Shown piece by piece: positions 1-64,000 of a DNA stretch of 64,000 nt. The notes beneath the pieces are model-generated. The model was not told the DNA's origin and searched no databases. It was given only the letters and a program-made list of their open reading frames with translations. The position numbers and the translations under genes are program-made. How positions within the stretch are numbered: position 1 is the first letter of the stretch; the number at the start of each line of letters is the position of its first letter. Source of the stretch: Myxococcaceae bacterium (lineage in GTDB: Bacteria; Myxococcota; Myxococcia; Myxococcales; Myxococcaceae); NCBI GenBank assembly GCA_017881265.1, contig JADGRA010000077.1:1-64000 (forward strand), written 5' to 3'.

Positions 1-133
1 ACCCGCCGACGAATGAGCCAAAGATTCCAAGCACGATGGTCATGATCCACCCCATCGAGTCTTTGCCCGGCATCACGGCTCGGCCGATGAGTCCCGCGAT
101 GAGGCCCACCACAATCACTGAAGCCATGCCCAT
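1..133 (-). CDS. GlsB/YeaQ/YmgE-type membrane protein (partial)
   Basis: The first 44 codons are present and the 3' end lies beyond the window edge. The translation starts MGMASVIVVGLIAGLIGR and continues through AVMPGKDSMGW into a second hydrophobic stretch ending GSFVGG. The PGKD turn between two short membrane helices is the hallmark of the GlsB/YeaQ/YmgE (transglycosylase-associated) family, small integral membrane proteins linked to general stress. The ATG at 133 has GGAG about seven bases upstream. The family members are usually 80-90 residues, so about half is missing here. The biochemical role of the family is unknown. Confidence 0.85.
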   Translation of the reverse strand, partial: MGMASVIVVGLIAGLIGRAVMPGKDSMGWIMTIVLGIFGSFVGG

Positions 134-286
134 GAGTCGCTCCACGGGTTGACCACCAGGGCACGATTGCCCCTCTCGGCAGCGATGCCTACCTCTCGCC
201 ATGCTCACGGCGAAACAGGCCCCCCTTGATGCGTCGCGGGCTCCGTGGGCCGCGTTCCTGTGGCAGGGGAGAGCGAGGCCCGCGGG

Positions 287-505
287 TTAGCTCGGTCCGG
301 GGCGGGGCTGCTCCTCCGCACCGTCACCGACGATGTGGCGCGCCATCAGCTCCAGACTGGACTTCGCCGCAAGGAGATAGGCGACGGCGACGGTCGTCGA
401 TTTCAGGGCCTGTGGCGGAAGGTGCGGGCCGGTGCGATTGGCAACGTCTTCCATGAAGGCCGACTCCTCGGGCGTGGGCTTCCACGTCGGCTTGTGATCG
501 AACAC
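287..505 (-). CDS. small hypothetical protein
   Basis: A 72-residue frame beginning with GTG. The middle (ESAFMEDVANRTG, then ALKSTTVAVAYLLAAKSS) looks like amphipathic helices rather than the Arg/Pro/Ser-rich text typical of shadow frames here. There is no convincing ribosome binding site and no family is recognised. It stands alone in a poorly coding region, so it may be a remnant. The call rests only on protein-like composition. Confidence 0.3.
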   Translation of the reverse strand: MFDHKPTWKPTPEESAFMEDVANRTGPHLPPQALKSTTVAVAYLLAAKSSLELMARHIVGDGAEEQPRPGPS

Positions 506-1494
506 TCGGCCCAGGAGTAGATCGAGCTGGATCCGGCATGGCTGGCTATTGCCTCGTGCTCAGGCATGGTCGCCGCCCTCTCCCACCCCACCCGAAATTG
601 TCGTGGCGGCGGCCGATCTGCTCCTCCGCATCCCCAGACGGAGCGGCTATGGCCTCCCAGCCCGACGACGAGCTGCCGCTAATCAATGAGATGCTGCGGT
701 CACTGGCCCTCGGCGTTCCATCGGTGGCGGACCGATTCCGACCAGGAGGATAGAGGCGAGGGCGTCAGGAAAGGCTGTGCTCCGGAGTCGCGAGCCGATC
801 CCCCGAGCGGGGCCGCGCTGGTCTAGCGTCGCCGCCGTGGACTCACGCAAGGGGCCGAAGCGGAAGGATGGCCCGCGAGTGCCCGTTGATTCGCCGCTGC
901 CCGTCCCAGGGGGCGTGGTCGTGGCCCTTCAGCGAAACCGCCGAGGAGAGCCTATTGGCCGATGGGTAGTTCCTAGGGCTGGTGGGCCAGAGTGCTTCGA
1001 ACCGCTGGCAGACGCCGCACAGGGCTAGAGACTTGGGCCGTGGGGTGGCGCGCGACCCGCGGGTCTCGACACGCCGTTGCCTCTGTATTCGGCTAGCGCC
1101 ACCTTTGCGGGCTGACCAATCCGTCGCAATTGGAGGCTTGCTCGACTCCCATTTCCACCGGACCGAGCGGTCTGACTTGCTCCCGGCTTCGGGGTCACCC
1201 TGGGCAGTGCTCTGCTTCCGCGAACGGGGACCATGTACTTCGGGAGTCGAGCGCTGGGCTCCGAGCGTCTCTGTGATGGCATCCGGTCCTCAAGCGGTGA
1301 ACTGTGCACGCTCCTGCGGTGGCACGCCGGCCTCCACAGCTTCGAGTGAGGCGCTAAGCGGAGTCGTCGGTCCGGGTCTGTTTGAGCTTCAGCTCCAGGC
1401 TGCCCTTGGCCGCCAGCAGGAACGCGATTGCCACAAGTTCCCCGGTACGTTCAGGACGACGCCGATAGCTGAGCGCTTGGCAGCGACTCCGCGT
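506..1494. other. about 1 kb without a supportable gene
   Basis: All open frames in this stretch (for example at 538-753, 777-1028 and 982-1773) have Arg/Pro/Ser-rich translations with no recognisable motif, signal peptide or ribosome binding site. A short frame from 649 (MASQPDDELPLINEM) is the only protein-like scrap. I see no RNA gene, repeat or insertion sequence. The DNA may be decayed coding sequence. Confidence 0.5.
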
Positions 1495-1650
1495 CTAGCT
1501 GCCGGGAACTACGATGACCTTGGCCGGGGGGGCCGGGGGGGTAACGACCGTCGTCGATGGCTGGGCCGGCGGCGCCTTCGCTTCCGTCGTCGTCGAACAC
1601 CCGAGTGCGAGTGCAGCTGCGACACAACCAGCAATCATCAGTCTCCGCAT
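1495..1650 (-). CDS. small lipoprotein
   Basis: A 51-residue protein starting MRRLMIAGCVAAALALGC, a classic lipoprotein signal peptide with lipobox L-A-L-G-C, so Cys18 is the predicted lipidated residue. The mature part is only about 34 residues of Thr, Pro, Ala and Val (STTTEAKAPPAQPSTTVV, ending VIVVPGS) and is probably a flexible envelope-anchored tail. AGGAG stands eight bases before the ATG at 1650, which is why I prefer this start to a longer in-frame one at 1803. No family is recognised. Such mini-lipoproteins are common in myxobacteria (general knowledge). Confidence 0.7.
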   Translation of the reverse strand: MRRLMIAGCVAAALALGCSTTTEAKAPPAQPSTTVVTPPAPPAKVIVVPGS

Positions 1651-1825
1651 TTGGCATCTCCTGGTTCCGTTGAAGCTGAAAGGTGGCCACGGCCACCCCC
1701 AGACGCAAGCGGGTGGCCTCGAAACAGCCCCCAAACTAGGGGCCCGGGCGGGCCAAAACGGGGCATTTCTTGACGCGCCGACCAAGCTCGCCCCGCAGGG
1801 CACGACCCCGAACTCGGCGCGAAGA

Positions 1826-2005
1826 CTAGTCTCCCAGAACCTTCTTAACCTGCCCGACTTTCTCCTGAGCCTGCCCCGCGACGTTCTCTGTCTTGCCCTT
1901 GGCGCGCAACTTGGGATTGTCGGTAATCTTCCCAGCGATCTCCTTCACCTTGCCCTTTGCCTGGTGAAATATGCCCTTCAGCTTGTCTTTTTCGCTTGAT
2001 GACAT
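1826..2005 (-). CDS. CsbD family stress protein
   Basis: A 59-residue, Lys/Gly/Gln-rich hydrophilic protein: MSSSEKDKLKGIFHQAKGKV, then KEIAGKITDNPKLRAKGK, then ENVAGQAQEKVGQVKKVLGD. The repeated GKVKE / GQAQEKVG pattern and the K.KG.A.QAKGK core are diagnostic of CsbD, a small, largely helical or disordered general-stress protein of unknown biochemical role. The ATG at 2005 is preceded by GGAGAAAACA. It is too short for most automatic gene callers. With the small membrane peptide at 2154-2240 and the GlsB-like protein at the left edge it makes a loose group of stress-type miniproteins on the minus strand. Confidence 0.9.
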   Translation of the reverse strand: MSSSEKDKLKGIFHQAKGKVKEIAGKITDNPKLRAKGKTENVAGQAQEKVGQVKKVLGD

Positions 2006-2153
2006 TGTTTTCTCCTCAATTCAACGTTTGCACGTCCATGAACTCGGGATGCCTGCGGACACGTCGAGCGATTGGTACGGGGCCGAGTGAAAATCGTGCC
2101 GGTTCGCCACGGTTGGGCGCAGAAACGCCTCAATCGGCATCCTGGTCAGCCTT

Positions 2154-2240
2154 TCAGCCTCGCCGGGTCCAGAAGTAGCCTCCTCCGCCAAACACCAGTA
2201 CAAGCACGACAATCAGGATGATGAGGTTGGTGCTGCTCAT
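2154..2240 (-). CDS. DUF3309-like single-span membrane peptide
   Basis: Only 28 residues: MSSTNLIILIVVLVLVFGG followed by GGYFWTRRG. One hydrophobic helix, then a Gly-rich turn and a short basic tail, is the pattern of the DUF3309/YqaE-neighbour class of tiny membrane proteins often found beside CsbD. The start at 2240 has a purine-rich GAGGCGG about seven bases upstream. No enzymatic role is possible at this size. The evidence is the pattern and the CsbD neighbour. Confidence 0.65.
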   Translation of the reverse strand: MSSTNLIILIVVLVLVFGGGGYFWTRRG

Positions 2241-2447
2241 TGCTTGCCGCCTCTCGTTCAGGCCCGCTGCTCAAGCGCTGCAGCTTCCGAGCCAACAGCT
2301 TGCTGGACAAGGCGCTGCCATTCGCTGTCAGTCTCAGGACACCCCCTCCCGTGAAATCGCATTCGTCGTTCTGGTGCGGGTGGAACTAGCCGGCGCGCGT
2401 CGGCGCAGCATATGCGCCAGGCTTCCAGGCGACCCCGTTAGCGCCTG

Positions 2448-2620
2448 CGCAAGTCCCCCGCAGAGCTTCGAGAGCGCGCGGTGCGCCTGGTTCTGGAGCA
2501 ACAGGGGGCACACGATTCGGAGTGGGCGGCAATCAGCTCGATCGCCGGGAAGATGGGCTGCACGTCGGAGACGCTCCGGAAGTGGGTGCGGCAAGCCGAG
2601 CGAGACGCTGGCGGCCGGAG
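2448..2620 (+). pseudogene. IS3-family transposase OrfA fragment
   Basis: The frame reads RKSPAELRERAVRLVLEQQG, then SEWAAISSIAGKMGC, then TSETLRKWVRQAERDAG. This is the helix-turn-helix N-terminus of an IS3-group OrfA (HTH_Tnp_1 type), where RERAVRLV and ETLRKWVRQAE are strongly conserved. Homology stops near 2620 and becomes unrelated sequence. The leucine zipper, the whole of OrfB (the DDE integrase) and the terminal inverted repeats are absent, so this is a dead fragment. Confidence 0.8.
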
Positions 2621-2634
2621 ACCACGACCAACAC

Positions 2635-2757
2635 CCGGTGGTGGACCCGGATGCTGTTACCGATTCGACTGCTCGGTATGCGCCCGGTGGCCACCAGACC
2701 GTAAACCGTGGCCCGCGAAAGACCGAGCTGAGCGGCCACCTCCCTGACGCTGAGCAT
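2635..2757 (-). pseudogene. excisionase-like HTH fragment
   Basis: From an ATG at 2757 the frame gives MLSVREVAAQLGLSRATVYG then LVATGRIPSSRIGNSIRVHHR, the winged helix-turn-helix of excisionase/MerR-like 'DNA-binding domain, excisionase family' proteins. After VHHR the expected recognition-helix continuation is lost and the frame runs antisense into the IS3 fragment. The truncated domain therefore abuts an IS remnant and is probably non-functional. Two related copies lie at 3105-3353 and 4278-4385. Confidence 0.7.
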
Positions 2758-2943
2758 CGGGGTTCCGTTCCCCCCAACTTGGTTCCTGGGGGCCCACGCC
2801 CTGCAGCAAGGATGCAGCAAACGAGAGGGGAACTTCTGTGACCGTTGGAGGGATTGGACGGCTGGGCGGGTTACGAGCGCCGCTTCCACTCTCAGTCCGA
2901 ACAATGGCTTGCATGCCTTGAGACGCAATCCGAACGCCTGGAC

Positions 2944-3001
2944 ATTGGTCAGCTCGGCCTGTCACGCCGGAGGTCACGGGTTCAAGTCCCGTACTCCTCG
3001 C
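2944..3001 (+). other. 3' fragment of a tRNA-Asp(GTC) gene, candidate attachment site
   Basis: The anticodon arm is intact: stem TCGGC / GCCGG around loop CTGTCAC, anticodon GTC. So is the T arm (ACGGG / CCCGT around TTCAAGT), followed by the 3' acceptor strand ACTCCTC and G73. No matching GAGGAGT 5' strand and no D arm lie upstream. A tRNA 3' half without its 5' half is what a site-specific integrative element leaves at its far boundary; Myxococcus phage Mx8 is reported to use tRNA-Asp genes in this way. No integrase is visible, so the attachment-site reading is inference. Confidence 0.7.
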
Positions 3002-3104
3002 TTCGGAAGTGCACGGAAGCAGAGCTGTTTTCAGCTCGGCGCCCGGGGCCTCGTCGCCGCCCTCTGAACCTGGACACAAGGGTGGACACAAGCGCCCGAC
3101 GCTG

Positions 3105-3353
3105 ATGCCCCTCGACGGCGGCATTGGCCGGCTGCTGAGCGTCCGCCAGGTGGCTGAGAGGCTCGGCGTCCATGCCGCGTCGGTCTCCGGACTCTGTCAC
3201 CGAGGCGAGCTCGCACATGTTCGGGTCTCCAACGCTATCCGGATCGCGCCGGCGGACCTGGCGGCCTTCCTAACCGAAAGAGGTCGCCAGAATGACTCGT
3301 GGGGAGACCAGCACCGCGGAGCCGGAACAGGCCACCGACTCCAGTGCGAGTAA
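3105..3353 (+). CDS. excisionase-family HTH protein
   Basis: An 82-residue frame from ATG 3105. Residues 7-30 (GRLLSVRQVAERLGVHAASV) are a helix-turn-helix and residues 31-57 (CHRGELAHVRVSNAIRI, then APADLAAFL) form the wing and following helix of the excisionase/MerR-like domain. The tail QNDSWGDQHRGAGTGHRLQCE is not conserved. It sits 104 bases after the tRNA-Asp fragment, a normal place for an element's directionality factor, but no integrase accompanies it. It may be an intact orphan or a relic. Confidence 0.65.
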   Translation: MPLDGGIGRLLSVRQVAERLGVHAASVSGLCHRGELAHVRVSNAIRIAPADLAAFLTERGRQNDSWGDQHRGAGTGHRLQCE

Positions 3354-3386
3354 GCAACCAGCGGACACGGGCTCCGATGATCGCCC

Positions 3387-3839
3387 TTGAAATCATCCTC
3401 CAAGAGCCTAACGTCCGCGTCGATGCTCACGCTCCTGATGGCTCTGGCTGCAGCGACACCGGCGTCGACTGATTTCTTCGCGAGTCTCAAGCCGGGCGAA
3501 TGGCAGTACCATCGCGTGATTCCCGACCCACAGAACCCGGGGAAGACGCAGGCGATCGACGTCACCGAATGCGAGGACCCGGCTGAGGCGCAGAAGAAAC
3601 AGCGTGCCATGTTAGAGAAGCACGGCTGCAAGTTCGGTGAAGCCAAGCGCGTCGGCGACACCGTCACCACGGTAATTGAGTGCGACACCAAAGGTGCAAA
3701 GGCGAAGATCACCAACGTCTCAGTCCTCACGAAGGATGGCTACCAGAGCACCATCGACACTGAGGGCGATCAGGGTGGCAAGACGGTGAGGCAGCGCGAG
3801 ACACTCACCGCAAAGCGCTTGGGCGATTGCAAGAAGTAG
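3387..3839 (+). CDS. DUF3617 family secreted protein
   Basis: A protein of up to 150 residues with an N-terminal hydrophobic signal (SMLTLLMALAAATPAST), then FFASLKPGEWQYHRVIPDP and paired cysteines (VTECEDPAEAQ, HGCKFGEAKR, VIECDTKGAK, LGDCKK). A 'LKPGEW' start to the mature domain with four spaced cysteines is the signature of DUF3617, periplasmic proteins of unknown function. The start is uncertain: TTG at 3387 gives the longest frame and ATG at 3423 gives a tighter signal peptide, but neither has a good ribosome binding site. It lies among element remnants but is itself intact. Confidence 0.75.
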   Translation: MKSSSKSLTSASMLTLLMALAAATPASTDFFASLKPGEWQYHRVIPDPQNPGKTQAIDVTECEDPAEAQKKQRAMLEKHGCKFGEAKRVGDTVTTVIECDTKGAKAKITNVSVLTKDGYQSTIDTEGDQGGKTVRQRETLTAKRLGDCKK

Positions 3840-3883
3840 GGGCGGCTATTGAGGTGATCGCGCCTAGGTAACGCTGGGCCGCC

Positions 3884-4111
3884 TTAGCGTGAAGCGGTGA
3901 AGTCGTGCTCGCCGCCGTGGCCGGGGTCACGCCCGCAGGTGCTGCCATAGGCGTTGCGGAAGCCACACCGGGTTGAATGCCGCCCTTGTCGATGTGGGCC
4001 GAAGAACCTGTTGCCGTGCTCATCGACTCCGTAGCAGATGCCACTGTGGCCCTTGAGCTTCTGGCAGGTAAAGCCCTCGCTGGTCGGGAAGCGGTAGCCA
4101 CAGAGCTCCAT
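3884..4111 (-). CDS. small Cys/His-rich protein with a duplicated motif
   Basis: A 75-residue protein containing two copies of a CG(Y/F)R...C...GH.G pattern: CGYRFPTSEGFTCQKLKGHSGIC at residues 4-26 and CGFRNAYGSTCGRDPGHGGEH at residues 49-69. The duplicated Cys/His spacing suggests a zinc-binding fold in each half. No named family is recognised and there is no signal peptide. The ATG at 4111 lacks a Shine-Dalgarno sequence (CTTTCCTCC precedes it), so translation may be weak or leaderless. The regular duplication argues that it is a genuine gene. Confidence 0.55.
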   Translation of the reverse strand: MELCGYRFPTSEGFTCQKLKGHSGICYGVDEHGNRFFGPHRQGRHSTRCGFRNAYGSTCGRDPGHGGEHDFTASR

Positions 4112-4277
4112 GGAGGAAAGTCTGCGCTTGCCCCACGGCCTCTACAAGGAGGGCTCGCCCGTGTGGAGGACCTCACGCCCTCGTTCAAGGCTGCGATGCG
4201 AGGGAGGCAACGTGGTGAGCCGAAGCTCCTCGACGTGGCCACCGACGGTGAAAATGGTAGAAGCTCGTCCAGGCGCA

Positions 4278-4385
4278 GCTCGTCCACCTGCGCGTGAGCA
4301 ACGCCATCCGGGTCCGGCGAGAGGACCTTGAGGCTTTCGTGCGCTGTCGGACCACGAGGCTAGACGCACGGGCGGCAAGAGCGTA
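4278..4385 (+). pseudogene. C-terminal fragment of an excisionase-like HTH gene
   Basis: The last 36 codons of an open frame read LVHLRVSNAIRVRREDLEAF then VRCRTTRLDARAARA and a stop. This matches the wing and final helix of the HTH protein at 3105-3353 (LAHVRVSNAIRIAPADLAAF there). The N-terminal HTH half is missing. It is the third copy of this domain within 1.8 kb and supports repeated element insertion and decay here. Confidence 0.6.
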
Positions 4386-4390
4386 GCGCG

Positions 4391-5962
4391 TCACCCGGCC
4401 AGTCGCTGCGCCCCCTTGCGCCAACGCGTCCAGAGGGGAGCGAGGACCAGGAGCATGAGGGTGACGGGCATCAACAATAGCGCTCCTCCGAACGGTCCGC
4501 GCATCGGGTGGAGGATCCAGTACGACCACAGGCCGAGCAGCGCGGGGACGGTGTGGGCGAACAGGGTCAGCAGGCACGCCAGGACGTATGCGATCCAGGC
4601 GTGCCTGGCCCGCGAGACCGCGAAGAGAATTCCCAGAAGGACGGCTAGGCTCAGCGCCAGAGGGACGGCGAGGAAGACGTAGAACTCGGTGACGATCCCT
4701 GAATAGAGGGGCGGGGTGAAATTCCAGCCGTACTCCCGGGCGAGGCTAGCGAGCACGATGTTGGCGAGCGCGATGCCCAGCGCCGAATTCACCATGATCA
4801 CCGCGCCCTGGCCGGTGTCGCCGAACATGACGAGAATGGCGGTGAAGCCCTCGTCATCTCCGATGTGGCCGAAGCGAGCCGGGCACGAGGCGTCGCCGAG
4901 GAAGAATCCAAGACCCATCCGGTCGGGATTCTGCTGGTCCCCCCAAGTGGGCTCGCCCACGCGGGGGAACTGCGGGGATAGCATTTCGCGGGCCATTCCC
5001 TGCGAGAGCACGTGATTCGCGCGACCCTCCGCGGAGAGAGCGACCTCGATGGCGAGCCTGGCCAGATCGGTGGGGGTGGTCCACAGGCCGGCGGCAGCCA
5101 TCTCGGGGTACACGTGCCACCGTCCGGGGACCTCGCGACCGGTCCTGTACGTCCCGCTGGCCGCCAGTTCCGCTGGCTCGGGCGGCAGTGGTTGCTCGTA
5201 GGTGCTCGGGCGCATGCCGATGCGCTCGAAGACCCATTCGCGCATGAGCTCGGGGAAGGGCAGGCCGGTGACATCCGTCATCAGCAGCTGCGCAATGCAG
5301 GCTCCGCCTCCCGAGTAGCCTCATACTGTGCCGGGCACGGCCGCCACGACGACCGGCGGGCTGTTGGCCGGCTTCTCCCCTCCCAGGACCTGGACCAGGT
5401 TCGGACGCGGAGCTCCGACGGCATACCCCGGGAAGAAGTGAACGGTTGTTCCCGCGGTGTGGGACAGGAGCTGGCGCAACGAGACCTTCCGCTCGCGTGT
5501 GACGGGGCTGTCGGGCACCTTCCAGCTCACCAGCCTGCGATTCACGTCCTCATCGAGATCGAGCATGCCGCTCTCGACCAAGCTGAGCGCGCCGACCGCG
5601 GCGACCGGTTTGCTGACCGAGCCGGCCTGGAACAGGGTCTCCGGCGTCACCGGCGTACTCGAGCCGGCGCGCGCGACGCCATAGCCCTTCGCCCAGGCGA
5701 TCTCGAAGTGGTCGATGACCGCGACGCTCGTCCCTGGTATCCCGAGCACGCGCATCAGGTCGCCGAGGCTCAGGGAGAAGAGGGTCGTCGAACCGATCTG
5801 GAGCGGCGCGAGGTGGCTCTCGACTCGCTCCTGCCGAGCGGCGCGGTCGGGGGTGCTCGCCCGCTCGGGGCCTGCCCTGGTCCCGCAGCTGGCAAGCAGG
5901 GTCGCGGCGGCGATCCCCACGAGCTGGCGTGCGGAGAGCACGTTCGCTGCGGAGCGACTCAT
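4391..5962 (-). pseudogene. serine hydrolase (class C beta-lactamase fold) interrupted by an in-frame TGA
   Basis: A 523-codon gene in one frame, broken only by TGA at 5321-5323. The N-terminal part has a lipoprotein-like signal (AAATLLASCG), the catalytic S-x-x-K as SVSK in FQAGSVSKPVAA, and SHTAGTTVHFFPGYAVG. After the stop the frame continues GYSGGGACIAQLL (the Y-x-N-equivalent motif), YPEMAAAGLWTTPTDLARL and a C-terminal domain with three membrane spans. The intact paralogue at 53727-55301 aligns without gaps: its GTKYQYSGGG faces GTV*GYSGGG, so the stop replaces an aromatic residue, Trp in many relatives. This family cleaves beta-lactams, peptides or esters. It could be a real pseudogene, a read-through gene or a sequencing error. 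Confidence 0.85.
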
Positions 5963-6678
5963 GAGTTCTCGTTACGCAACAAGCCGGCGTCGATTGCGCA
6001 GCTTCTCGGCCGCTCGACGGCAGACGCCGGCCGCCGGCGGCAGGTCGGTTGACGGAGGCATCGCAGAGGCGACAAAGACTAGGAGAGCGTGTAGTGCTCC
6101 CCCGAGATCAAGCCACACGTGAGACTTCCTGCCGGTACCCGCGATGACGTAGGTTCAGGTCGGCCTGTTCTAGGTCGAGTGCGCCATCTGGAACATGTTG
6201 CAGCCGGTCCAGGTGATCTTGACCGTCGCGTCGGGGAAGGTGGAGCCGCTGGCGCCTTGCGGTTGAAGCTCCCTTGATCTAACGCCCACTGCCCAACCCC
6301 GCGTTTTCAGGCGGCGCGGTGCAGCAGTATTCAGCAACGCTGACGCACATGTCGTCCGATTCAAATCCGCGTGCGCGCCACGACGGCAATCGCCGAGTTG
6401 CCGAGAACCCGGATTCCTGCGGCTGGTTCTGTCGGCCAATGATCGCTCCCAGGTACTCTGGTGTTTTGACCGCGTCCGCGTACTGTCTCGCTGAGCCCCG
6501 GCGCCCATCCTTTCGTCGCCTCGGGCCCGCTCGACGGCCCGGTCCACCTTCCGGAGTGGACCGCGTCCGCCGGGCCTACCGGGTATTCAAGCTTCCTGAG
6601 TAGCCGGAGCTGGCGGATCACAGCTTCGTGTTTTAGGAGCTGGTCCGCGAGTCGTAAGATTTCTGCGTCCGTCCGTTT
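5963..6678. other. intergenic stretch, no supportable gene
   Basis: About 700 bases between two pseudogenes. The open frames here have no recognisable motif; a frame ending TVKITWTGCNMFQMAHST near 6175 is the only protein-like text and could be the tail of a lost gene. I see no RNA gene or terminal inverted repeat. Confidence 0.4.
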
Positions 6679-6957
6679 TCATGCGCGGCGGCATTCGGCG
6701 CTGGTCTGAGCGCCGCACGGTCGAGCGCTCGCCGCCGGAACCGCGGCCTGGTCGGCCTCGCGGAGAATCCGCACCATCTGCTCTTCCGTGAACCTGCTCT
6801 TGCGCACAGCGCCCTCCGGGCTCAGACGCAGCAGAAGCGCATCCTCGACCGCGGCCCGGTCGGACGGGCGCGAGGTCCCGGCGCGCGAGCGCGCCACCAC
6901 GGCAGGACCAAGCGCCACCAGCGTCGCGACGATGAGGATGCGGTTCCAGTGCGCCAT
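6679..6957 (-). pseudogene. secreted-protein N-terminus joined to an IS3 OrfA fragment
   Basis: From ATG 6957 the frame begins MAHWNRILIVATLVALGPAV, a signal-peptide-like segment. At about 6804 it passes into RKSRFTEEQMVRILREADQ (6748-6804), the N-terminus of an IS3-family OrfA of the R(K/R).RFTEEQI..IL.E type. The homology then breaks and the frame ends at 6679. An insertion sequence appears to have entered a small secreted-protein gene and decayed, leaving this chimera. No OrfB and no inverted repeats remain. Confidence 0.6.
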
Positions 6958-7245
6958 AAGGTCGGACCTCTCCGTTGCAAGATGAAACCCAGCCCGGGCC
7001 GCAAAGTTGCGCCCACCGCATCCCCGCAATGTCACTTGGAGGCGATGCTGTAGGACGGCTGCGGTACGCCAAGGTCGCCCGGCTCCCGCCTGGGGCATTG
7101 CGTACCCACTTCAGAGTCACCTCAGGGCCGCAGACAGAGTCCTTTCCATGCAGCACCGCGAGCGCGTCCAGGCGGGCGAAGTGCAACGCGCTGGAAGCGA
7201 TTTGGGTCTCGCGGTTGCTCGATGTCAGCCGGACGCGACCATCCG

Positions 7246-7892
7246 CTAGCCGTGCTTGGTGAGAACCACGTGGGTAGCGCCCGCTGTCGGAACGTGTTCG
7301 GTGCATCGGTAACCGAGTTTCGGGACGTCGATGCCGGCGAAAAAGGGCTCTCCCGAACCGAGAAGCACGGGCACGATGGCCAAATGCATTTCGTCGATGA
7401 GTCCGGCACGAAGGTATTGCCGAAGGGTGGTGACGCCGCCGCCGAGCCTGACATCCCGGTCCTGGGCGGCGTCCATGGCACGTTCGAGCGCGGCGCGGAT
7501 TCCATCTGTGACGAAGTGAAACGTCGTTCCGCCCGCCATGGTGAAGGACGCGCGCGAGTGATTCGTCAGCACGAAGACGGGCGCGTGGTAGGGCGGGTTG
7601 TCGCCCCACCAACCCTTCCACGTCTCATCGGGCCAGGGCCCTCGCACGGGTCCAAACATGTTCCGGCCGATGACCCACGCGCCGATGTGTCAAAGCCCCG
7701 CGCTGCAAACTCATCGTCCGTGCCCGCGGTTCCACCAGGCTGGTCAAACATCCTGCGAAAGGTGCGTGTGGCGAAGGCCCATTCGTGCAGTGCCGGGCCG
7801 CCAGCGCCAAGTGGGTTGGCTAGGTCCTGGTTGGGGCCAGCACCGTAACCGTCGACGGAAATGGCGAAGGCGTGAACACGAAGCTTGGACAT
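7246..7892 (-). pseudogene. dihydrofolate-reductase-fold (RibD C-terminal) protein, frameshifted
   Basis: ATG 7892 begins MSKLRVHAFAISVDGYGAG and runs to DDEFAARGFD near 7685. There a single-base loss (GACACATCGG where GACAACATCGG would restore the frame) moves the coding to the frame NIGAWVIGRNMFGPVRGPWP. That second frame is complete to 7246: VFVLTNHSRASF, then DVRLGGGVTTLRQYLRAGLID and a LLGSGEPFFAGID end. GGGVTTLRQYL and LVPVLLGSGE-like segments are typical of the small DHFR-like reductases related to RibD and YwjB. AAGGTGC precedes the start. The frameshift is either recent inactivation or a sequencing error. Confidence 0.85.
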
Positions 7893-8173
7893 GAGGGCAC
7901 CTTTTCTCAGCACCTACCTGCTTTCAACGGCCCGGTGGCATTGACGGCCCGCGAACAGTTCGGCGACTCCCGCCACCTCAAGCGAGAGTTTCAGACCATT
8001 CACTGAACGCAGCGAAGTCTCCAGCGTCCCCTCCGCCTTCTTCAATGGTTGTGAGGCGTTGAGACGGTAAGTCACCCGCCCGGCGGCGACGGGCGCGACG
8101 GTGCGTCCTATGGCGAGCCGTCCCGTGCCACCAAGCCTCCGGACGCCGAAGAAACGGATGCCTGGAGGGTGCC

Positions 8174-9103
8174 ATGTGGAAGCACGTGTGTTTGCTGGGG
8201 AGTCTGTTGTGGGCCTGTGGTGGGGCCGAGCGGCCAGAGTCATCGTTCGTCGGGGCGTTGCCCTCGCGGCAGACGCTGGAAGTGCTGACTCCGGACGGTG
8301 GTACGGCGACGCGGTCACAGGGTCCCTCGCCCCTCGAGACGGCTCAGCTGTACGTGCTGACCCGGGCGACCACCGCCAACGTCAACGGACTGGTCGGCGG
8401 GGTGCTGGACACGGTCGGCGCCATCTCCCGGAACCCACCAAGCGCCGTCGGCCCTGACAGTGCAGCCTGGGGTCTCAGCGATCCGCTCTCGCCCGTGGCA
8501 TGGCGACTGGCCATCAGCCGGCTGGGGCCTGCCCAGTACGCATTCCAGCTGGACGTCCGACCAAAGGCTGGAGGTGACTGGGATTTCCAACCCTTTCTCC
8601 ACGGCACATCCGAAGGGGTGAGCCCAGGTGGTCCTACTTTGGGCACCTTCTCGGTGGACCTCGCGGTCGCCGAACGGCTCGACCCGGTCGCGAATCCCAA
8701 TGTCGGCCAGATTGTCGCGTCGTGGCAACTCCAAACCAGCGGGCGCGAGGTGCACGTCGTCCTTCAAGGCGTCCACGCGCCCGACGCGCCGCCCACTAAC
8801 GCCGACGTCGTCTCGGTCCTGTTTCCGGATGGTTCCGGTGCCCTGGCCTTCGACGCTGACGCAAGTCTCCTCGCCAACGGCGATGACGTGCAGGTCAGTC
8901 GCGTAGGCTCGCACTGGATTGCCACCGGAGCGGGTCGGGCCGATGCCGAGGTGCATCAGCTAGATGGCGGAGGGGGCGCGCAGATGACCGAGTGCTGGAA
9001 TGCCAGGTTCGAGACCGTCTACGTCCGCGCCGAGACGAGCACGGGCGACGGCGGCACCGAAGGCGATTCGTCGGCATGCGTCTTCGCCAATCCCCTCCAG
9101 TAG
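8174..9103 (+). CDS. lipoprotein of unknown function
   Basis: A 309-residue protein that starts MWKHVCLLGSLLWACGGAER, with lipobox L-L-W-A-C and Cys15 as the likely lipidation site. The mature part is rich in beta-type sequence (AYAFQLDVRPKAGGDWDFQP, EVHVVLQGVHAP, ADVVSVLFPDGSGAL) and ends with a Thr/Gly/Asp-rich tail and a lone cysteine (SSACVFANPLQ). GGAGGGTGCC precedes the ATG. No family is recognised; the size and style fit myxobacterial outer-membrane lipoproteins. It lies 20 bases upstream of the ECF sigma operon on the same strand and could be co-transcribed with it. Confidence 0.75.
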   Translation: MWKHVCLLGSLLWACGGAERPESSFVGALPSRQTLEVLTPDGGTATRSQGPSPLETAQLYVLTRATTANVNGLVGGVLDTVGAISRNPPSAVGPDSAAWGLSDPLSPVAWRLAISRLGPAQYAFQLDVRPKAGGDWDFQPFLHGTSEGVSPGGPTLGTFSVDLAVAERLDPVANPNVGQIVASWQLQTSGREVHVVLQGVHAPDAPPTNADVVSVLFPDGSGALAFDADASLLANGDDVQVSRVGSHWIATGAGRADAEVHQLDGGGGAQMTECWNARFETVYVRAETSTGDGGTEGDSSACVFANPLQ

Positions 9104-9123
9104 GTGTCTGATGGCATTGACCC

Positions 9124-9648
9124 GTGAAGCCCGGAGACCTCGAGCAGCACATCGCCCAACTCCACCCGGCAAGCTTCGCCTGGGCACTGACATGCTGCAG
9201 CTGGGACAGGACGGAGGCCGAGGAAGTACTCCACTCCGCCTACGTGCGGGTGCTCGAGGGGCGGGCTCGCTTCGCGGGGCGTTCCTCCCTCAAGACGTGG
9301 CTCTTCTCCGTTGTCCGGACGGTGGCGACGGAGACGCGCCGCCGCCGTTGGTTCCGGGAGGTCGCGCTGAAGCGCTGGCTCGAAGGGACACCGCCCCGCG
9401 ACAGCGTCGCCGGCCCCGACGAGGTGATGGCTTCCGAGGAACGGGGTGCCCTGGTGCGCCACGCCCTGCAGCAGCTCGCCATACGCCAGCGGGAGGTGCT
9501 GGACCTCGTCTTCTTCCATGGGCTGACCATCGAGGAGGCGGCGCAAGTCATGGGGGTTGCGCTCGGCACAGCCAGAGTCCATTACCAGCGCGGGAAGCGC
9601 CGTCTGCTTGCACTGCTCGCTCCAGAGGAAATGCATGAAGCCGGATGA
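9124..9648 (+). CDS. ECF-type RNA polymerase sigma factor
   Basis: A 174-residue sigma-70 family protein with only regions 2 and 4, typical for an ECF factor. Region 2 covers about residues 15-70 (EAEEVLHSAYVRVLEG, then FAGRSSLKTWLFSVVRTVA). Region 4 covers about 118-165 (IRQREVLDLVFFHGLTIEEA, then AQVMGVALGTARVHYQRGKRR), a helix-turn-helix that reads the -35 element. The start is GTG 9124, just after the lipoprotein stop. Its 3' end overlaps the next gene by 14 bases, so translational coupling to the likely anti-sigma factor is expected. The target promoters are unknown. Confidence 0.9.
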   Translation: MKPGDLEQHIAQLHPASFAWALTCCSWDRTEAEEVLHSAYVRVLEGRARFAGRSSLKTWLFSVVRTVATETRRRRWFREVALKRWLEGTPPRDSVAGPDEVMASEERGALVRHALQQLAIRQREVLDLVFFHGLTIEEAAQVMGVALGTARVHYQRGKRRLLALLAPEEMHEAG

Positions 9649-10006
9649 CGACGACACCCTGAAGGCTGCGTTGGCCGAAGCGCACCGCGCAGACACCGCA
9701 CGGAGCCCCTCCTTCGACAAGGCATGGAGGGCCGCACGCCGCGGCAGCCAGACCCGCGCCTCCCCGGTACCGTGGCTCGTGACGTGCGCCACCCTGGTCA
9801 CGGCGGCCGGGCTGGCGATGTGGCTGGTGAGCCAGCTCGGCCCTCCGCCAGCCCAAATCCCCGCCGGGACGGTTTGGCGGGGGCCGACCGACTTTCTCCT
9901 CGAGACCCCGGGGCTGGTCACCTTGCGGACCGTTCCCCAGCTGGTCCCGACCCTCCCTGACTCAGTCTTGCGTCCGGACCCGGACGCCCGCCGAGGCAAT
10001 CCATGA
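9635..10006 (+). CDS. probable membrane anti-sigma factor
   Basis: A 123-residue protein with a hydrophilic N-terminus (MKPDDDDTLKAALAEAHRAD, about 45 residues), one membrane span (WLVTCATLVTAAGLAMWLVS, about 47-67) and a Pro-rich periplasmic tail. An acidic cytoplasmic segment before a single helix, encoded right after and overlapping an ECF sigma gene, is the usual layout of a membrane-anchored anti-sigma factor. No zinc-binding HxxxCxxC motif is present, so this is not the ZAS class. The function rests mainly on position. Its end overlaps the following gene by four bases (ATGA). Confidence 0.65.
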   Translation: MKPDDDDTLKAALAEAHRADTARSPSFDKAWRAARRGSQTRASPVPWLVTCATLVTAAGLAMWLVSQLGPPPAQIPAGTVWRGPTDFLLETPGLVTLRTVPQLVPTLPDSVLRPDPDARRGNP

Positions 10007-10470
10007 TTCGCCGTCCAATTGGTCGTCCGCTCTTCTACTTGCTCGCCGTCCTCGCGCTGTCCCCGCCTGTGGCGGCTCAGGAGGGACAGAAGCCTTCGCC
10101 CGCCGCGCACGGCACCCAGCCCAGCGACCCCATCGGCGGAAAACTCTTCCCGCCGGAGCTCATCATGAGCCACCAGGCGGACCTAGGCATCGACGAGCGT
10201 CAGCGCGACGCCATCCTCAAGGAGCTCGAGCGCGCACAGGCGCAGTTTCCGCGATTGCAGTGGCAGCTGCAGGCAGCCACCGAGCAGCTGAGCAGCCTCC
10301 TGGACGCGCCCCGCATCGACGAGGCCAAGGCCCTGGCGCAGGCCGGCGAAGTCATGAAACTCGAGACCGAAATCAAGAAGGCCCACCTGGGGCTACTCAT
10401 CCGAATTCGCAACCTGCTCACCGACGCGCAGCGGTCGAAACTCCTCGAGCTCCGGAGAGCAACGCCCTAG
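10003..10470 (+). CDS. Spy/CpxP-like periplasmic protein
   Basis: A 155-residue protein with a signal peptide (MIRRPIGRPLFYLLAVLALS, cleavage likely after PPVAAQ) and an all-helical mature part: LGIDERQRDAILKELERAQ, then WQLQAATEQLSSLL, then ALAQAGEVMKLETEI and IRIRNLLTDAQRSKLLELR. The pairing of 'L.TD.QR.KL' with a preceding long coiled helix resembles the LTxxQ-motif proteins Spy, CpxP and CnrX, periplasmic chaperones or metal/stress sensors that often control ECF/anti-sigma pairs. As third gene of the sigma operon, overlapping by four bases, it is plausibly the signal-sensing partner. The fold is clear from the pattern; the sensing role is inferred. Confidence 0.75.
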   Translation: MIRRPIGRPLFYLLAVLALSPPVAAQEGQKPSPAAHGTQPSDPIGGKLFPPELIMSHQADLGIDERQRDAILKELERAQAQFPRLQWQLQAATEQLSSLLDAPRIDEAKALAQAGEVMKLETEIKKAHLGLLIRIRNLLTDAQRSKLLELRRATP

Positions 10471-10602
10471 CGGAGTCCGCGCTCCCTTTTGTACGAGGCG
10501 ACCTCAGCCGACCGTTGCCGACTCTTCCGCGTGCCAGCAGATGGCACTTCAGACCGCTCACGCCGAGCCGAAGGGTCGCGCAAGTGGGGTATGAAGGTGG
10601 GC

Positions 10603-13485
10603 ATGCGAATTGGCCTCTCGGCCCGACCACCGGCCACCCGCTCCTTGGTCCGGACCGCCTTTCTTGCCCTGGCGCTGGGCGCTTGCCACAGCTCGCCCCC
10701 GCCTCCGGCGCCGTTCGTCAAGCCGACGTTCACGTTCGAGAGTGGCCCAGTCCGGCCAGTGGTGTTGTCCCCCGACGGTTCTCGGGTCTTCGTCGCCAAC
10801 ACCTCGAATGGCTCGCTGGACATCTTCAACGTTGCAAGCAGCGGCCTCTCCTTCGCGGCCTCCGTCTACGTCGGGCTCGAACCCGTCGCGGTCGCCGCCC
10901 GCAGCAACACCGAGGTTTGGGTCGTCAACCAGGTGTCGGACAGCGTCAGCATTGTCGACGTCAGCAGCACCCCTCCGCATGTGGCCCGGACGCTCCTCGT
11001 CGGCGACGAACCGAGCGACATCGTCTTCGGTGGTACCGGCGGAAGTCGGGCCTTCATCACCACGGCCCACCGCGGACAACAGCGGACCGACTCCTCCCTG
11101 GCTGGGATTCCGGGTGCCGGGGACCCCCAGCTGACGACTGCCGGCGTGGGTCGCGCAGACGTCTGGGTGTTCGACGCTACCGCGCTCGGCACCAGCGTCG
11201 GTGGAACACCGCTGGCAATCGTCTCGCTCTTTGGTGACACGCCGCGGGCACTCGCCGTCACGCCCGACGGCCACACCGTCTATGTCGCAGTCTTCAAGTC
11301 GGGTAACCAGACGATGGCGACCTCGTCTGAGTTGCCGTGCGATGGCTTCGACACCTCCGACGCAGGGCCTGGCTGCACGGTGCTTGGCGTGACGGTTCCC
11401 GGTGCGCCCCCGGGCCCGGCGACCGACTCTGCCGGTCGCAACGCGCCGAAGGTGGGGCTCCTCCTCAAGACAGACGCCCGTGGCACGTGGCGGGATGTGC
11501 TCGGCCGCGAATGGACCAGCGCAACGGCCTTTGGCTTGCCGGACCAGGACGTCTTCGCAATCGACACGACGACACTGAAGACAACCGCTACATACTCGCG
11601 CGTGGGGACGACGCTGTTCAACCTGGCCGTGAATCCCGCGAGTGGCGTCGTCTATGTCTCCAACACGGAGGCGCGGAATGACCTGCGATTCGAGGGACCC
11701 GGCACTTTCGCGGGTCAGACGCTGCAGGGGCATCTCGCAGAGGCGCGCATCACGGTCCTGAGCGACGGTGGCGTCCAGCCTCGGGCCTTGAACAAGCACA
11801 TCAACTACACGGTGCTGCCGGCGCCAGCCACCACAATGCAGCACAGCCTGTCCATGCCGCTCCAACTGGTGGTCACTACGGACGGGAAAGCCCTCTACGT
11901 GGCGGCCTTCGGGTCATCGAAGGTTGGCGTGTTCCCGGCGGCGGCAATCGAAAACGACTCCTTCGACCCCGTCACGCAGAGCGTGAACTACCTCTCTGTG
12001 AGTGGTGGGGGACCCGGTGGTCTCGCGCTGGACGAGGCCAATCATCGCCTCTACGTCACGACGCGTTTCGACGATGGTCTCTCGGTGATTGACCTCGCTA
12101 CGGGCCTCGAAACTGCGCACCTTCAGCTTGTAAACCCTGAGCCGGCGGCCGTTACGACCGGGCGCCCGTTTCTCTACGACTCGACGCGCACCTCCGCCAA
12201 CGGGGAGGCATCCTGCGCGAGCTGCCACATGTTCGGCGACAAGGACAACTTGGTTTGGGACCTCGGCAATCCGGACGGCGACACCGTGACGACGCCAATC
12301 AACATCAAGCTCAGCGAGGGGGCGGCCACCCAACCAAACATCAACGGGAGCGGCCAGGTGGCCGTGCTCCACCCGATGAAGGGCCCGATGAGCACGCAGA
12401 CTCTACGGGGGCTGGTGAATCACGGCCCAATGCACTGGCGAGGCGACCGGGTGGCGGGCTTCTTCGGCACCGACACGAGGACAGCCCCGCCTTACGACTC
12501 GACGCTAGCCTTCAAGAACTTCATTGTGGCGTTCAACAGCCTGGTCGCGCTTGGCCCCGCCTTTCCCGATGCCGACATGCAGACATTCGCAAACTTCGCA
12601 CTCTCCATCGTCATGCCGCCCAACCCGGTGCGCGCCCTGGACAATTCGCTCAACCCGGCACAGGCGGCGGGCCGGTCGTTCTTCCTTGGCTGTGATGGGC
12701 TCGACAGCGTTACGGGAGTGGCCGTCCAGTGTCCTGACGGCGGTCCGCCGGCGAGCGGCGGTCACTTCGCTGACGGCATCCGAATTCAGACGCTCGGATT
12801 CACCTGCCAGGGCTGCCACGTCTTGAACCCGGCCATGGGCTTCTTTGGGACCGACGGTGAGAGCAGCTTCGAGGCTCTCCCCCAGACGGCGAAAATCCCG
12901 CAACTCCGGAACCTCTACGACAAGGTGGGCATGTTCGGTTCCCCACCAAATCTCCGGACTGTCCCCGGTGACAATGGCTATACGGGCCCTCAGGTGCGCG
13001 GCGTTGGATTCGAGCACGACGGCAGTGTCGACACCCTCTTCCGCTTTCTGCAGGCAAACGTCTTCCAGAGCGCAGACGGCGCGCGCATTGGCTTCGCGGG
13101 GGGCGACCCCCAACGCCGAAACGTCGAGCAGTACCTTCTCGCCTTCGACAGCGACCTGGCACCCATCGTCGGCCAGCAGGTCACCCTTCGCTCGGACAAC
13201 GCCGCGAGCGTTGGACCGCGCATCGACCTCCTGATTGCGCGGGCAAGCACACATTTTGCGTCGCAGATTCTGGGCCCGAATGCGACGGAGTGCGACCTCA
13301 TCGCCCGTGTGGTGGTCGGCGGGGCGGCAAAGACATTCCTGCTGAAGACCGACGGGACCTTCGCGCCGGATGACGGCGCAGCCCTGTCGGATTCGGCGTT
13401 GCGTTCCTTGGCAGCGACGCCGGGGCAGGAGGTGACTTACACCTGCCTGCCTCCCGGCTGGGCCACCCGCCCTGCAACCCCATAA
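10603..13485 (+). CDS. beta-propeller/di-heme cytochrome c lipoprotein
   Basis: A 960-residue protein. ATG 10603 is preceded by AAGGTGGGC and gives a lipoprotein signal (ALALGAC, Cys28). Residues about 40-520 are YVTN/YncE-type propeller repeats (VVLSPDGSRVFVANTS, VAVTPDGHTVYVAVF, GLALDEANHRLYVTTRF). The C-terminal third is cytochrome-like: heme motif CASCH at residue 538, MHWRGDR, and a second motif CQGCH at 735 followed by a di-heme-peroxidase-like end. Such fusions sit at the outer membrane or periplasm and pass electrons; their substrates are not known. It starts 132 bases after the Spy-like gene, so it may share the ECF regulon. A longer start at 10591 is possible but has a weaker ribosome binding site. 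Confidence 0.85.
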   Translation: MRIGLSARPPATRSLVRTAFLALALGACHSSPPPPAPFVKPTFTFESGPVRPVVLSPDGSRVFVANTSNGSLDIFNVASSGLSFAASVYVGLEPVAVAARSNTEVWVVNQVSDSVSIVDVSSTPPHVARTLLVGDEPSDIVFGGTGGSRAFITTAHRGQQRTDSSLAGIPGAGDPQLTTAGVGRADVWVFDATALGTSVGGTPLAIVSLFGDTPRALAVTPDGHTVYVAVFKSGNQTMATSSELPCDGFDTSDAGPGCTVLGVTVPGAPPGPATDSAGRNAPKVGLLLKTDARGTWRDVLGREWTSATAFGLPDQDVFAIDTTTLKTTATYSRVGTTLFNLAVNPASGVVYVSNTEARNDLRFEGPGTFAGQTLQGHLAEARITVLSDGGVQPRALNKHINYTVLPAPATTMQHSLSMPLQLVVTTDGKALYVAAFGSSKVGVFPAAAIENDSFDPVTQSVNYLSVSGGGPGGLALDEANHRLYVTTRFDDGLSVIDLATGLETAHLQLVNPEPAAVTTGRPFLYDSTRTSANGEASCASCHMFGDKDNLVWDLGNPDGDTVTTPINIKLSEGAATQPNINGSGQVAVLHPMKGPMSTQTLRGLVNHGPMHWRGDRVAGFFGTDTRTAPPYDSTLAFKNFIVAFNSLVALGPAFPDADMQTFANFALSIVMPPNPVRALDNSLNPAQAAGRSFFLGCDGLDSVTGVAVQCPDGGPPASGGHFADGIRIQTLGFTCQGCHVLNPAMGFFGTDGESSFEALPQTAKIPQLRNLYDKVGMFGSPPNLRTVPGDNGYTGPQVRGVGFEHDGSVDTLFRFLQANVFQSADGARIGFAGGDPQRRNVEQYLLAFDSDLAPIVGQQVTLRSDNAASVGPRIDLLIARASTHFASQILGPNATECDLIARVVVGGAAKTFLLKTDGTFAPDDGAALSDSALRSLAATPGQEVTYTCLPPGWATRPATP

Positions 13486-13538
13486 ACCGCGCGCTGCGCC
13501 GCGGCGTCTTCAGTCGACCGACATCGAGAAGCGCCGCT

Positions 13539-14003
13539 TTAGCCCGTCGCGAGCACCGCCTCGTAAACCATGAGGTCACTCAAAATTGAGCTCAGCGCCC
13601 CGTCTTCGAGCGCGATTTTATGGTCCGGGTTGTGTTCGAACGAATCCGGGTGTGGGCGTCCCTCGCCGCCGCTCGTGTACCAGCCGATGATGTCGTGGAA
13701 GGGCACGTCACCCGGCGGGTCCGCCGTGCGTCTATCGATGACGTAGACGTACTCGCCGGCGGTGACCTTCGCCTCCTCCAGGATTCCGGGCCTCACCGAC
13801 AGCCCGCCCTTCATGTAGCGCGTGAAGAGCTCCACGAAGCGCGGTGCGGTCGCCAGCGACTTCCAGTTGGGCTTCGCTCCAGGCTCACTGAAGTGTCCCA
13901 CGATGACGACTTCAGACTCCGCTGTCTTTGGCTTGTACGCCAACACCAGGGACGCAGTGCCGGCGCGGGCGACCTGCACCAGCACAACGAACGGTGGATT
14001 CAT
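13539..14003 (-). CDS. hypothetical cytoplasmic protein
   Basis: A 154-residue protein beginning MNPPFVVLVQVARAGTASLV, with no signal peptide or membrane span. It has a beta-rich first half (SEVVIVGHFSEPGAKPNWKS) and HDIIGWYTSGGEGRPHPDSF near the middle. No family is recognised. It begins 12 bases after the stop of the membrane protein gene at 14016-15731 on the same strand, so the two almost certainly form one operon and may act together. Length and composition are those of a normal gene. Confidence 0.65.
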   Translation of the reverse strand: MNPPFVVLVQVARAGTASLVLAYKPKTAESEVVIVGHFSEPGAKPNWKSLATAPRFVELFTRYMKGGLSVRPGILEEAKVTAGEYVYVIDRRTADPPGDVPFHDIIGWYTSGGEGRPHPDSFEHNPDHKIALEDGALSSILSDLMVYEAVLATG

Positions 14004-14015
14004 TGATGGGATTCC

Positions 14016-15731
14016 TCAGGCGGGCCCCGTTGTGCCCGCCTGCTTTCGCTTGCGCGGATTCGCAAGGAAAGACCAGCCGAAAAGTAGCAGCGCGGCGCTC
14101 CATCCGATGAGCAGGACGGCCCAGCGACGGGCTTCCCGGTCGAACGGCGACAACGCCGGACGGACGATGTAGTAGGTGTCTGGCACCACGAATCCGGCGC
14201 GCCTATATGAGTTGACGACGAACAGCGGCAGTCCGTTGCGGTGCAGCGTGCCCCGGACGGTCACCGTTCCGTCCAACTTCGACACCGGGACGTCGCCGTT
14301 CCCGAAGGAGGGAGGCTGCGCGTCGCGGCGCGCCGAGAAGAATAGGCCGATGGGCTGGTCCGGTTGCCACTCTGAACGGACGAGCGGAATGACCACTTCA
14401 TCGGTTCTGTTCTGCTTCGCCAGGTCCATCCGGACGCCGCTGAATGTGGTCGTGATATTCACCGCCTTGCCATAAAAGGCCGATTGTTCTCCGACGGCAC
14501 TGCGGAGGTCTCCTCGGGCCACCGCCTCGATTTCCACATAACGCGGCACCTGGAGCGGCAACGAGCCTCCCGAATCGAGCGTGACGAGCCCGGGCGTTGC
14601 GGTGCTCTCAGCCGAATCGATGGCATAGAGCACTGCGAACGCCGCAGTACTGACGACGGCGAGTGCAGCTGCAGCGCGGCGCCGATGGAAGCCCCATGGG
14701 CGCGTCGAGGAGCCTGGCCCCGTGCCAGGTCCCGCGTCTCGGAGAGCGTCTCCAGCTGGCATGGCACCCAAGGCCGTTTCCGACGTGCGCTTTGGAGGCG
14801 CGTCCCGCGATGACACAGCGTCGGTGCCGAAGGCCGCTCCACGGCGGTGAGTGGCCCGTTGGAGCCAGGCAGCCGTCGCTGCGGCGCCCACCATGGCGGC
14901 GCCCGTGACGGCCAGTCCCACGACCGACCACCAGAAGATTTCCTGGGACTCGATGATGCCGAACCCACCCGCCGGACTGCGACGGCGCAGGAACCAGTCC
15001 TGGACAGACTCGCCAATCGGATTGGGCGGGAGCTGATTCATGCAGAAGAACAGCACGCACAGCACCAGCAGGAGTGCTACGAGTGCACGGGCCATCCGTC
15101 GACTGCCAGGCGTCGGTGTGGCGCCGCCCCCGGGGTCCTTTCCTCGCACTGTGCGCAGCGTCGGCAACACGGCGAGGATGCGGTTCGCGAGGTCTTCGCC
15201 CAGTTCGCCCCACTGGCTCGCGTGACCCACCCGTCGGAAATCCCCGTCGGGACCAAACCATCGGGAGACTTCGGACGTCCCTCCCTGGCGCAGCGCCTCA
15301 ATGACGTCGGAGATGTCCCTGCTCGCCGCCGCAGCGTCCGTCCACCGTGTGCCGGTGAAGACATTCCGGTCATCCATCAGGAGATTCCGGGCGGCTTGCA
15401 GGAACGCGACAGCGCTCTCTTCCGGAGCCTCCGGCTGTGTGTTGACGAGATAGAAGGTCGCTGTTTCGAACTCGTCTTCCGGGTCTTCCCAGCGTCGGAG
15501 CTTCTGGAGAAACTCCGAAGTCTCGAGGGCCACGAGTTCGGCCTCGCCCCAGTCCCCTGCGACGCCGGACAGGTCCAGGCGCTGGCCCTCGCACTCCAGC
15601 CAATGCGCCGTCGGTATGAAGGAATCGAGAGAATTCCATTCCGTCCGGTACGCGATGACGCTGCATCCGGCCCGACGCACCAGCGCGAAGATTCGCTCTT
15701 GGACGAGCTGTCGTCGTTGCGCACCTTCCAG
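14016..15731 (-). CDS. membrane protein of unknown function with probable CTG start
   Basis: A protein of about 571 residues. The N-terminal 200 residues are soluble (LVALETSEFLQKLRRWEDPE, RWFGPDGDFRRVGHASQWGE), followed by four membrane helices (MARALVALLLVLCVLFFCM; VVGLAVTGAAMVGAAATAA; AAAALAVVSTAAFAVLYAI; WAVLLIGWSAALLLFGWSF). An extracytoplasmic domain lies between the last two. The first ATG/GTG/TTG-type codon is GTG 15680, but protein-like sequence (LEGAQRRQLVQERIFAL) continues upstream to a CTG at 15731. That CTG has a strong AAGGAG seven bases before it and a stop lies 16 codons further up. I therefore propose CTG as the start. No family is recognised. Confidence 0.6.
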   Translation of the reverse strand: MEGAQRRQLVQERIFALVRRAGCSVIAYRTEWNSLDSFIPTAHWLECEGQRLDLSGVAGDWGEAELVALETSEFLQKLRRWEDPEDEFETATFYLVNTQPEAPEESAVAFLQAARNLLMDDRNVFTGTRWTDAAAASRDISDVIEALRQGGTSEVSRWFGPDGDFRRVGHASQWGELGEDLANRILAVLPTLRTVRGKDPGGGATPTPGSRRMARALVALLLVLCVLFFCMNQLPPNPIGESVQDWFLRRRSPAGGFGIIESQEIFWWSVVGLAVTGAAMVGAAATAAWLQRATHRRGAAFGTDAVSSRDAPPKRTSETALGAMPAGDALRDAGPGTGPGSSTRPWGFHRRRAAAALAVVSTAAFAVLYAIDSAESTATPGLVTLDSGGSLPLQVPRYVEIEAVARGDLRSAVGEQSAFYGKAVNITTTFSGVRMDLAKQNRTDEVVIPLVRSEWQPDQPIGLFFSARRDAQPPSFGNGDVPVSKLDGTVTVRGTLHRNGLPLFVVNSYRRAGFVVPDTYYIVRPALSPFDREARRWAVLLIGWSAALLLFGWSFLANPRKRKQAGTTGPA

Positions 15732-16146
15732 GGCGTCACTCCTTCCGGACGTGGGTTCTGCCTCGCCGCCTTCCTTCGCCTAGGCGTGAGCCCAGAAGGC
15801 TCAAGGACTCAATCCTGCCATGCCATCCCCTGGGAATGTCATCGCCCTTACACGTATTTACGGCGCGCTTCGTCGTGCTCGCGGTCCAGCCGTCAGGGTG
15901 CGGTATTCTTTGCGAAGAGCGGAGGACACGAACCTCAGCCCCGTCTTGGGGGGCCGCACCGTGTAGCAAACGGGCCGCCAGGCCTCCTGGCGTTCACTCT
16001 CCAGCAGCGGAAGGCGGAGGTCTTGCACCCCAGTCGCTTTCGCGACCGCATCCGTTTCGAGCGGAGCCCGGACGCATGTCCAGTTCACCTTCCAGTTTCG
16101 TCACGTGCTTGGTCCCAGCGACGCCTGGGGCCGTCAACCCCGGTGC
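15732..16146. other. intergenic stretch, no supportable gene
   Basis: About 415 bases between the start of the membrane protein gene and the hairpin after the HNH gene. Open frames on both strands lack motifs and ribosome binding sites. Its right end carries a direct-repeat-like run of gcc/ggc triplets but no clear element. It probably contains the promoter for the minus-strand pair 15731-13539, although I cannot pick a convincing -35/-10. Confidence 0.4.
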
Positions 16147-16182
16147 GAGGGCCTTCCAGGGCGAATGCCTGGAGGGCCCCTC
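16147..16182 (-). terminator. hairpin after the HNH gene
   Basis: An inverted repeat of about 14 bp with one mismatch and one bulge: GAGGGCCTTCCAGG at 16147-16160 against CCTGGAGGGCCCCTC at 16168-16182, loop of seven bases. It stands seven bases beyond the HNH stop codon. There is no T-run on the minus side (TTTT follows on the plus side), so termination of the tRNA-HNH transcript here is plausible but not proven. Confidence 0.4.
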
Positions 16183-16188
16183 GCCTTT

Positions 16189-16731
16189 TCAGTCCTGCAG
16201 TTCCGTGTTCCAGTAGGCCACCGACTGAAGCCACTGCTTCCACGGCTCGGGCATTCCCTTCCGCCACGTGAAGGTGAGGCGGACGACGTCCGGGAGGGAC
16301 TTCGGCTTGGCGGGCGCCTGGACCAGCCTCATCCCGGCCTGGCCGGGTGTACGTCCCCCCTTCCGTTGGTTGCAGGGCGTGCAGGACACCACGACGTTGT
16401 CCCAGGCGGTGTGCCCACCCTGCGCCTTGGGCACGACGTGGTCATAGGTGAAGTCGTGGCGGGGGACGGACCTCGAGCAGTACTGGCACTTGCCCTTGTC
16501 GCGCGTGTAGACGTTTTCGCGGTTGAACTTGATACCCGTCCGCTTCCCCCGGATGGCCCGGAGGAACCGAATGACTGCGGGCACGCGAAACTCGAGCGTC
16601 ACGCTCCGCACCGTCTTGTCCTGGTACTCCTCCACCACTTCCACCTTCCCCTCCCAGAGCAGGGTGATGGCCCGCTGCCAAGTCACGCGAGCGACGGGGA
16701 GGTACCTGATGTCCAGCACGAGTGTTTCCAT
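16189..16731 (-). CDS. HNH endonuclease encoded at the end of the tRNA array
   Basis: A 180-residue HNH nuclease. The zinc-binding ββα-metal core is at residues 82-124: CQYCSRSVPRHDFTYDHVVP supplies the first Cys pair and the catalytic D-H, GGHTAWDNVVVSC gives the central Asn, and CTPCNQRKGGRTP gives the second Cys pair with N-x-R-K. The order C-C-DH-N-C-C-N-K fits chromosomal HNH proteins of the McrA-like type, whose targets are mostly unknown. AAGGAG lies eight bases before ATG 16731. The gene starts 40 bases downstream of the last tRNA and has the same orientation, so one transcript may carry tRNAs and nuclease mRNA. HNH nucleases next to tRNA arrays occur in phages and plasmids; whether this one acts on DNA or RNA is open. 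Confidence 0.9.
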   Translation of the reverse strand: METLVLDIRYLPVARVTWQRAITLLWEGKVEVVEEYQDKTVRSVTLEFRVPAVIRFLRAIRGKRTGIKFNRENVYTRDKGKCQYCSRSVPRHDFTYDHVVPKAQGGHTAWDNVVVSCTPCNQRKGGRTPGQAGMRLVQAPAKPKSLPDVVRLTFTWRKGMPEPWKQWLQSVAYWNTELQD

Positions 16732-16770
16732 CGCTCGCTCCTTTCCGCGGCCGGTGGCCGCCCTTCAAAG

Positions 16771-16859
16771 TGGTACCCCGAGGGAGAGTCGAACTCCCAT
16801 GCCCGTTTGGAAGGGCGCCAGGGTCTGAGCCTGGTGTGTCTGCGTTTCACCATCGGGGC
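16771..16859 (-). tRNA. tRNA-Leu(CAG)
   Basis: Anticodon stem CCAGG/CCTGG around CTCAGAC. Long variable arm GCCC/GGGC, as required for Leu. T arm GGGAG-TTCGACT-CTCCC. The acceptor GCCCCGA pairs with TCGGGGT. CCA is encoded. It is the last tRNA of the array in the direction of transcription. Confidence 0.95.
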
Positions 16860-16865
16860 GTTTGT

Positions 16866-16940
16866 GTACCGGACCAGGGAATCAAACCCTGCGCAGCCTC
16901 CATGTGAGAGAGGCATCACCTTCAGGTGGACTGTCCGGCA
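16866..16940 (-). tRNA. tRNA-Val(CAC), unusual D arm
   Basis: Acceptor TGCCGGA/TCCGGTA, anticodon stem CCTCT/GGAGG around CTCACAT (anticodon CAC), T arm CAGGG-TTTGATT-CCCTG. The D region CACCTGAAGGTG folds as a four-base stem with a four-base loop and lacks the usual A14 and G18G19 pattern. CCA is not encoded. Confidence 0.8.
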
Positions 16941-16941
16941 T

Positions 16942-17014
16942 GTCGTGACGGCAGGAGTCGAACCTGCGCTGGCGGCTTATGAGACCGCTGCCTTTCCGCT
17001 TGGCGACGTCACGA
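16942..17014 (-). tRNA. tRNA-Met(CAT)
   Basis: Acceptor TCGTGAC/GTCACGA is fully paired. Anticodon loop CTCATAA in stem GCGGT/GCCGC; T arm GCAGG-TTCGACT-CCTGC. It pairs fully at 1-72, unlike an initiator. A lysidine-modified Ile(CAT) cannot be excluded. CCA is not encoded. Confidence 0.9.
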
Positions 17015-17017
17015 GGA

Positions 17018-17092
17018 GTGCCCCTGCAGGGATTCGAACCCTGACCTTTCGTTTAGAAGACGAACGACCTTTCCAGTTAATCGACCGGGGCA
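17018..17092 (-). tRNA. tRNA-Arg(TCT)
   Basis: Acceptor TGCCCCG against AGGGGCA (one mismatch at 7-66), anticodon stem TTCGT/ACGAA around CTTCTAA, T arm CAGGG-TTCGAAT-CCCTG. Anticodon TCT reads AGA/AGG, rare Arg codons in a high-GC host. CCA is not encoded. Confidence 0.9.
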
Positions 17093-17093
17093 G

Positions 17094-17162
17094 CACCCCC
17101 AGAGCGAATCGAACGCTCTCACCACGGTTCGTAACCGCGGGCCCGGGTCCATCGGTGGGGGC
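17094..17162 (-). tRNA. tRNA-Arg(ACG)
   Basis: Acceptor GCCCCCA/TGGGGGT, anticodon loop TTACGAA, T arm GAGCG-TTCGATT-CGCTC. It is compact (69 bases). A34 would need deamination to inosine by TadA to read CGC, as in the normal bacterial tRNA-Arg(ACG). CCA is not encoded. Confidence 0.9.
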
Positions 17163-17169
17163 AAACAGT

Positions 17170-17239
17170 TACCCCGTGACCGAGTTGAACGGTCTCGCTC
17201 GCCTTCGGACGGCAAGGTCCAGAATCCGCTGGACGGGGC
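17170..17239 (-). tRNA. tRNA-Arg(CCG)
   Basis: Acceptor GCCCCGT/ACGGGGT, anticodon stem TTGCC/GGCGA around GTCCGAA, T arm GACCG-TTCAACT-CGGTC. Position 32 is G, which is uncommon. CCA is not encoded. Confidence 0.88.
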
Positions 17240-17257
17240 GCGACAGGAAAACAGCAA

Positions 17258-17327
17258 TGGACCGTCCAGGGATTGAACCTGGCGAGCTCGGTGTGCAAAG
17301 CCAAGCGGCACTCCAGTGACACGGCCC
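17258..17327 (-). tRNA. tRNA-Ala(TGC)
   Basis: Acceptor GGGCCGT/ACGGTCC with a G3-T70 wobble pair, the identity element for alanyl-tRNA synthetase. Anticodon loop TTTGCAC, T arm CCAGG-TTCAATC-CCTGG. The anticodon stem has one C-A mismatch next to the loop. CCA is not encoded. Confidence 0.9.
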
Positions 17328-17344
17328 GTCCTTCAAAACCACGT

Positions 17345-17419
17345 GTGCCGCCCGCTGGAATCGAACCAGCGTCTCCCGGGCTTCAACCGGGCGCCTTGAC
17401 CACGTCGGCCAGAGCGGCA
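17345..17419 (-). tRNA. tRNA-Phe(GAA)
   Basis: Acceptor TGCCGCT/GGCGGCA, anticodon stem CCCGG/CCGGG around TTGAAGC, T arm GCTGG-TTCGATT-CCAGC. The discriminator is C rather than the usual A73 of tRNA-Phe. CCA is not encoded. Confidence 0.9.
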
Positions 17420-17425
17420 TTTCAG

Positions 17426-17497
17426 CGCCTCGTACGGGAGTCGAACCCGTCTCACCCAGTAGACAGCCGGGGACCTTCACCAGAGGGACAACGAGGC
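17426..17497 (-). tRNA. tRNA-Asp(GTC)
   Basis: Acceptor GCCTCGT/ACGAGGC, anticodon stem CCCGG/CTGGG around CTGTCTA, T arm ACGGG-TTCGACT-CCCGT, with G73, the aspartyl identity base. It differs throughout from the tRNA-Asp fragment at 2944-3001. CCA is not encoded. Confidence 0.92.
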
Positions 17498-17503
17498 ATT
17501 GAG

Positions 17504-17587
17504 GGCGACCGGCGAGAGTCGAACTCGCTCGAGGCCTTCGCCTCGCGGGGCCACAACCCGGTGGTCCACCGTTGACCGTCGGCCGCC
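17504..17587 (-). tRNA. tRNA-His(GTG) with an extra variable arm
   Basis: Acceptor GCGGCCG/CGGTCGC with a G at -1 opposite C73, the hallmark of tRNA-His. Anticodon loop TTGTGGC, D stem GGTC/GACC, T arm GCGAG-TTCGACT-CTCGC. Between the anticodon and T arms is a five-bp hairpin GAGGC-GAAG-GCCTC, a long variable arm that normal tRNA-His lacks. CCA is not encoded. Confidence 0.9.
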
Positions 17588-17592
17588 GTACA

Positions 17593-17663
17593 TAGGGACG
17601 GTTGGAGTCGAACCAACGTCTTGCGCTTATCAAGCGCACGCTCTGCCATTGAGCGACGTCCCC
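17593..17663 (-). tRNA. tRNA-Ile(GAT)
   Basis: Acceptor GGGGACG/CGTCCCT, D arm with CGCTC, anticodon stem TGCGC/GCGCA around TTGATAA, T arm GTTGG-TTCGACT-CCAAC, A73. CCA is not encoded. A gap of 91 bases with GC-rich hairpins but no tRNA separates it from the preceding tRNA-Glu gene. Confidence 0.93.
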
Positions 17664-17754
17664 ACAAAGTCCGACTGACAGCAGAAGCCCGTTGGGTCAG
17701 CCCGCCCGCTTTCCGCCTGCGCGGGCCAGGCGGCCGCACCCTGCTTCACCAAGA

Positions 17755-17827
17755 AAGCGCCGGGGGGAGTTGAACCCACCGTTCCCGGGTTGAGAACCCA
17801 GTGGCCTGACCGTTGGCCGACGGCGCC
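17755..17827 (-). tRNA. tRNA-Glu(CTC)
   Basis: Acceptor GGCGCCG/CGGCGCT, anticodon stem CTGGG/CCCGG around TTCTCAA, T arm GTGGG-TTCAACT-CCCCC with one mismatch. C34 restricts it to GAG codons. CCA is not encoded. Confidence 0.9.
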
Positions 17828-17890
17828 GTGACCCTCTGCTGTTGGAGCAACCGACGCGTGCCCTTCTCAGAAAGGGTGCGCGCCTTGGAA

Positions 17891-17963
17891 CTGACCGGGC
17901 AGGACTCGAACCTGCGCAGACGCGGGTTAACGGCCCGCCGCTCTTCCGCTGAGCTACCGGTCA
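17891..17963 (-). tRNA. tRNA-Asn(GTT) with C33
   Basis: Acceptor TGACCGG/CCGGTCA, canonical D arm GCTC...GAGC, anticodon stem GCGGG/CCCGC around CCGTTAA, T arm GCAGG-TTCGAGT-CCTGC, G73. Position 33 is C instead of the nearly universal U. A ten-bp hairpin at about 17851-17876 separates it from tRNA-Glu. CCA is not encoded. Confidence 0.9.
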
Positions 17964-17977
17964 ATGTTGCCTGCTTG

Positions 17978-18048
17978 TTCCGGCACAGGGATTCGAACCC
18001 CGATGGGCCGCTTCAAAGACGGCCGTCCTGCCATTAGACGATGCCGGA
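17978..18048 (-). tRNA. tRNA-Gln(TTG)
   Basis: Acceptor TCCGGCA/TGCCGGA, anticodon stem GCCGT/GCGGC around CTTTGAA, T arm CGGGG-TTCGAAT-CCCTG with one wobble, A73. CCA is not encoded. Confidence 0.93.
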
Positions 18049-18053
18049 GTGAG

Positions 18054-18125
18054 CTGGGGCGGAAGGAGTCGAACCTTCATTCCTGGGTTCAGAGCCCAGT
18101 GGCCTGCCATTTGGCCGACGCCCCA
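18054..18125 (-). tRNA. tRNA-Gln(CTG)
   Basis: Acceptor TGGGGCG/CGCCCCA, anticodon stem CTGGG/CCCAG around CTCTGAA, T arm GAAGG-TTCGACT-CCTTC, G73. With the neighbouring Gln(TTG) both Gln codons are covered. CCA is not encoded. Confidence 0.93.
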
Positions 18126-18129
18126 CTGA

Positions 18130-18201
18130 AGCGGGAGGAGGGGGTCGAACCCTCATCGTCGGTTTGGAAGACCGATGCTCTAGCCGTTGAGCTACGCCCG
18201 C
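18130..18201 (-). tRNA. tRNA-Gly(TCC)
   Basis: Acceptor GCGGGCG/CTCCCGC with one mismatch, canonical D arm, anticodon stem TCGGT/ACCGA around CTTCCAA, T arm GAGGG-TTCGACC-CCCTC. CCA is not encoded. Confidence 0.93.
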
Positions 18202-18205
18202 AGAG

Positions 18206-18291
18206 TGGATGGGGTGAGGATTGAACTCACCAATGTCCCGGAGGACGCCGCGGTTACGGCGCGGTGGACCACCCTTGGTCACGTCCCATCC
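18206..18291 (-). tRNA. tRNA-Tyr(GTA) with C33
   Basis: Acceptor GGATGGG/CCCATCC, A73, long variable arm GTCC-TCC-GGGAC as in bacterial class II tRNA-Tyr, T arm GTGAG-TTCAATC-CTCAC. The anticodon loop is CCGTAAC, so position 33 is C, as in the array's tRNA-Asn. CCA is not encoded. Confidence 0.9.
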
Positions 18292-18295
18292 AAAG

Positions 18296-18366
18296 TGGGT
18301 CCTGAGGGGATCGAACCCTCTCCAGCCGGTTAAGAACCGACAGCTCTCCCCTTGAGCTAAAGACCC
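18296..18366 (-). tRNA. tRNA-Lys(CTT)
   Basis: Acceptor GGGTCTT/AGGACCC, D arm AGCTC...GAGCT, anticodon stem GTCGG/CCGGC around TTCTTAA, T arm GAGGG-TTCGATC-CCCTC, A73. CCA is not encoded. An inverted repeat (GGGCCAGCCCGTCC with GGACGGACGGGTGGCCC, about 18373-18407) lies just upstream of the gene. Confidence 0.93.
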
Positions 18367-18455
18367 GAGTTGGGCCAGCCCGTCCGGCGTTGGACGGACG
18401 GGTGGCCCCACTGTCGCTGCTATTCTTTAATTTCAGAGAACACCAACTACTGCAG

Positions 18456-18527
18456 AGCCCCTGCAGGGAATCGAACCCTGACCTTCGGTTTACGAAACCG
18501 ATGCTCGACCAACCGAGCTCCGGGGGC
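18456..18527 (-). tRNA. tRNA-Thr(CGT)
   Basis: Acceptor GCCCCCG/CAGGGGC with one mismatch, D arm AGCTC..., anticodon stem TCGGT/ACCGA around TTCGTAA, T arm CAGGG-TTCGATT-CCCTG. C34 restricts it to ACG. CCA is not encoded. Confidence 0.92.
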
Positions 18528-18528
18528 A

Positions 18529-18599
18529 TGGCAGGCCGCGAAGGGATTGAACCTTCCGAAGCAGGTTTTGGAGACCCGCTCGCGCCCAGCGCGCGGCCT
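18529..18599 (-). tRNA. tRNA-Trp(CCA)
   Basis: Acceptor AGGCCGC/GCGGCCT, G73, anticodon stem CGGGT/ACCTG around CTCCAAA, T arm GAAGG-TTCAATC-CCTTC. CCA is encoded. It is the first tRNA of the array in the direction of transcription. The anticodon is standard CCA, so it would not be expected to read UGA. Confidence 0.92.
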
Positions 18600-18695
18600 A
18601 GAGTGTGGGGGGGGCCGAAATGCGAGAGGCCGGGGACCCCTGCTGGGTCACCCGGCCTCGTGAGCGCCAATCCTTCTGTTGGATTAGCGACTCAA

Positions 18696-18754
18696 GGAGT
18701 CGGGTGCGCCTCGAACGCTCCTGCCCGGATTCTCTTCGGGCAGGGAAACGACTC
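18696..18754 (-). ncRNA. tRNA-like element in the leader of the tRNA array
   Basis: On the minus strand GAGTCGT (5', from 18754) pairs in six of seven positions with CCGACTC, followed by an unpaired C at 18696. Just inside is a T-arm-like hairpin, GAGCG-TTCGAGG-CGCAC, that matches the GTTCRANNC T-loop consensus. Instead of D and anticodon arms there is one eight-bp stem (CCTGCCCG/CGGGCAGG, nine-base loop). The strand CGACTC can alternatively pair with a second GAGTCG immediately downstream (loop CTT), so two exclusive folds exist. It lies between the predicted promoter and the first tRNA. It could be a decayed tRNA or a regulatory or processing element. Confidence 0.4.
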
Positions 18755-18894
18755 GGGCGGCAAGGGATGAAAGCCACGCACACGAGCGGACGGCCGCCGT
18801 TCGATGGGCGTTGGCCCTCGCGGCGGTCTTTCCTCTTGGTGCTTGAAATCGCGTGGTCATCATCGGCTTGCTCCGACTTCCTTTTGCTTGAAGC

Positions 18895-18924
18895 AAGGTA
18901 TTCCCGTCACGGTGGGCGAGTCAA
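18895..18924 (-). promoter_or_regulatory. candidate sigma-70 promoter for the tRNA array
   Basis: On the minus strand TTGACT (18924-18919), 18 bases, then TACCTT (18900-18895). The -35 matches five of six consensus bases, the -10 three of six. A palindrome TTGCTTGAAGCAA (18884-18896) overlaps the -10 edge and could be an operator. Transcription from here would pass the tRNA-like element and the 20 tRNAs. It is the best promoter candidate I found in the leader, but the match is moderate. Confidence 0.4.
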
Positions 18925-19066
18925 GCGCGGGCCCTTGGAGCCGCCGAGGCGCATCTTTTGATGCCCAGAAATGGAAGCGCCCGTCTCGCCGCGCGGACGC
19001 TTCCCGGAACGACATGTTGCTCGCGCCGTGCACGAAGTCGCACCGGGTAACAAACCCAGGGGCGGT

Positions 19067-19095
19067 TTGACATGTTTCTAAAAGAGGCTTATGAG
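19067..19095 (+). promoter_or_regulatory. sigma-70-type promoter
   Basis: A perfect -35 TTGACA (19067-19072), exactly 17 bases, then -10 TATGAG (19090-19095). Transcription should start near 19102 and proceed away from the tRNA array toward the slipin gene. The unusually AT-rich surroundings support promoter function. Confidence 0.65.
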
Positions 19096-19101
19096 CGCGC
19101 T

Positions 19102-19311
19102 TTCTTTCTTTCGAGGCCCATCGTGAAACTCAAGACCAATCGCCAAAGCCCAAGAGATTCATTCCTCGCAAGCAATTGCTTGCGCAGGTCCGGCCTCGGT
19201 CTGGGCGTCGTGACCTCACCTTCGGGAGGCAGTCGCTAGGCGTTCACGCCAACGCGCGCCCTTCACCGGAGGCCGGGTTCCCGACAAAGGAACCCGGCCT
19301 TCTTCGTTTTT
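19102..19311 (+). ncRNA. candidate short RNA between a strong promoter and an intrinsic terminator
   Basis: A unit of about 210 bases bounded by the promoter at 19067-19095 and a strong terminator at 19270-19311. It contains a perfect 18-bp palindrome, CGCAAGCAATTGCTTGCG at 19167-19184, which would form a hairpin or protein site. The only small frame (GTG 19131, ending near 19244) lacks a ribosome binding site and protein-like features. No known RNA family is recognised. It may be a small RNA or an attenuated leader for the tRNA-Pro-like and slipin genes downstream. Confidence 0.4.
19270..19311 (+). terminator. Rho-independent terminator
   Basis: A perfect 11-bp stem, GGCCGGGTTCC (19271-19281) with GGAACCCGGCC (19289-19299), loop CGACAAA, followed by TTCTTCGTTTTT. 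An extra A-T pair extends the stem. This is a textbook plus-strand intrinsic terminator although no protein gene precedes it. Confidence 0.85.
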
Positions 19312-19462
19312 GGCTTTACAAGAATATGGCGGTGCGCCCATGCGGCGTCGCGGAGTCGTCCGGAAGCGGCCGGTCTCAACAGCTGGCCGTCCTTCACGGT
19401 CGTCACTCACGCGCGTTCCGCGCCTCGGGCTCCGCTCGGCAATGAGACCGGCCGTGGACGGA

Positions 19463-19533
19463 CTCGACAAAGCTCATTGGTAGAGCACTGGACTTGGAAT
19501 CCAGAGGAGAGGGTTCAAATCCCTCACTCAGCA
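19463..19533 (+). tRNA. tRNA-Pro(TGG)-like gene with unpaired acceptor stem
   Basis: The D arm GCTC-ATTGGTA-GAGC, anticodon arm CTGGA-CTTGGAA-TCCAG (anticodon TGG) and T arm GAGGG-TTCAAAT-CCCTC are all perfect. The 3' acceptor strand is ACTCAGC, but the 5' strand in place (CTCGACA) pairs in at most three of seven positions where GCTGAGT is expected. CCA is not encoded. Pro is one of the three amino acids missing from the minus-strand array. It could be a 5'-damaged tRNA gene, a tRNA-like regulator or a tRNA needing 5' editing. It lies 293 bases upstream of the slipin gene, same strand. Confidence 0.65.
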
Positions 19534-19825
19534 CGGGGGTCGCAGGACTCCCGAGGCGCCGGTCACGAGCCGGCGCTGCATCTGGCCGGACGGTGACGCC
19601 GGCCCGCGACGGGTTTGCCGCTGCCTGGCCATCCCGGAAGACGCTACCGCAGACGTCATGCGTCCTAGCGCCTCCCGGGCCCGCGAAGCAGCCGCCCCGG
19701 CGCGCGCCGACAGACCCTGCCGGAGGGGGACGGATGCAGCGGCCCGTGAGGGGCCGGCGCCTCACTTCTTTGCCGTACCCAGACTTCACCCGAAGCAAAC
19801 AGCGGACGAAAGGAGGAGATTGACC

Positions 19826-20914
19826 ATGCGAATCGACATTTCCCTGAAGGAGCGCGTCCTGGTCTACGTGGACGGCGAGCCGGTGCGCTACCTGGGCCCG
19901 GGTCGTCACCGGCTGCGGGTTCCGTTCTGGCGTGAGGCGGAGGCCGAGCGCTTCGACACCGACGCGCTGATGGCCGACCTCCGCGCCGAGGCGCTGGCCC
20001 TGGTGCCGGCCAGCGACCTTCGCCGGCTGACGCTGGCGCCGGACGAGCGGGCCGTGGTCAGCCGGAAGGGCCGCCCGGTGAAGTGGCTGCAGAGCGGCGA
20101 GCGGCAGGTCTGGACCGTCGACCCGAGCGTGACCGTCGAGGTCATCGACGTCTCGGGGGTGGCCGCCGAGCCACTGCGCGACGAGGTCAGGGCCCTGGTG
20201 CCGGCGACCGACTACGTCGAGGCGACCGCCGCCGAGGGCACCACCGTGGTCCGTTACGTCGACGGCGCGCTCGACGCCGTCCTCGGCCCGGGCCGTCATG
20301 CCGCCTGGACGGTGCGCCGCAAGGTTAACCTCGCGGTCATCGACCTGCGGGAGCACCAGCTCGCCGTCAACGGCCAAGAGGTGATGACCAAGGACCGGGT
20401 GTCCCTGCGCTTGAACCTCAGCGCGGCCTGGCGGGTGGCTGACCCGCGTCGGCTGGCGACGGTGGCGCGCGCGCCGGACGAGGTCCTCTACGTAGCGGTG
20501 CAGCTGGCCGCCCGCGAGGCCGTCTCCACGCGCACGCTGGACGAGCTGCTCGCAGCGCGCGAGCAGCTGGGGCTGCACCTGGCGCCCACCGTGGCGCAGC
20601 GTGCAGCCACCGTCGGGCTGGAGCTGCTGGACCTGGGCGTGAAGGACCTCGTCCTCCCGGGTGAGATGAAGACGCTGCTCAACCGGGTCATCGAGGCACA
20701 GAAGGAGGCGGAGGCCAACGTCATCTTCCGGCGGGAGGAGACGGCGGCCACGCGCTCCATGGCGCAGACGGCCAAGGTCCTGGCCGAGAACCCGCTCGTC
20801 GTCCGCCTGAAGGAGCTCGAGGCGTACAAGGAGCTGGCGGCCAAGGTGGGCCAGGTGCACCTCGTCCTCGGCGAGGGCGCCCTGCCGCAGCTGCAGCTGC
20901 AGCTGAAGACGTGA
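19826..20914 (+). CDS. slipin-like SPFH/band-7 family protein
   Basis: A 362-residue protein. ATG 19826 is preceded by AGGAGGAG. The N-terminus has two repeats of a V.Y.DG...LGPGRH pattern (VLVYVDGEPVRYLGPGRH and VVRYVDGALDAVLGPGRH). The SPFH domain follows at about residues 165-300 (VIDLREHQLAVNGQEVMTKD, RVSLRLNLSAAWRVADPRRL, LQLAAREAVSTRTLDELLAA-type text, GLELLDLGVKDLVLPGEM). The C-terminus is a Glu/Ala/Lys coiled coil. It lacks a hydrophobic hairpin at the N-terminus. SPFH proteins form membrane-associated oligomeric scaffolds. Slipins occur in some bacterial RNA-repair loci with RtcB (as I recall), which makes the tRNA neighbourhood interesting, but no ligase is here. Confidence 0.85.
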   Translation: MRIDISLKERVLVYVDGEPVRYLGPGRHRLRVPFWREAEAERFDTDALMADLRAEALALVPASDLRRLTLAPDERAVVSRKGRPVKWLQSGERQVWTVDPSVTVEVIDVSGVAAEPLRDEVRALVPATDYVEATAAEGTTVVRYVDGALDAVLGPGRHAAWTVRRKVNLAVIDLREHQLAVNGQEVMTKDRVSLRLNLSAAWRVADPRRLATVARAPDEVLYVAVQLAAREAVSTRTLDELLAAREQLGLHLAPTVAQRAATVGLELLDLGVKDLVLPGEMKTLLNRVIEAQKEAEANVIFRREETAATRSMAQTAKVLAENPLVVRLKELEAYKELAAKVGQVHLVLGEGALPQLQLQLKT

Positions 20915-21857
20915 CAGGTTGGGGGAGGGCCCGCGCGCGGACCAGGCGCGGGCTCTCTTTTTTTGGCAGGCGCCCGGACACCAAGTCGGCTTTCTCGGCA
21001 ACAGCAATGCGCTGCTGGTACACCACCGACGCCCGGCTGCTGCTGTCAGCGTACCTCTGTCGCCAGTCCTCGACGCCCGTGTCCTCGAGAATGCGGAACC
21101 CGGCGTTGCGGAGCAGCTCCTCCGCCTCGGCCCGCGTCAGGAGCCCCAGGAAGGGTTCTCCGAGGAAGCGCACCAGTTTCATCGTCTGACGCATGGACTT
21201 GGCCTTGTCCCCGGGGGCCGGCGGCTGGGTATAGGTCATGGCCACCCGACTTCCCGCAGACGAACGTTCGGCCATCGCGGCCAGCGTCACTTCCTGCGCG
21301 CGACGCGTCAGGTAAGGCGTCACCCCCTCCCAAATCCAGAAGGTGGGCAGGTCCATCCGCTGGCCTGCCGCCTCCAGGGCGTTGGAAAGCGAGTCGCGCT
21401 CGAAGTCCACCGGAACGAAGAGGTGGTTGTTCGCCAGCGACGCCAGCTTCGCCGCGCGCTGGCGCTTGAGACCTTGCGTCGCGGGGTGGTCCACCTCGAA
21501 GACGTTGGACTCGCCAATGTCCTCCAGCCGGTAGGCCCGCCCGTCGAGACCGGCGCCCAGGAGGACCAGCTGCCTCGTTCCCTTGGCCTGCGCGGCGTGC
21601 CAGGCGTCGTCCAGGACGCGCGTCCGCAAGGGGACGAGGTCCGTCCCGAGTCCGGATTTTCCGGCAAGCAGACTCTGCCGAAAGCCCGGCTTTCTGGCCC
21701 TCCACAGCAGGTACCGGCACAGCATGCGCCCGCGCGCCGTCAGCAGGACGAAGGCAGTCGGGTCCTGGAAGTCACGGACGTGCGTCAGCCCACCGTGCGC
21801 CAGAGCGCGGATGAGGGTGACCATGCTGGCGGTTCCGCTCGGGCCCTTGGTGCGCAT
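20721..21857 (-). CDS. class I SAM-dependent methyltransferase (leucine carboxyl methyltransferase-like)
   Basis: From ATG 21857 (GAGGCGG upstream) the protein begins MRTKGPSGTASMVTLIRALA. It carries the SAM-binding motif LVLLGAGLDGRAYRLEDIG (about residue 92), FEVDHPATQ, and the family motif FWIWEGVTPYLTRRAQEV. These define the TIGR00027 / Ppm1-like O-methyltransferases, in which the EVDHP acid binds the ribose of SAM. The conserved part ends near IAVAEKADLV. The frame then runs, without a stop, through the slipin terminator and about 190 bases antisense inside the slipin gene, giving an Ala/Pro/Arg-rich tail that is surely not native-like. A lost stop or a slip in the A7 tract (plus-strand T7 at 20958-20964) may explain it. 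The substrate is unknown. Confidence 0.85.
   Translation of the reverse strand: MRTKGPSGTASMVTLIRALAHGGLTHVRDFQDPTAFVLLTARGRMLCRYLLWRARKPGFRQSLLAGKSGLGTDLVPLRTRVLDDAWHAAQAKGTRQLVLLGAGLDGRAYRLEDIGESNVFEVDHPATQGLKRQRAAKLASLANNHLFVPVDFERDSLSNALEAAGQRMDLPTFWIWEGVTPYLTRRAQEVTLAAMAERSSAGSRVAMTYTQPPAPGDKAKSMRQTMKLVRFLGEPFLGLLTRAEAEELLRNAGFRILEDTGVEDWRQRYADSSSRASVVYQQRIAVAEKADLVSGRLPKKESPRLVRARALPQPVTSSAAAAAAAGRPRRGRGAPGPPWPPAPCTPRAPSGGRRAGSRPGPWPSAPWSAWPPSPPAGR
20925..20964 (+). terminator. Rho-independent terminator of the slipin gene
   Basis: Stem GCCCGCGC (20929-20936) with GCGCGGGC (20946-20953), nine-base loop, followed by TCTC and seven Ts at 20958-20964. It lies 11 bases after the slipin stop codon. 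Confidence 0.9.
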
Positions 21858-21923
21858 GTCGACCGCCTCAGGCTGGCCTCGCGCCAAGCACGAGAACCGG
21901 GGGGTGAACAGCAATGGGGCGGC

Positions 21924-22934
21924 TCATCCGGCAACGAGTTCGAATCTCAACTCGCCCAGCTTCTCCACGCTGCAGGCCACCTTGTCCCCGGGCTTGAGCC
22001 ACACCTGCTGCGCCTCGGGCTTGCCCGCGATGACGCCCTCGGGAGTGCCCGTCGAGATGAGGTCCCCGGGGAGAAGGGTGAAGACCTGCGAGACGTAACT
22101 GATGATTTGGGCACAGGAAAAAATCATGTCGCTGGTGTTGGACGACTGGCGCTGCTCGCCGTTGACGCGGCATTCCAGCGCAAGCTTCTGAGGGTCTCCC
22201 ACCAGGTCGGCGCCCACCAGCCACGGGCCCACCGGCAGAAAGCCGTCGGACGTCTTGCCCAGCATGAATTGCGAGGCCTTCCCGTCCCGGAACTGGAGGT
22301 CCCGCGCCGAGAAGTCATTCCCGGTGGCATAGCCAAACACGTAGCTCAGCGCCTCGGCCTCGCTCACCTTCTGGGCCACCTTCCCGATGACGACTTGCAG
22401 CTCGACCTCGTAGTCGAACTTGGAGGCAACCTGGGTGGGCAGCTTCACCTTCCCCCCGTGCCCGGACAGCGCGTTGTTGTACTTGTTGAAGAGGACGGGC
22501 GCCTTGGGGATGGGCACGCCCGCCTCCTGCGCGTGTCGCCTGTAGTTGTAGCCCAGCATGATGATTTTCTGCGGCGCGGTCATACACGGGCCAAACGCGG
22601 CCGCGCCCTCCGAGACGAAGGCCCCCTTCAGCGAGTCCGTCGCTGCCAGGACGGCGTGTAGCCCCGCTAGGTTTCGCCCGGCGATGACGTCGTCCGTCGT
22701 TGCCGGGACGGCCACCCGCAGCAGCACCCCTGCCTTGCCGACGTCGAGAATGCGCTCGCCCTGCTTCACCCCAAGGCTCGCGCCGGCTGGGGTCCGCAGC
22801 ATGCAGTACGTCAGCGCACGGGTAGACACAGTGCCTTTCGTCTCTCCAGCAGCCGTCGCTCCCCGTCCGGGAAGGAGGGTCGCCGCAGCGGCAGCTCCCG
22901 CCGCCTGCAGAAGCTTTCTTCGCGTCGTGGCCAT
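21924..22934 (-). CDS. fumarylacetoacetate hydrolase family protein with a Tat-like signal
   Basis: A 336-residue protein starting MATTRRKLLQAAGAAAAATL, a twin-arginine-like signal (TTRRKLLQ). The C-terminal two thirds is the FAH domain: PQKIIMLGYNYRRHAQEAG, FDYEVELQVVIGKVAQKV with the metal-binding D-Y-E-V-E-L, YVFGYATGNDFSARDLQ, and LLPGDLISTGTPEGVIAG. These enzymes hydrolyse or decarboxylate C-C bonds of oxo-acids with a divalent metal. Export of an FAH protein is unusual, as most are cytosolic, so the substrate may be periplasmic. It ends 67 bases before the methyltransferase gene begins and has the same orientation. Confidence 0.85.
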   Translation of the reverse strand: MATTRRKLLQAAGAAAAATLLPGRGATAAGETKGTVSTRALTYCMLRTPAGASLGVKQGERILDVGKAGVLLRVAVPATTDDVIAGRNLAGLHAVLAATDSLKGAFVSEGAAAFGPCMTAPQKIIMLGYNYRRHAQEAGVPIPKAPVLFNKYNNALSGHGGKVKLPTQVASKFDYEVELQVVIGKVAQKVSEAEALSYVFGYATGNDFSARDLQFRDGKASQFMLGKTSDGFLPVGPWLVGADLVGDPQKLALECRVNGEQRQSSNTSDMIFSCAQIISYVSQVFTLLPGDLISTGTPEGVIAGKPEAQQVWLKPGDKVACSVEKLGELRFELVAG

Positions 22935-23154
22935 TCGGGAGTCTCCGTTTTTGGACGGCGGAAGAGGGTAGCCCAAACGCCTGCTCCCTGTGCGCCGGGC
23001 ACGTGCGGGACTTTGTGCAGGCGGCGCCTTCACCCGGCGTTCGAGACACGCCGCGTCGGGGACAGCTTCCCGTCGCCCTTGGGTGAATCTCCGGGCGGCA
23101 GCACGAGGCCGGCTTGTCGGCGCCCGCCGCGCGGCACGATGCGGGTCCCCGCCC

Positions 23155-24747
23155 TCACACGTCGTCCGGGAGGTCCGGCCTGGGCACCGTCACCCACCGC
23201 GCGAGGAGAAACACCACCGCCATGACGGTGTAGCCGGCCGCCCAGGGCCAGGCCGGCGTCAGGGACAGGACGGTGTCCGCCGGCGCCCAGCGGTAGGAGT
23301 GGAGCAGCCCCACGGCCGACAGGGCCGCGCCGCCCAGGCACCAGGCGCCCGCCTCGACGAAGCGCCGTTCAATGACTGCCACCGTGGCAGCCGCCAGCAG
23401 CATGCTGCTGAGGATGAAGCCCTGTTCCAGCCGGAGCGCACCGTCGAGCCAGATGTCCGAGCGCTCGAAGACGCCGAGCAGCTGCGGGGAAAAAGGCGGC
23501 CCGTTCGGTTCCCCCACGCCAGCCGCGTGCAGTCCGGCCTTGGCCATGTACGCGCCCCAGCCGGCGATGCTGGGGAGAAGGCCCACCACCACGGCCGGCG
23601 CGTGCCGGGGCGGCGTTGCCTGGAAGGCCTGGGCGGCGATGACGATGCCAATCCACAGGACAATCGCCATCCCGGCGTCGATGGGGACGGCCCAGGCAAT
23701 CCACCCGACCGTCCCGGTGAAGCAGATGACGCTCATGAAAGCGCCATTCAGCACTGAATAGCCCGCGCGCGCCCCCATGGCTTTCCAGCCCGGATGGCCA
23801 ATGTAGAGGGTGGTGGGGAAGCACGAGCCGAAGGCACAGGCGGCCAGCGTCCCGATGCCATTCACCGCGAGCGAGCTCCGGACGGGGTACACGTCGCCGG
23901 CGGCGCGCGCCGATTCAATATTTTGAAGGGACCCGATGGTGGCGAAGAGGCCCATGGGCAGGATGACGGAGAAGTAGCCGAGCAGGTAATGGCCCGACAG
24001 CGCGGTGAGGAGCTCGCCGAGGACGGGAAGCGGCAGGTGCAGCGCTGGCGCGGCGGGGGCCGGGCCCGTTGGGGCCAGGCCCGTCGCCCACGCGAAGGCC
24101 GCGCCGAGCGCTACCGCGACGAAGCCCCCGGGCAACCCTCCCCGGAAGGATACGCGGCCGAAGTAGACGAGGAAGATGACGGCCAGCGTGCCGAGGCCGA
24201 TGACGGGCCGGCTGTAGGTGCGAAAGAGGAAGCCAATCGCGATGAAGGTGAGGGCGATGCCCGCCAGCGTGGAGAGGAGCGCCGCGCGCGGGGTGGACTT
24301 CCGGATGCGCTCGGCCACGGTGCTGCCGAGCAGCTCAATCATGCCGGAACCGAAGCAAGCCACCAGGCCCGCGTGCCACGCAATACGGGACGGGTCCGCT
24401 TCCCCCGCAGCCTGGGCCGCCAGCTTGGCCGGCAGCATGACGAGGAAGACGTAGGCGAACAGCGACACCGTGTTGATGCCGTACGGCAGCGCGCAGACGT
24501 CCGAGCGCCCGGTGCTGCGGCCAAGGCGCATGGCCTGCCAGGCGTAGAAGATGTTTCCCACCACCAGCGAGACGGCCGCCCCCGGCAGCACCCGGCCAAA
24601 GACCAGCGCGTCGGGAAAGCCGAGGACGGTGCGGCAGAGGGCGGACAGGACGAGGAGTTGGACGAGGTTGTCGAGCGCGAGGCCGAAGAAGCCGTCGACG
24701 TCTCCACGCACGAACCACCCCATGGGGGCCGGGGCGTTGGACGTCAT
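23155..24747 (-). CDS. NCS2/SulP-like permease
   Basis: A 530-residue polytopic membrane protein with about 12 predicted spans. It starts [20 protein letters not shown] and shows the family's [38 protein letters not shown] and [20 protein letters not shown] segments, the last being the substrate-site region of xanthine/uracil/guanine-type (NCS2) carriers. A purine or related substrate is therefore plausible, but the substrate cannot be read from sequence. ATG 24747 is chosen over 24783 because the conserved part begins soon after it. A PadR regulator is encoded 99 bases upstream on the same strand. Confidence 0.8.
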
Positions 24748-24845
24748 GCCGTGTCTCCGCATGCGCGCATGCGGGGCGAGCATGGCACGGGCCCTCCCGC
24801 TTGGGCCCAGCAGCTTTGCCCGGGAGGGGGGCGACCCCCCAAGGG

Positions 24846-25424
24846 TCAGCTTCTGTCCGTGTCCACCAACGCTTCTATTTTCGCCAGCGCCTCGTCCAGC
24901 ACGACGCGGACCTTCTTCATGTTGGCCGGGCTCAGCCTTCCGTGGCGCGCGGCGTGGCGGAAGACCTTGAAGAGGCGGGTGGCGTGCTTGATGAGGTCCC
25001 CCAGCTCCTCGGCATACTCCTCCCAGCTGGACGCTCCAGACCTTTCATAGAAGTCATCCACCTCGTCGCGATGTTCCTGGAGGTCCCGCTTCCCGTCCGG
25101 GGTGATGGCGTACACCTTCCGCCCCTCATGCTCCTCGACGCGCGCGTGGCCGAGTTCCTCCAGCAGCTGCAAGGTGGGATAGATGACGCCCGGGCTGGGG
25201 CGGTACGTCCGGCCGCTCCGCTCCTCGATGGCTTGCATAATCTCGTAGCCGTGGCGGGGTTGCTTTTCGATGGCGTCGAGGACGAGGTACCGAACGGCGC
25301 CGCGGTCTGCCCGGGGCGGAGGCCCACCGAAGACGTCCCAGAAGTCCGGGCGCCCTCCCTGTCGCCGCCCGCGGAAGCCCGGGCCCATGAAATGGCGCTG
25401 CCACTCCCAATGTCCCTCGCGCAT
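24846..25424 (-). CDS. PadR family transcriptional regulator
   Basis: A 192-residue regulator. After an Arg/Gly-rich leader the PadR winged helix occupies about residues 42-118: RYLVLDAIEKQPRHGYEIMQ, AIEERSGRTYRPSPGVIYPT, LQLLEELGHARVEEHEGRKV and YAITPDGKRDL. A long C-terminal helix follows for dimerisation (LIKHATRLFKVFRHAARHGR). HGYEI and SPG.IYP.L..LE are diagnostic. PadR proteins usually repress transport or stress genes on binding small phenolic or hydrophobic ligands. A perfect inverted repeat (25458-25469) sits 34 bases upstream, suggesting autoregulation; the permease downstream is a likely target. Confidence 0.9.
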   Translation of the reverse strand: MREGHWEWQRHFMGPGFRGRRQGGRPDFWDVFGGPPPRADRGAVRYLVLDAIEKQPRHGYEIMQAIEERSGRTYRPSPGVIYPTLQLLEELGHARVEEHEGRKVYAITPDGKRDLQEHRDEVDDFYERSGASSWEEYAEELGDLIKHATRLFKVFRHAARHGRLSPANMKKVRVVLDEALAKIEALVDTDRS

Positions 25425-25457
25425 TGCCGCACCTCCAGGAGATGTGTCGTTACGCTA

Positions 25458-25469
25458 TATCTGTAGATA
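25458..25469. promoter_or_regulatory. inverted repeat, candidate PadR operator
   Basis: TATCT-GT-AGATA is a perfect five-bp inverted repeat with a two-base centre, flanked by GCTA and GC. It is in the AT-rich region between the PadR start (25424) and the divergent DUF3556 gene (25666). It could control both directions. PadR binding is inferred from position only. Confidence 0.5.
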
Positions 25470-25665
25470 GCTCTCTCTCCGAGTCCACGCAACTCCTCCG
25501 CCGGCCCAGGAGAGGGTGGCGCGTCGACGACCGCCCGGTGTGGCGCCTGCAGCCCCGGGGCAAGGCGTGACGCCGCGCGGCGACGGGACTTCGCGGTTGG
25601 CGACGTCAGACGGCAGGGCGGCGCTGGACTAGCGTGCCGCGGGCCCGCAACGGTTTGAGGTGCCC

Positions 25666-27309
25666 GTGAAGCTGCTCCAGCCGACGCCTCCCCCGTATGA
25701 CCCGCTCCTCTGGGCGAAGAAGCCGCTGCCAGAAAGGGGGCGCATGGTTTGCCAGGCGTGGGCTCTCCAGGGGTACGGGACGCCCGTCGGGGCCTACGCC
25801 ATCCACGCCGTGAAGGTCCTCCTCTACATCGGGGCGTGGGTCTTCTTCTGCGGCTTCACCCCGGGACTTGGGGGGCTGGCCTCCCTTTCTTCGTGGTGGC
25901 TCGCGCCTGTTGCCTTCCAGAAGGCCATTCTGTGGAGCATGCTTTTCGAGGGCCTTGGCCTCGGGTGCGGAAGCGGACCCCTCACCGGCCGCTACTTCCC
26001 GCCTTTCGGCGGCTTCCTCTACTTCCTGAGGCCGGGCACCACGAAGCTGCCCCTCTTCCCTGCCCTGCCGCTGTTGGGTGGCACGCGGCGGACCTGGCTG
26101 GACGTGGCGCTGTACGCGGCGCTTCTCGTCGCCCTGGTGCGGGCGCTGGTGGCCCCGGCACTCACCTGGTCCCTCCTCGGCCCGGTGGTGGTGCTGGTGC
26201 CGTTATTGGGCCTCGTCGACCGGACGCTGTTTCTCGCGGTGCGGGCCGAGCACTACTGGACAATGACGGTGTGCTTCGCCTTCGCCGCGCCGTGGATTGC
26301 CGGCGCGAAGGCGGTGCAGCTGGCGCTGTGGTTCTGGGCGGGCTTCTCGAAGCTGAATCACCACTTCCCGGCCGTCGTCTGCGTCATGACGAGCAACAGC
26401 CCCGTCCTGCGCTTCCCGTGGCTGCGCAAGCGCATGTACCGGCGCTATCCCGACGACCTCCGGCCATCCCGGCTGGCGGAGTGGATGGCGCACGCCGGCA
26501 CCGCGCTGGAGCTGGGCGTTCCCATCATCCTGCTGCTGTCGCCGGGCGGCCCGTCGCTGGTGGTGGGGATGGTGTTCATGCTGATGCTTCACCTCTACAT
26601 CACCAGCAACGTGCCGATGGGCGTCCCCATCGAGTGGAACTTCATGGTGGTGTACGGGGCCTTCGCGCTCTTCTGGGCGCACCCGGACGTCACGTTGGGC
26701 TCGCTCGGCCCGCCCTGGCTGGTCGCCTTCCTCCTCCTCATGCTGGTCGCCGTTCCCCTGGCCGGAAACCTCTTCCCAGACCGCGTCTCCTTCCTGTTGG
26801 CCATGCGCTACTACGCCGGGAACTGGGCCTACGGCGTCTGGCTGTTCCGGGGCGACAGCTACCGGAAGCTGGACAAGCTGACGAAGAGTGCCCCTTGGGT
26901 GTTTGACCAGCTGGCGCGCTTCTATGACAAGCCCACCTCGGTGGGCCTGTTTGGAAAAGTCCTCAGCTTCCGCCTCATGCACCTGCACGGGCGCGCGCTG
27001 CCACTGCTACTGCCGCGCGCAGTGGAGCGCTTCGAGGACTATGAATATGTCGAGGGGGAAGTGGTGGCCGGGCTCGTGCTGGGCTGGAACTTCGGGGACG
27101 GGCACCTGCACCGCGAGGACTTGCTGCGCGCCGTGCAGGCGCAGTGCGGCTTCGAGGCGGGGGAGCTCCGCTGCATCTTCGTCGAGTCGCAACCCCTCGG
27201 CCGCTCCACCCTGGCGTTCCGCATCCTGGACGCGAAGACGGGCCTGTTGGAGGCCGGCACGCTGGAGGTGGGCGAGCTGCGCCAGCGCCAGCCCTGGGCC
27301 GCGGCGTGA
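25666..27309 (+). CDS. DUF3556 multi-span membrane protein
   Basis: A 547-residue membrane protein with about nine hydrophobic helices and a soluble C-terminal domain. It begins VKLLQPTPPPYDPLLWAKKP and contains LRPGTTKLPLFPALPLLGGT, FWAGFSKLNHHFPAVVCVM, NVPMGVPIEWNFMVVYG and FRGDSYRKLDKLTKSAP. These agree with DUF3556, a conserved membrane family of actinobacteria and myxobacteria with no assigned function. GTG 25666 has GAGG five bases upstream; GTG 25660 is also possible. Its stop overlaps the start of the FAD oxidoreductase gene (GTGA), so the two proteins are translationally coupled and probably work together, perhaps in membrane lipid chemistry (inference). Confidence 0.8.
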   Translation: MKLLQPTPPPYDPLLWAKKPLPERGRMVCQAWALQGYGTPVGAYAIHAVKVLLYIGAWVFFCGFTPGLGGLASLSSWWLAPVAFQKAILWSMLFEGLGLGCGSGPLTGRYFPPFGGFLYFLRPGTTKLPLFPALPLLGGTRRTWLDVALYAALLVALVRALVAPALTWSLLGPVVVLVPLLGLVDRTLFLAVRAEHYWTMTVCFAFAAPWIAGAKAVQLALWFWAGFSKLNHHFPAVVCVMTSNSPVLRFPWLRKRMYRRYPDDLRPSRLAEWMAHAGTALELGVPIILLLSPGGPSLVVGMVFMLMLHLYITSNVPMGVPIEWNFMVVYGAFALFWAHPDVTLGSLGPPWLVAFLLLMLVAVPLAGNLFPDRVSFLLAMRYYAGNWAYGVWLFRGDSYRKLDKLTKSAPWVFDQLARFYDKPTSVGLFGKVLSFRLMHLHGRALPLLLPRAVERFEDYEYVEGEVVAGLVLGWNFGDGHLHREDLLRAVQAQCGFEAGELRCIFVESQPLGRSTLAFRILDAKTGLLEAGTLEVGELRQRQPWAAA

Positions 27310-28748
27310 CGCCGCCGGACGTCGTCATCGTCGGCTCGGGTCCCAACGGGCTTGCAGCCGGCGTCTTCCTCGCCCGCGCCGGCGCCTCCGTCCTGCTGCT
27401 GGAGGCGAAGCCTAGCGTCGGGGGCGGGCTGCGCACGGCCGCCCTCACCCTGCCGGGCTTCGCCCATGACGTCTGCTCGGCCGTCCACCCCATGGCCATC
27501 CTCTCCCCCTACCTGCGGCAGCTGCCGCTGGACGCGCATGGCCTGCGGTGGATTCGTCCCGCGGCGTCGCTGGCCCACCCGCTGGACGAGGGGACTGCCG
27601 TGCTGCTGCCACGTTCGCTGGACGCCACGTGTGCGGAGCTCGGCGGCGACGCGGACAGCTACCGGCGACTGGTGGCCCCCTACCTCAGCCGCCCCCAGGC
27701 CCTTCTCGAGGACGTCCTTGCCCCACTCGGCTTTCCCCACCACCCGGGACTCATGCTGCGCTTCGGGCTTCAGGGCGTTGCCTCCGCCACGGGGCTGGCC
27801 CGGCGCTTCCAGGGCGCGCGGGCGCGGGCGCTGGTGGCCGGGTGCGCCTCCCATGCCATCCTGCCGCTGGAGAAGCTACTGACCGGGGCCGTGGCCCTCC
27901 TCTTTCTCGTCACGGCGCACACGGAGGAGTGGCCGGTGGCCGCCGGCGGCTCCGAGGCCATCGCCCGGGCCCTGGCCAGCCTGCTGCGCGCTCTCGGTGG
28001 AAGCATTGAAACTGGCAGAGACGTCCGCACGCTGGCGGACCTCCCGCCGGCGCGGGCGTACCTTTTTGACACGAGTCCGGCGCAGCTGGCCGCCATTGCC
28101 GGGCGCGTCCTCCCGCAGCGCTACGTGCGCCGACTGCGCCGCTACCGCTACGGCCCGGGCGCCTTCAAGCTGGACTGGGCCCTGGACGGCTCCATCCCCT
28201 GGAAGGACGCCCGCTGCCTGCAGGCCTCCACCGTCCACCTGGGGGGGACGCTGGAGGAGATTGCAGCCTCGGAGGCCGCCGTCTGGCGCGGCGAGCACCC
28301 GGCGCGGCCCTTCGTCCTTCTGTGCCAGCAGAGTGAGGTGGACAAGACGCGGGCGCCCCCGGGCAAGCACACCGGCTGGGCCTACTGTCACGTGCCGGCC
28401 GGTTCCACGCAGGACATGACGGACGCCATCGAGTCGCAGGTGGAGCGCTTCGCGCCGGGCTTTAGAAGCCGGATTTTGGCCCGTCACGTCACCGCCCCGG
28501 CGGACCTCGAGCGCTACAACGCCAACTACGTGGGCGGCGCCATCACCGGCGGCGTGGCCGACATGGGCCAGCTGTTCACCCGGCCCGTGGCACGCTTCAA
28601 CCCCTACACGACGCCCCACCCGCAGCTTTTCATCTGCTCGGCCAGTAGCCCCCCGGGCGGTGGCGTACACGGCATGTGCGGCTACCATGCCGCACGCTCG
28701 GCGCTGCGGCGGCTGCCGCACCTGCGCCCCGCGGCGCTGACGGGCTGA
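27306..28748 (+). CDS. CrtI/PYROXD2-like FAD-dependent oxidoreductase
   Basis: A 480-residue protein. The GTG start at 27306 overlaps the previous stop and leads straight into a Rossmann ADP-binding motif, VVIVGSGPNGLAAGVFLARA (G-x-G-x-x-G), followed by the acidic strand end LLLEAK and GGGLRTAALTLPGFAHD. The C-terminus has GGGVHGMCGYHAARSALR, the second FAD-binding element of phytoene-desaturase-like amine oxidases. This family desaturates, isomerises or saturates hydrophobic polyenes and retinoids. The substrate is unknown. Coupling to a DUF3556 membrane protein suggests that it acts on a membrane-dissolved compound. Confidence 0.85.
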   Translation: MTPPDVVIVGSGPNGLAAGVFLARAGASVLLLEAKPSVGGGLRTAALTLPGFAHDVCSAVHPMAILSPYLRQLPLDAHGLRWIRPAASLAHPLDEGTAVLLPRSLDATCAELGGDADSYRRLVAPYLSRPQALLEDVLAPLGFPHHPGLMLRFGLQGVASATGLARRFQGARARALVAGCASHAILPLEKLLTGAVALLFLVTAHTEEWPVAAGGSEAIARALASLLRALGGSIETGRDVRTLADLPPARAYLFDTSPAQLAAIAGRVLPQRYVRRLRRYRYGPGAFKLDWALDGSIPWKDARCLQASTVHLGGTLEEIAASEAAVWRGEHPARPFVLLCQQSEVDKTRAPPGKHTGWAYCHVPAGSTQDMTDAIESQVERFAPGFRSRILARHVTAPADLERYNANYVGGAITGGVADMGQLFTRPVARFNPYTTPHPQLFICSASSPPGGGVHGMCGYHAARSALRRLPHLRPAALTG

Positions 28749-28827
28749 CGTGTCCGAGAAGACATTCCCGGATGCCAAAGCACGGGCAGGTCCCGCCCGC
28801 GTGGAAAGCTGAGGCGGGCTTCGCCCG

Positions 28828-29193
28828 TCAGGAGCGGAGAGAGACAGCCTCGACGTTGTTGCCGTCCGGGTCCAGAAGGAAGGCCGCGTAGTAATGCGGC
28901 CCGTAGTCCGAGCGCACGCCGGGCGCCCCGTGGACGCGGCCCCCTGCCTCCACGCCCACCCTGAAGAACCGGTCAACAGCCGAGCGCTCCGGGGCGCGAA
29001 AGGCGACGTGGATGCCCGGGCCCACCTGGCCCTTGGCGAGGTACAGCCAGAAGCCAGGCTCCCTGGGCGGCCCGAAGCTGGCGGACGTCTCGTCCTGAGA
29101 GTGCAGCACGTGGCCCAGCGTCCCCAGCGCGGCCCGGTAGAAGCGGACGCTCGCCTCCAGGGACTTCACCTTCAAGCCGATGTGGTCGTACAT
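28828..29193 (-). CDS. VOC (glyoxalase/dioxygenase) family protein
   Basis: A 121-residue single-domain VOC protein: MYDHIGLKVKSLEASVRFYR at the N-terminus, HVAFRAPERSAVDRFFRVGV in the middle, and YYAAFLLDPDGNNVEAVSL at the C-terminus. The D-H-I.L.V.S...S..FY and F..DPDGN..E motifs carry the metal ligands His4 and Glu near the end. Members are glyoxalases, ring-cleaving dioxygenases, or antibiotic-binding proteins; which one applies cannot be said. The ATG at 29193 is chosen because the fold begins there. It converges on the FAD oxidoreductase gene, 79 bases away. Confidence 0.88.
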   Translation of the reverse strand: MYDHIGLKVKSLEASVRFYRAALGTLGHVLHSQDETSASFGPPREPGFWLYLAKGQVGPGIHVAFRAPERSAVDRFFRVGVEAGGRVHGAPGVRSDYGPHYYAAFLLDPDGNNVEAVSLRS

Positions 29194-29418
29194 GAGGCCA
29201 AACCCCCGGACACGCCGCCTAACCCTACGCTGGCCGGCCGGCCACACCCAAGGCCCCTCATGGGCGCGTGGCGCCCCTCGCGGTCCCGCGCGGGGGGAAT
29301 GGGACGGGCGCTCCACAGTTCAGCCCGCATGACTGCTTGGCGTGGACGACCCCCTGCGCCACGGCCTACTGTGGCGCGCCGCTGTCGCGGTTCCATGTTC
29401 TCCACGCGAAGGTATTCT

Positions 29419-30132
29419 ATGACGACGAGAGGGTGTTTCTTGCTGGTGGCCGTCCTCGGTGTGCTGGGGAGCACCTCCAGCCGGGCGCAGCCGGCGGCCG
29501 CCGGCGACGGCGGCCTCGGCGAGCGCATTGCCGCCATCAAGCAGTCGCTCGCGGTGAGCCAGCAGAACCTGCGTACGTACCAGTGGATTGAGACGACGGC
29601 GGTCAGCGTCAACGGCGAGGAGAAATCCCGCACGCAGAACACCTGCTACTACGGCGCGGACGGGAAGCTGCAGAAGGTGCCGCTCTCCGCGACGCCACCG
29701 CCCGCATCGAAGCCGGGGCTGCGTGGCAAAATCATCGCGTCGAAGAAGGCCGAGCTGAGCGACTCCATGAAGCAGGCGGTGGCGCTGGTCAAAACCTACG
29801 TGCCGCCAGACCCATTCCTCTTGCAGCGGTGCAAGGACGCCGGGAAGGTGGCCATCGAGATTCTGCAGCCCGGCAAAGTCATCCGCCTCGTCTTCCGCGA
29901 CTACCGGCTCCCGGGCGACTTCCTGGCCATCTCGCTGGATGTCACCAGCAACAAGCTGCTCGGCTTCAACGTCAGTAGCTACCTTGGCCAACCCTCCAGC
30001 CCCGTCACCATGGACGCGCAGCTCGGCTCTCTCAACGACGGCACCACCTACCCGGCCAACATTAACCTGACCGCCAAGTCGGCCGGCATCTCGGTGGCCA
30101 TCACCAACACCGGCTACCGGAAGATGAACTGA
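29419..30132 (+). CDS. secreted protein of unknown function
   Basis: A 237-residue protein with a signal peptide (MTTRGCFLLVAVLGVLGSTS, cleavage likely after SSRAQ). The mature part has a conserved-looking first segment (IAAIKQSLAVSQQNLRTYQW, IETTAVSVNGEEKSRTQNTC) and a beta-rich end (DYRLPGDFLAISLDVTSNKL, LTAKSAGISVAITNTGYRKM). GAAGG precedes ATG 29419, which I prefer to ATG 29395. Similar periplasmic proteins appear in acidobacteria and myxobacteria without an assigned role. A monocistronic unit is likely: both neighbouring genes run on the other strand. Confidence 0.7.
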   Translation: MTTRGCFLLVAVLGVLGSTSSRAQPAAAGDGGLGERIAAIKQSLAVSQQNLRTYQWIETTAVSVNGEEKSRTQNTCYYGADGKLQKVPLSATPPPASKPGLRGKIIASKKAELSDSMKQAVALVKTYVPPDPFLLQRCKDAGKVAIEILQPGKVIRLVFRDYRLPGDFLAISLDVTSNKLLGFNVSSYLGQPSSPVTMDAQLGSLNDGTTYPANINLTAKSAGISVAITNTGYRKMN

Positions 30133-30154
30133 CGTCTCGCCGGGGCCACAGCCC

Positions 30155-31522
30155 TCACAATCCCGCGTCAGTGGGCAGCAGCAGGGGCGGCAGTGGCGCC
30201 TGGGTGAAGTCGAAGTCTTCGGTGACGTCGCCGAGGATGGGCATGGTCTCGCGGACGGAGATGCGCGGGTCCGGCCGCCCGTCGGTGGCGGGGTCAAGCC
30301 GCTGGCCGCCGAGGAAGCGGTCCTCAATGAATTTCACGTAGGCATCGAAGCTCAGCGTCTGGTGGTCGATGTAGCCCGCCCGCGCATACGGGCTGATGAC
30401 GAGGCCGGGCACGCGGAGCCCGTAGCCGTTGGCGTCGACCACCGGGGGCAGCACGTGGTCATAGAAGCCGCCCCAGTCGTCCCAGACGAGGAAGATGGCC
30501 ATGCTCGGCCACGCCGAGCTCTGCATGAGGGTGTTGAGGATGGCGGTCACGTAGGACTGGCCGACGGACACCTTGGACGGAGGGTGCTCGCTCACCGTGC
30601 CGTCCGGAATAATCCACAGCACCTCCGGAAGGTTTCCGTTCTTCACGTCGAGGTAGAACTGGTCCAGCGGGACGATGTTGCCGAGCTGGCCATCGGCCTT
30701 GACGGTGTCGAAGTTGGGCAGCGGGTTCCAGATGCTCGGCACCGTGGCTAGCTGCGGCACCGGCTCGCACGTCTCGACACCGTCATCGACGCAGTCCGGC
30801 TCGGTGCCTTCCGCCAGGTAATAGCGCCAGCTGACGCCGGCGCGATCGAGGAGGTAGGTGAGGTCCGTTCAGGCATAGGGCCCGGTGTTAGCGGGGCTGG
30901 GCGACTGGAGGGCATTCACGCAGCTTTGCGGGTTGCCGGCCTGGCTGCAGGCCGCCGACCACTCAGAGACGAGGTACAGGTGCGCGGGCTGGCTCCAGGA
31001 AGCGTTGGACTCGAACATGCGGTCCTGCAGCACGAAGGCCCGGGCGTATGCCCAATAGTTAGGGATTTCTCGGTCGTCGTGCCAGCCGACCGCGTCGATG
31101 GAGGCGCCATTGCTGCAGGCTGGATTGTTAGGGTCGATGCAGCCCTTCTGGCCCTTCTGCGCCGACACCAGGAAGCCGTCCATCGCCCCGCCGTCAATGT
31201 CGTCGTTGGCATTGGCCTCGCCGTGCGGGCCCCCGCCATTCACGTCATTGGGGTCATGAAAGGGCCGGACGCAGGGACCGCCATCCAGTTGCGGAAGACA
31301 GGCCAGCGGCACGCCTGCATCATCCATGGGGATGCCGTCCGCTCCCGGAAAGGTGCCGAAGTAGTGGTCGAAGGAGCGGTTCTCCTGCATGACGATGACG
31401 ATGTGCTTGATTTTCTGGAGCCCGCTCGTCCCCCCGTCCGGGCCACCGTCCGTCGTGCTGCTCGAATGCGTGCAGGCCGAGGCCAGCGCGAGCGCGATGA
31501 GTGCTTGACCAAATCGGCGCAT
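30155..31522 (-). pseudogene. phospholipase C-type phosphoesterase interrupted by an in-frame TGA
   Basis: A 455-codon gene in one frame broken only by TGA at 30869-30871. ATG 31522 (GGAGGG upstream) gives a short lipoprotein-like signal, then IKHIVIVMQENRSFDHYFGT, the metal-binding opening motif of the acid phosphatase/phospholipase C superfamily, and VGWHDDREIPNYWAYARAF. After the stop the frame continues [40 protein letters not shown] and [20 protein letters not shown]. Family members have YAWTDLTYLL where this gene reads YA*TDLTYLL, so Trp TGG appears to have become TGA. Both halves are otherwise well preserved. It is either recent inactivation, read-through, or a base-call error. Confidence 0.88.
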
Positions 31523-31676
31523 GCGCACCCTCCCAGCCGGCGAGACTAACCCCTCGGCCCGTCGCGAGTTGCGGGCTGCGCGTCCCGCGCGACGCTGGAC
31601 ACATTGCCGGGTTTGGCCGTCGGTGAGCCCGGAGGCAATTCCGGGGAAGCCCTCGCCTGGCTGCCTGCACTCGCCT

Positions 31677-33962
31677 TCAAGGCGACTGCAGGAGCAGGAC
31701 CCAGTCCAAGGAGCCATCCGACCCAAGCCCATTTCCTGGAGGCGTGAAGGTCGCCGTCCCGGTGTTGGGGAATGGGCCTCCGGCGGAAGAATTGGTTCCG
31801 CTGGAAGGGTCGAACCACTGGGCCCGCGTGGTGCCCGCCATCTTGGTCATGTCCACCGTGACTGTCGTCGTGAACGTGAAGTACGCCAGGCCCAGGTGCC
31901 CGTCAGGCGTGACCGCCCCGAGGACATACTGGTCCGAGCAACACGAGCCGTAGCCGGCCGTCAGGAGGTTGCTCGTGCCGCCCGCGTTATCCGGCACGAG
32001 GTCCATCCAGTCGAGTGGCGCGAAGAACTGCATAGCCAGCATCGCGTTCTTGCCACCGGGGCTTCCGAGAGCAGCTTTCCAGCCGGTGTACTTGCCGTCG
32101 TTGGAATACGAATTGTATTGCTGGTTGGCGTCGGTCGATGTCCAGAAGTTCCACACCGGGTTGATGCCGAAGACGAAGCCGAATTCGCCGGACAGCATCG
32201 GCTGGTACATGTCCGACCGCAGCTGGAGCGGCGTCGAGCCGTGCTCGTTCTCGTAATACCCCTCAATCCAGAAGACCGGCCGAACCCCATGGTCCGCGGT
32301 GAATCCCTGGACGGTGAACTGGTAGTTGTGCGGAGGCGACTCGACGTACACCGTGTCGATGTCGAGCCAGCTCGGGTGCGGGGACACCCCGTACCCGGGG
32401 AAGCTCGGCTCGCCTCCCCAGTGCGCCGTCATCAGCTGCGTGCCACCCCCGGCCTTAATGCCGTTGACGATGCTCGTCACCATGAGTAGCTCTGAGGAAT
32501 TCTTCGGCGTGTAGTCACACCCATTGACCCAGATGATGTTGGGGTACGCCGTGGCGTTGTACCGGGCGCCGATGTAGCTCCCGTAGGCGGTGAGCCCTGC
32601 ATTTCCGGTGGCCGCCATGTCGTTGAACCAACCGTCCGTCCCTGCCGCCCCGCTGTACCCGACATACGAGGGGGCCAGCAGCACCAGCATGTTCCGGCTG
32701 AGCGCCTGCTGCAGAAACCAATCGACGTGGTTGAAGTAGGCGTTGTTCGGCGTCGACATGTCGTTGCAGTAAGAGGTCCCCTCGGTACTGGGGCAGCCCC
32801 CAGACGCGCGCCCGGTGAACGGAATGTCGCCGTTCGCATTCGCCCAGTTGGGGATGTGCGAGGTGAAGGAGTGCTCCACCAGGTTGACCAGAATGGTGTT
32901 GAAGCCGCGGCGCTGTCGGTCATTCAGGTAGGCGAGCGCATCCACCTCGCTGAGCTGGGCGATGGCTGACCAGGCCGCGTCGCCCTGCATGAGGAAGGGC
33001 TTCCCCGTCGCATCGACGACGTAATTCTTGCTCGCAGAAATGCGCAACGGGAACATTCCCTGCGCGTTGACGGTGATGGAGACGGACGCCGTCGTGCTTC
33101 CGAGGGAATTGGACGCCGTGACGACGTAGGTCGCAGTGGCCGCAGCCGCCGTTGGAACCCCGGTGATGGAGCCCGCCACGGGGTTGAGGCTCAGCCCCAC
33201 GGGTAGCGCTGGCAAGACGGAATAGGAGGACACGGCTCCGCCGCTGCTGCTCGGCAGGTTTGCCGTGATGGCCACGCCCACCGCGTAGACAGCGGGGTTG
33301 CTGGAATAGACGAGGTTCGTCGGCGGCCCAGTCGGCGCGCTCGGCGTCACCGGCGCAGAGGCCACGCTCGCCGGCCCCGTCCCCACTGCATTCACGGCGG
33401 ACACGGTGAAGGCGTAGCTGGTCCCGTTGGCGAGGGCCGTCACCACGGCTGTCGTGCCGTTAAAGGCAATGGCCGCCCCGGAGGTCGGCGGGGTGATGGC
33501 GATGCTGTAGCCAATGATGGGACTACCGCCCGTGGACGTGGGCGCCACCCAGGCAAGGGACGCAGACAGGTTGTCGGCGACAGCGACGACCCCCGTGGGT
33601 ACGCCGGGGACGTCGGGCGTCGTAACGGGGCCGCTTGCCGCAGCCGGGCCCGTCCCGGCCGCGTTGGTGGCCGAAACCAAAAAGGTGTACGTCCCGCCGT
33701 TGGCGAGACCTGTCACCGACGCCGTCGTCCCCGTGACGGTGACCACAGCGGTTGGCGTCGTTGGGGAGATGCTGACGCGGTAGGAAAGTATGGGGCTCCC
33801 GCCATTGGAGGCGGGCGCTGTCCAACTCAGGCTGGCAGTCCGGATGCCCACCGTCGCCGACACGCCGCTCGGCGCGCCCGGAACAGTCGAGGCTTGCGTC
33901 CCGCCACACGCGACCAAGAGAGACACCAGCGCCGTGGCTGTAAGGTGGCCGGGAATTCCCAT
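31677..33962 (-). CDS. DUF4038 glycoside-hydrolase-like lipoprotein with fibronectin III repeats
   Basis: A 761-residue lipoprotein (TALVSLLVACGG, GAGGAA before ATG 33962). Two fibronectin type III domains (about 27-115 and 118-205; both have SWTAPASNGGSPI or WVAPTSTGGSPI) are followed by a putative Ig-like domain (about 210-300, GLSLNPVAGSITGVPTAAA). The catalytic part begins near 305: PFLMQGDAAWSAIAQLSEVD, GFNTILVNLVEHSF and TQLMTAHWGGEPS, as in DUF4038 (PF13204) TIM-barrel glycosidases such as apiosidases. A C-terminal beta domain of the putative collagen-binding type follows. It probably cleaves plant or microbial polysaccharide outside the cell. The two Fn3 units are near repeats. Confidence 0.85.
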   Translation of the reverse strand: MGIPGHLTATALVSLLVACGGTQASTVPGAPSGVSATVGIRTASLSWTAPASNGGSPILSYRVSISPTTPTAVVTVTGTTASVTGLANGGTYTFLVSATNAAGTGPAAASGPVTTPDVPGVPTGVVAVADNLSASLAWVAPTSTGGSPIIGYSIAITPPTSGAAIAFNGTTAVVTALANGTSYAFTVSAVNAVGTGPASVASAPVTPSAPTGPPTNLVYSSNPAVYAVGVAITANLPSSSGGAVSSYSVLPALPVGLSLNPVAGSITGVPTAAAATATYVVTASNSLGSTTASVSITVNAQGMFPLRISASKNYVVDATGKPFLMQGDAAWSAIAQLSEVDALAYLNDRQRRGFNTILVNLVEHSFTSHIPNWANANGDIPFTGRASGGCPSTEGTSYCNDMSTPNNAYFNHVDWFLQQALSRNMLVLLAPSYVGYSGAAGTDGWFNDMAATGNAGLTAYGSYIGARYNATAYPNIIWVNGCDYTPKNSSELLMVTSIVNGIKAGGGTQLMTAHWGGEPSFPGYGVSPHPSWLDIDTVYVESPPHNYQFTVQGFTADHGVRPVFWIEGYYENEHGSTPLQLRSDMYQPMLSGEFGFVFGINPVWNFWTSTDANQQYNSYSNDGKYTGWKAALGSPGGKNAMLAMQFFAPLDWMDLVPDNAGGTSNLLTAGYGSCCSDQYVLGAVTPDGHLGLAYFTFTTTVTVDMTKMAGTTRAQWFDPSSGTNSSAGGPFPNTGTATFTPPGNGLGSDGSLDWVLLLQSP

Positions 33963-34016
33963 GACGTGATTCCTCAAACAAGCCTCCACCTTCGGACTTC
34001 CGGGGTTCGCCCTCAT

Positions 34017-34393
34017 CCTCCTACCGCATTGAGAGCCCTGCCCGGTACAGGCCGGGCACCCGTATGTGGCCGGGTTCCGTTGGACCCGAGGCGCGTCGGC
34101 GGACGAAACAGCTGCACGTTTGACTCGAGAAGTGAGCCTTCTTCACACGCAGCGCTGCAGATGGGTACGTCGTCGCAAAGGAGGGACCCTTGCCTTAAAT
34201 GCGAGCTGATTTTTCTCGGGGGACTTCATGTTCGCGGACACGCCGGCGCACTGGGGGCCAAGGGTGAAGCTCACCCATGGCCGCAGCGGCTAATGCCAAG
34301 CCCTTGTCTTCAACGGCGACGCGAGGGGAACCAGCCTCTTGCGCGGAGGGACGGGCTGGCCGCGGCCAGTCTTCTAAAGGGCTTCCCGACGCC
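34017..34393. other. intergenic region, promoter area
   Basis: About 375 bases between two divergent genes. It contains GCCCGGTACAGGCCGGGCACC-like imperfect inverted repeats near 34038-34060 but no supportable gene. The radical SAM gene and the DUF4038 gene probably both start from here. Confidence 0.4.
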
Positions 34394-35506
34394 ATGCCCT
34401 TGATTTGCAACTACTACGTCACGCTGCGCTGCAACCAGCGGTGCGTCTTCTGCAACATTCCGCATACCAACGCTGGCACGCCTGACCGCGAGCCGAGTCC
34501 CGCGCAGCTGGTCGCCAACCTGCGGGACCTCAAGCGGCTGGGCGTGCGGCTGCTCGACGTCACGGGGGGAGAGCCTCTCCTGTACAGGCACCTTATCGGG
34601 CTCCTGACGCTGGCCAAGCGGAACCGCCTCCGGACCACCCTCACCACCAACGGCATGCTGTACCCGAAGTTTGCGAGGGCGTTGGCGGGAAAAGTCGACG
34701 CACTTTTGTTCTCTGTCGAATCCCCGGACGCTGCCGAACACGACCGCATCCGAGCCACGCCCTCGTTCCAGTTGGTGATGGAAGCCCTCCGCGTCGCGCG
34801 CCAGCTGAAGCAGGACCTCTTCCTCTCGCACGTGGTGACGGACGAGTCCGTGGGCCGCGTGGACGAGATGGTTCGCTTTGCGAGGCAGCAGCGGGCCATC
34901 CTGTTCCTCAACCCCTGCTTCTCCTTCTTCGGCAACGGCGGCCTCGTCCCGGAGAGGGCGCAGGAACTCCACCAGTACGTCGGGCAACGGGACGTCATCG
35001 TCGACAGGGCCCAGCTTCGCCTTATCGCATCGGGCGGAAACGACCCGGCCGAACCCGTCTGCCGCGCAGTGACGTCCACCGTCGTCCTCTCGCCGGACGA
35101 CCAGCTGTGGCTGCCCTGCTACCACTTCCGGCAGGCGGGCATCCCCATCGAGAACAACCTCTACGGCGTCTACACCAAGCACCCGGCGGTGCAGGACTCC
35201 AGGCGGACGCAAGGGACGCATGACTTCTGCACCGGCTGCACGGTGTACTGCTACATGCGGAGCTCGCTGGGCTGGAAGTACCCCATCGACACTGCAGCCC
35301 TGGCCGCGCACTACGTCCGCGAGCGGGTGCGCCAGCGGGTGAGACGGGCGCTTTGGGCCGCCGGAAGCGGCGCCTGCGACCCGTCCGGAAGCGTCCACCC
35401 CCTCGTCCGCATGACGGCTGGGGCGGACCGCGCGGGTGGATGCCGGCCAGGCGCGCAGGAAGCGTCTCGGCGTCCAGCGGTGCGGCCGCTTACCAGCGGA
35501 CGATGA
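34394..35506 (+). CDS. radical SAM protein with a C-terminal auxiliary cysteine cluster
   Basis: A 370-residue enzyme. The SAM-cluster motif CNQRCVFC (Cys13, 17, 20) is followed by LLDVTGGEPLLYRHL (the GGE motif) and TLTTNGMLY. The C-terminal part has cysteines in PVCRAVTS, LPCYHFR and HDFCTGCTVYCYMR, suggesting a SPASM/twitch-type second iron-sulfur cluster. ATG 34394 is chosen because the motif starts right after it; an upstream in-frame ATG at 34277 would add 39 unlikely residues. Such enzymes modify peptides, cofactors or sugars. No precursor peptide or partner gene is obvious nearby, so the substrate is open. Its end overlaps the convergent DUF3047 gene by 17 bases. Confidence 0.85.
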   Translation: MPLICNYYVTLRCNQRCVFCNIPHTNAGTPDREPSPAQLVANLRDLKRLGVRLLDVTGGEPLLYRHLIGLLTLAKRNRLRTTLTTNGMLYPKFARALAGKVDALLFSVESPDAAEHDRIRATPSFQLVMEALRVARQLKQDLFLSHVVTDESVGRVDEMVRFARQQRAILFLNPCFSFFGNGGLVPERAQELHQYVGQRDVIVDRAQLRLIASGGNDPAEPVCRAVTSTVVLSPDDQLWLPCYHFRQAGIPIENNLYGVYTKHPAVQDSRRTQGTHDFCTGCTVYCYMRSSLGWKYPIDTAALAAHYVRERVRQRVRRALWAAGSGACDPSGSVHPLVRMTAGADRAGGCRPGAQEASRRPAVRPLTSGR

Positions 35507-36272
35507 AGTCCGCGTAGTCGCCTTCGGCGGGTGACTGGGAGTTGTCGCCGTCCGTCATGAGGCCGAGACCGACGAAGTCCGGGACGTCCTGCAGCTTGCC
35601 TCCGTAGTGCTTGACGAACTCGGCTCTCGGGTCGACTTCGACGGTTTCCCAGACGTTGAGCGGACCGCCCGTCCGCAGAAGGATGGTGTCCCGGTCGAAG
35701 AACCACCCGCGGGACGACACGCAGGAGGTGCCAGGGGTCCCAAGCGTGCTCCACGCGTACTTGAGGACCATGATTTTGATGCCCGCCTTGAAGGCGAGAA
35801 AGACGGAGGCGGCATTGTCGGAGAAGCCCGGTCCACAGTCGTTTGCGTCCTTGGGGAGGGCGTGGACACGCCAGCGCCAGCTCACCTGCTTGACGGTGTG
35901 CCAGGCCTTGTCCGGGGTTTCCGCGTAGAGGACGACGTTTCCCAAGGGCGGGGTGTACACGCCCCGAATCATCCGGATGTCCCCTTCACTCACCACCTCG
36001 TAGTAGTTGACCGGTCCCGAGTCCTGCGTGAAGACCTTAAACTTCTCCAGCGGAACGACTGCCTGGTGCTCGCCGATGGCTGAAGCCGCCACGGCACGGA
36101 TGACGGGACCCGAGCTGCTACCATCGGCTGGAGCCGGCATGGCACGCATGGCGGGAGCCGACGTGCCATCAACGGCTGCAGCCGGCGTGGCACCGATGGA
36201 GGGGGACGGCGTGCCGCCGTCGGCGAGGGCCGTGGCAAGGACGACCATGAGCAAGTGACTGGCGTGGGGCAT
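35490..36272 (-). CDS. DUF3047 secreted protein
   Basis: A 260-residue protein with a hydrophobic N-terminus (MPHASHLLMVVLATALADGG) and then a 45-residue linker of imperfect Ala/Pro/Ser/Met repeats. The DUF3047 domain occupies about residues 75-260: VSWRWRVHALPKDANDCGPG, IKIMVLKYAWSTLGTPGTSC, WETVEVDPRAEFVKHYGGK and VGLGLMTDGDNSQSPAEGDY. The W.W.V, L.Y.W and G..LMTD.DN.....A.YAD motifs define this family of exported proteins of unknown function. The linker repeats come from short degenerate DNA repeats (about 36110-36220) and may vary in length between strains. Confidence 0.8.
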   Translation of the reverse strand: MPHASHLLMVVLATALADGGTPSPSIGATPAAAVDGTSAPAMRAMPAPADGSSSGPVIRAVAASAIGEHQAVVPLEKFKVFTQDSGPVNYYEVVSEGDIRMIRGVYTPPLGNVVLYAETPDKAWHTVKQVSWRWRVHALPKDANDCGPGFSDNAASVFLAFKAGIKIMVLKYAWSTLGTPGTSCVSSRGWFFDRDTILLRTGGPLNVWETVEVDPRAEFVKHYGGKLQDVPDFVGLGLMTDGDNSQSPAEGDYADFIVRW

Positions 36273-36364
36273 GGAAAGGGAGTGTTGCTTCCGGGTGAGC
36301 GGCTTTCCTAACGCGGAAGGCGCCCCGGGTCGATGGGACGTGCCGCCCTGGCCGACTGCCTACG

Positions 36365-36967
36365 TCAGTGGGCTTCGTCCAGGTCCCTGGGAGAGCCCGG
36401 CCCTTCCGGGGAGCGCGCGCAGCAACCAGGAGCGTCGAGCACGCGAAGTCGCTCGAGCTGGCGAATCGACCGGGACGGCATGCCGTCTGTCAGCACCACC
36501 AGGCGAAAGGGCCCAACGTCGGAAGCCAGCGGCTTTCCGTCGACCTCCCAGGCCAGGAGGGCCACCGTTTGGCCCATGCCTTCCGACACCTCCGCGCAGC
36601 TGAAGACGGCCTGGAAGCCGTCGCGGGCGGTGGCCACCAGCACCTGGCGGTAACCCTTCACCTTTTGCGACAACGGGACGTCCTTCCCCATCGGCCCGGG
36701 CGTAAAGCCGAAGTGGGCCAGCACCTTGTCGACGCGGACCCCCTTCACCTGGTCGGTTTCCCCATGGGTAGTCCACGCCAGCGTCACCGGTCCGAGCCGC
36801 TCGAGCTCCGCCACGCTGAGGGTGCCCGTCTTTGGTAGCGAGCCGTCCACCCGGACGGAGGGCGCAGGCGACGCCTCGAACGCGACCGTCCCGGTGGGCA
36901 GGAAGGCCAGGCCCAACAGGAGCGCCGACGCGCAGGCCCAGCGACTACTTCGCAACCAGGACCTCAC
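36365..36967 (-). CDS. exported molybdopterin-binding oxidoreductase domain protein
   Basis: A 200-residue protein with a signal peptide (CASALLLGLAFLPTGTVAF) and a domain like the sulfite-oxidase molybdopterin fold without the catalytic Cys region: PSVRVDGSLPKTGTLSVAEL, KGVRVDKVLAHFGFTPGP, GYRQVLVATARDGFQAVFSC, and GPFRLVVLTDGMPSRSIRQL. 'LTD..PSR.I.QL..L.V' is the characteristic end of this small class. The start overlaps the end of the Mop gene by 23 bases, so the two are co-translated. It may bind a molybdopterin-like ligand or be a degenerate relative of sulfite oxidase. The pairing with Mop supports a molybdenum link. Confidence 0.8.
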   Translation of the reverse strand: MRSWLRSSRWACASALLLGLAFLPTGTVAFEASPAPSVRVDGSLPKTGTLSVAELERLGPVTLAWTTHGETDQVKGVRVDKVLAHFGFTPGPMGKDVPLSQKVKGYRQVLVATARDGFQAVFSCAEVSEGMGQTVALLAWEVDGKPLASDVGPFRLVVLTDGMPSRSIRQLERLRVLDAPGCCARSPEGPGSPRDLDEAH

Positions 36968-37148
36968 TTGCCTTGATGATGACCGTCACCGCATCCCCAG
37001 CCTTGAGGGCGAGCTTGTCGGCCGAGGTCTTGGTGATGGTGGACACCAACTCGTTTCCACCGACATCCATGATGACTTCCGCCGTCAGGCCGTCGGTCTT
37101 CACAGACTTCACCTTGCCCTTGAGCTGGTTGCGCGCGCTGAGTTCCAT
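36945..37148 (-). CDS. molbindin-like Mop/TOBE domain protein
   Basis: A 67-residue single TOBE domain: MELSARNQLKGKVKSVKTDG, LTAEVIMDVGGNELVSTITK, TSADKLALKAGDAVTVIIKA, SEVLVAK. SARNQL.G.V is the molybdate-binding opening of molbindins, which store or buffer molybdate/tungstate as hexamers in the cytoplasm. ATG 37148 is chosen over 37163 because SARNQL starts two residues later. It is encoded between an outer-membrane protein gene (18 bases upstream) and the molybdopterin-domain gene, an evident operon controlled from the divergent region at 38130-38274. Confidence 0.9.
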   Translation of the reverse strand: MELSARNQLKGKVKSVKTDGLTAEVIMDVGGNELVSTITKTSADKLALKAGDAVTVIIKASEVLVAK

Positions 37149-37165
37149 GTGCAGCCCTCCCACAA

Positions 37166-38130
37166 CTAGAAGTTCAGGATGTAGGTCAGACGGTAAGCGA
37201 TGGAGTACGCCGGGTTGCTGGTGAGCGGAAAGTCGATGCCGAACATCAGCGAGTTCTTCGGGACGAACCAGAAACGGATGCCCGGGGTCAGGCTAAGGAT
37301 GGTGCTGATGTTGGTGCCGTCGAGCGGCGTGGTGCCGGAGAACTCGAGAAATGTCGTGAAGTTCCCAAGCACGGGCGTGTTGGCGGGCAGCCAGGTCTCG
37401 GCCAGGGAGAGTGCGTAACTGAAGTCATTCGTCGTGGCTCCCTTCTTGGGCGAGCCGACCTGGTTGTCGTAGGTAAGCGAGTAATACAGGCCGAATCGGC
37501 CCAGCACCGGGACGACGGCGCCCACGTCTTGCCAACCCGTGAGGGTGTAGCTCATGGTGGTCGTCGTCTGGCCGATGGTCTTGTTGGGAAACGCCACCTT
37601 GTAGTTGAAGGCGTAAGAGGCGGTTTCTGTGTCCACCAGCTGGAAGCGCAGAATGGCGCCACCCCCAGGACCGTTGACCGGCGCTCCACTGGGCGGCTGA
37701 TTCCACTGGTAGTTGGTGATGACCTCGAGCATGAGGCGTCGGTCTACCGCGTAGGCGATGAGCGCATTCGCGAGCTGGGTGTCGCGCACCTTCGGGTTGT
37801 TGTTGACGGCCGTGTAGACGTAGTCGAGCCGGAACTCCTGCTCGAGGAAGTTGGTGGTGACGCGAAGCAACGCCATGTCCGGCGAGAGGCGGTGACGGTG
37901 GACCCAGGCGTCGGTCCACCCCTCGGTGAAGAAATTCAACGGGGTGAGGTCCGCGGGCTGGCCCCCTTCGTGTTCCGCTGCCATGTCTGTGTGGGCCATG
38001 CCCACCGCGCCCGGCGGGGCCGCGACGGCGCCCTCTGGCTGTGGTGCCTCTCCAGATTGCTGCGCCACTGCCCCCCCGCCGACAACACCGAGACGAGCGT
38101 GCAAACCAAAACCGACCGTGCAGGTGGCAT
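37166..38130 (-). pseudogene. outer-membrane beta-barrel-like protein with a homopolymer frameshift
   Basis: From ATG 38130 (GGAGGGAAG upstream) the frame gives a signal peptide, MPPARSVLVCTLVSVLSAGG, and then derails at a G7 tract (plus-strand C7, 38071-38077). One extra G joins it to the main frame with a perfect cleavage site (AGGAVAQQSGEAPQPEG). The rest, about 300 residues, is barrel-like: LEVITNYQWNQPPSGAPV, ASYAFNYKVAFPNKTIGQTT, FGLYYSLTYDNQVGSPKKG, and it ends AYRLTYILNF with a terminal aromatic residue. It resembles the MetA-pathway/transporter-type outer-membrane proteins. The tract may be an assembly error or a phase-variable switch. Its place with Mop suggests a metal-oxyanion-related porin (inference). 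Confidence 0.75.
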
Positions 38131-38273
38131 CTTCCCTCCCGACAAGGCAACCGCAGGACTTTTCCCGGGGGCGCTTGCACCACCCTGGCCATGGTTCAGC
38201 GACGGATGATCCTCATAGCAACCTGTAATCGTGCTTAAAAGGACTTTATGTGTCTTCTAGTTGCTCATAGTGC

Positions 38274-39203
38274 ATGGAACGTCCAATGAGCGGTGCACCG
38301 CCCCCACCCGAGGTGGCAGCGCGTGCCCGCCCGGGTGCCCCGTCCGTGCTGCTCACGACAGCCGAGGTGGCAGCGCTGCTCAGGGTCCACCCCAAGCACG
38401 TCTACCGTCTCCTCAAGAAGGGCCTGCCCGCGCGACGCGTCGGGTCCGAATGGCGCTTCGACCGCGCGGACGTCCTCGTCTGGTCGGGCGGCAGCACGCC
38501 GGTGGCCGACGCTGAAACGCTGGTGGCCGCGTCCTCCGCGGGTGCCCCAGCCCTCGTCGCCGGCAATGGCGACATCGTGCTCATGTCGCTGCTCCGGCTG
38601 GCCGCACAGCAGGGCCCGCCCCTGCTCGGCTTCGTCCAGGCCGACCGGCGCACGGGCCTGGACCTGCTGGCCGCAGGCGCCGTGCTCGCCACCGGAGCCC
38701 ACGCGGGCGGCTTTCCGACGCATGTGGGCGTCGAGCGGGTCGCTAGAATCCATCTCGTCCGGCGCGAGATTGGCCTTCTGACGCGACCCGGGGAAAAGGC
38801 CCTCCGCCTCGAGGAACTGTCCCAGCGGCGCCTCGCCTCGCGGCCGACGTCCGCGGGCGTCCGCACGTACCTCGACGCGGCGCTGCGGGGGGCGAAGCTG
38901 GACCCCGAGCGCGTCCACCGCCGGGCCCAGCTGCTGTCCTCGCACCTGGACGTCGTCCTGGCCGTCGTGTCTGGAGGCGCCGACGTGGGCCTCGCCTCCC
39001 GGGCGTGGGGCGCCCGCGCCGGCCTCGACTTTCACCCACTGGCCACGGAGGCCTATGGGCTGCTCGTCAAGGCGCGGGACCTCGGCGAGGCCCCTGTCGT
39101 CCGCGTCTGCGAAGTCGCCCAGGGGTCGGCGTTCCGTTCCGAGGTCGGAGCCATCCCGGGCTACGACGCCGACGGGGCGGGCGACATCCGGTACGACGCT
39201 TGA
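38274..39203 (+). CDS. HTH plus periplasmic-binding-protein-like regulator, probably molybdate-responsive
   Basis: A 309-residue one-component regulator. Residues about 24-65 are an excisionase/MerR-like HTH (LLTTAEVAALLRVHPKHVYR, LLKKGLPARRVGSEWRF). Residues about 85-300 form a substrate-binding fold of the PBP-like (PF12727) class: APALVAGNGDIVLMSLLRLA, NRQ-less HLVRREIGLLTRPGEKALRL, HLDVVLAVVSGGADVGLASR, and FHPLATEAYGLLVKARDL. This combination is the molybdate/tungstate-sensing regulator type found by molybdopterin genes. It is divergent from the porin-Mop-oxidoreductase operon, with a 143-base AT-rich region between them, and probably controls it. The start may be ATG 38274 or 38286. Confidence 0.85.
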   Translation: MERPMSGAPPPPEVAARARPGAPSVLLTTAEVAALLRVHPKHVYRLLKKGLPARRVGSEWRFDRADVLVWSGGSTPVADAETLVAASSAGAPALVAGNGDIVLMSLLRLAAQQGPPLLGFVQADRRTGLDLLAAGAVLATGAHAGGFPTHVGVERVARIHLVRREIGLLTRPGEKALRLEELSQRRLASRPTSAGVRTYLDAALRGAKLDPERVHRRAQLLSSHLDVVLAVVSGGADVGLASRAWGARAGLDFHPLATEAYGLLVKARDLGEAPVVRVCEVAQGSAFRSEVGAIPGYDADGAGDIRYDA

Positions 39204-39222
39204 GGGCAGTGGGGCCCCGCAG

Positions 39223-39765
39223 CTAGGCGGCAGCTGGCCGCGGGGCCAGCGCCCAGGTCGGGCTGAGAATGACGGCGAAGCCCGCGACGAGGAGGAGGAG
39301 ACCGAGAGCGCCGAACTGGAGGCAGCCCAGGGCCCCGGCCAGCGTGCCCACGGCGCCGGCCACCGCCAGGAAGGCCCGACGACCTTCAGGGAGGGCGGTG
39401 CTTCGCCAGGCAATGACGCCGCCGGCGACGATGCCGCCGGCGAGGCAACTCACCAGGCACAGCGTCGTGCAGTCGCGGAGGCCACACCCCATGCCGGCCT
39501 GCATGGCTAGCGCAGGCACGAACAGCGGCACCAGGCCCGCTGTCAGCCCCGGCAGCACGGCCCGGGCGCTCACGCGGCGCCAGAGGCCCGCGCCGAGCAC
39601 GGAGGCGAGTAACAGGGCGCCGAGAAACGGCACCTGGCTGTGGTTGGGCCGACTCATCACGTACGCCACCAGGGCCACGGCCGCGGCAAGGCCGGGCAAA
39701 GCGACGCGAAGTCGCCCAACTTCATAGCTAAAGCGTGCGCGCCGCAGCAGGTCAGTCGAGTCCAT
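39223..39765 (-). CDS. six-span membrane protein, likely anti-sigma partner
   Basis: A 180-residue protein starting MDSTDLLRRARFSYEVGRLR with six hydrophobic helices (VALPGLAAAVALVAYVMS; QVPFLGALLLASVLGAGL; RAVLPGLTAGLVPLFVPALA; LCLVSCLAGGIVAGGVIAW; FLAVAGAVGTLAGALGCLQF; LLLLVAGFAVILSPTWAL). It overlaps the preceding ECF sigma gene by 14 bases. Six-span proteins coupled to ECF sigma genes act as anti-sigma factors in the DUF1109/NrsF group, although the family motif is not obvious. The role is inferred from gene order. It carries Cys pairs (GMGCGLRDCTTLCLVSC) that could sense redox state or metal. Confidence 0.7.
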   Translation of the reverse strand: MDSTDLLRRARFSYEVGRLRVALPGLAAAVALVAYVMSRPNHSQVPFLGALLLASVLGAGLWRRVSARAVLPGLTAGLVPLFVPALAMQAGMGCGLRDCTTLCLVSCLAGGIVAGGVIAWRSTALPEGRRAFLAVAGAVGTLAGALGCLQFGALGLLLLVAGFAVILSPTWALAPRPAAA

Positions 39766-40282
39766 AGCGCGCCCTCCAGGCCCCTCGCAGACGGTGGACT
39801 GCTCGCTCGAGGCGCTTGCGGAACGTCGCCCCCGGCACCTCCGGCCGCGGCTCCAGCTCAATCCACGCCAGCAAGGTGTTCACGTCCTCCGCTGTCATCG
39901 TCCCCAGCACCTCCCCCAGGGCGCCACGCAGCTCCTCCCGGGCCACGCTACGTTCCGCCTCGCCGTCGACACTGATGGTCGCCAGCGGAGCGTCCGACGT
40001 CTCGCGGCGCCGGGTCCGCTTCCGGGCGAGGGTGCGGCATTCGGACGTCGCCACGGCGAGCGCCCAGCCCAGCGCATCCCCATGCACGTCGAAGTCGGAG
40101 ACCTGGAAGAAGAGTCTCTCCAAGGCCACCTGGGTCGCATCCTCCGCGTCGGCGGCGTTGCGTAGCATTCTACGACACCAGCGAAGGACGAGCGGGTGGA
40201 GCGCGTCGAAGACTGCGCGCAGCGCGCGCCGGTCGCCGTTCGCGAGCCGAACCATGCCTGCTTGAAGCTCATGGCGCTCCAC
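39752..40282 (-). CDS. ECF-type RNA polymerase sigma factor
   Basis: A 176-residue protein with region 2 at about 10-80 (RALRAVFDALHPLVLRWCRR, AADAEDATQVALERLFFQV, ALGWALAVATSECRTLARK) and a shortened region 4 (AEDVNTLLAWIELEPRPEVP, GATFRKRLERAVHRLRGAWR). The DAEDATQ.A motif is typical for core binding. Region 4 does not show the usual E-x-A-..-G-x-S-x-G-T-V pattern, which is odd and may alter promoter choice. It is followed, with 14 bases overlap, by a six-span membrane protein, a likely anti-sigma factor. A Cys-rich secreted peptide gene stands just upstream. Confidence 0.8.
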   Translation of the reverse strand: MERHELQAGMVRLANGDRRALRAVFDALHPLVLRWCRRMLRNAADAEDATQVALERLFFQVSDFDVHGDALGWALAVATSECRTLARKRTRRRETSDAPLATISVDGEAERSVAREELRGALGEVLGTMTAEDVNTLLAWIELEPRPEVPGATFRKRLERAVHRLRGAWRARYGLD

Positions 40283-40315
40283 CCTGTCGATTTCGCTCCG
40301 TCGTCGGCTGCCTTT

Positions 40316-40432
40316 CTAGGGGCAGAACGGACAGCGCGGGCAGAAACAGGCAACACCGACCGTGGAGGCCAACGCCGCCAGCGGCAGGGCCAGCACCGCG
40401 ACGAACGCCAACTTCGCCTTCCAGTTTCGCAT
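40316..40432 (-). CDS. 38-residue secreted Cys-rich peptide
   Basis: MRNWKAKLAFVAVLALPLAA then LASTVGVACFCPRCPFCP and a TAG stop. It has a full signal-peptide-like N-terminus and a C-terminus made almost only of cysteine and proline (C-F-C-P-R-C-P-F-C-P). GGGAGT lies eight bases upstream of ATG 40432. At this size it can be only a peptide. The four cysteines could bind a metal or form disulfides. It stands between the RND pump genes and the ECF sigma gene on the same strand and could belong to the latter's operon. No family is recognised. Confidence 0.6.
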   Translation of the reverse strand: MRNWKAKLAFVAVLALPLAALASTVGVACFCPRCPFCP

Positions 40433-40544
40433 TGAGACACTCCCAATCGAGGAGGCGGGCCAGAAGTGGCCCGGCTCACCCGGCTATGGGCACAAGCCAG
40501 GGTGAGCGTGACCGCCCCGCGCACAAGGAGGCCATGAAGACGCC

Positions 40545-43500
40545 CTAATGCTCGGGACCGGCAGGCGACGGCAGAAGGCGCCCACCACCCGGCTGGACGA
40601 CGTCGAGCTTCTCGTCCGCCCGGTGGTCCTTGGCGATGAGCAGGTAGATGGCGGGGACGAAGAAGAGGGTGAAGAGGGTGCCCACCGCCATGCCCGTCAC
40701 CAGCACCAGGCCAATGCTGTTTCGGGCTGCCGCCCCGGCCCCGGTGACGAGGGTGAGGGGGAAGTGGCCGGCCACCGTCGCCACGCTGGTCATGAGGATG
40801 GGCCGCAGCCGCGTCATGGCCGCTTCCTTCACCGCTTCCAGCTTCGCCTTGCCCGACTCCTGCAGCGTGTTGGCGAACTGGACGATGAGGATGCCGTTCT
40901 TCGAGATGAGGCCCACCAGCGTCACCAACCCCACCTGCGAGTAGATGTTGATGGACGTCGTCCACCCGTCGGTGAAGAAGTGGATTTCCGGGTTCGGCAT
41001 CTTGAAGAACGTCGTAATCATCGACCCGAAGAGGGCGAGCGGCACCGAGCCCGCGAGGATGACGAAGGGGTCGCGGAAGCTGTTGAACTGGGCTGCCAGC
41101 ACCAGGAAGATGAGAAGGACGGCGAGGCTGAAGGCGGGGAGGAACTTGTCGCCCTCCTGCCGCAGCTGGCGCGATTCCCCTGTGTAGTCGATTTTGTAGC
41201 CCTTGGGCAGGATGGTCCTCGCCTCGTTCTCGAGGAAGGACAGGCCATCGTCCAATGACGCGGCGACCCCGCTGATTTTGACTGCGTTGAGCTGCTGGAA
41301 GCGGTTGAGGGACCGCGGCGTCACGGTGTCGCGGATTTGGGCGATGGAGGACAGCTTGACCAGTCCCCCGCCCGGCCCAGTGACGTAGATGTCCTTGAGC
41401 TGCTCCGGGTTCATGCGGTCGACGCGGAGCACCTGGGGGATGACCTTGTAGGCCCGGCCGGCGATGCTGAAACGGTTGACGAAGTTCCCACCCACCGCCG
41501 CGCCGATGTCCTGGCCGACCGTCTGAAGATTCAGTCCAAGCTGCGCCACCTTCTCGCGGTCGATGATGATTTCGGACTGCGGCTGGTCCAGCTTCACGTC
41601 GATGATGGGGGGGAAATAGAACTTCCCGTTGCTGGCGGCCGCCTTCTCCTGAAGCTTCTGGGCGAACTCCAGAACCTCTGACGTCTCTGCGGTGGAGGCA
41701 ATAACGAACTCGATGGGGAAGGTACCGCCGCCTGGCAGCGCGGGCGGAAGCACGGCGAACGTCTGAATGCCCGGGATGACGCTCACCTTGGCCTGCACGT
41801 CGCGTAGCACCTGAGCCGCGGTCCGCTTGCGCTCCTCCCATGGCTTCAGCCCGTCCCCCCAGAAGCCACCGCCAGGAAAGGTAATCTGAAAGGTGAACTG
41901 CGTCTCGGGAATGTCCTTGATGGCCTGGTAGACGGCCTTGGTCGAGACCGAGACCTGGTCGAGCGTGGAGTTGGCGGGCGTATTGATGATTCCGAAAATG
42001 ATGCCCTGGTCCTCGGCCGGCGCGAGTTCCTTGACTGACATGTTGAACATCAACACCGCCAGGACGCTGAGGACACCCCAGGCCATGTAGACGATGTTGC
42101 GCCGGGCGAGAACGACGTCCAGCGCCTTCCCGTAGAACTCGCGGAACTTGTCGAACCCCGCGTTGATGAGGCGGGCCAGCCCGCGGTGCTCGTCGCCCGG
42201 CCGGAGTAGGTACCGCGACATCATCGGCGACAGGGTGAGCGCGACCACGCCGGAGATGGTGACCGCGCCGGCCAGCGTCAGCGCGAACTCGCGAAACAGA
42301 GAACCGGTCAGCCCGCCTTGGAAGGCAATCGGGCTGTAGACCGCCGCGAGCGTGATGGTCATCGCGATGATGGGCCCGACCAGCTCGCGCGCGCCCGTCA
42401 GCGCAGCGTTGAGGGACGACATGCCTTCGCGGATGTGACGCTCGACGTTTTCCACCACGACGATGGCGTCGTCGACCACGAGACCGACCGAAAGCACGAT
42501 GGCGAGCAGGGTCAGCAGGTTGACCGTGAAGCCGAACAGCTGCATCAGGAACACGGCGCCGATGAGAGACACCGGGATGGCCACCACCGGCACCAGCACC
42601 GAGCGCAGCGAGCCGAGGAAGAGGAAGATGACGATGACGACGATGAGCAGCGTCTCGGCCAGCGTCTTGACCACCTCGTCGATGGCGTTCTGGATGTACT
42701 CCGTCGCGTCGTAGGCGACGTAGGCCTTGATTTGCTCGGGCAGCTCCTTCTGGATGAGCGTCAGCTCCGCCCGGGCCCGCTTGATGACGTCGAGCGAGTT
42801 GGCGTTGGGGAGTGCCCAGATGCCGACGAAGACGGCCGTCTGCCCGCTGAAGGCGACGTCGGCGTCGTAGTCCTCAGCGCCGAGCACGACGTCCGCGACG
42901 TCGGACAGCCGGACGACGGCTCCGCCCGTCTGCCGGATGACCAGCCGGCGGAACTCCTCCACCGACCGCAGGTCGGTGTTGGTGGTGAGGTTCACCTGGA
43001 CCAGCGAGCCCTTGGTCTGGCCGACCGCCGCCAGGTAGTTGTTGTTGGCAAGGGCTTGACGAATCTGCGCCGGGCTGACGTTCAGCGCGGCCATGCGGTC
43101 GGGCTTGAGCCAGATGCGCATGGCGAAGGTACGGGCACCCAGCAGGTCCGCGCGCTGCACGCCCTCAATCGCCGAGAGCCGGGGCTGCACCACCCGGACC
43201 AGGTAGTCGGTAATCTCGTTCTGCTTCAGGAACTCCGAGGAGAAGCTGAGGTAGGCCGCGGCGAACTGGCTGTCGGCCGATTCGATGTTCAGGACGGGGA
43301 CCTGCGCCTCGGGCGGCAGGTCACCACGCACCTGGTCGACCTTGGAGCTGATTTCGGCGAGGGCCTTGGTGGCGTCGTAGTTGAGGCGCAGGCGGGCGCG
43401 GATGGTGGACACGCCCTGGCTGCTGGTGGACTCCAGGTAGTCGATGCCGTCGGCAGCGGCAATGACGCGCTCGAGCGGCGTGGTGATGAAGCCGCGCACC

Positions 43501-43673
43501 AGCTCCGCATTGGCGCCGACGTACACCGTCGTCACCGTGACGACCGCGTTGTCGCTGCGCGGGTACTGGCGGACGTTCAGCGAGCGGATGGCCTGCACTC
43601 CAGCCACCACGATGATGAGGTTGACGACGATGGCGATGACCGGTCGCCGGATGAAGAGGTCGGTGAAGCTCAT
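40545..43673 (-). CDS. RND multidrug efflux pump, HAE-1 family
   Basis: A 1042-residue inner-membrane transporter of normal length for the AcrB/MexF class. It starts MSFTDLFIRRPVIAIVVNLI. The proton-relay helix carries VLSVGLVVDDAIVVVENVER (the D-D pair), and other family segments are SSQGVSTIRARLRLNYDATK, NANSLDVIKRARAELTL, TILPKGYKIDYTGESRQLR and FALTLAGAVTISGVVALTLS. It takes drugs, bile salts or lipids from the periplasm or membrane and drives them through an outer-membrane channel. The adaptor gene is 13 bases upstream. No outer-membrane factor gene is adjacent, so a TolC-like channel must be encoded elsewhere. Confidence 0.95.
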   Translation of the reverse strand: MSFTDLFIRRPVIAIVVNLIIVVAGVQAIRSLNVRQYPRSDNAVVTVTTVYVGANAELVRGFITTPLERVIAAADGIDYLESTSSQGVSTIRARLRLNYDATKALAEISSKVDQVRGDLPPEAQVPVLNIESADSQFAAAYLSFSSEFLKQNEITDYLVRVVQPRLSAIEGVQRADLLGARTFAMRIWLKPDRMAALNVSPAQIRQALANNNYLAAVGQTKGSLVQVNLTTNTDLRSVEEFRRLVIRQTGGAVVRLSDVADVVLGAEDYDADVAFSGQTAVFVGIWALPNANSLDVIKRARAELTLIQKELPEQIKAYVAYDATEYIQNAIDEVVKTLAETLLIVVIVIFLFLGSLRSVLVPVVAIPVSLIGAVFLMQLFGFTVNLLTLLAIVLSVGLVVDDAIVVVENVERHIREGMSSLNAALTGARELVGPIIAMTITLAAVYSPIAFQGGLTGSLFREFALTLAGAVTISGVVALTLSPMMSRYLLRPGDEHRGLARLINAGFDKFREFYGKALDVVLARRNIVYMAWGVLSVLAVLMFNMSVKELAPAEDQGIIFGIINTPANSTLDQVSVSTKAVYQAIKDIPETQFTFQITFPGGGFWGDGLKPWEERKRTAAQVLRDVQAKVSVIPGIQTFAVLPPALPGGGTFPIEFVIASTAETSEVLEFAQKLQEKAAASNGKFYFPPIIDVKLDQPQSEIIIDREKVAQLGLNLQTVGQDIGAAVGGNFVNRFSIAGRAYKVIPQVLRVDRMNPEQLKDIYVTGPGGGLVKLSSIAQIRDTVTPRSLNRFQQLNAVKISGVAASLDDGLSFLENEARTILPKGYKIDYTGESRQLRQEGDKFLPAFSLAVLLIFLVLAAQFNSFRDPFVILAGSVPLALFGSMITTFFKMPNPEIHFFTDGWTTSINIYSQVGLVTLVGLISKNGILIVQFANTLQESGKAKLEAVKEAAMTRLRPILMTSVATVAGHFPLTLVTGAGAAARNSIGLVLVTGMAVGTLFTLFFVPAIYLLIAKDHRADEKLDVVQPGGGRLLPSPAGPEH

Positions 43674-43686
43674 GTCGCCATTCCCT

Positions 43687-44892
43687 TCAGCGGTCGGCCG
43701 GCGTGGGGGCCAGCTGGGCAGGGGAAGTGTCTTCCTTCACCTGCACCGACTGCCCATTTCGAACCTTGAACGCGCCGTTGCTCACCACCGTCTCGCCAGC
43801 CTTGAGCCCGGACACCACTGCCACGAAGTCGCCCCGGCGCTCGCCGGCGCGCACGAAACGCTGCCGCGCGACGAGCTCACTCTTCCCGTCGGCACTCTTC
43901 GTCTGCTCGAGGACGTAGACCGAGTCGCCGTAGGGCGCGAAAAGGATGCTGGTGGCTGGAACAATCAACAGCTGCTCGACCTTGTCCGAGAAGACCTCGA
44001 CGCTCGCGAACATGCCAGGCGTGAGGCGACCGTCCGTGTTGGCAACCGTTGCCCGCATGCGGACGTTGCGAGAGGTCGGGTCCACTTCCGGATTGATGGT
44101 GGTGACGGTGCCGTCCCAGGTCGCGCCCGGGAATACGTCGACCGTGACGGTGACTTTTTGCCCTAGCTTGACGTCCGCGAGCGCCTGCTGCGGCAGCTGA
44201 AACTCCGAGTAGATGGGCGTCACCGTCTGCAACGAGACAATGGGAGTGCCCGAGGACACCACCTGGCCAAGCTCGACCTGGCGGATACCGACGCGGCCGT
44301 CGAAAGGCGCCCGGATGACTTTCTTCGCGATGAGGGCGCGGAGGTTGGCGACGGTGGCCGTTGCTTGCACAGCGCGCGCCTCTGCCGCCTGGAGGTCGGC
44401 CTCGGTGTTGACGAGGTCCTTGCGCAGCCGACGGGCGCGCTCCAGGGTTTGCTTGGAAAGCGCCTCGTCGGCGAGCGCCCCCTGCAGCTGGGCATCTTCG
44501 GCGGAGGTGTCGAGGCGAACCAGCAGCTGTCCTTGCTTGACGAAGGCGCCGTTCTCGAAGGCGATTTCCCGCACGGTGCCAGTCAGCTCGGCGCCCAGCG
44601 TCACGCCCCGCACGGCGATAAGCGTCCCCACTGCGGAACGCACTGGCCGCCACTCCACGGCTTGCACCTTGGTGGCCGTGACCGACTCCGGCGGCGGCAG
44701 CATGGTCTTGCCGACACTCATCATCGTCACAATCTGGCCGTACTTCACGCCCACCAAAATGAGCAGAATCAACAGCAAGCCGCCGATGGCAATCAGCCAG
44801 GCGCGGAGCCGGCGCGGCTTGGACGAAGCGACAACCGGGAGGGTTTCCTCGGGAACTTCATCCCGGGGTTGGGCTTCAGCAGGACGGAACAT
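43687..44892 (-). CDS. RND efflux periplasmic adaptor subunit
   Basis: A 401-residue membrane-fusion protein. It has a short cytoplasmic start, one N-terminal membrane anchor (RAWLIAIGGLLLILLILVG), a lipoyl-type half (GAFVKQGQLLVRLDTSAEDA) and an alpha-helical hairpin (LQGALADEALSKQTLERARR, TEADLQAAEARAVQATATVA). Then come the second lipoyl half (VIRAPFDGRVGIRQVELGQV) and beta-barrel and membrane-proximal domains (GATWDGTVTTINPEVDPTSR, GLKAGETVVSNGAFKVRNGQ). This order is that of AcrA/MexE. It bridges the pump encoded next (13-base gap) and an outer-membrane channel. Confidence 0.95.
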   Translation of the reverse strand: MFRPAEAQPRDEVPEETLPVVASSKPRRLRAWLIAIGGLLLILLILVGVKYGQIVTMMSVGKTMLPPPESVTATKVQAVEWRPVRSAVGTLIAVRGVTLGAELTGTVREIAFENGAFVKQGQLLVRLDTSAEDAQLQGALADEALSKQTLERARRLRKDLVNTEADLQAAEARAVQATATVANLRALIAKKVIRAPFDGRVGIRQVELGQVVSSGTPIVSLQTVTPIYSEFQLPQQALADVKLGQKVTVTVDVFPGATWDGTVTTINPEVDPTSRNVRMRATVANTDGRLTPGMFASVEVFSDKVEQLLIVPATSILFAPYGDSVYVLEQTKSADGKSELVARQRFVRAGERRGDFVAVVSGLKAGETVVSNGAFKVRNGQSVQVKEDTSPAQLAPTPADR

Positions 44893-45421
44893 GGTCGGGG
44901 GCCGGCAGGAAAGAGTTCGGCAACGAGATACCCATGTTCAGGTCCTTTGGCTTGCGAAAATGCATGAAGACCGCTGGATTCACGGGAGTTCGTTCTGTTT
45001 TGTTCCAGACGGCGACGGGGCACTCGGCCACCGCAACCCCGAGCACACTTTTGGATGCCCTCACACAGAGAACGTTTCGCGCGCCCTTCCCGGCCCAACC
45101 CGCCCTCCGGGCTGGCCTACGCGCCTGCCCAGGGCCCATTGCCATTCACTGCCTGTCCTGGGGTGGGGGACCGGGGGCCGCCGAGGATGGGGCTTACCCC
45201 AAAACGAGCACGTTGCTCGCCCGGGACCCCTGCCCCCTGGGGGGCAGCGACCGACTCACCGAGGCGCCGCGAGGGGGCATGGCAGCTGGCGGCGGTCATC
45301 CGGGGGGAAGACGGGCGCGCGCAGCGGGTCGCAGAGGCACCGCGCTGACTCGCCCGGGCCGTGCTCCCGAGGCGCCGAAGCGGGGTAGAACCGGACGAAT
45401 GCAGGCGAGGAGGCAGCCCAC
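44893..45421. other. intergenic stretch, no supportable gene
   Basis: About 530 bases. A 163-codon plus-strand frame (44934-45425) crosses it, but its translation is Arg/Pro/Gly-rich without motifs and it overlaps the next gene's start. The promoter of the efflux operon should lie at the left end; I cannot identify it with confidence. Confidence 0.4.
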
Positions 45422-45667
45422 GTGAGTACCGAGGCGGAGCTGAAGGCGGAGCTGGAGCGTCTCAGGGCGGAGAACGAGGCGCTCAAGACGCGCGGCAGCA
45501 AGGGCGTGTCGATGAAGGTGAGCGAGAAGGGCGGCGTTTCCGTCTACGGCCTGGGGCGCTTTCCGGTCACCCTGTACCAGGAGCAGTGGCTCAAGCTGTT
45601 GGACCTGGCCGAGGACATTCGCGCCTTCATCCGCGAGCACGAGAGCGCCCTCAAGAAGAAGGGCTGA
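45422..45667 (+). CDS. small conserved coiled-coil protein
   Basis: An 81-residue protein. GTG 45422 has GAGGAGG eight bases upstream. Residues 1-24 are a heptad-type coiled coil (AELKAELERLRAENEALKT). The remainder (VSMKVSEKGGVSVYGLGRFP, VTLYQEQWLKLLDLAEDIRA) contains the V.VYGLGRFPVTLY..QW..LL segment that I recall from small uncharacterised proteins in several bacterial phyla. The function is unknown. It is a single-gene unit facing the convergent peroxiredoxin gene. Confidence 0.75.
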   Translation: MSTEAELKAELERLRAENEALKTRGSKGVSMKVSEKGGVSVYGLGRFPVTLYQEQWLKLLDLAEDIRAFIREHESALKKKG

Positions 45668-45782
45668 GGCCGCAGGCCTCCGCCGTCGGGCCGCGAGAAC
45701 CGTTTCATCACCCGGCCGACATCGGCGAGTCAAGCGGCCCCGCCAGCGGGTTGCGCCCGTCGGCGGGGACCTGCGGCGGTGA

Positions 45783-46286
45783 CTAGACCGCCCGCAGCAG
45801 CGTGTCGGCGTCACTGACATCGAACATGGACGGGGCCTCGACGTTGAGGAGCTTCACCACGCCGTTCTCGACGAGCATGGCGTAGCGCTGGGAGCGGATG
45901 CCCATCCCGCGGGCGGTGAGGTCCTGGTCGAGGCCGACGGCCTTGGTCCAGAGGGCGCTTCCGTCCGCGAGCATGCGGACCTTGCCGTCGGCCTTCTGGT
46001 CCTTCCCCCAGGCGCCCATGACGAAGGCGTCGTTCACCGAGACGCACCAAATCTCGTCGATGCCCTTGGCCCGGAAGTCGTTGTAGCGGGCCACGTAGCC
46101 CGGGACGTGCTTGCCCGAACAAGTCGGGGTGAAGGCGCCCGGGAGGCCAAACACAATGAGACGCTTGCCCTTGGCCAACTCCGACACCTTGAAGCTGTTC
46201 GGGCCCACCACGCAGCCCGGGGTCTCCTCTTCAATCATCTCGGTCAACGTTCCGTCGGGAAGTCGTTCACCAACGCGAATGGTCAT
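45783..46286 (-). CDS. peroxiredoxin, Prx5-like
   Basis: A 167-residue thiol peroxidase that reduces hydrogen and organic peroxides. The motif LPGAFTPTCSGKHVPGYV holds the peroxidatic Cys56 and the flanking Thr (T-x-x-C); the conserved Arg lies in GMGIRSQRYAMLVENG. No resolving cysteine is evident near the C-terminus (Cys81 in IWCVSVND and Cys25 are the only others), so an external or an atypical thiol must recycle it. The ATG at 46286 overlaps the stop of the LysR gene (ATGA), giving translational coupling to a regulator that is presumably peroxide-responsive. Confidence 0.92.
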   Translation of the reverse strand: MTIRVGERLPDGTLTEMIEEETPGCVVGPNSFKVSELAKGKRLIVFGLPGAFTPTCSGKHVPGYVARYNDFRAKGIDEIWCVSVNDAFVMGAWGKDQKADGKVRMLADGSALWTKAVGLDQDLTARGMGIRSQRYAMLVENGVVKLLNVEAPSMFDVSDADTLLRAV

Positions 46287-47233
46287 GGGTTTTTAGTCCT
46301 CCTCGAGGGGGCCGTGCTTAGCACACTGCTCGTTCGGGGCCCGAGCGTCGGGCGGAAGGGCCCGGTCGCCAGCGCGCGAAACTCCGTCATCGCCGCGCTG
46401 GGGCGCCGCCCCTTCACCTGCAGCCAGGTGAGTGTTCGGCGCAGGACGAGGTCCTCGACGGTGAGGGCCGCCAGCTCGCCCCGGGCAATCTCCTTCTGGA
46501 CGGCGAGGATGCTGAGGATGGCGAAGCCCACGCCGGCGGCGGCCAGCTGCTTCATGACCTCGTTTTCGCTGATTTCGAACAGACGGGCCGGCGTCACGCC
46601 GCGGTTGCGCAGGGCGGCCAGGACGACGTCCCGCGTCCCGGCCCCCTCTTCCCGGATGAGGTACAGCTCCTCAAAGAGGCGCGCCGCCCGGAGGTAGCGC
46701 ACCTGGGTCAACGGGTGGCCCGGGGCCACCACCGCCACCAATGCGTCCCCCATCCACGGGGACACCTCGACCCGGGCGTGGCTGACCGGGCCCTCCACCA
46801 CCCCCAACTCGATGGTGTTGGCCAGAAGCGCCTCCAGCACCGCCCGGGTGTTGGCCGCCACCAGCGTCAACTCGATGGCCGGGTGAAGGGCGTGGAAGGC
46901 GCCCAGGATGGGCGGGAGGAAGTAGCTGGCCACCGTCAGACTGGAGCCCAGGCGCAGCGACCCGCGTCGCAGCCCGCGCCGCTCGGCCAGCGCCTCCTCG
47001 GCGGCCCGTTCCTCGCCGAACAGCACCCGGGCGTGGGCCAGCAGCACCCTCCCCTCCTCGGTGAGGTCGACCCCGCGGGCACTCCGCACCAGCAGCTGGG
47101 TGCCCAGTTGGGCTTCCAGCTGTCGCACCGCCTTGGAGATAGCCGGCTGGCTGACCCGGAGCTGCCGCGCAGCCGCCGTGAAGCCTCCCCGCTCGGCCAC
47201 CGCGGCGAAGAGACGGAGCGAGTTGAGATTCAT
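46283..47233 (-). CDS. LysR family regulator, OxyR-like
   Basis: A 316-residue LysR regulator. The N-terminal winged HTH is canonical (MNLNSLRLFAAVAERGGFTA, AARQLRVSQPAISKAVRQLE, GTQLLVRSARGVDLTEEGRV). The effector domain follows from about residue 88 (LRLGSSLTVASYFLPPILGA). Unlike OxyR it shows no conserved redox Cys pair in the effector domain, so it may sense something other than peroxide directly. It is the first gene of a two-gene operon with the peroxiredoxin rather than divergent from it. A small gene (47350) starts divergently and could be a second target; T-N11-A-type sites are possible in the 116-base gap. Confidence 0.88.
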   Translation of the reverse strand: MNLNSLRLFAAVAERGGFTAAARQLRVSQPAISKAVRQLEAQLGTQLLVRSARGVDLTEEGRVLLAHARVLFGEERAAEEALAERRGLRRGSLRLGSSLTVASYFLPPILGAFHALHPAIELTLVAANTRAVLEALLANTIELGVVEGPVSHARVEVSPWMGDALVAVVAPGHPLTQVRYLRAARLFEELYLIREEGAGTRDVVLAALRNRGVTPARLFEISENEVMKQLAAAGVGFAILSILAVQKEIARGELAALTVEDLVLRRTLTWLQVKGRRPSAAMTEFRALATGPFRPTLGPRTSSVLSTAPSRRTKNP

Positions 47234-47349
47234 AGCGATAGCTAAAAGTTATTGTAGGCACACAAAGAATGTCTTGGCGATCTCGCTGGCCGGAAGGCAC
47301 CTTCTCGCCTTGCACGCGGCACTTGCGCCGCCTTGAGGAGAAAACAGCC

Positions 47350-47514
47350 ATGTACAACTTCAATGACAAGCAGCGGCAGCGCCTCCTGGAAGATGCCCTG
47401 GTGGCGGACTTGCTCCGCCCGGCGTCCAGCCTGAAGAACGGCGGCCGGAAGACGGCCGTCCGGCCGGCGCCCGCGGCAGCGGTGCCCCAGGCGCCTGGCA
47501 AGGCGGCGGCCTAA
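47350..47514 (+). CDS. small hypothetical protein divergent from the LysR gene
   Basis: A 54-residue protein, MYNFNDKQRQRLLEDALVAD then LLRPASSLKNGGRKTAVRPA and an Ala/Pro tail. The N-terminal half is helical and charged; there is no signal or membrane span. GAGGAG lies 11 bases upstream of ATG 47350. It is not recognised. Being divergent from a LysR gene, it is a candidate target of that regulator. Confidence 0.55.
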   Translation: MYNFNDKQRQRLLEDALVADLLRPASSLKNGGRKTAVRPAPAAAVPQAPGKAAA

Positions 47515-47569
47515 GGGGCCCCATTCCCGGCATCCACAGGAAGGGCGGCTGCGCTATAGAACCAGCGCA

Positions 47570-48580
47570 ATGCGCCGCCTCCTTCTTGCCGCCTGCGTTT
47601 TGATGTCGGCAGTCGCCCTCGCACAGGCCGACGCCGGCAGCCCGGCCACGCTGGCCCTCCATGCGCTGGTGCTTCAGCCCGGCAGTCCAGGCCGCGTCGG
47701 GATGGACTACCTGGGCTACGAAGTGACCACCAACCAGGTGTGGGTTCCCGGTGGAAACACCGGCCGCGTCTTCGTCATCGACGCGACGACCGAAACCATC
47801 CGCACCGTCGAGGGCTTTCCCACCAAGGAGAAGGAAGGTCGGACGCTGGGGCCGACGTCGGTGACGTTCGGGCCGGGGCGCGCCTTCGTCGGTAACCGGG
47901 CCGACTCCTCGGTGTGCTCTGTGGACTTGCGCACGCTGCAGCGCGGCGAGTGCGTGGCGCTCCCGGAGGCGCCGGATGGCCTGGCCTACGTGGCCACCAC
48001 CGACGAGGTGTGGGCCACCACGCCGAGGTCGCGCTCGCTGGTCATTCTCTCCGCGGCCAAGCACGGCCTGCCCATCGCCGGGCACATCCAACTGCCGGGG
48101 GAGCCCGAGGGCTACGCGGTGGACCTGGCCGGGGGGCGCTTCTTCACCAATCTCGAGGACCGGAACGAGACGATGTCCCTCGACGTGCACACCCGGTCCC
48201 TCTCGGGCCACTGGCCCACCACCTGCAGTTCCGACGGGCCTCGCGGGTTGGCGCTGGACACCGCCCACGGCGTGCTGGTGGTGGCGTGCACCGACCGCCT
48301 CGTGTCCTTCACCCTCAGCCCCAAGCCTGAGCGGCGGGGCAGCGTGGAGACCGGCCTGGGCGTTGACAATATCGACTTTGCCGCCAAGACGGGCACTGTG
48401 TACGCGGCCGCCGGCAAGGCCGAGCGGCTGACGCGCGCCCAGCTTCTCCCCGACGGCTTGCTACACGCCACCGGGGAGGCGCACACCGCGCCCGGCGTCC
48501 GGGTGGTGGTCGTGACGCCAGCCGGAAAGGCCTTCGCTGCGGACTCCGCCGGCGGACAACTCTGGGTGGCGGGGCCCTAG
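47570..48580 (+). CDS. periplasmic YncE-like beta-propeller protein
   Basis: A 336-residue protein with a signal peptide (MRRLLLAACVLMSAVALAQ) and propeller repeats: YEVTTNQVWVPGGNTGRVFV, GPTSVTFGPGRAFVGNRADS, TTDEVWATTPRSRSLVILS, GYAVDLAGGRFFTNLEDRNE, GLALDTAHGVLVVACTDRLV. The pattern of one blade per about 42 residues matches YncE/cytochrome-D1-type propellers. There is no heme motif and no lipobox. The role is probably binding or scaffolding in the periplasm. It ends 50 bases before the palindromic operator of the desaturase operon. Confidence 0.75.
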   Translation: MRRLLLAACVLMSAVALAQADAGSPATLALHALVLQPGSPGRVGMDYLGYEVTTNQVWVPGGNTGRVFVIDATTETIRTVEGFPTKEKEGRTLGPTSVTFGPGRAFVGNRADSSVCSVDLRTLQRGECVALPEAPDGLAYVATTDEVWATTPRSRSLVILSAAKHGLPIAGHIQLPGEPEGYAVDLAGGRFFTNLEDRNETMSLDVHTRSLSGHWPTTCSSDGPRGLALDTAHGVLVVACTDRLVSFTLSPKPERRGSVETGLGVDNIDFAAKTGTVYAAAGKAERLTRAQLLPDGLLHATGEAHTAPGVRVVVVTPAGKAFAADSAGGQLWVAGP

Positions 48581-48629
48581 AGAGGGCCCCCGGGGAAGCC
48601 TGCGTCCGGCGTCCGCGGCGCCTGGACAG

Positions 48630-48660
48630 ATGTGTCACTTTGTGTCACAAAGTGACACAT
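48630..48660. promoter_or_regulatory. 31-bp perfect palindrome over the start of the RHH gene
   Basis: Two perfect 15-base arms, ATGTGTCACTTTGTG at 48630-48644 and CACAAAGTGACACAT at 48646-48660, around a central T. The right arm includes the A and T of the ATG start codon of the ribbon-helix-helix gene. Within the arms TGTCAC/GTGACA boxes recur, as expected for cooperative RHH dimers. It should block transcription when bound and could also hide the start codon in mRNA. Confidence 0.8.
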
Positions 48661-48955
48661 GCAAAAGTCAGGTCCCACCGCCCGCGCTCGCAAGGAGCGG
48701 GTCATCCACACCCGCGTCCCTGCGCCCCTCGAGGAGGAGCTGAAGCGCTTCGCCGAGGAATTGCGCATCCCGGTGTCCAACCTCATCCGCACCATCCTCG
48801 AGGACGCCCTTGCCGCCGCCGACCAGGCCGGCGAGCGTGTCGAGCGGGGGCTGCGCGACGGCGCGGCGCGGCTGGCGCATGGGCGGGACCATCTGCGGCG
48901 GACGCTGGTGGGCCGGCTTCCGGCCGGGGCCAGCCGAAGGGGCCGCCCGTCATGA
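48659..48955 (+). CDS. ribbon-helix-helix (CopG-like) regulator of the desaturase operon
   Basis: A 98-residue protein. Residues 15-55 form a ribbon-helix-helix: VIHTRVPAPLEEELKRFAEE is the DNA-contacting strand and helix A, and LRIPVSNLIRTILEDAL is helix B. The C-terminal half is basic and unstructured. The ATG lies inside the palindrome at 48630-48660, an in-frame TGA stands two codons upstream, and there is no Shine-Dalgarno sequence, so translation is probably leaderless or structure-controlled. The end overlaps the first desaturase gene (ATGA). It most likely represses its own operon. Confidence 0.85.
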   Translation: MQKSGPTARARKERVIHTRVPAPLEEELKRFAEELRIPVSNLIRTILEDALAAADQAGERVERGLRDGAARLAHGRDHLRRTLVGRLPAGASRRGRPS

Positions 48956-49725
48956 CGGCCATCCTCAGCCTGTTTGTGGCGCACTGGGTGATGTCCATCT
49001 TCGCCCAGACCTTCTTCCTGCACCGGTATGGCGCGCACCGGATGTTCACCATGAGCCCGGCCTGGGAGCGCTTCTTCTACCTGTTTGCCTTCGTCGCCCA
49101 GGGCCCTTCCTTCTTGGTTCCGCGCGCCTACGCCATCCTGCACCGCCAGCACCACACCTTCGCGGACACCGAGCAGGACCCGCACTCCCCCCGCTTCTTC
49201 TCCAACGTGGCCACCATGATGTGGCACACCAAGCACCAGTACGACGTCTACGCCTACCGGCGCGGGGAGCCGGAAGCGCGCTTCCTGGGCGGAACGCCGG
49301 AGTGGCCCTTCATCGACCGGCTGTCGCAGCGATGGACCACGCGCGTCGGGTTCGCCCTGCTGTTCGTCCTCTTCTACGTGCACTTCGCCCCGTCGGCCTT
49401 CTGGTTCCTCCTGTTGCCCGTGCACTGGACGATGGGGCCCATCCACGGCGCCATCGTCAACTGGTGCGGCCACAAGTACGGCTACCGCAACTTCGACACC
49501 GACGACGTCAGCCGGAATACCCTCCGGCTCGAGTTCGTCACCATGGGCGAGCTGTTCCAGAACAACCACCACCAGTTCCCGACCCGGGCCAACTTCGCCG
49601 TGCGCTGGTTCGAGCTCGACCCGGCCTACCAGCTGATGCGGCTTCTGGCCTGGGCCCGCATCATCCGCTTCGCCCCGGCCCAGGCCGGCCTGCCGGTCGT
49701 GCCGGAAACGGCGGTCGCCGGGTGA
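48952..49725 (+). CDS. acyl-CoA desaturase-like fatty acid desaturase
   Basis: A 257-residue integral membrane di-iron enzyme. The His boxes are HRYGAHRM (H-x4-H type), HRQHHTF (H-x-x-H-H) and, in the C-terminal part, GAIVNWCGHKYGYRN and LFQNNHHQFP (N-x-H-H). This order is that of stearoyl-CoA delta-9-like desaturases, which insert a double bond into saturated acyl chains using oxygen. It overlaps the RHH gene by four bases upstream and the lipase gene by one base downstream (TGATG). It probably adjusts membrane fluidity together with the second desaturase of the operon. Confidence 0.92.
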   Translation: MTAILSLFVAHWVMSIFAQTFFLHRYGAHRMFTMSPAWERFFYLFAFVAQGPSFLVPRAYAILHRQHHTFADTEQDPHSPRFFSNVATMMWHTKHQYDVYAYRRGEPEARFLGGTPEWPFIDRLSQRWTTRVGFALLFVLFYVHFAPSAFWFLLLPVHWTMGPIHGAIVNWCGHKYGYRNFDTDDVSRNTLRLEFVTMGELFQNNHHQFPTRANFAVRWFELDPAYQLMRLLAWARIIRFAPAQAGLPVVPETAVAG

Positions 49726-50477
49726 TGCGGGATTTCCCCGCCTCGGCCCGACCCGCCTCGGTGCTGGTGGCGCGGGAGGTGGCGGCCTTCGCCGCCTGGT
49801 CGCTGCTGCACCCCTTCGGCTGGAGGCCGCAGCGCAAGCGGACGCCGCGGCAGCAGCACCAGCGCACCGTCGTCTTCGTCCATGGCTGGGGCAGTAACCG
49901 CAGCGGCTTCCTCCCCCTGTCCGCCTACCTGCGGGCCCATGGCATCCGGCAGATGCTGGCCTTCGACTACCAATCCTCTGCTGGCATCGAGCGCGCCGGC
50001 CTGGCCCTCCGGGACTTCCTGCGGCACGCCGTGCGCGGGGGGCGAATCGACCTCGTCTGCCACAGCCTGGGTGGCGTCGTGGCCCGCGTCTACCTCGAGC
50101 AGCTGGCAGGGTCACGACGGGTCGACCGCTGCATCACCCTCGGGACGCCCCACCGCGGGACCTACAACGCCTACTGGCTGGGCACCCGTGTGGGCCGGGA
50201 GCTCCGTCCGGATTCCGCGCTCCTGGAACGGCTGGCCCGCACCGCGGGCCAGGCCCCCGGCGTCCGCTACACCTCCATTGTCGCCGGCTCGGACAACATC
50301 ATCATCCCGCGCGTCTTCGCGGCCGGAGACGACCTGGTCCTTGTGCCGGACGTCGGCCACCTGGGCATGCTGTTTTCGCCCGCGGTGGCGCGAGCGGTGC
50401 TGGACCGCCTGCTGCCGGCGCCAAATTTGCGTGGCGCCACTGCGACTTCAGTGGAAGCGCCCAACGCCAGTCGTTAA
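49725..50477 (+). CDS. alpha/beta-hydrolase lipase
   Basis: A 250-residue lipase of the class 2/PGAP1-like type. VVFVHGWGSNRSGFLPLSAY gives the oxyanion-hole HGWGS, and LVCHSLGGVVARVYLEQLAG gives the nucleophile elbow C-H-S-L-G-G. TLGTPHRGTYNAYWLGT follows, and likely acid and base residues lie in AGSDNIIIP and VPDVGHLGML. The N-terminus has a short amphipathic stretch but no clear signal peptide, so it may work at the inner face of the membrane. Its start overlaps the desaturase stop. A lipase between two desaturases suggests release or exchange of acyl chains (inference). Confidence 0.88.
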   Translation: MRDFPASARPASVLVAREVAAFAAWSLLHPFGWRPQRKRTPRQQHQRTVVFVHGWGSNRSGFLPLSAYLRAHGIRQMLAFDYQSSAGIERAGLALRDFLRHAVRGGRIDLVCHSLGGVVARVYLEQLAGSRRVDRCITLGTPHRGTYNAYWLGTRVGRELRPDSALLERLARTAGQAPGVRYTSIVAGSDNIIIPRVFAAGDDLVLVPDVGHLGMLFSPAVARAVLDRLLPAPNLRGATATSVEAPNASR

Positions 50478-50527
50478 CCCACGCCGGGCTAGACGGGGGA
50501 GCTGTCCTTTGAGAAGGTGCCTTTAAC

Positions 50528-51463
50528 GTGCTGCGCTACAGAGCCGACATCCGCACCCTTGGAATTCTCGCGACTTACGCCGCCCTCTTCCTCACGGGGT
50601 GGATGGTGGCGCCCACCGGGCCGCTGCTTTGGTCGTGGGTGGCAGTGCTGTCCTACAACTCCTGGCTGTGCGCGGTGGTGGCCCACAACACGGTCCACTG
50701 CCCGGTCTTCACCCAGCGCTGGATGAACCGTGCCTTCCAGGTGTGGGTCAGCCTGTCCTACGGCTTTCCCATCAGCGAGTACGTGCCCGGCCACAACCTT
50801 TCCCACCACCGCTTCACGGAGATGCGCGAGGACGTCATGCGCACCAGCAAGGTGCGCTTCCGGTGGAACTTCCTCAACCTGGTCTTCTTCTTCCCCGCGG
50901 TGACGCCGGCCATCCTCCGCGGCAACGCGCGCTTCAAGCAGCTGCGGGGCAGTAAAATCTCCGCCTGGCACAACCAGTTCCTTCTCGAAGCGGTGGTGGT
51001 GTGGGGCCTGAAGGTGGTCCTGCTCCTGGTCGACTGGCGCAAGGCGCTGGTGTTCATGGTGGTGCCGCACCTGGTTGCCAACTTCGGCATCGTCACCATC
51101 AACCTGCTCCAGCACGACGGCTGCGACCCGGAGCATCCCGTCAACCACTCGCGGACTTTCGTCAGCCCGCTGTTGAATTTCCTGACGGTGAACAACGGCT
51201 ACCACGGCATTCACCACAACGAGCCAGGGCTGCACTGGAGCCTGCTGCCGGCCGCGCATGCCGCGCGCATGCGGCCGGCCCTTCACCCCAACCTCGAAGA
51301 GCCGTCCATGGTCGGCTACATCTTCAAGGCCTACGTCTACCCAGGGAGGCGCCTGGCCTATGACGGCAGGCCGCTGGTGGTGAAGGACCTGGGTCCTGAC
51401 CGCGACTGGGTCCAGCCCGAGGACGCAGACTTCGCGCGAAGCCGCACCAAGGCCCCGGCTTAA
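50528..51463 (+). CDS. second fatty acid desaturase
   Basis: A 311-residue membrane desaturase distinct from the first. His boxes: VVAHNTVHCPVF (H-x3-H), GHNLSHHRFTE (H-x3-HH) and YHGIHHNEPG (H-x-x-HH), with four hydrophobic spans. The box spacing matches the FA_desaturase (PF00487) group acting on lipid-linked acyl chains or carotenoid-like substrates. It starts with GTG 50528, 50 bases after the lipase stop; AAGGTG lies upstream. As the last gene of the RHH operon it probably complements the delta-9-like enzyme at another position. Confidence 0.9.
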   Translation: MLRYRADIRTLGILATYAALFLTGWMVAPTGPLLWSWVAVLSYNSWLCAVVAHNTVHCPVFTQRWMNRAFQVWVSLSYGFPISEYVPGHNLSHHRFTEMREDVMRTSKVRFRWNFLNLVFFFPAVTPAILRGNARFKQLRGSKISAWHNQFLLEAVVVWGLKVVLLLVDWRKALVFMVVPHLVANFGIVTINLLQHDGCDPEHPVNHSRTFVSPLLNFLTVNNGYHGIHHNEPGLHWSLLPAAHAARMRPALHPNLEEPSMVGYIFKAYVYPGRRLAYDGRPLVVKDLGPDRDWVQPEDADFARSRTKAPA

Positions 51464-51495
51464 AGTCCCGGGGCGTCCGCGCCGGGGGGGGGAAT

Positions 51496-51909
51496 TTAGC
51501 GCTCGCTGTCGCGCAACGCGGCGCCGGCGGCCTTTACGTGCGCAGCAAGCTGCTCGACGTCCACCGGCTTGCCCAGCCTCCCCACCACCAGCGCGGAGTC
51601 CGGGGCCACCTTCTCCAGGACGGGGTAGGCCGAGACGAGGACGAAGCGCAGGCCGTCGGCGTCCGCACGCCGTGACAGCGTGTGTAGCAATTCCGGGCCG
51701 CTCGTCCCGGGAAGCATGAGGTCCAGAATCAGCACCAGCGGGGGCCCCACCTCCTCGACGAGACGCTCGGCGGTGGCCGCGTCCTCGGCCGTCAGGACGG
51801 TGTACCCGCGGCGCGCCAGGGCATTGCGCAGGTAGGCCCGGAAGAAGGACTGGTCATCCACCACCAGCACCAGGGGGCCCTGCGCGCTGGCCGTCGCGGA
51901 GGCGTGCAC
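51496..51909 (-). CDS. single-domain response regulator
   Basis: A 137-residue receiver domain without an output domain. The acidic pair is in VLVVDDQSFFRAYLRNALAR, the phospho-acceptor Asp63 in LVLILDLMLPGTSGPELL, the Ser/Thr switch in FVLVSAYPVL and the Lys in VVGRLGKPVDVEQL. Such CheY-like proteins relay phosphoryl groups or act on a partner protein. GTG 51909 is chosen because the longer frame from 52023 adds unlikely sequence. No kinase gene is adjacent. It converges on the desaturase operon, separated by 32 bases. Confidence 0.88.
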   Translation of the reverse strand: MHASATASAQGPLVLVVDDQSFFRAYLRNALARRGYTVLTAEDAATAERLVEEVGPPLVLILDLMLPGTSGPELLHTLSRRADADGLRFVLVSAYPVLEKVAPDSALVVGRLGKPVDVEQLAAHVKAAGAALRDSER

Positions 51910-52096
51910 GACGGCATATTTGCCACCCCAAGCCACCGTCAGAGAAGTGGGTGCCCAGGGACACCCGAAGGCCGCGGCCCTGTGGCCCAAAGGGCGCCGC
52001 ACCGGCGCAAACCGACCCGTCACGGGACCGTAACGTTCGCGGCACGGGTGGGCGCCGCCGGCCCGTCTGTGCCCCCAGCGTGGAGGGGGCGGAGGG

Positions 52097-52393
52097 TTAG
52101 CGTCCGGTCGGGATGAAGGGCTGCCGACGAAGCGCTTCGGCGACGGCTTCCAGCGTCGGCGCGGCAGGGGCGGCGGGCGCGTGGTGGCCCAGCACGTTGC
52201 GCAGTTCTTGCTCGAACTTCACGTTGCCGGCTGCAATTTCCCGCAGCGCAGTGACGGTGGGCTTGTCGCGGCCGGAGGGCACAGTGCAGGTGGCTCCGGA
52301 GAGCAGTTGCTTGGTGCGTCGAACGGCAAGGATGGAGAGCGCGAAGCGGTTCTCCGCGTAGGGACCGCAGTCTTCAATCGTGACTCGCGCCAT
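52097..52393 (-). CDS. rpoZ: RNA polymerase omega subunit
   Basis: A 98-residue protein starting MARVTIEDCGPYAENRFALS, then LAVRRTKQLLSGATC and DKPTVTALREIAAGNVKFE. MARVT.EDC....NRF.L and the D.KP.VTALREIA.GKV-like segment are the omega signature; omega helps fold and hold the beta' subunit of RNA polymerase. The extension after residue 75 (HHAPAAPAAPTLEAV) is Ala/Pro-rich. ATG 52393 is chosen because the family begins MARVT. It is divergent within the family (GPYAENRFALSILAV instead of the usual LVLLA.KRARQL), so a second rpoZ may exist elsewhere. Confidence 0.85.
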   Translation of the reverse strand: MARVTIEDCGPYAENRFALSILAVRRTKQLLSGATCTVPSGRDKPTVTALREIAAGNVKFEQELRNVLGHHAPAAPAAPTLEAVAEALRRQPFIPTGR

Positions 52394-52487
52394 ACCGAAG
52401 GGGTTAGCACGCCCGTCGGGGGGCAGCAAACTGGTGGCTGACCCTGGCAGGAATTGCGCGGGACGGTTGGCCAAGTGCTGACGGCGG

Positions 52488-53663
52488 TTACGGCGTCCTG
52501 GCCTTCGGGGCGTCCGGAGCCAGTTGGTGGACGAGGAGGTCGCTGAGTTCGTCCACCGCGTCGCGAGCGCGCTCATCACCGGCGTTGGCCGTCACCAGCA
52601 CCGCCGCGTGAAGTCTCGGGATGACGACGATGCGGGCAGTGTTGTAGCCGTTGCTGCCGTTGTGGGTAAGCAGCTGCGGGGCGCCGAGGGTGGTGACGCC
52701 CCAGCCCATCGCGATGTCCTTCCCCGGCCCAACGCCCGGGACTTGCAGTGGCTCATGCAGCTTCCGGAGCGACGCGTCGGTGAGCCAGCCTGCCGGCCCA
52801 TCGCCCGCGTGCGCCGCGGCAAACCGCGCCCAGGCGTCGAGCGGACAGTGCACCGTGCCAGCCGGGCCCATCAGGGGCCGGTTGTCCTCAGCGGTCGGCG
52901 TGTAGACGCCCTTGTCGACGTCGTGCCCCCAGACTGCGCCCGGGTGTGTCGCGGTCGGGCCGAAGCCGCACCCAACCATCCGCAGCGGAGCGAAGACTTC
53001 CTCCTGCACCAGCTGCTCCCAGGGCTTTCCGGTGACGTGCTCCACGACGTGGCCGATGATGAGGTAGTCGTAATTCGAGTACACGAAGCGCGTTCCCGGC
53101 GGCAGCGTCGGGCCCTTGACGAGGAAGCGGTCGGTCATGTCCGCGCGCTGGTGCTCGAGCGTCCAGTGCTCGTCATCGAAGCCTTGCGTGAATTCCGGGG
53201 TGAAGGCGCCGCCCCCGGGTAGGCCGGCGACGTGGCGCAGCACCATCTCCAGCGTCACGCTGCGGAAGGCGGGGCTCATCTTCGTCTTCGGGAGCGCTTC
53301 TGCCAGCGTCTCGTCCCAGCGCAGAAGGCCACGCTCGACCAGCCGGGCCACCACCGAGGCGGTGATGGCCTTCGTGTCCGACCCGAGATGAAAGGCATCC
53401 GTCCGCTGGACGGGGTCCGAAGCATCGACTCGGCGCACGCCAGCGACCGCAGTGCTGGGGACGCCGCCCCGGACGACTGAGGCCCCCATGGCAGGAATCC
53501 CGTGCTGCGAGCGCACCTGGGCCACCTGCGAGGCGAGTGCGTCCTCCGGCTGGGCCTCCCTCCGAGGGGGAGCGGGGGCGGCTCCCGCACATGCGCAAAG
53601 CAAGATGGCCAAGGCAGCCTTGCCACCACCTGTCCGGCGCCAACCCCTCACCGCCTCCGGCAT
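52488..53663 (-). CDS. serine hydrolase (beta-lactamase/esterase class C fold)
   Basis: A 391-residue lipoprotein or secreted enzyme. ATG 53663 has GGGAGG eight bases upstream. The signal ends in AILLCACAGAA, so lipidation at a Cys is likely. The catalytic S-x-x-K is SDTK in FHLGSDTKAITASVVARL, the Y-x-N motif is YSN in FVYSNYDYLIIGHV, and the third motif region is LLTHNGSNGYNTARIVV (H-x-G type). These residues make an acyl-enzyme with beta-lactams, D-amino peptides or esters. The substrate is unknown. It lies head to tail with another member of the superfamily at 53727-55301 but is not closely similar to it. Confidence 0.88.
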   Translation of the reverse strand: MPEAVRGWRRTGGGKAALAILLCACAGAAPAPPRREAQPEDALASQVAQVRSQHGIPAMGASVVRGGVPSTAVAGVRRVDASDPVQRTDAFHLGSDTKAITASVVARLVERGLLRWDETLAEALPKTKMSPAFRSVTLEMVLRHVAGLPGGGAFTPEFTQGFDDEHWTLEHQRADMTDRFLVKGPTLPPGTRFVYSNYDYLIIGHVVEHVTGKPWEQLVQEEVFAPLRMVGCGFGPTATHPGAVWGHDVDKGVYTPTAEDNRPLMGPAGTVHCPLDAWARFAAAHAGDGPAGWLTDASLRKLHEPLQVPGVGPGKDIAMGWGVTTLGAPQLLTHNGSNGYNTARIVVIPRLHAAVLVTANAGDERARDAVDELSDLLVHQLAPDAPKARTP

Positions 53664-53726
53664 GGTCAAGCCTCCCTGGGGTTGCATCCTCCACGTGGCG
53701 AGAGACGGCCCGCGTCTTCCCTGTGG

Positions 53727-55301
53727 CTACTTCAGTCCGGCGTCCGGGCTCCACGTCACGCCCAGCTTGGCCAACATCTTCACGGCATTGGAATTCTTCG
53801 GATTCATCTTCAGGGACTGCTGGTAGTTCTGGATGGCGAGCGCTGTCTGGCCTGCAGTCAGGTAGCCCTCGCCCAGGCTGTCGTAGGCGTTCCAGTCGTC
53901 CGGGTAGAGGGCGACATTGGCCGCCAAGACGCGAATTGCATCCTCCGTCTGACCAGCACTCAGAAGGCTATAGCCATACCCGTTGAGGTCGCCGGGCCCG
54001 AATCTCTCCTTGGGCCCCCGCGCCCGCTCCGACGCGTAGTCCGAGAGGGCCTTCTCGGTGCCCAGCTTCCGGAAAACAATCAAGAAGCGGAGGAAGGGTG
54101 AGGTGGGCTCTTGAGTGTAGGACTTCCAGCCGTACTCCTTGGCGATGCTGGCCGTCAGAGGGCCGAAGAGCGCGTACCCCACGTCTGAGTTGGTCATGAT
54201 GGCGACGCCCTGGCCGGAGTCAGAAAAAGCGACGACATTGGCCCGGAAGCCGTCGTCGGAGCCGTCGTGGCCAAACTGGTCGCTTCCAGGGCCGAGGAAG
54301 AAGCCGAGTCCCACCGGCGCTGCCTGGACGGTCAGCATTTGCCGGGTGGTGGCCTGCGACACCACGCGGCTGGATTGGCCGTGCTTGGACTTGGCCACCT
54401 CGAGGAACACCTCCGCCAGGTCGCCGGCCGTCGTCCAGAGTCCGGCCGCGGCCATCTCCGGGTAGATGTGCCACTTTCCCTCGACGGGCTTGCCGTCGGC
54501 GCGGTGCCCGGTGGCGGAGAACGCCGCGCGGGCTGGCGGCTGGGGCTGCTCGTAGCTGCTGTGCTTGAGGCCCAGGGGCTGGATGACTGTCTCCGCCATC
54601 ACTTGGGGGAACGGCTTCCTCAGCTGCTCGGTGAGCAGGAGCTGGACGATGGTGGTCCCGCCCCCGCTGTATTGGTACTTCGTCCCCGGGACCATCTCGA
54701 CCCGGACCGGGGCCGTGTTGGCAGGCTTCTCTCCGTTGAGGACCTGCACCGTCGTCGGCACCGGCGCGCCCACCGCGTAGCCGGGGAAGCCGTGCACGGT
54801 GGTCCCCGCGCTATGGCTGAGGAGGCGACGAAGGGTGACCTTCTCGCGGATGGTGAATTCGTTGTCGGGAACCTTCCAGGAGACAAGCGTGTCGTTGACG
54901 TTTACGTCGAGCGATAGCTTCCCTTCTTGCACGTAGTGCATCACCGCCAGGGCCGCGACGGGCTTGCTGATGGAGCCGGCCTGGAACGTGGTGTCGAGCG
55001 TCACCGGGCGCGACAGGCCCGCTTCCTGGACGCCGTACGTCTTCATCCAGACGATGTGGAAGTTGTCGAAGACCGCGACACTCATCCCCGGAATCTTGAA
55101 GAAATCCATCCACTGCTCGAGGTCCATCCGAAGCGCCTGGCCGTCCGGGAGCGTCACCGCCGGCAAGCCCCGCTCCACGCGCCGGACGCGTTCCGCCTGG
55201 GATTCATCCACGAGCCAGTGGGTGGCGTCGCCATTCGGCGCACCCTGGGCAGACAGCACGAGGCCGGAAGCGAGGAGAAGCGCGAGCAGGTGACGCGTCA
55301 T
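53727..55301 (-). CDS. serine hydrolase with C-terminal TPR repeats
   Basis: A 524-residue exported enzyme. The signal peptide is MTRHLLALLLASGLVLSAQG. The catalytic S-x-x-K is SISK (Ser110, Lys113) in FQAGSISKPVAALAV, and the tyrosine motif is YQYSGGGTTIVQLL. GHDGSDDGFRANVVAFSDSG carries the H-x-G third motif. After about residue 420 come two TPR-like repeats (GYGYSLLSAGQTEDAIRVLA and AYDSLGEGYLTAGQTALAIQ, ending with NPKNSNAVKMLAKLG), likely for protein contact. It is the intact paralogue of the pseudogene at 4391-5962. Its start is set at ATG 55301, the beginning of the signal peptide. Confidence 0.9.
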   Translation of the reverse strand: MTRHLLALLLASGLVLSAQGAPNGDATHWLVDESQAERVRRVERGLPAVTLPDGQALRMDLEQWMDFFKIPGMSVAVFDNFHIVWMKTYGVQEAGLSRPVTLDTTFQAGSISKPVAALAVMHYVQEGKLSLDVNVNDTLVSWKVPDNEFTIREKVTLRRLLSHSAGTTVHGFPGYAVGAPVPTTVQVLNGEKPANTAPVRVEMVPGTKYQYSGGGTTIVQLLLTEQLRKPFPQVMAETVIQPLGLKHSSYEQPQPPARAAFSATGHRADGKPVEGKWHIYPEMAAAGLWTTAGDLAEVFLEVAKSKHGQSSRVVSQATTRQMLTVQAAPVGLGFFLGPGSDQFGHDGSDDGFRANVVAFSDSGQGVAIMTNSDVGYALFGPLTASIAKEYGWKSYTQEPTSPFLRFLIVFRKLGTEKALSDYASERARGPKERFGPGDLNGYGYSLLSAGQTEDAIRVLAANVALYPDDWNAYDSLGEGYLTAGQTALAIQNYQQSLKMNPKNSNAVKMLAKLGVTWSPDAGLK

Positions 55302-55483
55302 TTGCCCTCCCGGGCCCCTCAGGGGCGCTCGCCCAAGCCGCCGCTCGGCGTGGTACGGGCGGACACGCATTTGATTGCAGACACCGCTGGCGTGGCCAAG
55401 GCCAACGGGCCCTTCTTCCGCTGGCCCGACAGCGACGCTGTCGTAGGTCGGGCAGCCGGGGTCACCCCCGACAGGGGCGCCGC

Positions 55484-56632
55484 TCAGCTTTCCACGTCCG
55501 TCAGGCGGCAGATGAATCCCCATCCGCCGCCGAGTTCGCTGACCGCCAGCGTCAATTCATTGTCACCCTTCTTCAAGGGGAGGTAGACGGCGTCATTCTC
55601 CGAGTTGACGATACCGAGGAAGGCCGGGTCACGGAAATTCTGAGCGCTCCGGCCCCGGAAGAGAATCCTGCCATTCAAGAAGACGCTGACGTCATCGCTG
55701 TAGCCGATGGAGAGCTTCTTCACCTGTTCGCGGTCAGAAGTGATGGTGGTCCGCGCATAGACGACCTTCATCCCCGGCTGAGGTTCCAAGCGCTTCGAGA
55801 AGTCGTTCGCGAACGAAACTCTCGGGTGCGGGCTCTCGCGATAGCGATTGATGAGCACGAAGCCAGGGGCCTCCGCCTCCACGTCCTGCCAGCGGATGGC
55901 ATCCGACTCAGTCGGGGAAAGCGGATGCTCCAGGTTGCGTGCGAGCGCGTCGTACGAAGGGGACAGGCTCCACCGGGTCAGAGTGCCCAGCGGCATCGGT
56001 GGCTGGTGCCGCTCCCAGGGTGCATCGGGCGTCGCGCGAATCGTGAAGTTCGAAAAATAAGTCGCGCCCGTCAGCACGTAGAGGGCCACCTGGCCCTTCT
56101 GGATGCCGCTCTTCAAGTCATTCATGACCAGCGCGGGTTTCTCCATGTCCTTGACGTACATCTTGGCCTGCGCACCCCTCACCTCCAGCCGCAGGTGGAA
56201 CCAGACGTCCCTGGGGATGTCGACCGCGCCGGTGAAGCCCGGCCCGTTGAAGATTTGCCAGATGAGGCCCGTGTTGAGAACGGGCGTGTACTGCATGGCG
56301 TCGGGCAGCCCGGACTTGTGTTGGCGGAGATAGACCACCTCGCCGAAGGCGCCGTCGTTGGCAATCCGGAACTGAATGCCGAAAAAACCCCGACTTGCGG
56401 GCGTGGCGACATCCACATCGATGACACCGTCCCGCATCTCCAGGTCCTTCACGACGGCCGCGCCGCCATCGAGGAAGAGGCATGTGCGGCCCTGGTACTC
56501 CGCCGCCTTGGCCTGGCCTTCCAGCTCCCAGCGCGGCGAGTCCGGCGGGAAGACGAGCGTCTTAGGCGTCTGGGCAGGCGCTGTTGACCCAAAGAGTAGC
56601 CCAAGAGCGCAAAGAGCTAGATGTCGCACCAT
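55484..56632 (-). CDS. secreted DUF1080-like beta-sandwich protein
   Basis: A 382-residue exported protein. ATG 56632 has GGAAGGTGG eight bases upstream and gives the signal MVRHLALCALGLLFGSTAPA. Residues about 35-195 form a concanavalin-like domain as in DUF1080/3-keto-glycoside hydrolases (FLDGGAAVVKDLEMRDGVID, GFFGIQFRIANDGAFGEVVY, VWFHLRLEVRGAQAKMYVKD). The C-terminal domain (KKLSIGYSDDVSVFLNGRIL, KGDNELTLAVSELGGGWGFI) is a second sandwich like those that bind sugars. It probably acts on or binds a carbohydrate outside the cell. Catalytic residues are not identified. Confidence 0.75.
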   Translation of the reverse strand: MVRHLALCALGLLFGSTAPAQTPKTLVFPPDSPRWELEGQAKAAEYQGRTCLFLDGGAAVVKDLEMRDGVIDVDVATPASRGFFGIQFRIANDGAFGEVVYLRQHKSGLPDAMQYTPVLNTGLIWQIFNGPGFTGAVDIPRDVWFHLRLEVRGAQAKMYVKDMEKPALVMNDLKSGIQKGQVALYVLTGATYFSNFTIRATPDAPWERHQPPMPLGTLTRWSLSPSYDALARNLEHPLSPTESDAIRWQDVEAEAPGFVLINRYRESPHPRVSFANDFSKRLEPQPGMKVVYARTTITSDREQVKKLSIGYSDDVSVFLNGRILFRGRSAQNFRDPAFLGIVNSENDAVYLPLKKGDNELTLAVSELGGGWGFICRLTDVES

Positions 56633-57311
56633 CGCGTGACCACCTTCCGGAAAGCACTCCAGCGACGCTTCCTGAGGAGTGGTCGAGGGGCTCAACCATT
56701 GCGCCTCGGGCACCATCTTGCAGCGAGCGGGGTCTGCCCCGCTGCGGACGGAGTCACCGGTGTCTATAGAATGCGTACCCCCCGGTGAGTGGAGCGGGCG
56801 TCTACATGCCCGGCCCTCGGCGCCCAGGCCGTCCCCCCGCTCGCGTGTGGACCGAGCACGCAGGCCAGCCTTCGGGAGGCTGGTCCGCACGGCGAGGCTT
56901 CGGACCTCGTCCACCGGCCGGTGTCGCACACTGTCCGACGGACCAAGCGCTCGAGCGGAAAATCGCACCGAGAGCAGCCCACTAACCGTTGACCGGAGAG
57001 CAGCCAGCCAGAGACAGGACGAAGAAGAGTGTTGGAACTCGACGTTCCGGTTCCTCCGAAAAGGTGCACTTGGTCTGGCCCCTCACGCAGGAGCGGCGAG
57101 CCTTCTCGACCGCTGGCCGCACAACCGGCCCCACCTTGCGGCTTCCCGTCCACCAGGTCCGACAGAGCTTTTGCGAAGAGCCATCGCGGCGCGCACCGTT
57201 CACATTTCTCCAAACAACTATTTGGTGTAGAGAGCTGTGGCATACGCAGGTCGGATAGCCACACCGAGGCAACAATAAAGCGCTATTCCGGTCAACGCTG
57301 CGAGCTGAAGA
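56633..57311. other. intergenic stretch, no supportable gene
   Basis: About 680 bases. Short frames on both strands have Arg/Pro/Ser-rich text. Near 57200-57310 the composition becomes less GC-rich, and the missing N-terminus of the following cytochrome gene may be encoded here in another frame (HWSLGW and TFLQTTIWCREL segments), but I could not join them. No RNA or mobile element was seen. Confidence 0.4.
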
Positions 57312-58475
57312 GTGGGGAGCCCCCGGCTTCACGTTGGCTGGTTCGTCCTCGTCACTGGTCGCTCGGCTGGTAACGCCTATCAATCCAAGAGCGTTTGTCT
57401 TTACGCCTCCACTTCCAGACGGTGGCGCCGGCGCCACACAATTCTGACATTCACTCGGGGTGAGCAATTCGTCGAAGTGGCCTCGCTGGACCCGACAGCC
57501 GACCAGTTGAACCTCTACGTCATTTTCTTTGACCAGGCCTGCACATGGGCAGATGCAGGCTGTACTAGCGCTGACCTTTTCACTTCCAGGGTCGAGAGTG
57601 GTTGGAGCAACGTACGCGTCTATGAAAATACAGGCTCGCTCGGCAATACCATTGCCGACTGCAATCAGTGCCACCAGCCGATCGACAGTGTTGGCAATCC
57701 TAATTTGCGTCTTCAGGAAATAACCCCTCCCTACACGCATTTCTTCAGCGCAGGCACCGCAGGAGGCCGGGCCCTCTTGGAAGACTTCCATGCCGCACAC
57801 GGACTAAATGAGAATTACGGCCCCATTCCTGCGTCCATGGTTGATAAGTCTGATCCGTCGCAGCTTGCAGCCTTGGTCGCTGGAGCGGGATTCGCGTCCC
57901 AGCCCAACGCGTTCGATTCCGCCAACATCGAGGCGGAGGTGCAGGCCTCCTCGCCTGAACAGCCGAATGTCAACGTGCCAGCAGGCCGCAGCGCAACCTG
58001 GCAGAGGATTTATGACCAGGCAATCGCGGGCAACTTTATTGCCGTGCCATATCACGACGTAAAGTCCACCGACCCGGCGAAGCTGGCGATTGCGACGAAG
58101 ATTCATACGCAGGTTGCGTCTGGCACGGCGCCCGCCGACACGTTGCCTAACATCTCGGATGTTTTTCTCGAGTCGGCCTATCCCGACTTGGGCTTTTCCC
58201 CCAAAGCGGGTGCCACCGGGCACGAGATGCTGGTCCAGATGTGTCATCAGTGTCACAATTCCAACTTGGACCAGACCATCAGTCGGGCTCGCTTCAACGT
58301 GGACCTCCTGCAGACGATGAGCGTTGAGGAGAAAGCTTCCGCGGTTGCTCGCCTACAACTCGGAGATGAGGACGTGCACAAGATGCCACCGCTCATGTTC
58401 CGGGTGATTTCGGCTGCCGAGGGTGCAGCGATGATTCAAGAGCTGCAGACGCCGCCAACGCCGGGCGACAAATAG
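57312..58475 (+). CDS. di-heme c-type cytochrome, N-terminus uncertain
   Basis: A frame of up to 387 residues with two c-type heme attachment motifs, CNQCH (in TIADCNQCHQPIDS) and CHQCH (in VQMCHQCHNSNLDQ), and HKMPPLMFRVIS near the end, where the Met could be a heme ligand. Both hemes need export and Ccm-type maturation, yet the annotated start (GTG 57312) gives no signal peptide. The first 40 residues (GWFVLVTGRSAGNAYQSKSV, RRWRRRHTILTFTRGEQFVE) look like an interior sequence. The 5' end is probably lost, frameshifted or in a different frame upstream. It is lower in GC than its neighbours. Confidence 0.65.
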   Translation: MGSPRLHVGWFVLVTGRSAGNAYQSKSVCLYASTSRRWRRRHTILTFTRGEQFVEVASLDPTADQLNLYVIFFDQACTWADAGCTSADLFTSRVESGWSNVRVYENTGSLGNTIADCNQCHQPIDSVGNPNLRLQEITPPYTHFFSAGTAGGRALLEDFHAAHGLNENYGPIPASMVDKSDPSQLAALVAGAGFASQPNAFDSANIEAEVQASSPEQPNVNVPAGRSATWQRIYDQAIAGNFIAVPYHDVKSTDPAKLAIATKIHTQVASGTAPADTLPNISDVFLESAYPDLGFSPKAGATGHEMLVQMCHQCHNSNLDQTISRARFNVDLLQTMSVEEKASAVARLQLGDEDVHKMPPLMFRVISAAEGAAMIQELQTPPTPGDK

Positions 58476-58596
58476 GTCGAAGCTCGCCCTGGGCTTTCCC
58501 GGTTGCGTCGCCACCTCGCAGCGTGTGGCGGCTCTGGCGTAGGGCCCGCGGCGAGGGTGGTGCGGGGCTTTCAGCCGAGGTCACACTGAGATGGGC

Positions 58597-59379
58597 TCAC
58601 TGCATGTGCCAGCCATGGCTGACCACCACCGACTGGCCCGTGAGGGCGCGGCTCGGGAAAGAGGCGAGGAACACAGCGAGCTGCGCGACGTCGTCGAGGG
58701 TGGTGAATTCGCCGTCGACTGTGTTCTTCAGCATCACGTTCTTCACCACCTCCTGCTCGCTGATGCCGAGGTCACGGGCCTGCTCGGGAATCTGCTTCTC
58801 CACCAGGGGCGTGCGCACGAAGCCCGGGGCGATGACGTTGCTCCAGATGCCATGCGGAGCGCCCTCCTTGGCCACCGCGCGCGCCAGGCCGAGAATTCCG
58901 TGCTTGGCCGCGACGTAGGGAGCCTTGAGGGGGGAGGCCTCCACCGAGTGCACGCTGCCCATGTAGAGAAGGCAGCCTCCCTTTCCGGCGGCCACCATGT
59001 GGCGCATGCAGGCCCGGGTGGTGAGGAATGCCCCGTCCAGATGAATGGCGAGCAGACGGCGCCACGCCTCGAAGCTGCAGTCCACCACCGCGGCGATGTG
59101 CTGGACCCCCGCGTTGCTCACCAGGACGTCCACGCCTCCGAAGTGCGCCACGAGCGCGTCCACTCCCTGGGTGACTTGGTCTTCCCGGGTGACGTCCATA
59201 CTGACCGCGAGCGCGCTGCCGCCGGAGGCGGTGATGGCCTCGGCCACCGTCCGCGCTCCAGCCGCGTCGACATCCGCCACGCCCACCCGGGCGCCCTCGC
59301 GGGCGAAAGCCTCGGCAATCGCACGCCCGATGCCGCTTGCTGCCCCCGTCACCAGTGCCACACGGCCCTTCATACGCAT
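58597..59379 (-). CDS. short-chain dehydrogenase, 3-hydroxybutyrate dehydrogenase-like
   Basis: A 260-residue SDR. The NAD(P)-binding TGAASGIG is at residues 11-18 and the acidic residue in VGVADVDA favours NAD. NNAG is present as SNAG in [12 protein letters not shown]. The catalytic Ser lies in [15 protein letters not shown], with the Y-x-x-x-K in [28 protein letters not shown] and [16 protein letters not shown] are close to 3-hydroxybutyrate dehydrogenases, which interconvert 3-hydroxybutyrate and acetoacetate. GAGAGGAA precedes ATG 59379. It is divergent from the Liv transporter operon (165-base gap). Confidence 0.88.
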
Positions 59380-59544
59380 AGCGTCATTTCCTCTCTGGCG
59401 AAGGCGCCCGGCGGCGGAAAGGTCCCATCGGCGTCCCCGCGCGCCCCAGCATAGCGGGGAGCGTCGTTAAAGCTCGTTGACGTCTGCGAGGCCACGGGTA
59501 AGGTCCCGCTTCCCGTCGGTCCCCTCGCGCGAAGCGTCGAACCT

Positions 59545-60294
59545 ATGCCCGCAGCTCTCGAGGCTCGAGGTCTTTCCAAAGCCTTCCATGGGTTCACCGC
59601 GGTGGACGGGGTGGACCTCGTCATCGAAGAGGGCGAGACGCACGCCATCATCGGGCCGAATGGCGCGGGGAAGACGACCCTCTTCAACCTGCTCTCCGGC
59701 TTTCTCACCCCCACCGCCGGCCAGGTTTTCCTCTTCGGAGAGGACATCACCCGCATCGCTCCCCACAAGATTGTCCGCCGGGGCCTGTCGCGGAGTTTCC
59801 AAATCTCCTCCGTGTTCGACACCTTGAGCGTCCAGGACAACCTGCTGGTGGCGCTGCAGTCCAGGACGCCCCACCACTGGCGCTTCTGGGAGAACCTGAA
59901 GGTGCTGCTCAAGTTCCAGCCCCAGGCCCGGGAGATTCTGGAGGTGGTGCACGAGCTGGCCCTGGCCCACCGGCCGGCCTCGTCGCTCTCCCACGGCGAG
60001 AAACGGAATCTCGAGATTGGCATCTCGCTGACGCAGGCGCCGCGCGTGCTGCTGCTCGACGAGCCGACGTCCGGCATGGGCACGGACGACGTGCAGCGGA
60101 TGGTGGCACTCGGCAAGAAGGTGGCCGAGGGCAGGACGCTGGTGCTGGTGGAGCACAACATGGGGGTAGTGGCGCAGCTGGCGGACCGCATCACCGTGCT
60201 TCAGCGCGGCCGCATTCTCGCGCAGGGGACGTACGACGAGGTGCGGAAGAACCCGCATGTCATCGAGGCCTACCTGGGTGAGGAGGTTGGCTGA
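59545..60294 (+). CDS. livG: branched-chain amino acid ABC transporter ATP-binding protein LivG
   Basis: A 249-residue ATPase with Walker A GPNGAGKTT (about residue 33), signature SLSHGEKRNLEIG, Walker B RVLLLDEPTSGMG and switch His in VLVEHNMGVVA. The LivG-specific insertion after the Walker A strand (TRIAPHKIVRRGLSRSFQIS) and length identify it within the Liv family rather than another importer class. It powers uptake of branched-chain amino acids or related compounds. It is the first gene of the operon, followed by the LivF gene four bases after its stop codon. Confidence 0.9.
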   Translation: MPAALEARGLSKAFHGFTAVDGVDLVIEEGETHAIIGPNGAGKTTLFNLLSGFLTPTAGQVFLFGEDITRIAPHKIVRRGLSRSFQISSVFDTLSVQDNLLVALQSRTPHHWRFWENLKVLLKFQPQAREILEVVHELALAHRPASSLSHGEKRNLEIGISLTQAPRVLLLDEPTSGMGTDDVQRMVALGKKVAEGRTLVLVEHNMGVVAQLADRITVLQRGRILAQGTYDEVRKNPHVIEAYLGEEVG

Positions 60295-60298
60295 GCCG

Positions 60299-60991
60299 AT
60301 GCTCGAGGTGCGCGACTTGCAGGCCTTCTACGGCAAGAGCCACGTCCTGCATGGCGTCAGCTTGAGCGTGAAGCACGGGGAGGTGGTGAGCCTCATCGGC
60401 CGCAACGGCGCGGGCAAGAGCACTACCCTCAAGTCCCTGATGGGCGTCTTGCCCGACCGCCGTGGCACCATCACCTTCGACGGCCGGGACATTACCCGGA
60501 TGACCTCGGACCGAATCGCCCGGCTGGGCATGGCGTGGGTCCCTGAGGAGCGCGCCATCTTCTCCACCCTCACCGTGCGCGAGAACCTCGAGCTGCCCCC
60601 GCTGCTGCGGCCCGGGGGCTGGACGCTGGAACGCGTCTACCAGACGTTTCCCATCCTCAAGGAGCGCGGCGCCTTCGCGGGGACGAAGATGTCGGGGGGC
60701 GAGCAGCAGATGCTGGCCATCGTCCGGGTGCTCCGGGCCGCCCCCCGCCTGCTCCTGCTGGACGAGCCGTCGGAGGGCCTGGCGCCGGTCATCGTCCAGC
60801 GGATTGCGCAGATGGTGCTCGAGTTGAAAAAGCAGGGGCTCGCGGTGGTGCTGGTCGAGCAAAACCTGCGCTTTGCGCTGAAGGTGGCCGACCGCCACGT
60901 GCTCGTCGTCGATGGACGCTCGGTGGAGACGCTGACCACCGAGCAGGTCCGCACCCGCGAAAAGGAGCTGCTGGACCACTTGAGTGTGTAA
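60299..60991 (+). CDS. livF: branched-chain amino acid ABC transporter ATP-binding protein LivF
   Basis: A 230-residue ATPase. It starts MLEVRDLQAFYGKSHVLHGV at ATG 60299. Walker A is IGRNGAGKSTTL, signature MSGGEQQMLAIVR, Walker B LLLLDEPSEGLAP, switch VLVEQNLRFAL. The short LivF form without the LivG insert, and 'DGRDITRMTSDRIARLGMAW' with VPEERAIFSTLTVRENL, are typical. It pairs with LivG as a heterodimer on the LivH/LivM channel. It is encoded four bases after LivG. Confidence 0.9.
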   Translation: MLEVRDLQAFYGKSHVLHGVSLSVKHGEVVSLIGRNGAGKSTTLKSLMGVLPDRRGTITFDGRDITRMTSDRIARLGMAWVPEERAIFSTLTVRENLELPPLLRPGGWTLERVYQTFPILKERGAFAGTKMSGGEQQMLAIVRVLRAAPRLLLLDEPSEGLAPVIVQRIAQMVLELKKQGLAVVLVEQNLRFALKVADRHVLVVDGRSVETLTTEQVRTREKELLDHLSV

Positions 60992-61056
60992 TCCCCCCCC
61001 CGGGAAACCGACGCTTGCCAGAACCAAGCGCCTCTCCCGCACCCGAAGGAGACTTC

Positions 61057-62262
61057 ATGAAGACGACCCTGTTGGCAGCACTGCTGCTCGCCCTTCCCGT
61101 TGCAGCACAGCAGCTCTCCGGCGACAAGGTGAAGGTGGGCGTACTGACGGACATGAACGGCGTGTACTCGGCGCTGGCGGGACCCGGCAGTGTGAAGGCC
61201 GCGGAGATGGCTGCCGCGGCCTTCATGAAGAAGCACCCCGAGTACGCCGGGAAAGTGGAAGTCACCGGCGTCGACCACCAGAACAAGCCCGACGTTGCCA
61301 CCAACAAGGCGCTGGAGATGATTGAGCGCGAGGGCGTCGACGCCATCTTCGACACGCCGAACTCGGGCTGCGCCCTGGCCGTCGCCGGCGTCGTCAAAAC
61401 GCGCAACGCGCTCTTCATCGACGTCGGCGCGGGCACCACCGACCTCACCAACGACCAGTGCAACGTGCACACCTACCACTACGCCTACGACAACTACATG
61501 CTGGCCAACGGGACCGGAACGGCCGTCACCAAGCGCGGCGGCAAGACGTGGTTCATCATCTACCCGAAGTACAAGTTCGGGCAGAACCTCGACGCGCAGA
61601 TGAGGAAGGCGGTGGAAACCTCCGGCGGGAAGATGGTGGCTCCGAGCGAGGCGACGCCGTTCCCGAACACCGACTTCTCGAGCTACCTGCTCAAGGCCCA
61701 GTCCCTGAAGCCCCAGGTCTTCGGCACCATGCAGGCCGGGAACGACCTGGTGAACGTGGTGAAGCAGTACAACGAGTTCGCCCTGAAGAAGGGCGGCATC
61801 GGGCTGGCCATCGGACTCCTCTTCGACACCGACGTCGACGCACTGGGGCAGGACGCCTTCTCGGGCGCCGTGGTGACGCTACCGTGGTTCTGGAACCTGG
61901 ACGCGCAGAGCAAGGCCTGGAGCGCGGACTTCGAGAAGGCCTTCGGAAAGAAGCCGTCCTGGGTGCACGGTGGCGTCTACTCGGCCGTCACCACCTACCT
62001 CGAGGCCGTCGCCCGGGCGAAGACGGACAACGCGGACAAGGTGCGCGCGGCGCTGGATGGCTACCAGTTCAGCGACTTCTTCGCGCGCAACGCCAGCATC
62101 CGGCCGCAGGACCACCGCGTCATCCTGGATGTGCTTCAGGTGGAGGTGAAGCCGAAGAGCCAGGCCAAGGAGGAGCGCGACTACTTCACCGTCATCGGCA
62201 AGACGCCGGCGGCGCAGGCCTTCACGCCGCTCTCCGAGTCGACCTGCCAGATGGGCAAGTAA
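61057..62262 (+). CDS. branched-chain amino acid ABC transporter substrate-binding protein
   Basis: A 401-residue periplasmic binding protein. GAAGGAG precedes ATG 61057; the signal peptide is MKTTLLAALLLALPVAAQQ. The Leu/Ile/Val-binding-type (type I) fold begins VKVGVLTDMNGVYSALAGPG and continues with AAEMAAAAFMKKHPEYAGKV, NTDFSSYLLKAQSLKPQVFG and SWVHGGVYSAVTTYLEAVAR. Family members bind branched-chain amino acids, amides or aromatic and C4 compounds; which one cannot be told. It is the third gene of the operon, between the ATPases and the permeases. Confidence 0.9.
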   Translation: MKTTLLAALLLALPVAAQQLSGDKVKVGVLTDMNGVYSALAGPGSVKAAEMAAAAFMKKHPEYAGKVEVTGVDHQNKPDVATNKALEMIEREGVDAIFDTPNSGCALAVAGVVKTRNALFIDVGAGTTDLTNDQCNVHTYHYAYDNYMLANGTGTAVTKRGGKTWFIIYPKYKFGQNLDAQMRKAVETSGGKMVAPSEATPFPNTDFSSYLLKAQSLKPQVFGTMQAGNDLVNVVKQYNEFALKKGGIGLAIGLLFDTDVDALGQDAFSGAVVTLPWFWNLDAQSKAWSADFEKAFGKKPSWVHGGVYSAVTTYLEAVARAKTDNADKVRAALDGYQFSDFFARNASIRPQDHRVILDVLQVEVKPKSQAKEERDYFTVIGKTPAAQAFTPLSESTCQMGK

Positions 62263-62304
62263 GCGACTGGGCCACCGCCCGGCCGAGGGACACCAAGGAG
62301 CCGC

Positions 62305-63180
62305 ATGGGACGCTTGCTGGTCATCCAGATTTTCAACGGACTGGTCAACGGCGCCTTCTACGCCCTGCTCTCCCTCGGCCTGGCGGTCATCTTCGGGATG
62401 TTGCGCATCGTGAACTTCGCGCACGGTGCGATGTACATGCTCGGAGCCTTCACCGCCTACAGCCTGGGCGAGCGCTTCGGCCTCGGCTTCTGGCCATCGC
62501 TGTTCATCGCCCCGGTGCTGCTCGGCCTCTTCGGGGTCCTCATCGAGCGCACCATGCTGCGCCGACTCTACAACCTGGCGCCGGCCTACAACCTGCTGCT
62601 CACCTTCGGCCTGACGCTGGTCATCCAGGACGGGGTCCGGCTCTTCTACGGCATCAGCGGCGCCCCCTACTCCGGCCCGCCCCAGCTCGCCGGCGTCACC
62701 AACCTGGGCTTCGTCGTGTTTCCCACCTACCGCCTCTTCGTCATCGCCGTCTCACTGGCGGTGTGCGGGCTCACCTTCTACCTCATCGACAGGACCCGCC
62801 TCGGCGCGGTGGTACGGGCCTGCACGGAAAACCCAACCGTCACGCGCAGCTTCGGCGTGGACGTCTCCCTGTGGGTGACGGCCGTCTTCGGCTTCGGCAC
62901 GGCCCTAGCCGGGCTTGCCGGCGTGCTGGCCGCACCCATCTACAGCGTCGACCCGCTGATGGGCTCGGAGCTCATCATCACCACCTTCGCGGTGGTCGTC
63001 ATCGGCGGCATGGGCAGCATCCTCGGGTCCATCGTCACTGGCTTTCTGGTGGGCGTCCTGGTGGCCATCGGTTCGGCGCTCTACCCACCCATCGCCAACA
63101 CCCTCGTCTTCATCCTGATGGCGGGGGTGCTGCTGGTGCGCCCGACGGGACTCTTCGGCCTCCCGGAGGGCGGGCGATGA
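62305..63180 (+). CDS. livH: branched-chain amino acid ABC transporter permease LivH
   Basis: A 291-residue inner-membrane permease with about eight spans. It begins MGRLLVIQIFNGLVNGAFYA and has the LivH signatures LRIVNFAHGAMYMLGAF and GLAGVLAAPIYSVDPLMGSE, with VVVIGGMGSILGSIVTGFLV near the end as the ATPase-coupling loop. It forms the channel with LivM. AAGGAG precedes ATG 62305, and its stop overlaps the livM start (ATGA). Confidence 0.92.
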   Translation: MGRLLVIQIFNGLVNGAFYALLSLGLAVIFGMLRIVNFAHGAMYMLGAFTAYSLGERFGLGFWPSLFIAPVLLGLFGVLIERTMLRRLYNLAPAYNLLLTFGLTLVIQDGVRLFYGISGAPYSGPPQLAGVTNLGFVVFPTYRLFVIAVSLAVCGLTFYLIDRTRLGAVVRACTENPTVTRSFGVDVSLWVTAVFGFGTALAGLAGVLAAPIYSVDPLMGSELIITTFAVVVIGGMGSILGSIVTGFLVGVLVAIGSALYPPIANTLVFILMAGVLLVRPTGLFGLPEGGR

Positions 63181-64000
63181 GCGGGCGGAACTGGATCCTC
63201 GTCGGAGCGAGTGCCTTCCTGGTGCTCGTCGGGCTGCCCTTCGTCATCTACCCGGTGGTGGCCCTCGACATCCTCTGCCTGGGCCTGTTCGCGCTCGCCT
63301 TCGACCTGGTGTTCGGCCAGGTCGGGCTCCTCTCCTTCGGACACGCCGCCTTCTGGGGCACCAGCGCCTATGTCACCGGGTGGCTCCTCCTGCATGCGGG
63401 CGCCTCCGTGCCGCTGGCCATGCTCGGCGGCACAGCATCGGCCTTCCTCATCGCCATTCCCATAGGCTTTCTGTCCATCCGCAGCGTGGGCATCTACTTC
63501 TCGATGATTACGCTCGCCTTCGGGCAGATGATCGACTTCATCGCCAAGCAGTGGGAGGACGTGACGGGGGGAGAAAGCGGGATGCCCAACATCCCCCGGC
63601 CATCTCTGTTCGGCCTGGACTTCTCCAACTCGCTGCACGTCTACTGGTTCGGCCTGGTGGTGGCGACGTGTGGCGCCCTGGTGGCCTTCCGCACCATCCA
63701 CTCTCCCTTCGGCGCGGCGCTCCGCGCCATCCGCGACAACGACATCCGGGCGCAGAGCGTCGGGTACGCCACCTGGGCCCACAAGGTGCTCGCGTTTCTG
63801 CTGTCCGCAGCCCTCTCCGGCCTGGCCGGGGCGCTCTTCGTCGTCGCGCACGGCGTCGTCTCACTCGACGTTCTGTCCTGGACGACCAGCGGGCAGGTGG
63901 TGATGACGACGCTCCTGGGCGGCACCGGCACCTTCCTCGGCCCGCTGGTGGGCAGCGCCATCACCGTCCTGTTGCGCGACGCGCTCTCGCGGTCCACCGC
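63177..64000 (+). CDS. livM: branched-chain amino acid ABC transporter permease LivM (partial)
   Basis: The first 274 codons; the 3' end lies beyond the window. The protein starts MSGRNWILVGASAFLVLVGL and shows LivM features: LDILCLGLFALAFDLVFGQV, GLLSFGHAAFWGTSAYVTGW, FSMITLAFGQMIDFIAKQWE, GGESGMPNIPRPSLFGLDFS and ALRAIRDNDIRAQSVGYATW (coupling helix). It overlaps livH by four bases. The order livG-F-binding protein-H-M is the reverse of the common arrangement in which the binding protein and permeases come first. Confidence 0.92.
   Translation, partial: MSGRNWILVGASAFLVLVGLPFVIYPVVALDILCLGLFALAFDLVFGQVGLLSFGHAAFWGTSAYVTGWLLLHAGASVPLAMLGGTASAFLIAIPIGFLSIRSVGIYFSMITLAFGQMIDFIAKQWEDVTGGESGMPNIPRPSLFGLDFSNSLHVYWFGLVVATCGALVAFRTIHSPFGAALRAIRDNDIRAQSVGYATWAHKVLAFLLSAALSGLAGALFVVAHGVVSLDVLSWTTSGQVVMTTLLGGTGTFLGPLVGSAITVLLRDALSRST

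Follow-up and report, generated by a model that had tools for sequence, protein, structure and literature searches.

A phage-type tRNA array beside a slipin unit with a tRNA mimic in Myxococcaceae, and its possible part in the response to tRNA damage

The 64,000-nt stretch of Myxococcaceae DNA analysed here (the window) carries a compact array of 20 tRNA genes that is redundant with most of the housekeeping tRNAs of its genome and has its affinity with phages. Beside it lies a slipin gene preceded by a conserved tRNA-like element (the mimic) with a hypervariable anticodon, and in related genomes the array, slipin, RtcB, RlaP and R2K ATP-grasp genes have a motif in common. The reading that we prefer, with modest confidence, is that the array is an acquired, phage-type reserve tRNA set that would act with RtcB and slipin on tRNA damage, the mimic being a bait or sensor. 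An array of the type found in large tailed phages would have been acquired by this lineage, independently of the array that seems vertical in other Myxococcaceae, and would probably be kept for times when the cell’s own tRNAs are being cut or its translation is blocked, acting alongside repair by RtcB and the slipin membrane protein. The promoter-like motif that ties arrays to RNA-repair genes bears on the purpose of bacterial tRNA arrays and, since the group includes the laboratory species Myxococcus xanthus, array function is directly testable.

Anatomy and redundancy of the array

The array (16771–18599, minus strand) packs 20 tRNA genes for 17 amino acids into 1.83 kb (10.9 genes/kb by ARAGORN), with no gene for Ser, Pro or Cys. 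Bacterial tRNA array units have been defined by at least 20 tRNA genes at a density of at least 2/kb (Tran 2016, as given in PMC5966550), and the 20 genes in 1.83 kb fall within that definition; a chance origin is excluded. ARAGORN at default settings returned 15 genes, all on the minus strand, and the other five were found in the gaps at a lowered threshold, together reproducing the gene number, amino acid coverage, strand and missing isotypes of the original prediction. In the window, 12 array tRNAs also reached the gathering score of the Rfam tRNA model: Leu(CAG) (16771–16859; 45.9 bits), the last array gene, Met(CAT) (16942–17013), Arg(TCT) (17018–17091), Phe(GAA) (17345–17418), Ile(GAT) (17592–17664), Glu(CTC) (17755–17827), Asn(GTT) (17890–17964), Gln(TTG) (17977–18048), Gln(CTG) (18053–18125), Gly(TCC) (18130–18201), Lys(CTT) (18295–18366) and Thr(CGT) (18455–18527). 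Asp(GTC) (17425–17497) was recovered by Rfam in the whole-genome search (35.4 bits) as well as by ARAGORN, which also called His(GTG) (17503–17586) and the first array gene, Trp(CCA) (18529–18599). The lowered threshold added Val(CAC) (16866–16939), Arg(ACG) (17093–17162), Ala(TGC) (17258–17331), Tyr(GTA) (18207–18289) and the weakest prediction, Arg(CCG) (about 17168–17250; 17170–17239 in -mt mode). Five of the 20 tRNAs are low-scoring, and similar isotypes recur at similar places in relatives’ arrays. Intergenic gaps are at most 13 bases in 16 of 19 cases and 62–90 bases in the other three. The C34 anticodons are those listed originally, and CCA is, as had been noted, encoded only by the first and last genes (Trp and Leu).

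Outside the array, the genome holds 41 further distinct tRNA genes. Redundancy, another mark of array units, extends to 17 of the 20 array genes, each with a same-anticodon copy elsewhere that is only 58–78% identical to it, and the description of a “second tRNA set” thus holds. For Trp(CCA), Ile(GAT) and Ala(TGC), no second copy was found in the searched 81-contig assembly. These copies probably fall in assembly gaps, because contig C77 stops shortly past the Thr tRNA, the usual neighbour preceding tuf, and the rRNA-operon tRNAs were unrecovered. The array supplements the housekeeping tRNAs, and its own tRNAs presumably decode. We consider it very improbable that it instead supplies codon-specific tRNAs, many with C34, so that GC-rich genes are better translated under normal conditions: C34 anticodons do suit the 67% GC of the window, but nearly all the anticodons are already provided by housekeeping genes, and the tRNA operon of Anabaena stays silent while the cells grow normally (PMC10272220).

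Phage affinity and ancestry

An HNH endonuclease gene (180 aa, HNH_5; 16189–16731, minus strand) lies 3′ of the array, where the original prediction had placed it, and is intact (PF14279, 9.5e-16; phrog_16726 HNH, 1.6e-32); such a gene is a common though non-obligatory mark of array units. Its product is 61–68% identical to HNH proteins of viral-contig arrays (67–68% for viral contigs L168 and L169, which have weak terminase and tail-sheath matches). In the HNH tree it groups with L168 and G010 (support 100/95), apart from the array clade of Archangium, Hyalangium, Myxococcus and Corallococcus, whose arrays seem to be vertically inherited. Eighteen of the 20 window tRNAs are collinear with a 41-tRNA array on L169 (196 kb), a longest common order of 18/20 against a shuffled mean of 8.5 that none of 2000 shuffles reached. 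With its HNH protein nearest to viral sequences and an isotype order in common with them, the array is of phage type, and the suggestion that it had been transferred is borne out for the window’s copy, which HNH phylogeny and gene order place with large phages and apart from the putatively vertical Myxococcaceae array. The original prediction had counted the presence of the array in the same place in all close relatives against acquisition; relatives do carry arrays, but these belong to another lineage. The searched genes adjoining the array give no sign of a resident prophage around it: they included no phage structural genes, and their matches were bacterial or nil.

Dense arrays of at least 20 tRNAs that cover almost every amino acid, duplicate chromosomal tRNAs and have an HNH gene and a phage-like isotype order are similarly described in the available parts of accounts of Mycobacterium (PMC5966550) and of M. 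avium giant linear plasmids (PMC12803027); here, by contrast, the host belongs to Myxococcota. Those parts do not report the leader ORF and hairpin, the RNA-repair motif (present in relatives) or the slipin unit with its mimic that we find in Myxococcaceae. Jumbo-phage tRNA clusters, found in large genomes and proposed as a defence when the host attacks tRNA (PMC7824862), likewise contain many tRNAs, whereas the array in the window sits on a bacterial contig among ordinary flanking genes.

The phage affinity would also suit an eroding passenger of a phage, plasmid or similar element, to which the tRNAs were once useful. The three gaps of 62–90 bases, two of them where relatives have Pro and Cys genes, the low-scoring members and the want of a good array promoter in the window all agree with erosion, as do the Corallococcus arrays in which one or two tRNAs are left. 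Against it, 20 tRNA folds remain recognisable, the HNH gene is intact, and leader, motif and HNH are conserved across Myxococcaceae genera; we judge a passenger unlikely. A selfish homing element built on HNH, which would target tRNA genes and carry or reshuffle them with the tRNAs hitchhiking, is rather more doubtful still. HNH is the most constant part of the arrays, its relatives lie 90–190 nt after single tRNAs of varied identity in many Myxococcota and others, and according to PMC5966550 it is the commonest protein gene in mycobacterial arrays and is linked to repertoire diversity; homing nevertheless leaves unexplained the leader ORF, the hairpin and the motif common to RtcB, slipin, RlaP and R2K genes. 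The Corallococcus arrays, which keep leader and HNH and often only one or two tRNAs, suit a decaying or selfish unit equally.

Array leader and the motif in RNA-repair genes

In relatives, the array leader consists of a motif (GTCAGG-N15/16-CGT[C/A]), a short ORF and a terminator-like hairpin. Searched as GTCAGG-N14..17-CGT[CA], the motif lies 51–53 nt before the leader ATG in 24 of the 29 arrays tested, including 24/24 of the resident Myxococcaceae lineage, and is present at 24/38 slipin loci (about 0.013 expected per 330 nt), counts that come from related genomes and are not independent samples. With GTCAG relaxed, it was found in 9/9 members of one RtcB ortholog group, 9/10 RlaP and 6/7 R2K orthologs, and 0/10 R2K paralogs; a reversed-pattern control in five genomes gave 16 hits against 46 true ones. 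This putative promoter, common to the arrays, slipin, RlaP and one group each of RtcB and R2K genes, suggests that the arrays are members of an RNA-repair regulon like that of Anabaena. As far as the literature was searched, a −35/−10-like leader motif common to arrays and RNA-repair genes is new. The regulon link rests on relatives, since the window has no GTCAGG-CGTC motif before either array or slipin, and its own genome gave no match to RlaP or R2K_3.

According to the available part of PMC10272220, a tRNA operon and genes for RtcB, an HNH protein and slipin are all controlled by the repressor TrcR in Anabaena, where the tRNA operon responds to translation-targeting antibiotics. In Myxococcaceae relatives, regulation may tie together the same kinds of genes, through the −35/−10-like GTCAGG-N15/16-CGTC where Anabaena has TrcR and an 8-bp site; that part of the source describes no tRNA mimic in the TrcR regulon. 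This precedent and the relatives’ motif lend indirect support to the original suggestion of induction under stress, and the array may be induced by tRNA damage. The motif shared in relatives suggests that array, slipin unit and RNA-repair genes form a kit for surviving such damage.

The window has a candidate counterpart of this leader on the minus strand: a tentative promoter with a TTGACT box and a poor −10 (18896–18924), a candidate 59-aa leader ORF (18684–18863) whose stop lies 24 nt before the hairpin, and a terminator-like hairpin (GAGGCCGGGTGACCC..GGGGTCCCCGGCCTC; 18626–18659) directly before the first tRNA, with a like hairpin likewise placed in relatives. The Shine-Dalgarno sequence is weak here and strong in the 38–62-aa leader ORFs of Myxococcaceae. 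The poor promoter, like the missing motif, speaks against the reserve-set reading. Folding did not support simple transcription attenuation as a general leader mechanism: a switch governed by the ribosome was predicted only for L129 and L133 (0.85 vs 0.16–0.17) and partly for L061, the hairpin forming regardless of ribosome position in almost all Myxococcaceae and in the window itself, and this result too counts against that reading. That the leader peptide samples all amino acids is suggestive only. Leaders of ~50 aa mostly contain 16–20 residue kinds against about 15.8 expected, with Glu depleted to 0.16x, and three contain all 20 (P 0.002–0.005 each), in a test with rough background gene calls and related lineages; the window’s leader, with 18 kinds (P 0.27), is unremarkable.

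The slipin unit and its tRNA mimic

Just to the right of the array, and absent from the original prediction, is a slipin gene in head-to-head orientation, accompanied by a tRNA-like element. On the plus strand, the unit comprises a sigma70-like promoter (TTGACA-N17-TATGAG; 19067–19095), a weak candidate 38-aa leader ORF with a GTG start, seen in a single genome (19123–19239), a terminator-like hairpin with a T-rich run (19268–19311), the tRNA-like element (19461–19532; anticodon TGG) and, 293 nt further on, a 362-aa slipin/Band_7 protein (19826–20914; PF01145, 2e-30). A sigma54/RtcR-type promoter was rejected, as neither slipin nor array is preceded by a match to the −24/−12 consensus. Slipin orthologs 60–71% identical occur in many Myxococcaceae, preceded by the tRNA-like element, which is kept in most slipin loci examined.

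The element scores 51.5 bits against the Rfam tRNA model, aligning to model positions 9–63 only, and 70.8 bits against model R1 (19462–19533). It keeps the D, anticodon and T arms and lacks CCA and the paired 7-bp acceptor stem that a functional tRNA would have. Anticodon positions 34–36 have undergone 11, 14 and 17 changes, against 1.5–2.2 per site in the D, T and anticodon stems, yet an ordinary sense anticodon is present in all 39 seven-base mimic loops, with A34 in none and a stop in none. Gene conversion from ordinary tRNA genes is an unlikely source of these changes, as the loop varies and the anticodon stem barely does.

Mimic and slipin are probably on one transcript, which would start with a fast-changing anticodon loop on a fixed tRNA body; from these features we infer that its simplest role would be as bait or sensor for anticodon-loop nucleases. 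A fuller proposal, which we advance tentatively and regard as somewhat doubtful, is that the anticodon diversifies to track nuclease specificity within a joint Myxococcaceae tRNA-damage response comprising the array, RtcB, RlaP, R2K ATP-grasp and slipin. A conserved mimic whose rapid change falls mainly on the anticodon, which nevertheless stays ordinary, would be an unusual mark of a conflict centred on tRNA; as far as the literature was searched, such a mimic heading a slipin unit is new.

Another tRNA-like RNA in an RNA-repair context, the Y RNA of the rsr-yrlBA-rtcBA operon, has been put forward as an RNA that may competitively inhibit an anticodon nuclease (PMC7790460). In contrast to it, the mimic precedes slipin and has a full anticodon arm with a hypervariable anticodon; its identity as a Y RNA was rejected, as TROVE/Rsr is missing from the window’s own genome and gave one marginal hit in 96 genomes. 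In some Myxococcus copies of the mimic, judging by sequence, the acceptor stem can pair.

Anatomy and origin of the array

The dense array of 20 tRNA genes with an HNH gene that had been called from sequence is real: ARAGORN detected 15 of the tRNA genes (16771–18599) at default settings and, once the threshold was lowered, five more in the gaps between these; the Rfam tRNA model matched 12 in the window, with Asp added in a whole-genome search. All are minus-strand genes. Their order is Trp, Thr, Lys, Tyr, Gly, Gln, Gln, Asn, Glu, Ile, His, Asp, Phe, Ala, Arg, Arg, Arg, Met, Val and Leu, and the intact HNH gene (16189–16731, minus strand) comes after Leu. By the published definition (at least 20 genes, 2 per kb; PMC5966550), this is a tRNA array unit.

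IMG/VR and 84,980 genomes of bacteria and archaea supplied relatives of the HNH protein, and ARAGORN was run on every locus. Arrays or array remnants with a related HNH gene occur in Archangium, Hyalangium, Myxococcus, Pyxidicoccus and Corallococcus, and because the HNH tree broadly tracks these five genera, their arrays look vertically inherited. The HNH of the window clusters with that of genome G010 (locus L061) and viral contig L168 (support 100/95), near viral contigs L169–L172. L169 has an array of 41 tRNAs, with which 18 of the 20 isotypes of the window's array are collinear; none of 2000 shuffles did as well. The five viral contigs are 100–210 kb long; four have weak terminase matches, three weak tail-sheath matches, and some genes neighbouring their arrays were assigned to phage families. 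HNH placement, collinearity and phage matches together indicate that the array in the window belongs to a phage-type lineage, separate from that of the resident arrays. The original inference of a transferred set is supported for this copy; it would fail if all close relatives carried the array in the same place, and relatives do have arrays, but of another lineage. No phage genes were seen among the genes next to the array in the window. That array and HNH gene form a selfish HNH unit is an alternative we retain.

In Myxococcota, Thermodesulfobacteriota and Acidobacteriota, more distant HNH relatives (L137–L159) follow a lone tRNA gene, Arg(CCT), Pro(TGG) or Val(GAC), at a distance of 120–180 nt. 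On L169, a phrog_850 RNA-binding protein gene (L169:11208–12851) lies ~2 kb after the array HNH. A Myxococcus-type array with leader and HNH also occurs in record BNCN01000002.1 (L109), which is labelled Comamonas sp. KCTC 72670 but is probably a Myxococcus.

Redundancy with housekeeping tRNAs

Downstream of Thr(GGT), tuf and then Trp are usual. The window's genome, assembled into 81 contigs totalling 4.4 Mb and 96% complete, contains 41 distinct tRNA genes outside the array. The idea that the array supplements the host set stood for 17 of the 20 genes, which have a same-anticodon copy elsewhere at 58–78% identity, but for Trp(CCA), Ile(GAT) and Ala(TGC) the whole assembly shows no copy outside the array. 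Since contig C77 ends shortly after Thr(GGT), and no rRNA-operon tRNAs were recovered from this assembly, we infer that these three copies fell into assembly gaps. The array is supplementary, not essential. We favour an explanation in which it would be a reserve tRNA set inside a tRNA-damage response; we also keep the alternative that it is a decaying passenger.

Leader and shared motif

Myxococcaceae arrays have a constant upstream layout: the promoter-like motif GTCAGG-N15/16-CGT[C/A], a short ORF (38–62 aa, with a strong Shine-Dalgarno and its ATG 51–53 nt after the motif start), a terminator-like hairpin 28–43 nt after the ORF stop, and then the first tRNA. Upstream of the window's array lie a candidate leader ORF (18684–18863) and a terminator-like hairpin (18626–18659); the motif is absent there. 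When leaders were folded with a ribosome placed at each codon, a switch was supported only in L129 and L133, from two other Myxococcales, and partly in L061. About 60–90 nt before the first tRNA, L129 and L133 have a predicted attenuator of textbook-like form, in which a hairpin that begins at the stop codon of the leader is incompatible with the terminator. Of their two leader peptides, one (48 aa) contains all 20 amino acids. In Corallococcus (L104–L117), arrays are down to Trp or Tyr-Trp, with leader ORF, hairpin, motif and HNH still present.

Among relatives of the window's organism, which are non-independent samples, the strict motif precedes the unit of slipin, a Band_7 membrane protein, at 24 of 38 loci. 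Relaxed to GTCAG, it precedes all nine members of one RtcB ortholog group; it also stands before RlaP (9/10), to which Pfam gives an RNA-repair name, and before members of one R2K_3 group (6/7; R2K_3 paralogs, 0/10). R2K enzymes are predicted peptide ligases on translation factors (PMC7824862). Additional matches, in one or a few genomes each, include NADAR, YqeY and DUF7873 genes. A reversed-pattern control in five genomes gave 16 matches versus 46 with the true motif, which we read, from its shape alone, as a putative promoter of extracytoplasmic-function sigma type. The motif-linked set in these relatives is similar to the TrcR regulon of Anabaena, which comprises a tRNA operon, RtcB, an HNH gene and slipin (PMC10272220). 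In the window's own genome, an RtcB gene (L354, G000:C3, 54758–55849, minus strand) lies ~150 nt downstream of a housekeeping tRNA-Thr(CGT) (56003–56074, minus strand), and in two other genomes (G014, G022) an RtcB gene is near tRNA-Gln(TTG).

A tRNA mimic upstream of slipin

The slipin gene (19826–20914) faces the array, and a tRNA-like element (19461–19532) lies 293 nt upstream of it. Such a mimic is found ~310–500 nt upstream of the slipin ortholog in most Myxococcaceae genomes examined, and also in G036, a member of another family. Changes counted on the slipin tree number 11, 14 and 17 at the three anticodon positions, ~1.5 per site in the D and T arms and 2.2 per site in the anticodon stem; near-identical slipins can have different mimic anticodons (GAA in L252 versus GAT in L254). 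With loop borders set by a simple pairing rule, 39 of 43 distinct mimics have a 7-base loop, and these 39 carry 19 different anticodons, all ordinary, with neither A34 nor a stop; mimics of the M. xanthus group have shortened loops. The acceptor stem is poorly conserved, and unpaired in the window copy. A search of 96 genomes for an Rsr partner of the mimic found none, one marginal match aside. In G010, a truncated slipin is embedded in the array, where Tyr and Leu flank it, and is a second physical link of the slipin unit and the array. Within the favoured tRNA-damage response, the mimic would be a bait for nucleases that cut anticodon loops, or a sensor of them.

That tRNA arrays can have HNH genes is known. 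The literature searched, which leaves most subscription journals outside, gave no earlier description of the array leader, of the mimic linked to slipin or, for Myxococcaceae, of a motif that arrays share with RNA-repair genes. In two genomes the mimic anticodon (Pro TGG at 19461–19532 in the window; Ser TGA at L353:7663–7737) corresponds to an amino acid absent from the same genome's array, which may be chance.

Follow-up and report, generated by a model that had tools for sequence, protein, structure and literature searches.

A predicted ribbon-helix-helix regulator and three lipid enzymes in a compact, probably autoregulated operon behind a 31-bp palindrome in a Myxococcaceae bacterium

Four genes on the same strand of a 64-kb stretch of Myxococcaceae DNA (the window) encode, in order, a predicted ribbon-helix-helix (RHH) regulator, a membrane desaturase (desaturase 1), an alpha/beta-hydrolase and a second membrane desaturase (desaturase 2) (Table 1). 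The stop codon of the RHH gene (TGA, 48953-48955) overlaps the ATG of desaturase 1 at 48952 by 4 bases (ATGA), and that of desaturase 1 (TGA, 49723-49725) overlaps the ATG of the hydrolase at 49725 by 1 base (TGATG). The hydrolase stop codon (50475-50477) is followed by a 50-base gap before the GTG of desaturase 2 at 50528. The overlaps and the gap are as given in the original prediction, which however counted four genes behind the RHH gene; four is the total that includes it. Desaturase 2 might have a promoter of its own in the gap, a point against reading the genes as a single operon; none was found there. Upstream on the same strand, a gene at window positions 47570-48580 encodes a secreted-looking beta-propeller protein with a weak match to NHL repeats.

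Table 1. Features of the locus and of related loci in other genomes
Feature	Position	Strand	Description
Possible -35 element TGGACA	48623..48628	+	5/6 match to TTGACA
Perfect palindrome ATGTGTCACTTTGTGTCACAAAGTGACACAT	48630-48660	.	31 bp; 15-nt arms, 100% complementary; 1-nt spacer T; proposed operator
GTGWCAC boxes	48632-48638, 48642-48648, 48652-48658		Centre-to-centre spacing exactly 10 bp (one helical turn)
RHH (CopG/Arc-like) DNA-binding protein, predicted	48659..48955	+	98 aa; long second helix, basic tail
Membrane fatty acid desaturase 1, acyl-CoA desaturase-like	48952..49725	+	257 aa; HRYGAH, HRQHH, QNNHH; PF00487 60.4 bits (cut-off 29.7)
Alpha/beta-hydrolase (esterase/lipase)	49725..50477	+	250 aa; CHSLGG nucleophile motif, Asp (GSDN), His (GH); PF12697 42.2 bits (cut-off 26.3)
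Membrane fatty acid desaturase-superfamily protein 2	50528..51463	+	GTG start; 311 aa; HNTVH, HNLSHH, HGIHH; PF00487 105.1 bits (cut-off 29.7)
RHH relative with CxxC...CxxC	L123:1489-2052		Long helix, extra C-terminal region
RHH relative with CxxC...CxxC	L124:1204-1671		Long helix, extra C-terminal region
RHH relative with CxxC...CxxC	L125:1498-1971		Long helix, extra C-terminal region

The palindrome is the longest perfect inverted repeat in the window, the runner-up having arms of 12 bp. In Markov-shuffled windows (n = 10) the best arms reached only 9-11 nt, compared with 15 in the palindrome. Arms of at least 15 nt around a 1-nt spacer are expected about 3e-4 times per 64 kb and 0.02 times per 4.43-Mb genome, and the palindrome is far beyond chance. 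With a G+C content of 39%, compared with 67% for the window, it forms an AT-rich island. The RHH-gene ATG (48659-48661) shares its A and T with the final two bases of the palindrome. This start is well fixed, with an in-frame TGA two codons ahead of it and no alternative ATG, GTG or TTG before the RHH domain. The original prediction had described a 31-bp palindrome with 15-base arms around one base, ending inside the ATG of an RHH gene that lacks a Shine-Dalgarno sequence; the coordinates and the complementarity of the arms agree with this, and no GGAGG-like sequence was found ahead of the ATG. The second-longest perfect inverted repeat, at window positions 19270-19300, has GC-rich 12-bp arms around 7 bases (AGGCCGGGTTCC...) and a terminator-like look.

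Support for the first gene product being an RHH protein is good but not formal. Its Pfam matches, to RHH_5 (20.1 bits, cut-off 26), RHH_3 (17.3 bits, cut-off 21.6) and CopG_antitoxin, are all below threshold, and the last is accompanied by a weak match to BrnA. The AF2 model contains helices at residues 22-35 and 39-85, after the region expected to form the strand, which forms only in the dimer. A Foldseek search with this model returned mostly RHH proteins (AmrZ, CopG, Arc, ParG, PutA), all with E > 1. In a sequence search against solved structures the low-complexity helix drew matches to designed TIM barrels and to nothing else, and these were discarded.

At E <= 0.001, a search of 60 relatives for the RHH protein found its own gene alone. 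The phylum search revealed only three clear relatives, all in distant families (Table 1). Most of the further matches in the phylum, with E of about 0.001-0.01, align mainly with the helical, low-complexity half of the protein, and were not believed. The order of G150 and the class of G143 contained no relatives beyond those known, and none were found in plasmids or in viral contigs. The CxxC...CxxC proteins make up a small, sparsely distributed family, whose C-terminal region matches no Pfam model above cut-off. In G150 (L124/L179), the gene directly downstream of the RHH relative encodes an alpha/beta-hydrolase 30% identical to that of the window. Four hydrolases of this kind are encoded in G150, and another locus of that genome has a closer match (41%), so that the RHH-adjacent enzyme is not the orthologue. 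The pairing in G150 is a weak hint found after the fact, rather than proof. In G188, the start of the RHH relative is overlapped by a gene for a short helical, phasin-like protein.

The three enzymes match their families well and have intact catalytic motifs. Both desaturases score above the PF00487 gathering threshold and carry three conserved histidine motifs, which they share, together with the membrane desaturase domain, with acyl-CoA desaturases (SCD1 fold, PDB 4ymk) and other PF00487 membrane desaturases. Desaturase 1 was related to 4ymk by phmmer, and its histidine motifs are conserved in an alignment of its relatives. Desaturase 2 has no relative in the PDB by sequence; its relatives within the same family are 58-65% identical and start at the same residue. 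The hydrolase is a predicted lipase or esterase on its profile score and Ser-Asp-His triad. Its nearest PDB match is a Bacillus-type lipase A/EstA (E 7e-13), and the HSLGG, GSDN and GH motifs are conserved in relatives with 59-66% identity.

Inspection of the palindrome revealed an internal arrangement absent from the original prediction. It consists of three GTGWCAC boxes (GTGTCAC, GTGTCAC and GTGACAC, separated by TTT and AAA), each of which forms a small inverted repeat of its own (GTG/CAC). Such an array has room for a stack of three dimers, or for a pair centred on the CAC-NNN-GTG dyads that separate neighbouring boxes. Operons led by RHH genes are expected to begin with short repeated boxes in register, and at the sequence level this one does. 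Allowing one mismatch, the three-box pattern has a single occurrence in the own genome and none in 194 other genomes of the phylum. Two-box matches at other places in the own genome, with no more than two mismatches, are at background, equal to a reversed control pattern. Because the site is unique and looser matches are at background, it looks private to the operon rather than the site of a global regulator.

A candidate promoter can be placed over the palindrome. From TGGACA, a 17-nt spacer leads to a possible -10 element inside the palindrome (CACAAA, 48646-48651, only 3/6), and a transcript from this promoter would begin on the A of the ATG or on a neighbouring base. No sigma-70-like promoter passed a formal scan. 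RNA carrying the palindrome is predicted to fold into a 14-bp hairpin of -21.6 kcal/mol, compared with a mean of -11.2 for shuffled sequences (z -4.2), in which the AU of the RHH start codon is paired. Since a Shine-Dalgarno sequence is lacking and this hairpin would bury the AUG, a message starting at or very near the ATG offers the simplest route to translation, and the RHH message is probably leaderless. The original prediction had placed the operator within the 5' end of the mRNA, which is possible but less likely, as the hairpin would pair the AU of the AUG. A search for papers yielded nothing usable, either on leaderless Myxococcus genes or on read-through translation blocked by hairpins.

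We consider it likely that the four genes form an operon repressed by its own first product, with the RHH protein binding the box array over the promoter of a leaderless message. Autoregulated RHH operons classically have their RHH gene immediately after a palindrome that runs into its start codon, and the same arrangement here, with a palindrome unique in the genome, argues for this reading. RHH dimers would line up side by side along one DNA face of the three boxes, with each box taking one dimer or with two dimers placed on the pseudo-dyads between boxes. Bound protein would cover the -10 region and the start point, which would lie within the palindrome, and so shut out RNA polymerase. When the RHH protein is titrated, degraded or relieved by some signal, the probably leaderless message would start at the ATG, and the four products would be made together through the overlapping stop and start codons. 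The enzymes would then change acyl-chain unsaturation and hydrolyse an acyl ester. Several results count against autoregulation: the sub-threshold Pfam scores and the Foldseek E-values, the failed promoter scan and the poor -10 element, the absence of a GTGWCAC box upstream of the three RHH relatives, and the absence, in the searched genomes, of a related operon in which the operator is kept beside the RHH gene.

The palindrome might serve a double purpose, as a three-box phased RHH operator on a leaderless promoter in DNA and as an AUG-hiding hairpin in read-through RNA. The hairpin would silence read-through messages, so that the lipid-enzyme operon would be expressed only from its own repressed promoter. 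We regard this extension as doubtful.

Helix-turn-helix dimers also bind long perfect palindromes, and the palindrome could instead be recognised by a regulator unlinked to the operon, such as one of the TetR, CRP or LysR type, with the RHH protein acting elsewhere. The sub-threshold RHH assignment and the lack of such boxes upstream of the RHH relatives would fit this. However, the genome has no second copy of this site, which reaches the RHH start, and the one-turn spacing of three boxes fits stacked RHH dimers better than a single helix-turn-helix dimer, which makes an unlinked regulator unlikely.

Alternatively, the palindrome could act as RNA, with transcripts entering from upstream folding the AUG-hiding hairpin as an insulator or translational switch, alone or on top of an operator. 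Apart from the strength of the hairpin and the pairing of the start codon, this is favoured by the upstream same-strand gene, which ends 49 bp ahead of the palindrome, with no intrinsic terminator found by a terminator scan between it and the operon. The periodicity of the boxes, however, is a feature of DNA-protein recognition and superfluous for a hairpin. The palindrome matches no Rfam family and has no relatives for a covariation test, and a role as RNA seems distinctly improbable.

It is highly improbable that the RHH gene is the antitoxin remnant of a toxin-antitoxin system beside unrelated lipid genes, as the weak CopG_antitoxin and BrnA matches might suggest, because the adjoining gene, with its 4-base overlap, encodes a 257-aa PF00487 desaturase and not a toxin, and because the RHH relative in G150 has directly behind it a hydrolase gene from the broad family of the window's enzyme. 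That the palindrome terminates or attenuates transcription of the upstream gene is scarcely credible: it is hairpin-forming and lies just downstream of an open reading frame, but a T run is absent on both strands and the terminator scan was negative.

The proposed autoregulated operon can be compared with described systems. The Arc, CopG and MetJ repressors are short beta-alpha-alpha DNA-binding proteins that bind repeated boxes as tandem dimers. The protein of the window is likewise a predicted short beta-alpha-alpha protein beside repeated boxes, but differs in its long second helix and basic tail and in the spacing and sequence of the boxes, and no known ligand domain was seen in it. The DesT/FabR-type repressors of bacterial desaturase genes belong to the TetR family. 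Control of desaturase genes by a repressor would be common to both cases, with a TetR-like protein there and an RHH protein here. In the literature searched, whose coverage is incomplete, we found no paper tying an RHH regulator to a desaturase operon.

By analogy, the closest described parallel for the operator appears to be relO of E. coli relBE, whose repeated [A/T]TGT[A/C]A hexads are bound on one helix face by RelB dimers that repress their own operon (PMC2812701). In both cases the operon opens with the gene for the RHH protein, and the palindromic operator, a proposed one in the window, is made up of short repeats that have a TGT[A/C]A-like core and face the same side of the DNA. Unlike relO, the operator of the window is predicted from sequence, with three GTGWCAC boxes at 10-bp spacing and an overlap with the start codon, and its cargo consists of lipid enzymes, with no toxin co-repressor.

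To investigate the occurrence of the operon, the neighbourhoods of its parts were examined in other genomes. The RHH, hydrolase and desaturase 2 genes were all absent from the fetched flanks of 41 loci with desaturase 1 relatives. Partner genes were likewise not found in flanks of about 1.5 kb around relatives of each enzyme in the phylum, or in flanks of several kilobases around selected relatives. Close hydrolase relatives (59-66%) occur without operon partners in other families of the same order. The desaturases and the hydrolase thus have good relatives in the phylum, standing apart at every locus examined. Conserved gene order, whose absence the original prediction had named as one ground for refuting it, was not seen, the four-gene cluster being found nowhere else among distant relatives. 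The genomes compared all come from outside the genus, and the operon may persist in closer kin. The self-regulated unit of the original prediction stands by inference from the RHH-palindrome layout and the unique site, without the conservation of gene order; its edit-and-replace of acyl chains was a speculation drawn from co-location.

The gene combination appears peculiar to this lineage, and its parts are ordinary. The locus can be described as a lineage-specific RHH operon of a known kind, probably autoregulated, with an unusual cargo of lipid enzymes and an unusually compact overlap of operator and start. If this is true, an RHH repressor would join the regulators of bacterial membrane desaturases, and the locus would offer a compact, testable case of operator, promoter and start codon in one 31-bp sequence. 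It would also point to joint control of desaturation and ester hydrolysis in this lineage, perhaps as part of the turnover of membrane or storage lipids. As the operon is not widespread in the searched genomes, its reach would be limited.

A search for copies of the operator in viral contigs returned ten exact matches, which were rejected as copies, being direct GTGTCAC arrays unlike the inverted arrangement in the window. These ten contigs (L181-L190, about eight of them distinct) contain three to five GTGTCAC direct repeats with 10-bp spacing, for example at L188:3006-3052 and L181:1358-1384, and further GTGWCAC boxes nearby. Several of the arrays lie close to replication-type genes (primase- or helicase-like), and the arrays could be iterons used in replication or sites for a regulator. 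They share box and spacing with the proposed operator of the window, in direct rather than inverted orientation.
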